Shown here: positions 1 to 26,778 of the stretch, piece by piece
How positions within the stretch are numbered: position 1 is the stretch's first letter
Layout of the letters: each line of letters starts with the position of its first letter
Virus record (IMG/VR): IMGVR_UViG_3300021338_000070
Span: 1-26,778 of that record
Strand: one strand, 5' to 3'
Source: a virus
DNA: 26,778 nucleotides
Made by a program: the position numbers and the translations under genes
The notes under the pieces: generated by a model
What the model was told of the DNA's origin: nothing
What the model saw: the letters and a program-made list of their open reading frames with translations, nothing else
Database searches by the model: none

Positions 1-165
1 GCCACCCGGGCCGCCTTCGCTGTGGGGCTGCTGACGAGCCCCTCCGTCGCGCTTGCCGCCGACTCGGGCCCCAACCCATGCGAAGTGCTCGTCGCGCTCG
101 CCGTGGTCATCGCGGTGTCCACCCTGATGGCCTGGGTGGCCGTCCTTGCCCTGCGAGGACCCTGA
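1..165 (+). CDS. Partial small membrane or secreted protein (5' end outside the window)
   Basis: The frame is open from base 1 to a TGA at 163-165, giving 54 residues. The visible N-terminal part is hydrophobic and ends in SVALAAD, like a signal-peptide cleavage region. A second hydrophobic stretch (about residues 29-49, VLVALAVVIAVSTLMAWVAV) looks like a membrane helix just before the C-terminus. Probably only a few N-terminal residues are missing. The stop overlaps the next start (TGATG), so it belongs to the same transcription unit. The Arg-rich overlapping frame (from 78) looks like a shadow. Function is unknown; small membrane proteins of this kind are common next to phage lysis or early genes. 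Confidence 0.5.
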   Translation, partial: ATRAAFAVGLLTSPSVALAADSGPNPCEVLVALAVVIAVSTLMAWVAVLALRGP

Positions 166-764
166 TGAAGGTCACCGACCACATCACGATCCTCGACGGC
201 GACCTGGTCCACCCCGACTCGACGGACCGCCTACGGGAGCTCATCGAGGAGTTCCAGCGCCTCAACCCCGGCGCGCTCGTCGTCCTGGACGAGGAGCCCG
301 AGCTCCCCCCGGAGGGGGCCCGCATCCGGATGCTCTCCGTCGGCTGCCACCTCACCCCCGCCGGCGTCACCATCGACGGGGTGAAGGTGGAGACCGTAGA
401 GGACCTTCGCGCGGAGGACCTCCCCGCGAAGCTGGAGCGCCTTCGCAAGGCGACCGTGGCAGCCGTAGCGCTGACCCCCCAGGAGGTCGTCTCCGGCGGT
501 AGCTGGGTGGGCAAGAGCTGGTACGGCGGCAACCGGGACGGGATGAGCGTCCTCGTCGACGGCCGTCTTCAGCACACGTGCTTCGGTGTCGACTGGGGGC
601 ACGAGGAGCCGATCGTCACGAGGGCCACGGTTCGCGATGGGGTGATCTACCCCGAGCCATCCGGCACGGTGGACGGGGAGGCCGCAGCCAAGCTCAAGGC
701 GGCCGAGGAGAAGCGTCGCCGTCGGCGCGAGCGGCGTCTCCGTGACCTGTCGAGGCAGCCATGA
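165..764 (+). CDS. Hypothetical phage protein, 199 aa, basic C-terminus
   Basis: I do not recognise a family. ATG 165 is chosen because it overlaps the preceding stop (TGATG), the junction style used throughout the window; an in-frame upstream ATG at 78 would add an Arg-rich stretch that looks like out-of-frame translation. The N-terminal ~100 residues look alpha/beta, with a helix near 20-33 (DRLRELIEEFQRL). Residues ~110-150 are rich in Gly/Trp (GSWVGKSWYGGNRDG, GVDWGHEE). The C-terminus (~175-196) is a charged helix with a run of arginines, suggesting nucleic-acid contact. It overlaps the downstream methyltransferase-like gene by 4 nt (ATGA), so an early DNA-metabolism role is possible by context only. 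Confidence 0.7.
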   Translation: MKVTDHITILDGDLVHPDSTDRLRELIEEFQRLNPGALVVLDEEPELPPEGARIRMLSVGCHLTPAGVTIDGVKVETVEDLRAEDLPAKLERLRKATVAAVALTPQEVVSGGSWVGKSWYGGNRDGMSVLVDGRLQHTCFGVDWGHEEPIVTRATVRDGVIYPEPSGTVDGEAAAKLKAAEEKRRRRRERRLRDLSRQP

Positions 765-1387
765 CCCAGGCATCGCTCTTCGCTCCAGGGGAGGTCGACC
801 CGGCGCCGACGGTGGGGGACCCGGATGAGGCTTGCTACACGCCGCCTCGCCTGGCCGACGCCGTCCTGGAGCGCGTGCTCCAGCGCTGCCCGGCGTCAGC
901 GGTCAAGCGCGTGGTCGAGCCGTCCGTTGGTGGTGGGGCCTTCGTCCGCGCCGTGAACAGGCGTCTACCGAAGGCCGTGGTGACGGGTGTGGACCGGAAC
1001 CCGTTCGCGCGGGGCCTGCTCCTCGCCGACGAGACCTTCGTGGGGGACACCCTGGAGTGGTGCAAGGGGCAGGCACCCGGCCGCTTCCAGCTCATGCTCG
1101 GCAACTTCCCCTTCTCGGTGGCCCTCGAGCACATCGTGGGCCTCCTTGGACTGCGCCCGTACCGACTCGCGGTTGTGGTGCCCCAGGACCGCATCAGCCG
1201 TCCGGTCTGGCGAGAGGTCATCTACGACCAGCCGGTGGAGGGCATGCGGTGCCGGGAGATGCACCCCATCGCAGAGCGCCCCTGGCCCGACCTGGTTCGT
1301 GAGGTCGCCCTGCTGGTGTTCGGAGCGGACGAGCCCCGGTGCTCGCGCGTCTGGGGCGACCCCATCGACTGGCGGTGGGCGGCATGA
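761..1387 (+). CDS. N6-adenine methyltransferase-like protein with variant NFPF motif
   Basis: The 208-aa protein has the layout of a Rossmann-fold, SAM-dependent DNA methyltransferase. YTPPRLADAVLE (26-37) resembles the motif-X region, EPSVGGGAF (53-61) is motif I for SAM binding, and GVDRNP (76-81) is the motif-II acidic strand. The motif-IV position reads GNFPFS (114-119), not the usual (D/N)PP(Y/F): the first proline is replaced by Phe. No obvious target-recognition domain follows. It is therefore either a divergent enzyme or an inactive homologue. It overlaps the next gene, a Dam-like methyltransferase, by 4 nt, so the two are probably co-translated. Such phage enzymes usually protect DNA from host restriction; the target sequence cannot be read from the gene. 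Confidence 0.7.
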   Translation: MTQASLFAPGEVDPAPTVGDPDEACYTPPRLADAVLERVLQRCPASAVKRVVEPSVGGGAFVRAVNRRLPKAVVTGVDRNPFARGLLLADETFVGDTLEWCKGQAPGRFQLMLGNFPFSVALEHIVGLLGLRPYRLAVVVPQDRISRPVWREVIYDQPVEGMRCREMHPIAERPWPDLVREVALLVFGADEPRCSRVWGDPIDWRWAA

Positions 1388-2535
1388 GCACCTACACCGA
1401 GCTCTGCGCCGGCGCGGCCGCCGTGGCCCTCCACCTGGTGGCGGACGGGGACAAGACCGTCGTGCCCCTCGTGGCGTGGATGGGGGGCAAGCGTCGGCAG
1501 GCCTCCGCCATCCTCGAGCACCTGGGCTGCACCCTGGACGCGGTCGAGCGCATCCACCTGGTGGACGCGGGCCCGTGGGGCTGGGTCTGGACGGCCCTGC
1601 TGGTCGACGGCCAGGGCCCCGAGGTCGCCGAAGTACTGCACCGCTGGGAGGGCGAAGCCCCGCGGGAGCTCTGGCAACGCCTGGCCGACCAGCCTCCCAT
1701 CGAGGGCGTCGAAGGCATCGCGCAGTGGCTCTGGCTGCAGGCGCGTTCGGCCTCGGGCGCTCCCGTGTGGTGGGACGGATGGCGCGGAGGTCCTGACCGG
1801 TGGAGGCAGGCCTCGGGCACCAGTGGCGAGGGTCCGCCGTGGCAGACGGCAGGCCGGTGGCGGAAGGGCCGCTCCGGTGGTGGCGAGACCGAGCCGCGGG
1901 AAGCTGGCTGGCCTGGCTGGAAGGCGGGCTCGAGCAACGGCCGGGAGACGACGGCCTTCCAGAAGGCCGGGGGAGAGCCGTCCTGGCGGATGGGGCACCC
2001 TCGAGGGGACAGCGTCCTCGGTCAGCGCGGGAGCTGGCGCATGGGCGAGGAACCATCGAAGGCCCGCCGGCGGGACCGCACCGTCAGCCAGTGCGGCGGG
2101 GGTCGGTCGATCAGCGACCAGGGGCCCGACCGCCGATGGACCGGGGGCGGCATCGTCCACCCCGCGACCATCGCCACGCGCATCGAGTCTGTCCTTGCGG
2201 CCGTGGAGCGCTGGGGGGGCGAGGTCCACGTCACACACGGCGACGTCGCGGACGTCCTGCCTACGCCTGGCTGGTGCTACTGCGATCCTCCCTACGTCGG
2301 CCGCACCGGCTACGGCTGGGACTGTGGGCGTGATGTAGTACTCGAGGTGGCGCGCGCCTGGGGGGCCGTCGCGCCCACCGCAGTGAGCGAGGCGGAGGCC
2401 CTCGACCTCCCGGGCTGGTCCGACGTCATCCTGCCGACTCGACGGCGCGCCAAGTGCCAGGAGCGGCTCACGCTCTCGCCGGGCCTGGTCACCACAAGCG
2501 CCCAGCTGCCGCTCGTCGCCACGAGGGGACGCTGA
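1384..2535 (+). CDS. Dam-like (D12 class) N6-adenine DNA methyltransferase with low-complexity insert
   Basis: 383 aa. ATG 1384 overlaps the upstream stop (ATGA). ELCAGAAAVALHL (6-18) matches a motif-I FxGxG-type SAM loop; AWMGGKRRQA (31-40) matches the WxGGK element of D12 enzymes; YCDPPYVGRTGY (299-310) is the catalytic DPPY motif. In classical Dam, WxGGK lies before motif I; here it lies after it. Residues ~131-256 are rich in Gly, Arg, Ser and Trp, contain a repeated SWRMG element (200-204 and 217-221), and look disordered. They sit where the target-recognition region would be expected, after WLWLQARSASGAPVWW. The frame stays open through the insert and the catalytic motif lies beyond it, so a simple pseudogene is unlikely. 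Likely role: methylating phage DNA against restriction. Confidence 0.8.
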   Translation: MSTYTELCAGAAAVALHLVADGDKTVVPLVAWMGGKRRQASAILEHLGCTLDAVERIHLVDAGPWGWVWTALLVDGQGPEVAEVLHRWEGEAPRELWQRLADQPPIEGVEGIAQWLWLQARSASGAPVWWDGWRGGPDRWRQASGTSGEGPPWQTAGRWRKGRSGGGETEPREAGWPGWKAGSSNGRETTAFQKAGGEPSWRMGHPRGDSVLGQRGSWRMGEEPSKARRRDRTVSQCGGGRSISDQGPDRRWTGGGIVHPATIATRIESVLAAVERWGGEVHVTHGDVADVLPTPGWCYCDPPYVGRTGYGWDCGRDVVLEVARAWGAVAPTAVSEAEALDLPGWSDVILPTRRRAKCQERLTLSPGLVTTSAQLPLVATRGR

Positions 2536-2867
2536 TGCCCGTCACCCTCCGCAACGACCAGTGCTTCGCCACCGAGGACAAGACCGAGGTTGTCTACCCG
2601 GCCGGGTCGGAGGTCGAGCTCCTGGCCGACGCCGAGCTTCCCGAGGATGGCGGCCCAGTTCGACCGCGCGATGCGAAGGGCGGGAAGTACCGGACCTGGT
2701 CCGAGGCCGCCCGATGGCACAGCTACAACGGCGGCCGGAAGACGCGCGCCTCGAAGGGCGAGCAGGTCCCCGAGCTGTGGCTGGTGAGGCTTGGCGGTCG
2801 CATCCGCTGGATCCCTCGAGCCGACCTCGAGACCGACTCCGACCGGAGGCGCGCCCATGGTCGCTGA
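2535..2867 (+). CDS. Hypothetical phage protein, 110 aa
   Basis: ATG 2535 shares one base with the preceding stop (TGATG). The N-terminal half looks like a small beta-rich domain (VTLRNDQCFATEDKTEVVYPAGSEVELL), as in SH3-like phage proteins that start with 'value/default' strands. The middle is basic with aromatic residues (YRTWSEAARWHSYNGGRKTR), and the C-terminus is charged. There is no recognisable catalytic motif. It overlaps the following zinc-finger-like gene by 11 nt. It sits in the early block between methyltransferases and replication genes; no function is assigned. Confidence 0.7.
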   Translation: MPVTLRNDQCFATEDKTEVVYPAGSEVELLADAELPEDGGPVRPRDAKGGKYRTWSEAARWHSYNGGRKTRASKGEQVPELWLVRLGGRIRWIPRADLETDSDRRRAHGR

Positions 2868-3360
2868 ACGGACCAACCTCGCGTTTCTGCCGAAACGTCG
2901 GATAAGAAGCCCTCTGGAGCGCCGGGTGTGCTCCTACTGCCTGGGCCGGCACGGCTCGAAGCGGCCGCGTCGGTGGTGCTCGGACGCGTGCCGGAAGTGC
3001 GCCTCGGCGGCGCGGCGGCCCGAGGTCGCTGGGCTTGTGACGCCCATCTGCCTGCGCCGGACGACCACCAACGCTGAGAGGCGGTCCGCGACCGGGTTCG
3101 GCACGCTCACGGCCACCGAGGCGTACATGGCCGACCTTCGGGTCCGCTGCATCGACCTGCTCGAGGTGGACAGCCAGGCCCAGCTCGAGGCGGCCGTCCA
3201 GCTCCTCGGCTCCGTCGAAGCCGTCGCGCTCCACATCGGCGTGGAGCCTCACACCCTCGCCCACTGGGGCGTGGATGAGGCCGCCGCCGTCCGCTCCGTC
3301 GCCTGGTCCTGGCGCGACGACCTCCCCGCAAGCCCCACCGACCCCATGGAGGCCCAATGA
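2857..3360 (+). CDS. Small protein with Cys-rich zinc-finger-like and HTH-like segments
   Basis: 167 aa from ATG 2857, chosen over an in-frame upstream start (2791) that would lie deep in the previous gene. The N-terminal part holds C25-x2-C28-x12-C41-x3-C45-x2-C48 among many basic residues (CSYC, WCSDACRKC), a pattern expected of a treble-clef or FCS-type zinc finger. Residues ~115-138 (LLGSVEAVALHIGVEPHTLAHWG) read like a helix-turn-helix, so two DNA-contacting parts are plausible. It overlaps the next small Cys protein by 4 nt and lies two genes upstream of the initiator-like gene. DNA binding in early regulation or replication is inference. Confidence 0.65.
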   Translation: MVAERTNLAFLPKRRIRSPLERRVCSYCLGRHGSKRPRRWCSDACRKCASAARRPEVAGLVTPICLRRTTTNAERRSATGFGTLTATEAYMADLRVRCIDLLEVDSQAQLEAAVQLLGSVEAVALHIGVEPHTLAHWGVDEAAAVRSVAWSWRDDLPASPTDPMEAQ

Positions 3361-3578
3361 ACCCCGACGCCTGCGTCCACTGCGGCGCCCCCAACCCTCC
3401 CCCTCCAGGCCGCTCTACCGTCCCCCACGTCGACGGGTGCCTCCCAGGCGTCTCCTGGGAGAAGCGCCGGCGCGACGGGACCGCCTGGGGAGCCTGGACC
3501 GCCATCCCCGCTCAGGACGCCTACCACTTCAGCCGGCAGCGCGACGTCCAGGTGCGCGCAGCTCCGGAGGCGTGGTGA
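3357..3578 (+). CDS. Very small Cys/His zinc-knuckle-like protein, 73 aa
   Basis: ATG 3357 overlaps the preceding stop (ATGA), and the next gene begins inside its own stop (GTGA). C6-x2-C9 (CVHCG) followed by H24-x3-C28 (HVDGC) gives four possible zinc ligands around a proline-rich linker. The rest (SWEKRRRDGTAWGAWTAI) is basic and aromatic. No named family is recognised with confidence. Its coupled position directly before the initiator-like gene suggests, but does not show, a replication or regulatory accessory role. Confidence 0.6.
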   Translation: MNPDACVHCGAPNPPPPGRSTVPHVDGCLPGVSWEKRRRDGTAWGAWTAIPAQDAYHFSRQRDVQVRAAPEAW

Positions 3579-4957
3579 GCGGCGGCTGGACACCATGCGC
3601 CAACGACTGGTGGCCGGTGGTGGCGGAGAGCCTCACCCAGCCCTGGCCACGTGAGGCCGCCTGCATGGATCTGCGCTGGAGCGTGGACCAGCGGGGGGAC
3701 GTTCCCTCGAGGCGCCAGCTTGCGAAGCGCTGGGGATGGACCCCGGGCAAGGTCCGTGGGCTGCTCCGCTCACCGGATGAGTGGTGGGACCCGAAGAAGG
3801 GAGAGGCCCCTCGATTGGCCTCGCCCAGGCCTGCCGACAAGCCGAAAACCGGACCCACCCTGCACCCACCCGGACCCGACCGGACCCAGGCGGACCCACC
3901 CTGCACCCAGCCGGACCCAGAAGTCGCCCAAACCGGTGAGGAGGAAGGCGAACAATCCGACACGTCGGACCCGCCCTGCGCCCAGGCGGACCCAGCCGGA
4001 CCCGACCGGACCCACCTTGCACCCGACCGGACCCAACCGGAACCACACGCGTCTTACCAACCCTCACCCTCACCCTCACAACAACCTGTGTGTGTTGGGC
4101 AGGCCGACCAGGTCCGGGTGCTGGAGCTCTGGGCGGCCCACGCTGTCGCGGCGGGGCAGGTTGCCGAGGACGTTCCTCACGGCTCCCCGCTGGCGCAGCT
4201 CGTCGCGTCGGCAATCACCGAGCACGGCGTGGACGACATCGACCGGGTGGTGCGCTGGTTCTGGGTGGGAGTCGACAAGCGAGCGACGTGGCTACGCGAC
4301 CGGGACTTCGACCTCCGGACCCTCCTCGACCCTGAGAAGATCGGCGGGAACATCCGACGCGCCCGCGGTGACGTCGGGGTGGTCGAGCGGTCTGGGCGCA
4401 AGCTGACGGCGGAGCCGGGTCAGGCGGAGGCCGAAGCCGAGGCGGCCGGACTCAACGAGCTCATGCAGCAGCAGGCGTGTCAGCTGCTCGACGCTGAGTC
4501 CGTCCACATGCCGACCGGGCTGTACAAGCGGGTCAAGGCGCTGGCAGCAGAAGGCGGACGCGAGGGTTGGGACGAGAATCGGATCGACCAGCTTCGGCAG
4601 CTGGAGGACGAGTACAAGGCCGAGCGAGCCAGGCAGCTGGAGACCGAGGAGCGCAAGCGGCGAAGGAAGTCCGACGCGAAGCGCGCTGAGAAGCTCGCCA
4701 AGGCGACGACCGAGCTCGACAGCCTTGAGGCAAGCTACCGCAACCACGTGGCCGGGAAGGAACGCAGCCCGCCGCCGAACGCCACGACGTCGACCGCCTT
4801 CCTGTGGCGGCGCACCGCAGAGAACTTCCGAGCCGCCCTCGAGCAGGCCAGGGCGGAGATGGCACGGGGCGGGGTTCCAGACCTGTCGGAGGCCAAGGCG
4901 AGCAACAGGGCGATCTCCAGGCTCCTGGCGGAACCTCGACTGCGAGGTCGGGCATGA
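3575..4957 (+). CDS. Putative replication initiator with winged-helix-like N-terminus and internal iteron-like repeats
   Basis: 460 aa from GTG 3575 (GTGA overlap). Residues ~14-70 (VVAESLTQPWPREAACMDL, then VPSRRQLAKRWGWTPGKVRGLL) look like the helix-turn-helix/winged-helix start of phage and plasmid replication proteins. Residues ~90-172 form a Pro/Asp/Thr-rich, probably disordered linker whose DNA carries two phased repeat arrays. Residues ~180-265 form a helical domain resembling a conserved C-terminal segment of phage replication proteins (LVASAITEHGVDDIDRVVRWFW, LRDRDFDLRTLLDPEKIGGNIRR). Residues ~335-390 are a strongly charged coiled coil. Lambda O, which binds iterons inside its own gene, is a direct parallel in layout. 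No ATPase, primase or helicase motif is seen, so host replication proteins would have to be recruited. It is coupled to the RuvC-like gene. The initiator call is inference from domain layout, repeats and neighbours. Confidence 0.6.
   Translation: MSGGWTPCANDWWPVVAESLTQPWPREAACMDLRWSVDQRGDVPSRRQLAKRWGWTPGKVRGLLRSPDEWWDPKKGEAPRLASPRPADKPKTGPTLHPPGPDRTQADPPCTQPDPEVAQTGEEEGEQSDTSDPPCAQADPAGPDRTHLAPDRTQPEPHASYQPSPSPSQQPVCVGQADQVRVLELWAAHAVAAGQVAEDVPHGSPLAQLVASAITEHGVDDIDRVVRWFWVGVDKRATWLRDRDFDLRTLLDPEKIGGNIRRARGDVGVVERSGRKLTAEPGQAEAEAEAAGLNELMQQQACQLLDAESVHMPTGLYKRVKALAAEGGREGWDENRIDQLRQLEDEYKAERARQLETEERKRRRKSDAKRAEKLAKATTELDSLEASYRNHVAGKERSPPPNATTSTAFLWRRTAENFRAALEQARAEMARGGVPDLSEAKASNRAISRLLAEPRLRGRA
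3850..3918 (+). repeat. Phased CGGACCC repeat array 1 (iteron-like)
   Basis: Exact CGGACCC starts at 3850, 3871, 3881, 3891 and 3912. A degenerate unit (TGCACCC) starts at 3861 and 3902. Unit spacing is therefore 11, 10, 10, 10, 11, 10, about one helical turn each, placing all units on one DNA face. The heptamer occurs in all three codon phases of the host gene, so it is conserved as DNA and not as peptide. Confidence 0.85.
3966..4044 (+). repeat. Phased CGGACCC repeat array 2 (iteron-like)
   Basis: Exact CGGACCC starts at 3966, 3987, 3997, 4007 and 4028, with a near copy (CGGAACC) at 4038. Degenerate units are TGCGCCC at 3977 and TGCACCC at 4018. The spacing 11, 10, 10, 10, 11, 10 and the positions of the degenerate units repeat those of array 1. 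The two arrays are offset by 116 bp, which is not a multiple of three, so the gene reads the two copies in different frames. Confidence 0.85.
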
Positions 4958-5736
4958 CCCGCCACGTCATCGGCATCGACCCGGGCTCCGGCGAGCTCGG
5001 CTACACGTGGACCCGCCCCACCGGCGCGGAGCCCCCGGAGGTCCTCGAGCTGGACTTCCTCCGCACCGAGGGCGAGGAGCGCACCACCGAGGGCATCCAC
5101 TTCCTGTTCCGCCTCGGGAGGCGGGTGGAGCAGGCCGGGGCCACGTCCGTCCTGTGGGCGGTCGAGGCCGCGCCCCCGAAGCTGAAGAAGGGGCAGCACG
5201 GGTCCCACATCAGTGGGGCCGGCCCTGAGCGCTGGCGGACCGTCGCCCGCGTCGCCGCGCTGATGCTCGGGCACGAGTTCGTCCAGGTCGGCATCAGCCC
5301 ATGGCGCCGGACGATGGCCGCCCTGGACCGGCGTTGGTCGGGTCGCCGGCGGGGTCGACCGACGCCTCGTCCTCGAGGCCGGTGCAAGGTCGCCGGCACG
5401 AAGCGCATCCCGGGCGCCATGGTGCGGGTCACCTTCGAGTGCGGCCATCGGGACGACTGGATGAGCGCCGCCCTGCTGGACGGGCATCAGCCGGCGTGCC
5501 CCGCCTGCTCGAGGATGCCAGCCGGTGCCACGCCGTCCGACCTCACGACGGACGAGCACAAGCGGGCGGCCTGCGACTGGGTTGCCCTGCACTGGCCCGA
5601 CCACTTCGAACGCCTGGTGGAGGGCCCGAGGAAGCGGGCCAAGACCAGGAAGCCCGACCACCGACTCACCGGCGTCCCGGACGCCTGCGAAGCCCTCGGC
5701 GTGGCCTGCCACGCGATGACCATGGAGACGAGATGA
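4954..5736 (+). CDS. RuvC-like Holliday-junction resolvase with zinc-ribbon-like insert
   Basis: 260 aa; ATG 4954 overlaps the upstream stop. GIDPGSGELGY (7-17) gives the first RuvC-type acidic residue (D9); LWAVEAAPPK (67-76) gives the second (E71); GVPDACEALGVACH (240-253) at the C-terminus supplies D243 and E246 for the metal site. SPWRRTMAAL (115-124) resembles the WR element often found in phage RuvC-like nucleases. Between the second and third motifs lies an extra segment (~125-200) with an Arg-rich stretch, C163-G-H165 and C182-x2-C185, possibly a zinc ribbon. The family cleaves branched DNA; in a phage this would clear replication/recombination junctions before packaging. It follows the initiator-like gene directly, consistent with a replication module. 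Confidence 0.75.
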   Translation: MTRHVIGIDPGSGELGYTWTRPTGAEPPEVLELDFLRTEGEERTTEGIHFLFRLGRRVEQAGATSVLWAVEAAPPKLKKGQHGSHISGAGPERWRTVARVAALMLGHEFVQVGISPWRRTMAALDRRWSGRRRGRPTPRPRGRCKVAGTKRIPGAMVRVTFECGHRDDWMSAALLDGHQPACPACSRMPAGATPSDLTTDEHKRAACDWVALHWPDHFERLVEGPRKRAKTRKPDHRLTGVPDACEALGVACHAMTMETR

Positions 5737-6167
5737 CCCACAAAGCGCATGTGCCCTCCAAGCTCGCTCACGCCATCCAGAGGCGTGGTGTCGGGCTGCG
5801 GGTGCTCGACGACCCTCCCCGATCGACGGAGGTGTTCATCACCACGGGCGGCCTCTGGTTCGAGGTCGACGCTGACATCCGGACGACGCTTCCCATGGAC
5901 CAGGAGGGTGCGGCCGCAATCGCCGCGGTCGCCGATGCGGTCCAAGATGCCGAGAGTGAGCGGTGCCACGGCTACTGCATCGTTCGGGTGGACGAAGTCA
6001 AGAACGCTGCCGGAGTCGTGCACGCGGTGGTGGCAATCATCAGCTCGGCGACCGCTGGATGGAACGCCGTGCGAGCCCGGAGGTCGGTGATCTTCGATCT
6101 CGACGACGTGGAGGACCTCGAGGCGGTCGTTGAGGCGGGATGGATTCCCGGGAGGGTGACGCCGTGA
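5733..6167 (+). CDS. Hypothetical phage protein, 144 aa
   Basis: ATG 5733 overlaps the resolvase stop (ATGA). The protein looks like a compact alpha/beta domain: TEVFITTGGLWFEVDADIRTTL, then a helix AAAIAAVADAVQDAESE, then CIVRVDEVKNAAGVVHAVVAIISS and a C-terminal acidic stretch (FDLDDVEDLEAVVEAG). No signal, membrane helix or catalytic motif is evident. It is coupled by GTGA to the next gene. I do not recognise the family; position suggests an early accessory gene. Confidence 0.7.
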   Translation: MTHKAHVPSKLAHAIQRRGVGLRVLDDPPRSTEVFITTGGLWFEVDADIRTTLPMDQEGAAAIAAVADAVQDAESERCHGYCIVRVDEVKNAAGVVHAVVAIISSATAGWNAVRARRSVIFDLDDVEDLEAVVEAGWIPGRVTP

Positions 6168-6505
6168 AGAACTGGTCGATGAACATGGACGGCGTGCCGG
6201 CGTGGCTGCTCGTCCTGGTCGCGCTCGCCGGAGTCTCCCAGGACGTCATCCAGCACGTGTGGCCCCCAGAGCAGCCCACCTTGGACGCAGATGCCTGCGC
6301 GAACCACTGCTACCCCTACGGCCTGCGGTCGGCCTCGACGACAGCGTGTGAGTGCGAGGTGCCGTCGCGGTACCCCGCCGAGGTCTGGCGGCCTCGGGTG
6401 GACCACGGGGCATGCGATGCGGTGTGTGGCGAGGGGGAGGTGCAGTCGTACTCCCCAGTGGATGGGTGCGTGTGCATCGGGGGGGCTGATGAGGCGCACC
6501 GATGA
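6164..6505 (+). CDS. Membrane-anchored protein with twin C-x3-C...C-x-C motifs
   Basis: 113 aa from GTG 6164, chosen for its GTGA overlap with the preceding stop; ATG 6140 would add eight residues. Residues ~11-30 (VPAWLLVLVALAGVSQDVIQ) form one hydrophobic segment near the N-terminus. The remainder contains two cysteine modules: C45-x3-C49-x12-C62-x-C64 and C84-x3-C88-x13-C102-x-C104. Eight regularly spaced cysteines after a membrane anchor suggest an oxidised extracytoplasmic domain, with an internal duplication. I recognise no named family. It is followed by another single-helix membrane protein, making a small membrane pair within the early block; superinfection exclusion or envelope modification is possible but unproven. 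Confidence 0.6.
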   Translation: MKNWSMNMDGVPAWLLVLVALAGVSQDVIQHVWPPEQPTLDADACANHCYPYGLRSASTTACECEVPSRYPAEVWRPRVDHGACDAVCGEGEVQSYSPVDGCVCIGGADEAHR

Positions 6506-6656
6506 GACCCGGTTGAGGACCCTAGAGGAGGTGGCCGCTCATAGGCCAGAGGGCCGGCTGGAACGCGCCCTGGCAGGCCTCGTGTCCACGCTGACCCTCG
6601 CTCTGTGGGTGCTGATGTGCGCGGGTGCGTGGCACGCCTTCCAGGCACGGCCATGA
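6489..6656 (+). CDS. Small single-helix membrane protein, 55 aa
   Basis: ATG 6489 (start MRRTDETRLRTLEEV) overlaps the end of the previous gene by 17 nt. A closer ATG at 6502 is in another frame and stops after four codons. A charged N-terminal half is followed by a hydrophobic segment at ~33-50 (LVSTLTLALWVLMCAGAW) and a short C-terminal tail. The stop overlaps the next ATG. The layout suggests a cytoplasmic N-terminus and a single membrane helix. Function unknown. Confidence 0.55.
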   Translation: MRRTDETRLRTLEEVAAHRPEGRLERALAGLVSTLTLALWVLMCAGAWHAFQARP

Positions 6657-6910
6657 CGCAAGGCACCCTCATCGTCATCACCGAGGTCATCCGCCAGGGT
6701 GACGGCTACACGCGCGTCCCCCGACGTGAGGGCGAGGTGGTTGGGCACCCCGTGGGGCGTCCCGACCTGGTCTACGTGGACTGGTGGGACACGGACGACC
6801 AGAGCGAGGAGCGCACGGTCCGGCAGCTGCGGCGGACCGAGGAGATGGAGCGGTGGGCAGTCGACCCGACGGACGGGCCACACACCCACACCTACGGGGA
6901 CATGGGCTGA
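6653..6910 (+). CDS. Hypothetical phage protein, 85 aa
   Basis: ATG 6653 overlaps the previous stop (ATGA), and its own TGA shares a base with the next ATG. The protein begins with beta-like strands (GTLIVITEVIRQGDGYTRV), has an acidic/aromatic middle (YVDWWDTDDQSEERTVRQLRR), and ends HTHTYGDMG. No family is recognised. It sits directly upstream of the HTH regulator, so the two are probably co-expressed. Confidence 0.65.
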   Translation: MTQGTLIVITEVIRQGDGYTRVPRREGEVVGHPVGRPDLVYVDWWDTDDQSEERTVRQLRRTEEMERWAVDPTDGPHTHTYGDMG

Positions 6911-7212
6911 TGGCCAGGAAGGCCCGCGTCACCACAGCCATCGCCGCCCGCACCATGGAGCGGCGTATGGGCCAGGTGTTGCGTGAGGCCCGTCAGGAGA
7001 AGGACGGGGGGAGGGGGTGGTCCCGGGAGCGGGTGGCCCGCGCGTCGGGCGTCAGCGTCTCCACCGTGTGCCGGTACGAGGTGGGGGGGACCCCCCAGAA
7101 CAGCCGGCACCTCACGGCCATCCTCGCCGCCCTAGGCGTCACCCCCGAGGAAGCCATGGCGCGGGCGTTGGAGCTCATCGCGCTGGCCCGGTCGGAGGGT
7201 GGCCATGCTTGA
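6910..7212 (+). CDS. XRE/Cro-C1-type helix-turn-helix regulator
   Basis: 100 aa from ATG 6910 (TGATG with the upstream stop). Residues ~19-84 give a typical XRE fold: a first helix MGQVLREARQEKDG, then WSRERVARASGVSVSTVCRYEVG as the helix-turn-helix, and HLTAILAALGVTPEEAMARAL as closing helices. The family binds operator DNA as dimers. It is a single-domain protein with no protease or oligomerisation domain, so it looks more like a Cro-type or late-gene switch than a full CI repressor. It is encoded in the run of genes just before the terminase; its targets are unknown, but the only gap in the window (9822-9888) is one candidate. Confidence 0.8.
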   Translation: MARKARVTTAIAARTMERRMGQVLREARQEKDGGRGWSRERVARASGVSVSTVCRYEVGGTPQNSRHLTAILAALGVTPEEAMARALELIALARSEGGHA

Positions 7213-7477
7213 GGTGCTCATGGACCAGATGAGGAAGGCGACCCAGCCGGCCTTCGAGCCGAGCATGCTGATGACGCCCGGCCAGTACCTGCTGGTCCTG
7301 TGTCCTCGGTGGGGATGGCCGCCGAGCATCCGGCAGCGCTACGTCCGGTGGACGACGCTGGCTGCCTGCCCCGACCTTGACGCGATTCTCGGTGCCGCTG
7401 AGCGCCGGGAACCCCTCTCCGCGCCCATTTTTTCGGGCCCTCTCGACCATCCGTTCCCATGGGGGATGGGGCCGTGA
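7205..7477 (+). CDS. Hypothetical protein, 90 aa, directly before the terminase genes
   Basis: ATG 7205 is chosen; GTG 7199 in the same frame would add two residues. It overlaps the HTH gene by 8 nt and its stop overlaps the GTG of the small terminase (GTGA). The middle is aromatic and basic (YLLVLCPRWGWPPSIRQRYVRWTTLAACPDL). The coding sequence contains a T6 run (7428-7433), rare in this GC-rich DNA. No domain is recognised. Confidence 0.55.
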   Translation: MLEVLMDQMRKATQPAFEPSMLMTPGQYLLVLCPRWGWPPSIRQRYVRWTTLAACPDLDAILGAAERREPLSAPIFSGPLDHPFPWGMGP

Positions 7478-8196
7478 GCGACGACTACCGCCACGACCCG
7501 CGCTCCTACGTCCCGATGTCGGACGAGCAGCTCGTCACGACGCTGCAGTACGTGGAGAGCGGTCTGGGGGTGACCGAGTCCCTCCGCACGGCGCTGCACG
7601 GGTTCGAGTTGACGGGCGCGGTCGCGAAGCAGCACGCCTCGAGGGTGCGGCGGTGGATCAACAAGCACGGCTTGCCGAGCTCGTGGATGGACCCGGCCAC
7701 GCTTCCGCGGCCGGAGAAGCAGCCGCCGCCGTCGGATGTGATGCCGGCGGCTCCCGGCGGGAAGCTCCACATCCTCCCGAACACGCGGAGCGCCTACCCG
7801 AACCGGAAGCACGGTTCGAACCGGCCCCAACAGCCGCCAGGTGGCGGTGGGGGCGAGATCATGGACGACGACCAAGACGGCGTCATCCACGGCAACGGAC
7901 TCGCCCCGGAGGTCGTCCTCGAGCAGCCGCATCACGTGGTGCTGGAGCACCTCCTCGACTGCCAGCTCCGGGTCCTCGACTTCGCCATGGCCAAGGGCGA
8001 CAAGCACCAGGCCACTTCCGCTATCGGGTCGGCCGCGAAGCTGTCCCGGGAGCTCAAGCTGGAGCGGGCCGCCCTCAAGCGTGCCGGCATGGCGGACCGC
8101 ACAGCCAAGGGCCTTGCTCGTCGGATGCGCGACGACGAAGCCGCTCTCAAGAGCATCGAGACCATGCTGGCCCTCACTGAGGGCGCCGGCGGATGA
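7474..8196 (+). CDS. Putative terminase small subunit
   Basis: 240 aa from GTG 7474 (GTGA overlap), preferred over ATG 7459 which lacks a visible ribosome-binding site. Residues ~16-66 look like a helix-turn-helix (MSDEQLVTTLQYVESGLGVTE, then AVAKQHASRVRRWINKHG), as in small terminase DNA-binding domains. A Pro/Gly-rich linker (~78-135) follows. The C-terminal ~100 residues are helical and charged (HLLDCQLRVLDFAMAKGDKHQ, KLSRELKLERAALKRAG), fitting the oligomerisation region. Its position immediately upstream of, and coupled by ATGA to, the large subunit is the main support. The role would be to recognise the packaging site and load the motor. Confidence 0.65.
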   Translation: MSDDYRHDPRSYVPMSDEQLVTTLQYVESGLGVTESLRTALHGFELTGAVAKQHASRVRRWINKHGLPSSWMDPATLPRPEKQPPPSDVMPAAPGGKLHILPNTRSAYPNRKHGSNRPQQPPGGGGGEIMDDDQDGVIHGNGLAPEVVLEQPHHVVLEHLLDCQLRVLDFAMAKGDKHQATSAIGSAAKLSRELKLERAALKRAGMADRTAKGLARRMRDDEAALKSIETMLALTEGAGG

Positions 8197-9821
8197 TCGA
8201 GAACCGCGTTCGCCTCCCCATCGAGGTGGTCGACGATCTCTCCACGACCCTCAAGGTGCCGGTCGGGCCCACGGTCGGCGACGCGAAGCACGCCCTCCAT
8301 GCGTGGTTGATCAGCGAGCGAGGCGCGGAGCTCCCCTCGCTGGAGGACCTGACGCTCCGCGACCTCCACGGCGCCGTGGTGGAGAGCATCCACTCCAGCC
8401 TCGACCACGTTCGCGAGCTCCGCATCTACAGCCCGCTGTCCCTCGCGGTGCTCTGGCGCAACGAGGAGCTCGACGTCGACCAGCGTCGGATGTTCATCCG
8501 GGCAGCGCAGGAGCGGATGAGCTGGGAGAAGGGAGGGAACCGCGCGGGGAAGACCTACGCGGCGCTGCTCCTCGACGTGTGCACGGCGCTGTCCACCGCG
8601 CATCCGATGGTTCGCCGGTTCTGCCACAACAACGACGTCCCCCTCGACATCCTCCCCGACACCCCCCAGGACGTCGTGGTGGTTGCGGAGTCGGCGTCCC
8701 TGTCCATCCGGGACCACCGCGGCCCCATCGAGGAGATGCTCCCTCGGGACGAGATCATCTGGCACGGCCGCAACGCCAAGGACGAGGCGTACGTCGAGTG
8801 CATCGTGCCCGGCCACGACCGACCGGGCCGAATCTGGTTCAAGAGCGTCAAGCAGACCCACAAGGCCTTCAAGGGCGGGAAGGCCTTTCGGTACCACATC
8901 GACGAGGAGCCCAGCAGCCGGGAGGGGGAGCTCGTCATCGAGGAGTGCTTCCGCGGCGTCGCTGCGGTGGGCGGCAACGTGTCGATCACGGCGACGCCCC
9001 AGGAGGGCAGCTCCTGGCTGCGGGAGAAGCTCGTCGACCAGGTCCCGCCCTCCTACGACTGCGTCGTCATGTCGCTGGACGCCCTCGGGAACAGGCTGGT
9101 CCCCGACTATGGCGCACTCGTCGACTACTTCGAGCGCCTTGAGCGGACGGACCCCAGGCAGGCGCGCATGCGCCGGTTCGGCGACTTCGTCGACCGCGAG
9201 GGCCTGGTGGTCGGCGACCACTGGAACCGCGGCGACTACAGCCGAGAGGGCACGGGTCACGTCGTCGACGACTTCCCCATTCCGAAGGACTGGCCTCGCT
9301 TCAGAGGCGCCGACTTCGGAGTGGGCGACCCGACCTTCGTGGTGTGGGGGGCTCGCGAGCCGGACACCGGCATCCTCTACGTGTACGAGGAGTACGAGGT
9401 GGTGGGGAAGGGGGCAGAGGGGCACGTCCAGCCACTCCACGAGCTGCAGGGCGACAAGCGAGTGAAGATCGACGGGCTCATGGAGTGGCGGTCCGCCCAT
9501 CCCTTCCAGGGCAGTTGGGGTGACCCATCAGGAAAGACCTGGATGGAGGTCTGGTGCGACCACGACCTGGACTTCGAGGCCGCGAACCGTGACCGCAAGG
9601 TCGGCATCGGCGCCGTCCTCGATCGTCTCGCTCCGGGGCCTGACGGCCGACCGCGTGTCCGCATCTTCCGGAAGTGCGCTGCCCTGCTGAAGTCGGTGGA
9701 GAACCTGGCCTGGGACCCGAACTCAAAGACGCCGATGTGGATCAAGAAGAACGACCATGGCTGGGACGCCTTCCGGTACCTCTGCGTAGGGGTCCTTGAA
9801 AGCTGGGAATCGGGCATCTAG
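8193..9821 (+). CDS. terL: Terminase large subunit (ATPase and nuclease)
   Basis: 542 aa, the normal size. Walker A is GGNRAGKT (114-121), Walker B is YHIDEEP (234-240), and TATP (266-269) is the coupling motif. The C-terminal nuclease shows FRGADFGVGDP (370-380) with D374, WGDPSG (442-447) as second acidic site, and WDAFRY (524-529) with D525, the RNase-H-like acidic set. The enzyme drives DNA into the prohead through the portal and cuts the concatemer. The first ~80 residues before the ATPase look like an N-terminal accessory domain. It overlaps the small subunit by 4 nt and is followed by the only intergenic gap, then the portal gene. Confidence 0.95.
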   Translation: MIENRVRLPIEVVDDLSTTLKVPVGPTVGDAKHALHAWLISERGAELPSLEDLTLRDLHGAVVESIHSSLDHVRELRIYSPLSLAVLWRNEELDVDQRRMFIRAAQERMSWEKGGNRAGKTYAALLLDVCTALSTAHPMVRRFCHNNDVPLDILPDTPQDVVVVAESASLSIRDHRGPIEEMLPRDEIIWHGRNAKDEAYVECIVPGHDRPGRIWFKSVKQTHKAFKGGKAFRYHIDEEPSSREGELVIEECFRGVAAVGGNVSITATPQEGSSWLREKLVDQVPPSYDCVVMSLDALGNRLVPDYGALVDYFERLERTDPRQARMRRFGDFVDREGLVVGDHWNRGDYSREGTGHVVDDFPIPKDWPRFRGADFGVGDPTFVVWGAREPDTGILYVYEEYEVVGKGAEGHVQPLHELQGDKRVKIDGLMEWRSAHPFQGSWGDPSGKTWMEVWCDHDLDFEAANRDRKVGIGAVLDRLAPGPDGRPRVRIFRKCAALLKSVENLAWDPNSKTPMWIKKNDHGWDAFRYLCVGVLESWESGI

Positions 9822-9888
9822 TCACAGAAGAATAGACTCATTTCGGCGCTTTCTTGCTCGTGGATCGGCGGGCTCCTACCGTCACACC
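9822..9888 (+). promoter_or_regulatory. Only intergenic gap in the window, possible head-operon regulatory site
   Basis: These 67 nt separate the terminase stop from the portal ATG and, with the terminase end, are clearly less GC-rich than their surroundings. A TTGAAA (9796-9801) and a TAGACT (9833-9838) are present but not at proper spacing, so I do not call a sigma70 promoter. TCGGCG occurs twice, 22 bp apart (9843 and 9865), about two helical turns. No terminator hairpin is evident. No Shine-Dalgarno precedes the portal ATG. Confidence 0.35.
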
Positions 9889-11541
9889 ATGTGGTTCAAG
9901 TCTCTCATGCGTGGCGCCGCGCAGATAGCGGCGGGCACCTGGGGCAACGTGGAGCGCCTCCTCGCGTCCACCGTGCTCGCAGGCGGACTCGTCGCCGCGT
10001 CTGGCCCCACCGACGAGGACACCGTCACGGCGGCCAAGAGCATCAACCACGGGGAGGCGATGGCCGTCGCGGCGCGCATCCCGATGGTCTACGTGTGCGC
10101 CAAGGCTGTCGCCGAGGACATCGCCGGCCGGCCCCTCTACGCCTGTCGGGAGGGGCGCAATCGGGCGGAGCGGCGGGCCCGGAAGAAGGTGGAGCGGGTC
10201 GACGACGAGGTCATCGACCGCCTGGAGCGACCGAACAGCCAGCAGGACGGCCTCACGTTCCGCACCCAGGTCGCGTTCGACTGGGCGTTGACGGGCAACG
10301 GCTACGTCGAGCAGGACCCCGTCACGGGTGCGCTCTACCGCATCATGCCGGACGCCATCGAGGCCATCGTCGGCCCGCACGGCCTCATCGCTGGGTGGCG
10401 CGTCCGGGACCCAGTCCGCGGCCGTCCTGACCGCATCCTGGACTATGAGCGCATCATCCACATCCGTGGCGTGTCCTGGTCTTCCGACATCCGTGCGGTC
10501 TACGGCATGTCGCCAGTGGAGCCGCTCTACCACCACCTGGTGAGCGAGCTGAACGCGCTGGAGATGCAGTCGGACCAGAGCAAGAAGGGCCGGCCTGACG
10601 TCATCCTGTCGGCCCAGGGGAACCTCTCCCCAGAGAACGCCCGGACCCTGGCGACCCGGTACGCCAACAGCGTCGCCAAGAGGCAGAGCGCGTTCGCGGT
10701 GGGCAAGGGCGTCAAGGTCGTGCAGATGCAGTTCACGCCGCAGCAGCTGCAGCACGCCGAGCATGCCACCCGCGTCCAAGCGGTCATCCTGTCGGCCTTC
10801 GAAGTCACGCCGATCCGCGCCGGCATCACGGACGCCAACTTCGCGTCCAGCAAGGCGGAGCTCCGGACCTACTGGGAGACCATCCGGCGTCGGGCCAAGC
10901 TGTTCTCCGTGGCCTGGTCGCGGCTCGCCCAACCCGGGCACCGCGTGGCGCACGACTTCTCCGACGTCGAGGCCCTCCAGGTCAGCTACAACGAGCGCCT
11001 CGAGCGCGTGGAGAAGTGGGTCGACCTGGGCATGACCCCGGCAGCCGCCGCCGACTATGAGGGCTTCCTCGATGCCCCGGTGCCGGACAGCCACATCGAG
11101 ACGCCGAAGCGGCAGAAGCCAAGGCCCCCACCGAAGGAAGTCGAGGAACCGCGCAAGTCGCACGACGTCATCGTGGGCGAGGTTCGGCAGGTCGACGAGC
11201 ACACCCTCGTGCGGGTGCTGCAGGCGTACCTCAAGGCATCCGCGGAGCGGTGGGAGAAGGCGGCGGAGTGGCGCGTACGTGGCGCGGACATCTCCCTCCT
11301 GGCTGGACTGGAGCGGGACTCCCTGGCAGCGGAGCTCCGCGCCGCTGGTGTGGAGCCCGAGGTCGCTCGCGTGGTCGCCGCCGACGAGGTCGCGGTCACG
11401 GAGGAAGCCGTGGAGCAGCTCACCCTCTCCGCCCAGGAGGGGGACAAGCTGAAGCTCGAGGAGCTCAACGCCTTCGGCGAGGGCCGCGCCCTCCGCCTCG
11501 CCAAGCACATCACCACTCAGCTCGCGAGGCTCGCCGCATGA
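9889..11541 (+). CDS. Portal protein (HK97-like)
   Basis: 550 aa. The protein follows the HK97/SPP1-type portal pattern: AAARIPMVYVCAKAVAEDIAGRPLYACR, then FRTQVAFDWALTGNGYVEQDPVTGALYRIMPDAIEAIVG, RIIHIRGVSWSSDIRAVYGMSPVEPL and the late helix segment (FEVTPIRAGI...SKAELRTYWETI). Twelve copies form the DNA channel at one capsid vertex and dock the terminase. The region after about residue 400 is long, begins with Pro/Lys-rich linker (QKPRPPPKEVEEPRK) and ends in charged helices, an extended C-terminal domain. ATG 9889 is uncertain because no ribosome-binding site is visible; an in-frame TTG (9796) and ATG (9907) exist. It is coupled by ATGA to the prohead protease. Confidence 0.92.
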   Translation: MWFKSLMRGAAQIAAGTWGNVERLLASTVLAGGLVAASGPTDEDTVTAAKSINHGEAMAVAARIPMVYVCAKAVAEDIAGRPLYACREGRNRAERRARKKVERVDDEVIDRLERPNSQQDGLTFRTQVAFDWALTGNGYVEQDPVTGALYRIMPDAIEAIVGPHGLIAGWRVRDPVRGRPDRILDYERIIHIRGVSWSSDIRAVYGMSPVEPLYHHLVSELNALEMQSDQSKKGRPDVILSAQGNLSPENARTLATRYANSVAKRQSAFAVGKGVKVVQMQFTPQQLQHAEHATRVQAVILSAFEVTPIRAGITDANFASSKAELRTYWETIRRRAKLFSVAWSRLAQPGHRVAHDFSDVEALQVSYNERLERVEKWVDLGMTPAAAADYEGFLDAPVPDSHIETPKRQKPRPPPKEVEEPRKSHDVIVGEVRQVDEHTLVRVLQAYLKASAERWEKAAEWRVRGADISLLAGLERDSLAAELRAAGVEPEVARVVAADEVAVTEEAVEQLTLSAQEGDKLKLEELNAFGEGRALRLAKHITTQLARLAA

Positions 11542-12452
11542 GCGCCACCCCCCTCATCAGCCTGTACGACCTCGTGCTGTGCTCCCTCACCCCCCAGGGG
11601 AACATTGCCCCCGACGGTGTGGTCACCAAGGAGACGAGCGACCCCGAGACGGGAACCACCCTCTTCGTCGCCTCCTCCGAGACCGAAGACAGGATGCTGG
11701 ACGTCATCCGCCAGAACTGGAAGCTGGCCGAGTTCCGGCAGTATGGGCCGATTCTGGACAACCACATCCGCACCCGGGTGGCGGGCATCGGCATCAAGGC
11801 CTGGGTGCCAAAGAAGGAGTCCAGCGAGGTGGCGAAGGCCGACATCGGCCGGCTCCACGTGCGTGCTCGGTGGGACCTCGACTGCCCGGACCCGTCCATC
11901 CGAGCGGTCGGTCACCAGCACGTCAACGGCATTCGCAAGGGCGGCTCTGTCGGCTTCGTCTGCGACAACAAGACCCGTCGCGACAAGCTCCCCTCCGACC
12001 ACCAGTGGTTCAGCACCGGCAAGGAGGTCAAGACGTCGTGGGGTCCCTACAAGATGCACGGGACCTACTTCGACGGACCGACCCTCCGGGAGTTCAGTTC
12101 CGCCGGCATCCCCGCCAACGGCAACGCTCTCCAGAAGAGCCTCGTGGAGGCCTACGCGGGGCTGGCCATCGACGACGTCGAGGCACGCGCCAAGATGGCT
12201 GGCGAGGCTGGCGTGCCTGGCGCCGTGGTCTCGGACCTGGTGGAACAGGTCAAGGCCATGTCCGCCGAGGGGCGCGCCGAGCTCGCGACGCTCCTCTACC
12301 CCGACCTCGTGCACGCCCTCCGGGCCGACCCGAAGCTCGGACTCATCGTGCGGGGCGCCCTGGAGCGCGGCCGCACGCCCATCCCCACCGACGGCGACGT
12401 TGTCGTCGTCGACTTCATGTCGGCCCTCGCGGCCAACCTCAACAAGGAGTGA
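11538..12452 (+). CDS. Prohead maturation protease (HK97-type, U35)
   Basis: 304 aa; ATG 11538 overlaps the portal stop. LDNHIRTRVAGIGIKAWV (73-90) supplies the expected catalytic His (H76), NGIRKGGSVGFVCD (130-143) the serine (S137), and LREFSSAGIPANGNAL (183-198) matches the conserved LxExSxxxxPAN strand (E185). The family trims the capsid N-terminus and internal scaffold during head maturation. The C-terminal ~100 residues after the protease fold are helical (VEARAKMAGEAGVPGAVVSDL) and could act as a scaffold or targeting tail. The gene lies between portal and capsid, as in HK97. Confidence 0.88.
   Translation: MSATPLISLYDLVLCSLTPQGNIAPDGVVTKETSDPETGTTLFVASSETEDRMLDVIRQNWKLAEFRQYGPILDNHIRTRVAGIGIKAWVPKKESSEVAKADIGRLHVRARWDLDCPDPSIRAVGHQHVNGIRKGGSVGFVCDNKTRRDKLPSDHQWFSTGKEVKTSWGPYKMHGTYFDGPTLREFSSAGIPANGNALQKSLVEAYAGLAIDDVEARAKMAGEAGVPGAVVSDLVEQVKAMSAEGRAELATLLYPDLVHALRADPKLGLIVRGALERGRTPIPTDGDVVVVDFMSALAANLNKE
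12444..12449 (+). promoter_or_regulatory. Strong ribosome-binding site of the major capsid gene
   Basis: AAGGAG ends 5 nt before ATG 12455. This is one of the few genes not started by a 1- or 4-nt overlap, and a strong site fits the need for many capsid subunits. Confidence 0.7.
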
Positions 12453-12454
12453 TC

Positions 12455-14041
12455 ATGCCGATCACGGAAGCAGAGAAGGCCGCCAAGGAGGTCGCGAACA
12501 CCATCGAGTCCATCCGAAGCGACGTCAAGGCGCAGGACGGCAAGCTCGATGGTCTCGAGACCAAGATGCAGGGCCTCCAGGAGACCGTCAACAAGGCTCG
12601 TGAGGAGGCAGAGGCCTACCGCAAGGAGGCCCTCAACCGAGCCGTCTCCGATGACGCGGACCGGTCGCTGATCTACCTGCGGACCGCCGAGGAGATGGGC
12701 GGCCGCCCGATGGACCCGCGACGCTTCGTCAAGGCGAAGACCGGCGACGACACCCTCCAGCTCTACGCTGTGAAGAGCGCGGACGGGAAGTCCATCGAAT
12801 ACGGCTACCTGGACGACCCAGACCCCGTCGACAAGACCCAGGCGGCCCTCCAGAAGGCCGTGTCCGACCGGGCTCGCCGGCGCCGCATCCTGGCTGCCCT
12901 GAACAAGACGGACGTCTCCATGGTGTCGACGCCCGCGTCGGACCGTGAGGTCCGACTGGCCCTCCGCGAGGTTCCGCCGGCCATCCGGAAGATCTTCTCC
13001 GAGGACCCCACGCTCCATGGAGCGTTCCAGCCCATCAACGTCGACCCCGACTATGAGCGGGACCTGATGGCCAGCTACGGGCTGACCAGCATCATCCGGA
13101 ACTACCCCCACCCCGGCGGCACGCTCAAGAAGCCGTTCCAGGACGGCTACCTCCAGATGTTCGGCCGCTCCATCCCGACGGCCGACACTGGCACGCCCCC
13201 CGTCTACACGGACCTGCCCCAGACGCAGAGTGGGGACATCACCACCAAGCGCCTCTCGGTCGGCACCGTCTTCGACCGGGAGAGCGACGAGAACGCCATC
13301 ATCTTCACGGAGGCGCTGCTCCAGGACAAGAGCGTCGACGCCTTCCGCTTCGGCGAGCACGCCGTGTCCGTCCATGGCCACGTGGCCGGCACGATGGACA
13401 CCATCGCCGGATGGAACCTGCGGGGCCGGTACGGGGTGACCACCAACAACACCGACCACCAGCTCCGCCAGTGGGACGGCTTCCGTGCCTACGCGGCGGC
13501 GGACGCTGCGAACCGCATGGTCGACCTGGCCGGCGCCGAGACCTACGCCGGCTTCATGTCCCTGTTCGGGAAGATGGCCCCGGAGCAGATGATCCGGAGC
13601 AGCGGGGCCAGCTCCATGATCCTGCTCGTGGGCATCGAGTACTTCTTCAAGCACCTGATGCTCCTCGACGAGTTCAAGACCTGGGACAAGGTCGGAGCCC
13701 TCGCGTCCATCCTCACCGGCAACCTCGGCAACCCGGTGCAGGGCCTGCCGAACCAGGTTGGCGTCCTCGCTGGGCGCATCCCCGTCTGCCTCGAGTTCAC
13801 CCTGGAGCCCAGCTTCAACGCGGCCGGCGTCCACGACGGCGTCGGTGGCTCCAACAAGAACGTGTGCGTCCTCCTCGACCGCGACCGGTGGGAGTACTGG
13901 ACCAGCCGCAACATGCGCGTGGAGCGTGACATCGACATCAAGTCGGACACCGTCACCCTGGTGACCCGCAAGTCGATGGTCATGCGCTACAAGCAGGGCT
14001 CCCACCCGGCCGCCATCGTGGGCCACGGGCTGTCGAACTGA
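12455..14041 (+). CDS. Major capsid protein (HK97 fold) with long N-terminal delta-like region
   Basis: 528 aa, large for a HK97-type capsid protein. Residues ~6-62 form a charged coiled coil (VANTIESIRSDVKAQDGKL, ETKMQGLQETVNKAREEAEA) typical of delta/scaffold domains. A further helical stretch (~126-170) precedes the shell domain, which seems to begin near residue 185-200. Later segments fit the HK97 fold: DLPQTQSGDITTKRLSVGTVF and the insertion-strand region, FTEALLQDKSVDAFRFGEHAVSVH, then the P-domain helix and C-terminal strands (CVLLDRDRWEYW...KSDTVTLVTRKSMVMRY). The protease encoded upstream would remove the N-terminal part; the cleavage site is not evident. No separate scaffold gene is seen. 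Confidence 0.88.
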   Translation: MPITEAEKAAKEVANTIESIRSDVKAQDGKLDGLETKMQGLQETVNKAREEAEAYRKEALNRAVSDDADRSLIYLRTAEEMGGRPMDPRRFVKAKTGDDTLQLYAVKSADGKSIEYGYLDDPDPVDKTQAALQKAVSDRARRRRILAALNKTDVSMVSTPASDREVRLALREVPPAIRKIFSEDPTLHGAFQPINVDPDYERDLMASYGLTSIIRNYPHPGGTLKKPFQDGYLQMFGRSIPTADTGTPPVYTDLPQTQSGDITTKRLSVGTVFDRESDENAIIFTEALLQDKSVDAFRFGEHAVSVHGHVAGTMDTIAGWNLRGRYGVTTNNTDHQLRQWDGFRAYAAADAANRMVDLAGAETYAGFMSLFGKMAPEQMIRSSGASSMILLVGIEYFFKHLMLLDEFKTWDKVGALASILTGNLGNPVQGLPNQVGVLAGRIPVCLEFTLEPSFNAAGVHDGVGGSNKNVCVLLDRDRWEYWTSRNMRVERDIDIKSDTVTLVTRKSMVMRYKQGSHPAAIVGHGLSN

Positions 14042-14394
14042 TGGCCGGCCGCGAACTGGTACAGGTTCGGCTCACCGACAAGTGGGCCCAGAACGGCTAC
14101 GACGGCGGCGGCCTCAAGCTCCGGAAGGGCGAGGTGGTCGTGGTGTCGCGGGAGGTCCTCACCGACCGGCAGGACCTCCATCCGGGGTGCTTCGAGGAGG
14201 TCGAGGGTGGCATCGGCGACGCCGAGCTCCTCCAGGCCCTCCAGGCCAAGGCTGCCGACCTCGTCGCCACTATCGCCGCCGGCGACTGGGACGACCACCT
14301 GGTGGAGCTGTCCGTGCTCGAGGCGGATGGGAAGGCTCGCAAGACCGTCCTGTCCGCCCTGGACGAGCGGGCCGCTGCCCTCGAGGAGGGCTGA
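14041..14394 (+). CDS. Small head-associated or hypothetical protein, 117 aa
   Basis: ATG 14041 shares a base with the capsid stop (TGATG). The N-terminal half (LVQVRLTDKWAQNGYDGGGLKLRKGEVVVVSREV) looks like a small beta barrel. The C-terminal half is helical (AELLQALQAKAADLVATIAAG, then KARKTVLSALDERAAALEEG). Its place between capsid and connector genes, and its size, fit a minor head or connector accessory protein. No specific family is recognised. Its end encodes the purine-rich ribosome-binding site of the next gene (GAGGAGGG, 14383-14390). Confidence 0.7.
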   Translation: MAGRELVQVRLTDKWAQNGYDGGGLKLRKGEVVVVSREVLTDRQDLHPGCFEEVEGGIGDAELLQALQAKAADLVATIAAGDWDDHLVELSVLEADGKARKTVLSALDERAAALEEG

Positions 14395-14397
14395 CCG

Positions 14398-14988
14398 GTG
14401 CCCGTGACCCCCGCCCGCTACGCCGAGATCCTCGGCGGCATCGCCGTCGGAGGCGGCGACGACGTCCGCATCGCCGATGCACTGTCTCGCGCCGAGACGC
14501 TGTGCTGGGGCGAGTGCGGCTGGCGGGTGGGGGACGGCGGGACCAACTTCAGCACCCAGACCGTGACGGCCTACGCCGAGCGCGACGAGGCGGAGCCCAG
14601 CGAGGCGCTCCTCCCCTGCGCCAAGGTGCAGAGCGTCACCGACGCGTGGGTGGACTCCACGCGCACCTTCGACGCCGGCGACGTCCTCACCGACATCGAG
14701 GTCGAGGACGACCGCGTCATCCGCGGCGACGGCGACTGGTCGGCCAACCGGCGCCACAACCGGGTCGTCTACACCTGCGGGTGGGGGGCCCTCCCCGAGT
14801 ACGTCGAGGAGCCGATCGCCCGCCTGGCCCATCACCTGCTGATGGGGAAGCCCGGCTCCAACGTCCGTGCTGGCTCCTTCGGTGGCCAGTCGGTCACCCA
14901 GGACCCGCCGATGCACCAGGTGCCGGCGGACATCGTCAGCATGCTCGAGGCCGCGGGCCTCATCTGGTGGGGAGGCCGCGTTGGCTGA
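14398..14988 (+). CDS. Head-tail connector (gp6-like adaptor)
   Basis: 196 aa from GTG 14398, with GAGGAGGG ending 7 nt upstream. Helical N-terminus (RYAEILGGI, RIADALSRAETLCWGE), a central beta segment (VQSVTDAWVDSTRTFDAGDVLTDIEVEDDRVI), a VVYTCGWGALPEYVEEPIARLAHHLL stretch and a final helix (ADIVSMLEAAGLIWWG) match the order seen in gp6-type neck adaptors. These proteins sit as a ring below the portal and seal the head after packaging. The position right after the capsid genes supports it. Confidence 0.75.
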   Translation: MPVTPARYAEILGGIAVGGGDDVRIADALSRAETLCWGECGWRVGDGGTNFSTQTVTAYAERDEAEPSEALLPCAKVQSVTDAWVDSTRTFDAGDVLTDIEVEDDRVIRGDGDWSANRRHNRVVYTCGWGALPEYVEEPIARLAHHLLMGKPGSNVRAGSFGGQSVTQDPPMHQVPADIVSMLEAAGLIWWGGRVG

Positions 14989-15505
14989 ATCCCTCGACCA
15001 CATGATCGCCGCCGAGCGCGCCCGGCTCCGCCGAGCTCCCCGCCTCGCTGAGGACGGCGCCCGGGATGGAGCTCGCCGGATGCTGGTCCGGACCCGCCAG
15101 CTCACCCCCGGCCGCTCTGGCCGTCTGCGGGAGAGCTTCGGGCTGACCGGTGGTCGCCGGGCCCCCGGGCACGCCTCCTACACCATGGCCACCGACCTGC
15201 CCTACGCGGCCCAGGTCGAGGAGGGCGGCCTCGTGCGCGGCGAGCCGCTCCTCACCGTCCCGCTGGTCCCGGAGGCGTTCGGGCTGGCGGCCACGGACGT
15301 CGCCGGGCTGTTCCCCCTTCGGCGCCGGGGCGAGGCCCAGGGCTACCTGGCGCGTCGCGTTGGGCGGTCCCTGCGGGTGATGTACGCCCTCCGCTTCACG
15401 ACCCGGCAGACCGGCCACCACATGGTGCAGCGCGCCGCCGCCGAGCTCGAGACCCGAACCGCCACCGACGTCGCGGAGCGCATCCACAAGGCGAGGCGGG
15501 CATGA
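14981..15505 (+). CDS. Neck/tail-completion protein (HK97 gp10-like)
   Basis: 174 aa if started at TTG 14981, which has GGGGAGG 5-6 nt upstream and overlaps the connector gene by 8 nt; ATG 15002 is the alternative (seven residues shorter). RRMLVRTRQLTPGRSGRLRESFGLTGG and TDLPYAAQVEEGG are close to the gp10-like pattern (R-TGxLRxS followed by YAxxVExG). A helical C-terminus (HHMVQRAAAELETRTATDVAERI) follows. The family joins the connector to the tail. Order (connector, gp10-like, terminator) is canonical. Confidence 0.7.
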   Translation: MAESLDHMIAAERARLRRAPRLAEDGARDGARRMLVRTRQLTPGRSGRLRESFGLTGGRRAPGHASYTMATDLPYAAQVEEGGLVRGEPLLTVPLVPEAFGLAATDVAGLFPLRRRGEAQGYLARRVGRSLRVMYALRFTTRQTGHHMVQRAAAELETRTATDVAERIHKARRA

Positions 15506-15990
15506 GCATGGCGTGGGACATCTTCGACGAGCTCGCCGGCGTGCTGCGGGCCGACCACACAGGCCTGGGTCTCCGGTGGGGCAGTGCCAACCTCGCGGCC
15601 GCCGGCCAGGTCCGCCTGGGGCTCGACGGCGTCCCGATGTACAGCGGGGACGGCCTCCAGATGGTGCTCCTCGGCTTCGACGATGGGGGCGAGCAGGGCC
15701 AGACCATGAGCGACTGGCTCGAGAAGTGGCAGGTGGTCATCGTGGGCTACGCCCAGGCGGACGGCGTCGATGCCCCCGCCCGCTGGCTCGCCGCCTACCG
15801 CCTGGCCGAGTGCGTCCGCTACGTCGTCCGTCGCTACTTCCTCGAGGGGCCCGGCGTTGCCTTCGAGTTCGGCGTGGAGTGGGTGGTGTCGAGCCTGGAC
15901 ATCGGCGACCTCCACAGGCAGACCACCGACCACGGCCACTACGGCGTCTTCGATCTCCGGCTCACCTTCGGTGTCGAGGAGGGAACCTGA
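15502..15990 (+). CDS. Putative tail terminator protein
   Basis: 162 aa; ATG 15502 overlaps the previous stop (ATGA). The mixed alpha/beta layout, with an N-terminal helix (AWDIFDELAGVLRADH), strands (QMVLLGFDD, KWQVVIVGYAQ), a long helix (RWLAAYRLAECVRYVVRRYF) and closing strands (AFEFGVEWVVSSLDIGD, YGVFDLRLTFGV), matches the minor tail/terminator fold. The genes before (gp10-like) and after (tail tube two genes on) place it as the ring that caps the tail tube. The call rests on position and secondary structure, not on a diagnostic motif. Confidence 0.6.
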   Translation: MSMAWDIFDELAGVLRADHTGLGLRWGSANLAAAGQVRLGLDGVPMYSGDGLQMVLLGFDDGGEQGQTMSDWLEKWQVVIVGYAQADGVDAPARWLAAYRLAECVRYVVRRYFLEGPGVAFEFGVEWVVSSLDIGDLHRQTTDHGHYGVFDLRLTFGVEEGT

Positions 15991-16799
15991 TGGCCTGGCT
16001 GAACCGAGGATGGCGAGACCGGGAGCCGGTGTCCGTGCCGATTCCGTCGACAGGGGGGAGCCGGTACGTCGAGGTCAACCTCCCCAAGCACGATGCGCTC
16101 TGGGACAACCTGGTCGACGTCCACGACATCCGGTTCACGCGGGCCAACGGCACCACGGAGGTCTTCCACGAGCTCGTGTCCTCCGACATCCCCAACCGCG
16201 AGATGCGGGTCAAGATCGGCGACATCGACACCACAGGCGCGGAGGACAAGCTGCTCCGCCTCTGCATGTACTTCTCGCCGGCGGACGGCTTCGCCCATGG
16301 AGCGCCCTCGGGCGGGCCCATCACCGCCGTCACAGGCCACGAGGGCTACATCGAGCAGGCGGCGCCCTCGACCCATATCTACCTGATGCGCCCTCCGGGA
16401 CCGCGGGCCTCGAGCCCGTCCCGGCCCCTCGGCAAGCTCACGACGGACGACATCTTCGTCTGGCTCGACCCCACCGACCTGCTCGAGCCTGCAGCGCGTC
16501 CCTACGAGAACCATCGCGACTGGGAAGAGCCGGGCCTTGCCGAGGTGGAGGTCCGAGACGCCTCCAACGCGGTCGTGCCCGCGCTGACGGACGCCACCGA
16601 GCTGCGCTGGGTCGTCTACCGCGCCAAGGGCAAGCGTCGCCGGCGGATGGCGCTTCGCGTGCGCTTCGCGCCCGGGTCCGTCGGGGCCTTCACCCTTCGC
16701 CCTCGCTTCACCACCACCGTGCCGGGTCTCGTGGGGACCGGGCACCGCGACCTGACGGACGCCATCGGCGTCCGCGTGGTCAACCCACTGGAGACCTGA
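15990..16799 (+). CDS. DUF2341-like beta-sandwich virion protein
   Basis: 269 aa; ATG 15990 shares a base with the previous stop. The N-terminus, WLNRGWRDREPVSVPIPS then YVEVNLPKHDALWDNLVDVHDIRFTRANGTTEVFHELVS, strongly resembles the DUF2341 pattern (DfxDIRFtxxDGtxxlxxxI), a jelly-roll domain seen in surface and phage proteins. The second half is another beta-rich unit (AEVEVRDASNAVVPALTDATELRWVVYRAKG, MALRVRFAPGSVGAFTLRPRFTT). It is placed between the terminator and the tube gene, an unusual spot for such a domain. It could decorate the tail or bind glycans; neither is shown by the sequence. Confidence 0.6.
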   Translation: MAWLNRGWRDREPVSVPIPSTGGSRYVEVNLPKHDALWDNLVDVHDIRFTRANGTTEVFHELVSSDIPNREMRVKIGDIDTTGAEDKLLRLCMYFSPADGFAHGAPSGGPITAVTGHEGYIEQAAPSTHIYLMRPPGPRASSPSRPLGKLTTDDIFVWLDPTDLLEPAARPYENHRDWEEPGLAEVEVRDASNAVVPALTDATELRWVVYRAKGKRRRRMALRVRFAPGSVGAFTLRPRFTTTVPGLVGTGHRDLTDAIGVRVVNPLET

Positions 16800-16801
16800 T
16801 C

Positions 16802-17773
16802 ATGGGAAACGTCGGACTCGGTAGCTACATCGGCTTCGCCGAGCAGGTCACGGCCGGCACGCCTGCGGCGCCGGACCACTTCCTGCCGGTCATCAACATG
16901 GGCCTCGACGCGGACTACCAGCGCCTGGCCGAAGAGCACATGGGGCACCCGTCCCAGAACAACGCGGAGGCCCGGGAGACCTACCTCTCCGCCATCAAGG
17001 CGGGGGGCAACCTCAAGGTCCTCATGGGCTACAACAACGACTCCCTGCTGCTGCTCAAGCACTGCCTGGGGCTGCTGTCGACCACGGGCTCCGGACCCTC
17101 GTGGGACCACGAGATGGCTCCGAGCCACAGCGTCCCCACCGGCACGGCCGGCCTGACCGTGGCGCAGACCTACGGGCTCCGCGGGCCCGTGAACCGCCAG
17201 CGGGTGTTCTCGGACGTCGCCCCCACCAAGTGGGACCTCCAGTGGTCCCTGGGCAAGCGGACCGCCCTCAACATGGACTGCGTGGGTGGCTTGGTGTCGC
17301 CCATGCAGGCCATCGCCGGCTCGCCGGTGTTCGAGGCCGCGCCCCCCATCTCCGCCTACCAGCACCTGTCGGCCGCCGGCCTCACCCTGGGCGGAACCAA
17401 GGTCAACGGCCTCGAGGACATCAAGGTCTCGCAGGACCGCAAGTTCGTGGCGCCGGGGGAGCTCGGCAGCCTGTACGCCACCACGCCGCTCCAGGACGGC
17501 GACTCCGACACCATGCTCGAGCTCGCCTACCGGTGGAGCGACAACACCATCCTCGACCTCTTCGAGAACGGCAACTACGTCACCGGCGCCGCCAACTTCA
17601 CCGACGGAACCCACGGCATCGCGCTCGCGTTCGCGCGGCTCCAGGTGGTCGGCCACCCCATCGTGGTGAGCAGCCGCGGCCTCACGCGCATCACGGCGCG
17701 CCTCAAGGCCCTGGGCACCCCGACGAACCCGTCCATCAAGGCCACCGTCACCACCGACCGGGAGACGCTCTGA
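16802..17773 (+). CDS. Tail tube protein
   Basis: 323 aa from ATG 16802, with GGAGA (16790-16794) 7 nt upstream. The N-terminus (GLGSYIGFAEQVTAGTPAAPDHFLPVINMGLDADYQ) matches the start of long siphovirus tube proteins, in which a strand and 'E..yGTp..p..flp' element open the fold. The remainder alternates beta strands (ETYLSAIKAGGNLKVLM, RQRVFSDVAPTKWDLQWSLG, LGGTKVNGLEDIKVSQDRKF) and ends VSSRGLTRITARLKALGT. Tube proteins polymerise around the tape measure. Location before the chaperone/tape-measure pair agrees. Confidence 0.75.
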   Translation: MGNVGLGSYIGFAEQVTAGTPAAPDHFLPVINMGLDADYQRLAEEHMGHPSQNNAEARETYLSAIKAGGNLKVLMGYNNDSLLLLKHCLGLLSTTGSGPSWDHEMAPSHSVPTGTAGLTVAQTYGLRGPVNRQRVFSDVAPTKWDLQWSLGKRTALNMDCVGGLVSPMQAIAGSPVFEAAPPISAYQHLSAAGLTLGGTKVNGLEDIKVSQDRKFVAPGELGSLYATTPLQDGDSDTMLELAYRWSDNTILDLFENGNYVTGAANFTDGTHGIALAFARLQVVGHPIVVSSRGLTRITARLKALGTPTNPSIKATVTTDRETL

Positions 17774-18561
17774 TGCGCCGCGCTGTCGACCTCATCCCGT
17801 CCCGGACCGTCTACCGCTACGTGGTCGCCCGCGGCATCGTGTACCGGCTGCAGCCGGTCAACACCCTACTGCTGTCCGAGCATGGCTGGGCCTCCCTCGA
17901 GGGCTCCGCCGAGCTCCGCAAGCTCCGGAAGGACCACGAGGAGGAGTCCCGACGGCTGCAGATGGTGGGGGATGGCATCCCGGCCGAGGATGCCAAGGCC
18001 CTCATCGCTCGACAAACGGAGACCGAGCTCCGCCAGCGGGAGGAGGAGCTGGAGATGGTCCTCTCCACGCCCCAGGGGCGTCGCGACTATGAGGCACGGC
18101 GGAAGGCCTACGTGTGCGCCGCCATGTGTGGACTCGGGGTCATCGACCCAAGCGGGTCCTGGGACGTCGAGGCGTACGGGCCCGTCGAGCGCTTCCTGGG
18201 CCTGATGCCTTCGGACTGGTCCCCCGAGGAGGGGATGTGCGTGGACCTCAACGCCGGGGACGGGGAGGCGATGCTCATCGACCCGGACGCCCGCATCCTG
18301 CCCACCTACGACCTCCGGAAGGGCGAGTCCCAGGTGGACGCCGTCAACCGCGTCCAGGAGGCCGGGCACCTGGCCTACGGAGCTCATCTCGACCAGAGCG
18401 AGCGACAGGCCATCTTCCTCGCCGTCAAGGCCATGGCCAACGGCCGGGCGCGACGTGTGGCCGGCTTTCGTGTCGGCGGACCTGGCCCTGAAGGTGCGCG
18501 TCCACAGGATGTGCCAGGCCTACGGGAAGTGGCCGACGGAGGCCCTGGCCCTACCTCCTGA
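17773..18561 (+). CDS. Tail assembly chaperone (upstream, G-like ORF)
   Basis: 262 aa; ATG 17773 shares a base with the tube stop (TGATG). The N-terminal part is RTVYRYVVARGIVYRLQPVNTLLLSEHG, followed by a long charged helix (~45-105: ELRKLRKDHEEESRRLQMV, ETELRQREEELEMVL). The last ~30 residues (GFRVGGPGPEGARPQDVPG...) look like out-of-frame translation, while a sensible reading continues in frame +2 (see the next entry). Position between tube and tape measure is diagnostic for the tail-assembly chaperone pair, which wraps the tape measure during tail assembly. The normal product may be this ORF, with a minority product extended by frameshifting. Confidence 0.7.
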   Translation: MRRAVDLIPSRTVYRYVVARGIVYRLQPVNTLLLSEHGWASLEGSAELRKLRKDHEEESRRLQMVGDGIPAEDAKALIARQTETELRQREEELEMVLSTPQGRRDYEARRKAYVCAAMCGLGVIDPSGSWDVEAYGPVERFLGLMPSDWSPEEGMCVDLNAGDGEAMLIDPDARILPTYDLRKGESQVDAVNRVQEAGHLAYGAHLDQSERQAIFLAVKAMANGRARRVAGFRVGGPGPEGARPQDVPGLREVADGGPGPTS

Positions 18562-18655
18562 AGAGCTCGCCGTGAACCTCGACGTCTTCGAGGCAGGCGA
18601 TGAACACCCCAAGCCCATTCCGACCATCCTCTGCACCGCGAAGAGCACCACGTGA
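18455..18655 (+). CDS. Tail assembly chaperone C-terminal extension (T-like ORF), likely reached by frameshift
   Basis: 66 residues in a frame different from the upstream chaperone, overlapping it by 107 nt. The text (ADLALKVRVHRMCQAYGKW, then PTEALALPPEELAVNLDVFEAG) resembles chaperone C-termini with a 'aYG.wP.e.lal' element. No convincing ribosome-binding site precedes GTG 18455, and the frame is open upstream to at least 18359, so independent initiation is unlikely. Its stop overlaps the tape-measure GTG (GTGA), the junction style of real genes here. Expression would need a +1 or -2 shift somewhere in 18359-18470, giving a fusion of about 294 aa. The first coordinate given is the first possible start codon only. 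Confidence 0.55.
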   Translation: MWPAFVSADLALKVRVHRMCQAYGKWPTEALALPPEELAVNLDVFEAGDEHPKPIPTILCTAKSTT

Positions 18656-20577
18656 GCGTTGTCCGCAAAGGCGTTGAGTACGTCCTGGCCCTCAAGGGGG
18701 ACCTGGCCAAGCGTGCTGCGGACACCGACCGTGAGCTCGGCCAGCTCGAGGGAACGGCGGGGAGCACCAAGGTGGCGTTCGCCGCCCTGGCGGCGGCTGG
18801 GCTCGCGGCGGGTGTGGCCATCGCCGACATGACCGACGACGTGGTCGGCGCCATCGACGAGATGACGACCCTCGCTTCCGCCACGGGGTTGTCCACCGAG
18901 ACCATCGAGGGCCTCTCCATCATCGCCCAGATGACGCGAAAGGACCTGTCCGACCTGGTCCCGCGGAACTTCGCCAAGAACATGGAGGATGCGAGGAACG
19001 GGACCGGCAAGGCGGTCGACGGCTTCCGGACGCTCGGGCTTCAGCAAGAGGACCTTCGGGGCCGGTTCGCTGACAACAACGTCCTGCTGCTGGAGACCAT
19101 CAAGCGCCTCAACGCCGTCGAAGACCCCGCCCTCCGGGCCGCGACCGCCTCGGAGATCTTCGGGAAGCAGGGGGAGCAGATGCTCTCCGCGTTCGCCGAC
19201 GTAGACGACCTCGAGGCCGCCATCAAGTTCGCGCGGATGTGGGGCATCGACACCGGACCCGAGGCGGCCGAAGCAGCCGGGAAGGTGCAGAGAGCCACTG
19301 CGTCGATGAACATCGCGATCGACACCGCCAAGCAATCGGTGTTCGACCTGGTGGCCGCGGGCGAGGAATGGATCACGGTCCTGTCCGCCGTCGGCGTCGG
19401 GATGGCCGAGTACACCGAGAGGACCTACCGCGCCGTGCTCGTGATGGACGGGCTCGGGAACTCGGTGGACCCGCTCTCGGCGGCGGTCGATGCGGGGTGG
19501 GCCTACTACGAGTCGGTGACCGCGCTGACCGATCAGCTGGAGACTGCCCAGGACACCACGAAGGAATGGGCGGACGAGCTCACCGAGGCGGATGACGTCG
19601 TCAAGACGACCAACGAGGACCTCGAGGAGATGTACAAGGCCCTCGGGCTTATCGACGACGAGGCAGAGGGAGCGAAGACCTCGGTGAAGGGGCTCCGGGA
19701 GGAACTCGCCAAGCCGTGGGACCTCGACATGAAGGAGTTCCGGAAGCTGGAGGAGGCCAACAGCAGGGACGCCAGGGAGCTGGAAACGAAGCGGGAGCAG
19801 GACGCCCTCAACCGGGGTGCTCAAGCGCTGCTGGACCGCCAGACGACCGGTGTCGACACGCCGGCGGAGGACGCGCCAGTCCATGCGATGATTGATGCGC
19901 CGAGCGTGGCCATGATGGGTGACGCACTGATGTCGGCCATGGTCCCGTTCCTGGCTCCAGTTGCGGCCCTCGAGCAGGTCCCCTTCCTGCTGACGGACCT
20001 GACTGCGACCGTGGAGACGCTCCCCGACACGCTCCTCTCTATTCCGGAGCTCACCGTCGGCCTGCTCGACGCGATCACCATGCTGCCATCGGAGCTCGTG
20101 GCCATGGCGCCCGAGCTGGCCCTCGCCATCGGTGACGTGGTCTTCACCAGCTTCACGGTCGGCGCGGAGATGTTCTTCGACGTCGTGGCGGATGCCCTCT
20201 ACGCCCTGCCGGGCGAGTTTGCCTCCGAGCTGGCCAGCGTTCTGGACGACCTGTTTGGTGGTCTCAACCCCTTCGACGGGGACGGGAGCTTCTTCGGTCT
20301 CGATGCGGTCGCTGGCGTCGAGGACCTCCTGGGCGTGGATCTGCCGTTCCTCGACAAGGGCGGCACGCTCACCAGTGACGGCCTGTACTACGGCCACGCT
20401 GGGGAGCGGGTCCTCAACCCCACCGAGACCCAGAACTACAGCTACAACAACAGCCGGTCGGTGGGGGACATCCACGTCCACGGCGCGGACCCGTACCGCT
20501 CCATCGACCTCCTGAGCCGCCACCTCGGTCCCTTCGGCTCCGGCATGGGCATCCTGCCCACCGGCGTGGGGGTCTGA
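18652..20577 (+). CDS. Tape measure protein
   Basis: 641 aa from GTG 18652 (GTGA with the chaperone extension). N-terminal helical region with a hydrophobic stretch (VAFAALAAAGLAAGVAIADM, ~40-60). The text from residue ~75 (TTLASATGLSTETIEGLSIIAQMT, then EIFGKQGEQMLSAF) is characteristic of tape-measure N-terminal domains. A charged helical region at ~290-395 is followed by a long hydrophobic part (~413-545) and a C-terminal YYGHAGERVLNPTETQNYSYNNS element typical of the family. It sets tail length; by the usual ~1.5 A per residue for helical tape measures, a tail near 95-100 nm is expected, so this is a rather short siphovirus tail (inference). Confidence 0.85.
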   Translation: MSVVRKGVEYVLALKGDLAKRAADTDRELGQLEGTAGSTKVAFAALAAAGLAAGVAIADMTDDVVGAIDEMTTLASATGLSTETIEGLSIIAQMTRKDLSDLVPRNFAKNMEDARNGTGKAVDGFRTLGLQQEDLRGRFADNNVLLLETIKRLNAVEDPALRAATASEIFGKQGEQMLSAFADVDDLEAAIKFARMWGIDTGPEAAEAAGKVQRATASMNIAIDTAKQSVFDLVAAGEEWITVLSAVGVGMAEYTERTYRAVLVMDGLGNSVDPLSAAVDAGWAYYESVTALTDQLETAQDTTKEWADELTEADDVVKTTNEDLEEMYKALGLIDDEAEGAKTSVKGLREELAKPWDLDMKEFRKLEEANSRDARELETKREQDALNRGAQALLDRQTTGVDTPAEDAPVHAMIDAPSVAMMGDALMSAMVPFLAPVAALEQVPFLLTDLTATVETLPDTLLSIPELTVGLLDAITMLPSELVAMAPELALAIGDVVFTSFTVGAEMFFDVVADALYALPGEFASELASVLDDLFGGLNPFDGDGSFFGLDAVAGVEDLLGVDLPFLDKGGTLTSDGLYYGHAGERVLNPTETQNYSYNNSRSVGDIHVHGADPYRSIDLLSRHLGPFGSGMGILPTGVGV

Positions 20578-21359
20578 TGTCCGCCGCCATCTGGTACACC
20601 CCCATCGGCGCGACGACGATGAAGCGCCTCGACCTCGGCCCCCTCCAGGCGATGCCTGTGGAGCAGCCGAGAGAGGCCCAGGCCCAGGAGACCGGGGGCG
20701 GTCGCATCGTCCAGCTGAACCTCCGGGCACGCCAGCGGGTGCGACCGGTTCGGGGCCCGTCCACCGACGACGAGCTCCGCTGCCGCCTCGTCGCCGTCGA
20801 GAACCACCTCCAGCTCGGGGGGACCATCATCCTCGCCGGGCACGCCGAGTTCGCCTGGGCCGGCTTCGCCAGCGTGCTGCCCCTCGCCGGCGGTCGCCTC
20901 ATCCCCATCGAGGGCGACATCTACCGCGAGCTCGGCGGCGGTCTCATCGGCGCCGGCGACCACATCATCCTCCAGTCCGACTCCCCCAAGCAGGTCCTCG
21001 AGCGGCACCGGGTGTTCTCCCAGACCACTCGGGACTTCGTGACGACCGAGTGGGGCGTCGACCACGACTGGCAAGAGATCGGCACCTACTGCCTGCTGCG
21101 GCACTGGAGCTTCTTCCCGGCCCTGCGGCTGGCCAAGGAGGCCATCGGCCGCCCCATCCTCACCACGAACCGCGAGAACACCTGGACCTTCGACGCGGTC
21201 CTGGACGAGGACATCGACAAGCTCCGCGCCCTCTCCCAGGCGGGCGGGGTCCCCGTGCAGGGCACCACCGACACCGGCCTCGAGACCCAGGACTCCGTGG
21301 TCGAGAGCCAGCTGGAGAGCGCCTACGACACCGCCCTGGGCTCTGTGGGGGCCCTATGA
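20577..21359 (+). CDS. Putative distal tail protein (position-based)
   Basis: 260 aa; ATG 20577 shares a base with the tape-measure stop. Beta-rich start, a strand/aromatic block (NHLQLGGTIILAGHAEFAWAGFASVLPL), then QTTRDFVTTEWGVDHDWQEIGTYCLLRHWSFFPALRLAKEAIG. The C-terminus is acidic and flexible (DTGLETQDSVVESQLESAYDTALG). The slot immediately after the tape measure is normally filled by the distal tail (Dit) protein, which joins tube to tip. I do not see a diagnostic motif, so this is placement only. Confidence 0.5.
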   Translation: MSAAIWYTPIGATTMKRLDLGPLQAMPVEQPREAQAQETGGGRIVQLNLRARQRVRPVRGPSTDDELRCRLVAVENHLQLGGTIILAGHAEFAWAGFASVLPLAGGRLIPIEGDIYRELGGGLIGAGDHIILQSDSPKQVLERHRVFSQTTRDFVTTEWGVDHDWQEIGTYCLLRHWSFFPALRLAKEAIGRPILTTNRENTWTFDAVLDEDIDKLRALSQAGGVPVQGTTDTGLETQDSVVESQLESAYDTALGSVGAL

Positions 21360-23002
21360 GCTGGTCCCAGAGCTGGATCGACGCCGCGGGCAGCCAGTCG
21401 CTGGAGCCCCGCTACGTGCTCGAGACGGTCTCCGCCGGCCTGGCGGAGAGCCCTGTGCTCCTCTCCAGCCACGCCGAGGGGCCGGTGCACCAGCAGGTGA
21501 TCATCCCCGAGGGCTGCAGCGTCCGGTGGGGCCAGCTGTCGCTGGACAGCTGGAACATGTCGGCCTCGAGCCTCACCGTGGCTACGCTACCCATCAACCT
21601 CGACAGCCTCCGCGAGGGCACCCTCATGCAGCTCCGCATGGGCTGGGCGGGCTGGGACCTGGCGGAGTACGAGCCGGTCTGGGTGGGCGTGCTCCGGGGC
21701 GCCGTCAACGACGGCCGCGGTCGCGTCGTACTCTCCCTGCAGGGCATCGAGGGCTCGCTCTTCCAGCGGTGGCGCCAGCTGTCCGGGGCGCCGGACCCGC
21801 GGCTGTTTGCCGAGACCGGCGTCGGCGAGGAGACCACCCTCGTCAGCGCGTGGTCCGCCGGGTCCGACATCCAGGTACACGACGAGACCATCTGGGCCCG
21901 ACCCACCGGCGGTACCTACGGGCTCCTCATCACTCCGACCACGGGCGACCCCTTCTACCTGACCGCCGACACGTTCGGCGTGGTCAACGTGCCGATCCAC
22001 GGTGACATCGGGGTCTTCGACAACGCAGGCCTGTCCTCCGCGCTCGACACCGCCCCCGTCCCGGCCGACGCCGGCGACACGGTGCGCTCGGTGGTGCTCG
22101 ACGAGGAGCACCCCATCGTCCTGGCGCTGCGCATCATCACCAGCGACCTGGGCGACGGCGACAACGGCGACCACGACGTCTACCCCTACGGGTGGGGGCT
22201 GGGCCTGCCCGTCGCCCTGGTCGATGTCGACGACGCTCTGGTCAGCAAGGGCCTGGCCGGGCCCGACGGGCTGTCCTCCCCGTCCTGGTGGCTGCACCTG
22301 CGGGACCCGGTGACCGTCGGCCAGCAGTGGCTGTCCAGCTGGCTCGCCGCCGGCGGCTTCTACCTGTGCCAGCGGCAAGGTGCGCTGACGATCCGTGGCT
22401 TCCAGCCGTTCGACTCGAACGGCATCCTCTTCTACGTCGACGACCTCGACATCATCGACATCACCTACGAGGCCTTCGCCGGTCCCTCCGAGGGGGAGCG
22501 CTTCGTCGCCTACGACCACGCCGACATGCAGGGTGTGTCTGTGGCGCCGACGGTGCCGGACCGGACCCCTGACGTGGTCCGCCAGCTCCTGGGCTCCCTC
22601 GGTCGCCTGCTGCCGTCGGTGAAGCTCCCCGACGAGCGGAGCGACACCTACACCGGGACACCCTGGTCCAGGCCGACGCAGGGGGAGCGGGAGGTCGTGG
22701 TCCCGGTGTTCGGCACCAACGCCAACCGGGACGCCTGGCTGGCCTCCCTGGTGTCGCGCATCGGGGTCTACGCCACCCGGCGCCTCGAGCTCTGCCGCGT
22801 CCGCCTGGTCGGCCTCGACTGGGGCCGCGCCGCGCCGGGCGACGCCATCGGCATCGTCAGCTTCCGCGTGGACAGCCGGCGGGGCCCCTACGACCTGTCC
22901 ACCAAGGGCGGGCGGCACATCGTCATCAAGAGCGCGCCCGACCTGTTCGGGCTCACCACCGAGCTCATCACCATCTACGTCCCACCGGACGAGGAGGGCT
23001 GA
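21356..23002 (+). CDS. Tail hub / tail-tip (Tal-like) structural protein
   Basis: 548 aa; ATG 21356 overlaps the previous stop (ATGA). The protein is large and beta-rich throughout, for example VRWGQLSLDSWNMSASSLTV, GRGRVVLSLQGIEGSLFQRW and GRHIVIKSAPDLFGLTTELITIYV at the end, as in tail-hub proteins with repeated beta domains. WLSSWLAAGGFYLCQRQGALTIRGFQPF (about 325-350) resembles the segment in tail-hub proteins in which a new hub repeat begins. No peptidase or hydrolase motif is seen. It would form the tip ring below the distal tail protein. Confidence 0.55.
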   Translation: MSWSQSWIDAAGSQSLEPRYVLETVSAGLAESPVLLSSHAEGPVHQQVIIPEGCSVRWGQLSLDSWNMSASSLTVATLPINLDSLREGTLMQLRMGWAGWDLAEYEPVWVGVLRGAVNDGRGRVVLSLQGIEGSLFQRWRQLSGAPDPRLFAETGVGEETTLVSAWSAGSDIQVHDETIWARPTGGTYGLLITPTTGDPFYLTADTFGVVNVPIHGDIGVFDNAGLSSALDTAPVPADAGDTVRSVVLDEEHPIVLALRIITSDLGDGDNGDHDVYPYGWGLGLPVALVDVDDALVSKGLAGPDGLSSPSWWLHLRDPVTVGQQWLSSWLAAGGFYLCQRQGALTIRGFQPFDSNGILFYVDDLDIIDITYEAFAGPSEGERFVAYDHADMQGVSVAPTVPDRTPDVVRQLLGSLGRLLPSVKLPDERSDTYTGTPWSRPTQGEREVVVPVFGTNANRDAWLASLVSRIGVYATRRLELCRVRLVGLDWGRAAPGDAIGIVSFRVDSRRGPYDLSTKGGRHIVIKSAPDLFGLTTELITIYVPPDEEG

Positions 23003-23005
23003 ACC

Positions 23006-23308
23006 ATGGCCATCGACTTCGCAGGGAAGCGGCTCGTCCGCTTCACCGCCCACGCCACCAACGGCCAGGTGGTGGTGGACGGCTCCGACGTCCTCATCAA
23101 CGGCGTGTACCGCCTCCACTGGACCGCCGCGGCCGTAGGCCCCGTCTACGTGGAGAAGGACTCCCGCGCAGACGGGGCCCGCGACTCGAGCCTCCACTAC
23201 GAGGTGACCACCGACGAGCAGGGCCACGTGATCACCGCCATCGGGCATCCCGTGCGCATCTCTGGTAACGGCACCGACGAGCTGGTGCTGGAGCTGGTCA
23301 GCCGATGA
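23006..23308 (+). CDS. Small tail-associated protein, 100 aa
   Basis: ATG 23006 has GAGGAGGG (22991-22998) 7 nt upstream, the best ribosome-binding site in the tail region. The protein is a single beta domain (KRLVRFTAHATNGQVVVDGSDVLINGVYRLHW, VYVEKDSRADG, YEVTTDEQGHVITAIG, DELVLELVSR). No family is recognised. Strong translation between tip and fibre-like genes suggests a virion component. It overlaps the next gene by 4 nt. Confidence 0.65.
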   Translation: MAIDFAGKRLVRFTAHATNGQVVVDGSDVLINGVYRLHWTAAAVGPVYVEKDSRADGARDSSLHYEVTTDEQGHVITAIGHPVRISGNGTDELVLELVSR

Positions 23309-24135
23309 CGCTTGGGTTGCCACAGCGCATCTGGCGTGCCCTGGAGTGTCTCGGGGGCGGCAAGGGGCTGCCCTCCGTCCTCGCGGCGCTGTCCGGGAGC
23401 TCCTCAACCACTTCGTTCACGGGCTTTCACCGCGCATCGGCGGGGGACGACTATCCACAGGGGGGCGCCAACTTCGCCCAGCCAGCCCAGACAGGCGTGT
23501 ACGTGATCGGAGACATCGATAGCATCTCGGTGCTCGGGCCTCTGTGGGACGGGGGATCTGCATCGGGGTTCGCCACGGGATGGATCGCGCTGACCCTGGC
23601 CGAGGGCACCCCAGATCAACTGCGGCTCCGCTACCAGGACCCGCCCCCGACGGGTGGCACCTCCAACTTCTCCGTGAACATCCCCGGCACCGGCGATGCG
23701 ACCGACGGGCCCCGCTTCTACTGGTCCGAGGTCGACATCAGCGGGTACAGGGTTGGGTGCGACGCTCCCGGCGTGGCCGAGGTGTCGGGCGCCCTGACCG
23801 AGCTCGCCACTGGCACGCTGTCGGCTCCGTCGCAGCTCTACGTGTTGGGCTCGACGCCGGCGCGCCAGCTCACCGGTGACATCGTGGCGCTGGTCACCAG
23901 CGGCTACCTGTCGGACGTCGACAAGACGGCGGTCGCGTCTGCGGTGAGCACGGGCGGCCTTGCGGCAGGTGTGGCCGAGCTCGAATCGCGCATGAACGCC
24001 AGTGGAACCGCCACCCTCCACGAGTGGATGCGCCCAACCACGTCTCCGGTGACCGCCATCGAGGATGGGGCCGATCCATCGGCAAGCCCCATCGTCGTGG
24101 CTGGCTCCAACCGCATGCTGGGGGTCGAGCGATGA
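23305..24135 (+). CDS. Candidate tail fibre or receptor-binding protein
   Basis: 276 aa; ATG 23305 overlaps the previous stop (ATGA). The protein is Gly/Ser/Thr-rich and beta-like (SSSTTSFTGFHRASAGDDYP, VYVIGDIDSISVLGPLWDGG), with low-complexity spacers and few charged clusters. A helix (VASAVSTGGLAAGVAELESRM) follows, then a short C-terminal domain (HEWMRPTTSPVTAIEDG). That order (beta body, helix, small tip) occurs in trimeric fibre proteins. Codon use looks less uniformly GC-rich than in neighbouring tail genes, consistent with fast exchange, but I have not measured it. It could instead be a minor tip protein. Confidence 0.4.
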   Translation: MTLGLPQRIWRALECLGGGKGLPSVLAALSGSSSTTSFTGFHRASAGDDYPQGGANFAQPAQTGVYVIGDIDSISVLGPLWDGGSASGFATGWIALTLAEGTPDQLRLRYQDPPPTGGTSNFSVNIPGTGDATDGPRFYWSEVDISGYRVGCDAPGVAEVSGALTELATGTLSAPSQLYVLGSTPARQLTGDIVALVTSGYLSDVDKTAVASAVSTGGLAAGVAELESRMNASGTATLHEWMRPTTSPVTAIEDGADPSASPIVVAGSNRMLGVER

Positions 24136-24719
24136 AGTGGGCAAGGGTTGTGGCGGTGGTGGGGGGAGACCGCGTGCTGGGAACCGATCCCAAGCGGGCG
24201 GTGCCAGACGGGCGGCCCGCTCGGCACACGATCATGGACTCGGCGGGGGTGATGCGCACGTGGCGAACCACCGAGGCCGTCCCGGCTGATGGCGATGCAC
24301 CAGCGCGTCCGGCCCGGCCGACGATGGGACCAGACGCCGGGATCGTGCACGCCGCGACCGAGGCTGTGCGTGTCATCGTGCACCACGCGGGCCCGACGGA
24401 CCTGCCAGCCGAAGCGGCGGCAATGCTGGTGCAGATCGGCGCCGTCCGCATGGGTGACCCGGACCACGTGCTCTGGATTCCTGACCCCATTGACGGGTTC
24501 AGCGATGCCCTGAAGCTCGCCAACTTCGGGGCAGCGCAGCAGCTAGCGGGCCTGTACGAGCAGGCGGTCGTGTGGGCGGCCTTCGACCCCGGCTTCGCGG
24601 CTCTCGCCGACGGTGCAGACATCGCTGGTCTGAACGTGATCGGGTGGGACGGAGTGGACGTCGTCGGGCTGGGCGAGGCGTGGATCCGCGAGGTCGAGAG
24701 GTTCGACAGTGCCTCTTGA
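24132..24719 (+). CDS. Hypothetical protein, 195 aa, after the fibre candidate
   Basis: ATG 24132 overlaps the fibre candidate's stop (ATGA). The N-terminal ~65 residues (KWARVVAVVGGDRVLGTDPKRAVPDG...) look beta-rich and are followed by helices (IVHAATEAVRVIVHH, PAEAAAMLVQIGAVRMG, DALKLANFGAAQQLAGLYEQAVVWAAF). A gene after a fibre often encodes its assembly chaperone, but the text shows no known chaperone motif. It overlaps the following gene by 11 nt. Function unassigned. Confidence 0.6.
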   Translation: MKWARVVAVVGGDRVLGTDPKRAVPDGRPARHTIMDSAGVMRTWRTTEAVPADGDAPARPARPTMGPDAGIVHAATEAVRVIVHHAGPTDLPAEAAAMLVQIGAVRMGDPDHVLWIPDPIDGFSDALKLANFGAAQQLAGLYEQAVVWAAFDPGFAALADGADIAGLNVIGWDGVDVVGLGEAWIREVERFDSAS

Positions 24720-25155
24720 CCTCATCGACCGCACCATCCAGTCCAAGGCCCTGTTGGTCGCCGGCCTCGTCGTCGCCTGCGTCTTCCTGGTGTACATCGC
24801 CATCACCCACGCCCCCGCCGAGGAGCCCTGCGACCTCGAGGCCCGGTGGGAGCTCGCCTGCTACCGCTACGAGGCGGCGGGCTGGCCTCCCTGCGACGAG
24901 GTCCTGGCCGACGTGTCGGTGGTGGAGCTCACCCCCGCCATGGTGGCGTCCGACAGGGACGCCCACGGCGCGTGGGACGAGGACAGCCGCACCGTGGCCG
25001 TCGCCGAGGACCACTGCGGTGCCCTCGACCCTGCCATGGAGCACGAGCAGTCCCATGCGCGCGGCCTGTTGCACGGCGGCCCATCGGGCTCGGTGACCGC
25101 ATCGCCAGCCTCGCGAGCTGGGCTCGCCATCCCCGCGTACGGAGGGTCCCGATGA
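24709..25155 (+). CDS. Membrane-anchored small protein with metzincin zinc motif HExxHxxGxxH
   Basis: 148 aa from GTG 24709. Residues ~13-32 (KALLVAGLVVACVFLVYIAI) are a membrane anchor near the N-terminus. Residues 112-122 read HEQSHARGLLH, a complete HExxHxxGxxH: three histidine zinc ligands and a glutamate base, the signature of metzincin metalloproteases. The preceding text (WDEDSRTVAVAEDH, ALDPAM) fits the strand and helix leading to this site. The catalytic part is very short (~26 residues after the motif) and shows no methionine turn, so the enzyme may be minimal, incomplete or inactive. Cysteines at 41, 51, 62 and 103 could form disulfides outside the cytoplasm. Its place among lysis-like genes suggests peptide cleavage in the cell envelope, or cleavage of a virion protein; both are inference. 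Confidence 0.6.
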   Translation: MPLDLIDRTIQSKALLVAGLVVACVFLVYIAITHAPAEEPCDLEARWELACYRYEAAGWPPCDEVLADVSVVELTPAMVASDRDAHGAWDEDSRTVAVAEDHCGALDPAMEHEQSHARGLLHGGPSGSVTASPASRAGLAIPAYGGSR

Positions 25156-25730
25156 CGCTCTCGCACCCTATGGGTCCGCCGCGTTGGCGTCCGGTCGTCG
25201 GCTTCGAGCTCGCCTATGCAGTGAGCGAGTGGGGCCACATCTGGAGCATTCCACGAGTGGTCCAGCGCTGCACCGGTGAGATGCGGGTCGCGGGGCGTCT
25301 TCTGGCCCAGACCCCGAACGGCGTCGGCGGCTACATCCAAGTGGGGCTGCAGCACGGCACCCGCCGGGTGAAGACCCGCGCCCACGTGGTGGTGGCAGAG
25401 GCGTTCTTGGGGACCCGCCCCGACGGGCAGTACGTCGCCCACAACGATGGTGACCCGTCGAACAACTGCCTGTCGAACCTTCGATACGCGACGCCAGAGC
25501 AGAACCAAGCTGACCGCACCGCACACGGCACCGACAACCGAGGCGTCCGTCACCATGGCGCCAGGCTGACGCCATCGCTGGTCCAGTACATCGACCGCCA
25601 GCGTCTCCTCGGCCGGTCCTATCGCTCCATCGGGAGGGAGTTGGGCGTCTCGTGGGGCACGGTCCGGAACGCATGGAAGCGGCGGCGGTGGAGCCACGTG
25701 CCGAGGCTCATCCCACGGAGGTCGCCATGA
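25152..25730 (+). CDS. HNH homing-type endonuclease with NUMOD4 and HTH parts
   Basis: 192 aa; ATG 25152 overlaps the upstream stop. RWRPVVGFELAYAVSEWGHI (11-30) matches the NUMOD4 DNA-binding motif. The HNH nuclease follows: RAHVVVAEAFLG (76-87) with H78, then VAHNDGDPSNNCLSNLRYAT (95-114) with H97, N98, N105 and N109, then PEQNQADR. The C-terminus (~145-178: VQYIDRQRLLGRSYRSIGR, ELGVSWGTVRNAWKRR) is a helix-turn-helix. Such free-standing enzymes cut phage DNA and can spread by homing. It lies between the metzincin-like and membrane protein genes with 4-nt overlaps on both sides, so it has been fitted cleanly into the operon. Confidence 0.85.
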   Translation: MTLSHPMGPPRWRPVVGFELAYAVSEWGHIWSIPRVVQRCTGEMRVAGRLLAQTPNGVGGYIQVGLQHGTRRVKTRAHVVVAEAFLGTRPDGQYVAHNDGDPSNNCLSNLRYATPEQNQADRTAHGTDNRGVRHHGARLTPSLVQYIDRQRLLGRSYRSIGRELGVSWGTVRNAWKRRRWSHVPRLIPRRSP

Positions 25731-26209
25731 CGAGCGAGGAGATGACGGTCCTGGAGAGGATCGAGGACAAGGTGGACCGCCTGATCGGGCGCGTGGAGAA
25801 GCTCGAGGAGTTCGTCTCCGTGGAGCAGGAGGACCGCCGCATCGCCGAGCGCGTCTCCGCACGGCTGCGGGACATGGGCTTCGAGGGCGAGCCGCCGTCG
25901 ACGGGCGTCGGTCCGTCGCCGGCGTCGAAGCGTGGCACCTGGGCTCACACTGCGGTGGAGCTCGCCGCCACCTCCGGCGGCCGCAACATCCTCCTCGCGG
26001 TCGTGACGCCGGTCGTCTCCTACCTCCTCGGCGCGCCAGCAGTCGAGTACCTCAGCGAGGTCAGCGAGCTCCGAGCCCAGCTCGAGGAGCTCCAGGCAGA
26101 GGAGGCGGCCGAGGACGTGGCGGTCATGCCCGACGTCGGCCCGCCGCCTGACCCCGGCCCCACGGGCCCCGCTACGGACACGCCGAGCGCACCGAGGCCG
26201 AATCTGTGA
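25727..26209 (+). CDS. Coiled-coil/TM protein, holin or spanin-like candidate
   Basis: 160 aa from ATG 25727, with GGAGG (25717-25721) 5 nt upstream; an in-frame ATG at 25742 is the alternative. Residues ~4-50 form a coiled coil (MTVLERIEDKVDRLIGRVEK). A membrane helix (~87-104, NILLAVVTPVVSYLL) follows, then a second short coiled coil (107-129, EYLSEVSELRAQLEELQAEEA) and a proline-rich acidic tail. The coiled-coil-plus-membrane-helix plan resembles XhlA-like lysis proteins and inner spanins, without matching either closely. The next gene is an endolysin candidate and overlaps it by 4 nt (GTGA). A lysis role is inferred from this pairing. Confidence 0.5.
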   Translation: MTSEEMTVLERIEDKVDRLIGRVEKLEEFVSVEQEDRRIAERVSARLRDMGFEGEPPSTGVGPSPASKRGTWAHTAVELAATSGGRNILLAVVTPVVSYLLGAPAVEYLSEVSELRAQLEELQAEEAAEDVAVMPDVGPPPDPGPTGPATDTPSAPRPNL

Positions 26210-26778
26210 CACCCATCGTCTCCCAGCTCTGGCGCCTGCTCGCCCGCTACCTCGGTGTGCCGTACGGCCACGACTGGCCCGCGGAGATCGACTGCTCGTC
26301 GCTGGGCTCGTCCCTGCTCCGGGAGCACTACGGCCTCGAGGTGATCACGCTGGCGGTGTGGCAGGCCATCAACCTCTCCGTCGCCGGCGTCGACCCCTGG
26401 GAGGGCATCCGGGCCCTGGGGACAGCCCTGGGGGTGGAGCCCGTCATCTTCTCCGGCCCCACCCTTCCGACCAAAGACCGGCTCCACGCATTCCAGGTGT
26501 GGTCGAACCTCGGCGAGGACGGGTCCATCGTCCTCGACCAGGAGGGCGAAGAGGACAGCGACGGCCACTTCTTCCTCTGGCTCTCCTACGGCGGCTGGCT
26601 GGGCGTCGTGATCGAGGCCAACTGGCCGCAGGGGGTACGGGTTCACGACGCCCACGGCATCCACCGGCTGGAGGCCGTTGTCGACGTCGACGGCCGTCTC
26701 GTGGCCGATCTCGAGCCGATGGACCTCGAGGAGCGCCTCAAGGGGTGGGACCAGGTCGCCTTCGTGGAGCTCCCGTGA
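26206..26778 (+). CDS. NlpC/P60-like cysteine peptidase, candidate endolysin
   Basis: 190 aa from GTG 26206 (GTGA overlap); the TGA is the last codon of the window. YLGVPYGHDWPAEIDCSSLGSSLL (15-38) resembles the NlpC/P60 start, where an aromatic-glycine patch precedes DCSGL; the nucleophile would be C30. DGHFFLWLSYGGW (119-131) gives the expected His (H121) on a beta strand, with a following VVIEANW as third-residue strand (N139 possible). The family cleaves peptide bonds of the peptidoglycan stem. There is no signal peptide and no separate cell-wall-binding domain, so it would need a holin to reach the wall; the preceding membrane protein is a candidate. An alternative is a virion-borne peptidoglycan peptidase. 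Confidence 0.55.
   Translation: MTPIVSQLWRLLARYLGVPYGHDWPAEIDCSSLGSSLLREHYGLEVITLAVWQAINLSVAGVDPWEGIRALGTALGVEPVIFSGPTLPTKDRLHAFQVWSNLGEDGSIVLDQEGEEDSDGHFFLWLSYGGWLGVVIEANWPQGVRVHDAHGIHRLEAVVDVDGRLVADLEPMDLEERLKGWDQVAFVELP

What the first reader, a model, noticed from the sequence alone, without database searches (positions are those of the whole stretch)
3850..4044. Two helically phased CGGACCC arrays inside the initiator gene, candidate origin
Ten exact CGGACCC copies form two arrays with the same spacing (11,10,10,10,11,10) and the same positions of degenerate TGCACCC-like units. The offset of 116 bp is not a multiple of three, and the heptamer appears in all three codon phases, so selection acts on DNA rather than on protein. 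They lie in the disordered-linker part of a replication-initiator-like gene, as in lambda O, and are followed by a lower-GC stretch. Phasing at one turn per unit suggests side-by-side protein binding on one DNA face.
Basis: partly seen in the sequence, partly recalled or inferred. Interest (0 to 1): 0.8.

Follow-up and report, generated by a model that had tools for sequence, protein, structure and literature searches.

The report
Replication origin inside phage initiator gene
A group of uncultured phages appears to carry its replication start site inside the gene for the protein that recognises it, as two evenly spaced rows of short repeats a fixed distance apart; the repeat word differs between phages but the geometry is kept.

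Summary
Codon shuffles that keep the protein never reach it (0/2000). Five relatives were found in IMG/VR. Four came from a protein-motif search blind to DNA repeats, and all four carry the same layout: an N-terminal helix-turn-helix domain, then a linker overprinted by two direct-repeat arrays with 10-11 bp steps. The repeat word differs (CGGACCC, TCGCCCA, GGTCCCA, AAGGGCAC, TGCGGAGG), but the arrays lie 43 or 44 bp apart, start to start. In the window the distance is 54, that is 43 plus one degenerate unit. Unstable DNA follows the arrays. In two relatives the next gene is a DnaC-like helicase loader or a DnaB helicase. The best reading is a lambda-like in-gene origin bound by the protein's own N-terminal domain. 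It is not the lambda O family: no sequence match, and the units are non-palindromic heptamers one helical turn apart in a rigid bipartite lattice. No Pfam, PHROGs or PDB sequence family, and no cultured phage, matched the initiator. Binding and origin activity are inferred, not shown. Verdict: new variant of a known kind.

The parts
3575..4957 (+). Initiator gene (460 aa): N-terminal HTH domain, repeat-bearing linker, unrelated C-terminal part
   Evidence: GTG start overlaps the previous stop; no Pfam, PHROG or PDB sequence match; relatives by N-terminal domain
3575..3799 (+). N-terminal helix-turn-helix domain (PSRRQLAKRWGW..KVRGLLR), presumed repeat-binding domain
   Evidence: Alignment A4 of six; AlphaFold2 mean pLDDT 84.6, helices 26-40, 46-53, 57-64; LexA HTH best Foldseek hit, weak
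3850..3918 (+). Array 1: seven units, five CGGACCC and two TGCACCC, steps 11,10,10,10,11,10
3923..3929 (+). Very degenerate eighth unit GTCGCCC(A), one 11-bp step on; counting it makes the gap to array 2 43 bp, as in relatives
   Evidence: CCC[AG] at gene positions 352 and 395; assignment is inference
3930..3965 (.). Gap between the arrays; sequence not conserved, length conserved (43/44 start to start in relatives)
3966..4044 (+). Array 2: seven units plus CGGAACC at 4038, same steps as array 1
4046..4051 (.). CACGCG box flush after the last unit; also in L011, L034 and L037 at the same place within 1 bp
   Evidence: alignment with L011
4036..4095 (.). Least stable 60 bp of the gene, with (TCACCC)n tract at 4060-4079; presumed unwinding region
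4954..5736 (+). Next gene, RuvC-like (weak match); no helicase or loader recognised in the window

Best explanation
The arrays are direct-repeat binding sites (iterons) of the phage's replication origin, lying inside the gene of the initiator that binds them. The N-terminal HTH domain of the 3575-4957 protein reads one heptamer per helical turn; several protomers line up on one DNA face in each array; the two assemblies are held a fixed four helical steps apart; the complex opens the weak DNA 3' of array 2 and hands it to a helicase or loader through the C-terminal part. Shown: the repeats, their selection at DNA level, the conserved geometry with changing words, the linkage to the N-terminal domain and not the C-terminal part, the weak DNA after the arrays, and helicase or loader neighbours in two relatives. 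Inferred: protein binding, opening, helicase loading, origin activity.
For: Synonymous shuffles: 0/2000 in all six genes. L028, L034, L037 and L049 were found by a protein motif alone, and all four have two arrays with 11-bp steps and gaps of 43, 44, 43 and 44 bp; L011, found by repeat pattern, has 43. A two-array detector over 593 kb of fetched loci found only these six members and L021. Window and L011 share the word CGGACCC and 62% identity in the first 104 residues, with no detectable C-terminal similarity; relatives with other words differ in the predicted recognition helix. The HTH model is confident. Next gene: DnaC-like loader in L037 (phrog_50, 6.8e-25), DnaB in L049 (PF03796, 6.7e-45). 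DNA after the arrays is less stable than elsewhere in the locus, Fisher p 1.9e-6 over six. The same plan is proven for lambda O (PMC7466680).
Against: No binding or replication data. No helicase, loader or primase was recognised in the window itself. The window's gap is 54 unless a poor unit is counted. The HTH fold match is weak by database comparison (Foldseek E 0.08; VIA Z about 4-5, with unrelated complex I chains ranked above HTH proteins). The weak-DNA signal is modest in L011 alone (p 0.12).
Confidence: 0.82

Rival explanations
1. The arrays are a partition site (centromere) like plasmid R1 parC, where ParR coats two clusters of 11-bp repeats, and serve segregation of a plasmid-like prophage.
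For: From memory, R1 parC has two sets of five 11-bp iterons about 39 bp apart, close to the geometry here. L021 and L004 show arrays in or next to genes that read as ribbon-helix-helix proteins.
Against: ParR is a ribbon-helix-helix protein; this domain is predicted as a helix-turn-helix without strands. No partition ATPase was recognised by PHROGs among the window genes scanned. Neighbours in L037 and L049 are loader and helicase. The array lies inside the gene of a multi-domain protein.
Confidence: 0.07
2. The arrays are an operator: the protein binds its own gene to repress or tune transcription, and replication starts elsewhere.
For: A DNA-binding domain and its sites lie together; binding inside the gene could block elongation. 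Iteron plasmids often combine both roles (general knowledge).
Against: The arrays lie about 275 bp inside the gene, not at a promoter; the size, doubling and fixed gap exceed what an operator needs; weak DNA follows them.
Confidence: 0.08
3. The repeats are a coding feature: a low-complexity Pro/Asp/Thr linker grown by slippage in GC-rich DNA.
For: The linker is Pro-rich and low in complexity; tandem repeats can grow by slippage.
Against: Units fall in all three codon phases, so the peptide is not repeated in register; codon shuffles 0/2000 in six genes; spacing is kept across phages with different words and different peptides.
Confidence: 0.03

Closest known systems
Phage lambda O protein and ori-lambda (and Stx-phage O)
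   Same: Origin inside the initiator gene, in the stretch after the N-terminal DNA-binding part; iterons followed by easily melted DNA; helicase loader gene next (as in L037). Lambda facts from PMC7466680 and general knowledge.
   Different: Lambda: four (Stx: six) longer iterons with partly palindromic ends and an AT-rich tract. Here: 7-15 asymmetric heptamer units one turn apart, two arrays with a fixed 43/44-bp gap, no AT-rich tract but relatively weak GC-rich DNA; no sequence match.
Plasmid R1 ParR-parC (from memory)
   Same: Two clusters of about five repeats of about 11 bp with a fixed gap.
   Different: Ribbon-helix-helix adaptor, partition ATPase, non-coding site around a promoter; longer gap.
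Vibrio PLE RepA_N and its ori (PMC8263062)
   Same: The DNA-binding domain covaries with its iterons while the C-terminal part is a separate module.
   Different: RepA_N fold, three about 30-bp semi-palindromic iterons in a non-coding region.
Iteron plasmid origins (RepE, Pi, RepA; general knowledge)
   Same: Direct repeats in helical phase, initiator-specific.
   Different: Iterons of about 19-22 bp (two turns), outside the rep gene, with DnaA boxes; none here near the arrays.

Membership tests
Lambda O-type initiator | Sequence match to a known phage replication initiator family (Pfam/PHROGs) | tested here: not met
   No initiator-family match for window, L011, L028, L034, L037 or L049; only chance-level hits to other families
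Lambda O-type initiator | N-terminal (winged) helix-turn-helix DNA-binding domain | tested here: inconclusive
   AlphaFold2 HTH, pLDDT 84.6; weak LexA-type HTH match; wing not seen; structural ranks not discriminating
Lambda O-type initiator | Iterons inside the initiator gene | tested here: met
   (repeats shown; binding by the protein not shown)
Lambda O-type initiator | Palindromic iterons of the 18-bp class | tested here: not met
   Heptamers are asymmetric; no inverted repeat with both arms in the arrays
Lambda O-type initiator | Helicase loader gene downstream | tested here: inconclusive
   Met in L037 (DnaC-like); DnaB itself in L049; in the window the next gene is RuvC-like
In-gene iteron origin (functional kind) | Fragment replicates with its initiator | not testable with these tools
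   needs an autonomous replication test
ParR-parC partition site | Ribbon-helix-helix DNA-binding protein | tested here: not met
   All-helical HTH prediction for the N-terminal domain; a prediction, not a structure
ParR-parC partition site | Partner ATPase gene | tested here: inconclusive
   None recognised in the window genes scanned; the record may be a fragment
DnaA-dependent iteron origin | DnaA boxes beside the iterons | tested here: not met
   No TTNTCCACA within one mismatch before position 9695

The most novel reading that the evidence does not exclude
An undescribed phage initiator family uses a rigid bipartite lattice: about five heptamers at one-turn spacing, exactly three vacant unit positions (four steps), about five more. 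The fixed vacancy is itself functional, for example as the bend or seat where the helicase is loaded between two initiator filaments, and the heptamer word can change together with the recognition helix.
Probability: 0.4. Interest if true: 0.72.

Novelty: new variant of a known kind. Interest (0 to 1): 0.6.

Why it matters
It gives a family of phage initiators that sequence libraries do not name, with a readable signature (two arrays, 10-11 bp steps, 43/44-bp gap) by which origins and initiators can be found in uncultured phages. Because the word changes while the geometry stays, each phage supplies an independent pair of HTH domain and site: a natural set for learning recognition rules, and a direct test of whether spacing or sequence drives origin assembly. 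It also shows a coding sequence overprinted by a DNA lattice whose period is not a multiple of three.

Tried and rejected
Whole-protein and N-terminal searches of phages and plasmids gave no relatives. An empty result at E 10 in databases of this size is itself odd, so I do not read it as proof of absence. The Mycobacterium prophage hit H16 (E 2) spans two genes in unrelated annotation and was dropped. Degenerate peptide searches found at most L011. A composite repeat pattern with TGCRCC found only L011 plus four copies of an unrelated AT-rich locus. Single-sequence structure prediction was poor. The VIA-align list is led by complex I chains at Z about 5.5, not taken as meaningful. GC skew of the window shows no clear origin signal. 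Recent duplication of array 1 into array 2 was considered: the doubling is in all relatives, so it is old.

Full report
OBSERVATION. The window is a 26,778-bp virus record, GC 0.698. In the gene GTG 3575-4957 ten exact CGGACCC copies form two arrays with identical steps 11,10,10,10,11,10, joined by TGCACCC-like units; the offset is 116 and the phases are 4/3/3. Permuting synonymous codons within the gene keeps the protein and never reaches ten (mean 2.07, 0/2000). So selection on DNA, not peptide, is the simplest reading.

RELATIVES. Homology searches in named phages gave none. A scan of IMG/VR for GGACCC at 10-bp spacing gave 21 loci. One of them, L011, encodes a relative: 62% identity over the first 104 residues, none detectable in the C-terminal part, and two arrays of CGGACCC plus TGCACCA in its own linker. 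To avoid choosing by repeats, I then searched for the back-translated HTH motif alone. The new hits that read as an HTH protein in frame were L028, L034, L037 and L049; the remaining hits were short or unrelated frames. All four carry two arrays.

GEOMETRY (start positions in the gene). L011: CGGACCC 257, 278, 288, 298, then 341, 351, 372, with TGCACCA in the middle of the 21-bp steps. L028: TCGCCCA 273, 284, 295, 306, then 349, 360, 371 (degenerate), 382, 393 (one mismatch). L034: GGTCCCA 248, 259, 270, 281, 292, then 336, 347, 358, 369. L037: AAGGGCAC 251-295, then 338-382, five and five at 11 bp. L049: TGCGGAGG 264-308, then 352-396, five and five. Start-to-start gaps are 43, 43, 44, 43 and 44. 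In the window the exact units are 54 apart, which is 43 plus the 11-bp step to a degenerate ...CCCA unit at gene position 349. On an 11-bp lattice the gap equals four steps, three vacant places. A detector for two runs of one word at 10-11 bp steps with a gap of 36-56 bp found only these six members plus L021 in 593 kb of fetched sequence (the loci were chosen for repeats, so they are not a neutral background).

TWO UNIT TYPES. In window and L011 every TGCACC-type unit that lies between two CGGACCC units follows an 11-bp step and precedes a 10-bp step (six of six). This is conserved across 62% identity and so is likely functional, but what reads it is unknown.

DOWNSTREAM OF THE ARRAYS. CACGCG stands flush after the last unit in window, L011, L034 and L037. 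The next about 120 bp are thermodynamically weak for their locus (per-locus p 0.031 window, 0.12 L011, 0.019 L028, 0.050 L034, 0.044 L037, and below the resolution of the test in L049; Fisher p 1.9e-6). Short tracts stand there: (TCACCC)n in window and L011, (CACAACC)n in L028, GGAACCA repeats and C8TAC6 in L034, C8TAC7 in L037.

PROTEIN. The six N-terminal domains share PS-R-LA-RWGW. AlphaFold2 on the six-sequence alignment gives pLDDT 84.6 and an HTH (helices 26-40, 46-53, 57-64). Foldseek's best match is the LexA HTH, weak (E 0.08), and the second aligner does not discriminate. The segment after RWGW, the predicted recognition helix, is nearly the same in window and L011 (KVRGLLRS, RVRGLLRT), which share the word, and differs in the others, which have other words. 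With six sequences this is a consistent pattern, not a test.

NEIGHBOURS. The next gene is a DnaC-like loader in L037 (phrog_50, 6.8e-25), followed by a polymerase exonuclease subunit, and DnaB in L049 (PF03796, 6.7e-45). In the window it is RuvC-like. Terminase and portal of the window are distant relatives of those of L049.

MECHANISM. Best reading (0.82): an in-gene iteron origin bound by the initiator's own N-terminal domain, with assembly on one DNA face in two blocks a fixed four steps apart, opening of the weak DNA 3' of array 2, and helicase delivery through interchangeable C-terminal parts and neighbour genes. Binding and everything after it is inference by analogy with lambda O (PMC7466680). 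Partition site, operator and peptide-repeat readings are set out as rivals.

KNOWN OR NEW. Origins inside initiator genes are a known kind (lambda, Stx phages). That the DNA-binding domain travels with its iterons while the C-terminal part is separate is known for PLE RepA (PMC8263062). The protein family has no match in Pfam or PHROGs, and I found no description of this bipartite one-turn lattice in the open-access papers searched, a limited library. I call it a new variant of a known kind.

LIMITS.

Noticed in passing
L021:3802-4485:- (arrays about 4190-4340): A different initiator-like gene: N-terminal sequence reads as ribbon-helix-helix (PAPLHRQLKAQARAAGLSFAEIVRRAF), followed in the linker by two 10-bp GGGACCCC arrays (three and three, gap 38); the next gene reads as a primase-polymerase/ATPase. 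Suggests convergent in-gene origins with another DNA-binding fold (domain calls by eye).
   Followed up: partly
L034 and L037, just after the arrays; L021 on the other strand: A C8-TA-C6/7 tract (CCCCCCCCTACCCCCC, followed by AGAGGGGG) stands downstream of the arrays in otherwise unlike phages; L021 has a similar G8-CTATA-G7 tract.
   Followed up: no
L004, reverse strand near the array: A long run of GGGACCC/GTCCC repeats stands upstream of a small ribbon-helix-helix-like protein, more like a partition or operator array (domain call by eye).
   Followed up: no
L049:304-582:+: A 92-aa protein just upstream of the L049 initiator carries the same HTH motif (PSAAMLAERWGC), perhaps a paralogue or regulator.
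   Followed up: no
L028 initiator C-terminus and L011:4959-5648:-: Both weakly match DUF6475 and phrog_10105: what is a C-terminal domain in one phage may be a separate downstream gene in the other.
   Followed up: no
L011:4959-5648:- and L034:6388-7137:+: Genes after the initiator share an F-x(0-4)-WP-x-PG motif in otherwise unmatched proteins; candidate helicase loaders.
   Followed up: no
window:6784-7212:+: Cro/C1-type HTH protein (PF13560, 4e-10), possible repressor between replication and packaging genes.
   Followed up: no

Follow-up and report, generated by a model that had tools for sequence, protein, structure and literature searches.

Two features together define the metzincins: a zinc motif and, below it, a Met-turn. 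One phage-related member has been described in Listeria, namely Mtz, a secreted metzincin of phage origin with the Met-turn AIMLD, which together with its partner Tim increases the sensitivity of Listeria to phage lysins (PMC8235301). A further group came to light in the present analysis when IMG/VR was searched with the pattern EHExxHxxGLLH, which matched 20 contigs. In 19 of the 20 the match lay in a small protein bearing HELGHALGFLH or a close variant, with a Met-turn (HLMNEKW, HLMHE or alike) downstream, and the full-length proteins carried an N-terminal hydrophobic segment ahead of the domain. These metzincins of about 190 aa (L002:27-608, L004:72-665, L005:48-629, L006:71-652, L014:922-1503 and L020:965-1513, each with a complete Met-turn) have Matrixin as their top Pfam match, sub-threshold at E 0.0014, and no match in PHROGs or INPHARED; the family as a whole (L002 and L004-L021) shows that exported phage metzincins exist. 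The only neighbourhood read, that of the L006 gene, is not a lysis cassette. The same contig holds a second zincin-like open reading frame (FVHEVAHSLE; L006:3853-4476) beside PhoH-like, cytidylyltransferase-like and glycosyltransferase-like frames, all three named by appearance only. Every convincing metzincin found in the analysis has its Met-turn directly after the third histidine of the motif.

Here we describe a 148-aa orphan protein encoded in a 26,778-nt viral record (IMG/VR IMGVR_UViG_3300021338_000070), the whole of which is referred to below as the window. The protein consists of an N-terminal membrane helix, a cysteine-containing ectodomain and a C-terminal HExxHxxGxxH motif, and its gene lies on the forward strand at 24709-25155, coordinates and length that a first-pass annotation had given exactly. 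The ORF begins with GTG, overlaps the preceding gene by 11 bases and is preceded by GAGAGG 7 nt upstream of the start codon. Its GC content by codon position is 0.74/0.52/0.91, with third-position GC at 0.95 from the start through the motif. In codon usage it reaches +67 bits, compared with -152 for the forward ORF that overlaps it and values from -3 to -117 for overlapping antisense ORFs. Given this codon-position GC and codon usage, and with every overlapping frame tested scoring negative, 24709-25155 (+) is a genuine gene.

The N-terminus is strongly hydrophobic, with a 19-residue Kyte-Doolittle mean of 2.95 starting at residue 14, and an AlphaFold model computed without an alignment places a helix of high pLDDT at residues 4-33. 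One cysteine (C24) falls within the helix and four (C41, C51, C62 and C103) outside it, so that hydropathy and sequence confirm the membrane helix and the four external cysteines of the first-pass annotation. Its description of the protein as membrane-anchored stands in part: the hydrophobic helix makes anchoring likely, but A-P-A at residues 35-37 could be a signal-peptidase site, and the segment at residues 14-33 (24748-24807, +) may be either a signal anchor or a long signal peptide. The product is probably an exported, membrane-anchored phage protein, whose N-terminus would be cytoplasmic and whose ectodomain, presumably disulfide-bearing, would lie outside.

The motif itself, HEQSHARGLLH (residues 112-122; 25042-25074, +), matches HExxHxxGxxH exactly, as had been claimed, and is the sole full instance across the six frames of the window. 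The expectation for such a motif in the proteome of the window is about 0.001, and when the ectodomain was shuffled 300,000 times it turned up only 18 times; within this protein it is unlikely to have arisen by chance. A low figure of this kind does not by itself exclude chance, since the finding was picked from a scan in which many windows were presumably searched. We consider it a serious possibility, nearly as likely as the reading that we favour below, that HExxHxxGxxH is an accident in what is otherwise an ordinary type II membrane protein, an orphan encoded in the late region. Selection from a scan adds to the case for accident, as does the observation that HExxH occurs in proteins at only about twice its chance frequency (PMC3650047), whereas the rarity of the full motif among the shuffles argues the other way, and the export signal and the even count of ectodomain cysteines, which could pair, suit an extracytoplasmic zincin.

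How often GC-rich DNA yields such a motif was gauged from a control set of 103 loci matching HExxHARGLxH in IMG/VR and GTDB contigs, 88 of which are GC-rich. Among the GC-rich loci the match lay in the frame with the highest third-position GC in 2/88 cases: L088, a clear metzincin (HEMGHARGLTHSDDPNDIMYP), and L101, an open frame of only 36 aa. Shadow frames hold most of the other matches, which shows that GC-rich DNA often produces the motif and to that extent favours accident. The motif studied here lies in the true coding frame, and this favours meaning over chance, with the caveat that the control set holds few true-frame cases and that some low-GC open frames with HExxHARGLxH (e.g. L093) are unlike zincins.

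Searches for relatives returned little. Neither Pfam nor NCBIfam gave a match up to E 10, and PHROGs gave no relevant match up to the same value, so the profile comparison with metzincins proposed in the first-pass annotation led to no curated family. No homologue was found in PDB or INPHARED, and no relative was recovered by tblastn in phages and plasmids, by seeds and four degenerate patterns in IMG/VR, by one pattern in GTDB contigs, or in 396 actinomycetote genomes. A pattern built on the cysteine region matched only short non-coding frames. Another, retaining C103 and P108, brought up L139, which was rejected as a relative: it is a clear metzincin, but long and with a Met-turn. The profile of the marine-phage metzincin family described above does not single out our protein, and the 20-column match that hhalign reports between the two (probability 21%) is circular, as that family was itself found via the motif. 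Two AlphaFold runs without an alignment both gave pLDDT <50 over the motif, and the model of the shorter construct shows a helix at residues 108-121 with low confidence. With the Met-turn absent, no family match and pLDDT <50 at the motif, the protein cannot be filed as a metzincin; the same lack of homologue, family and Met-turn is what an accidental motif would predict.

Compared with matrixin, astacin, archaemetzincin and other metzincins, the protein shares the zinc motif and export, and differs from matrixin, astacin and archaemetzincin in having no Met-turn, no C-terminal subdomain and no detectable profile match. It resembles the phage metzincins L002 and L004-L021 in being phage-encoded and in its N-terminal hydrophobic segment, its cysteines and an EHExxHxxGLLH-like motif, whereas in these the Met-turn (HLMNEKW) is complete and the domain conserved, and the similarity does not extend beyond the motif. 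With Mtz, likened here by description only, it has in common HExxHxxGxxH and its nature as an exported phage-related protein; Mtz is linked to lysis sensitivity and, unlike the present protein, has a signal peptide, the Met-turn AIMLD and a pairing with a TIMP-like lipoprotein (PMC8235301).

The C-terminal tail (25075-25155, +) bears out the earlier remark that little sequence and no visible Met-turn follow the motif: only 26 residues lie beyond H122 and none of them is Met, hence the absence of a Met-turn. Its codon composition is shifted, with A or T at the third position in 7/26 codons past H122 against 6/122 before (Fisher p=0.002); the last 26 codons have a score of -7, where the median is +17, and about 8% of control windows score as low. 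The breakpoint is not sharp, since the maximum-likelihood change point falls at codon 104, somewhat upstream of H122. A frameshift hiding the Met-turn was considered and rejected, as a clear coding signal is missing from both of the other forward frames of the tail.

Directly downstream, overlapping the stop codon in an ATGA, lies a NUMOD4-HNH endonuclease gene (25152-25730, +; Pfam HNH_3 1.3e-11, NUMOD4 3.9e-7; PHROG_59 1.8e-38). A group I intron carrying this gene was looked for and not found; matches to the surrounding DNA cover only part of the HNH coding sequence and revealed no donor flank. Relatives of the HNH gene occur mainly in phages of Mycobacterium and Gordonia, which weakly suggests an actinobacterial host. 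Third-position GC is 0.84 in the HNH gene and 0.84 and 0.82 in the two genes upstream of the target (23305-24719), compared with 0.91-0.96 in most other late genes; these may be exchanged segments.

Our leading reading, held tentatively and at less than an even chance, is that of a zincin-derived exported protein that is C-terminally incomplete. The protein would descend from a zincin, retaining the strand and the helix that bears HExxHxxGxxH but no longer its C-terminal half, Met-turn included, which most likely disappeared when the HNH gene was inserted directly downstream, or else through decay. The remnant may still bind zinc, and activity as a normal protease seems unlikely. Against such an ancestry stands the lack of sequence similarity to any zincin beyond the motif. 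Truncation at the HNH insertion is a step that we infer, since no HNH-free relative with a longer gene was found. Among the options raised by the first-pass annotation, a degraded metzincin fits best, on account of the missing Met-turn, the weaker coding signature past the third histidine and the homing-type gene at the stop codon, while an active anchored metzincin is unsupported, there being no family match, no homologue and no confident zinc site. The weights given to the readings are judgements and were not computed; a very small share is left to other explanations.

An active minimal zincin, that is, a membrane-tethered protease that does without the Met-turn and, late in infection, trims proteins of the envelope or the virion, is unlikely in our estimate. 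Its set of ligands and catalytic residue is complete, and a phage-origin secreted metzincin that sensitises Listeria to phage lysins provides a precedent, but the C-terminal subdomain and Met-turn (AIMLD) of such precedents are lacking here (PMC8235301) and there is no confident structure. The position of the gene, with tail genes before it and a putative hydrolase gene further on, would also suit it. Beyond the HNH gene follow a coiled-coil protein with one hydrophobic segment (25727-26209, +; no family above cutoff), holin-like by appearance only, and a possible NlpC/P60-type hydrolase (YGHDW..DCSSL; 26206-26778, +), an endolysin candidate whose product has a weak PDB match to the cell-wall endopeptidase 4xcm (E 0.63) and no significant match in Pfam, PHROG or NCBIfam. 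The lysis-like end proposed earlier agrees with the sequence features of both neighbours but finds a family match for neither, and a lysis setting is plausible. A working minimal zincin of this tethered form, without Met-turn or C-terminal subdomain and acting on the host envelope at lysis, is more doubtful still. Searches with the neighbouring genes gave no related phage, and the terminase shares no more than 24% identity with the phage records listed. The record seems to open within a coding frame (1-165 of the window) and ends exactly at the stop codon of 26206-26778; such ends resemble those of a provirus trimmed at gene boundaries or of a fragment.

If the motif is functional, the protein would rank as an unusually small zincin, and a phage would have an anchored protease among its late genes. 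As a remnant, the protein would illustrate how a homing-type endonuclease gene can remove the second half of an enzyme, and if it arose by chance, it would counsel caution in reading zinc motifs in GC-rich DNA.
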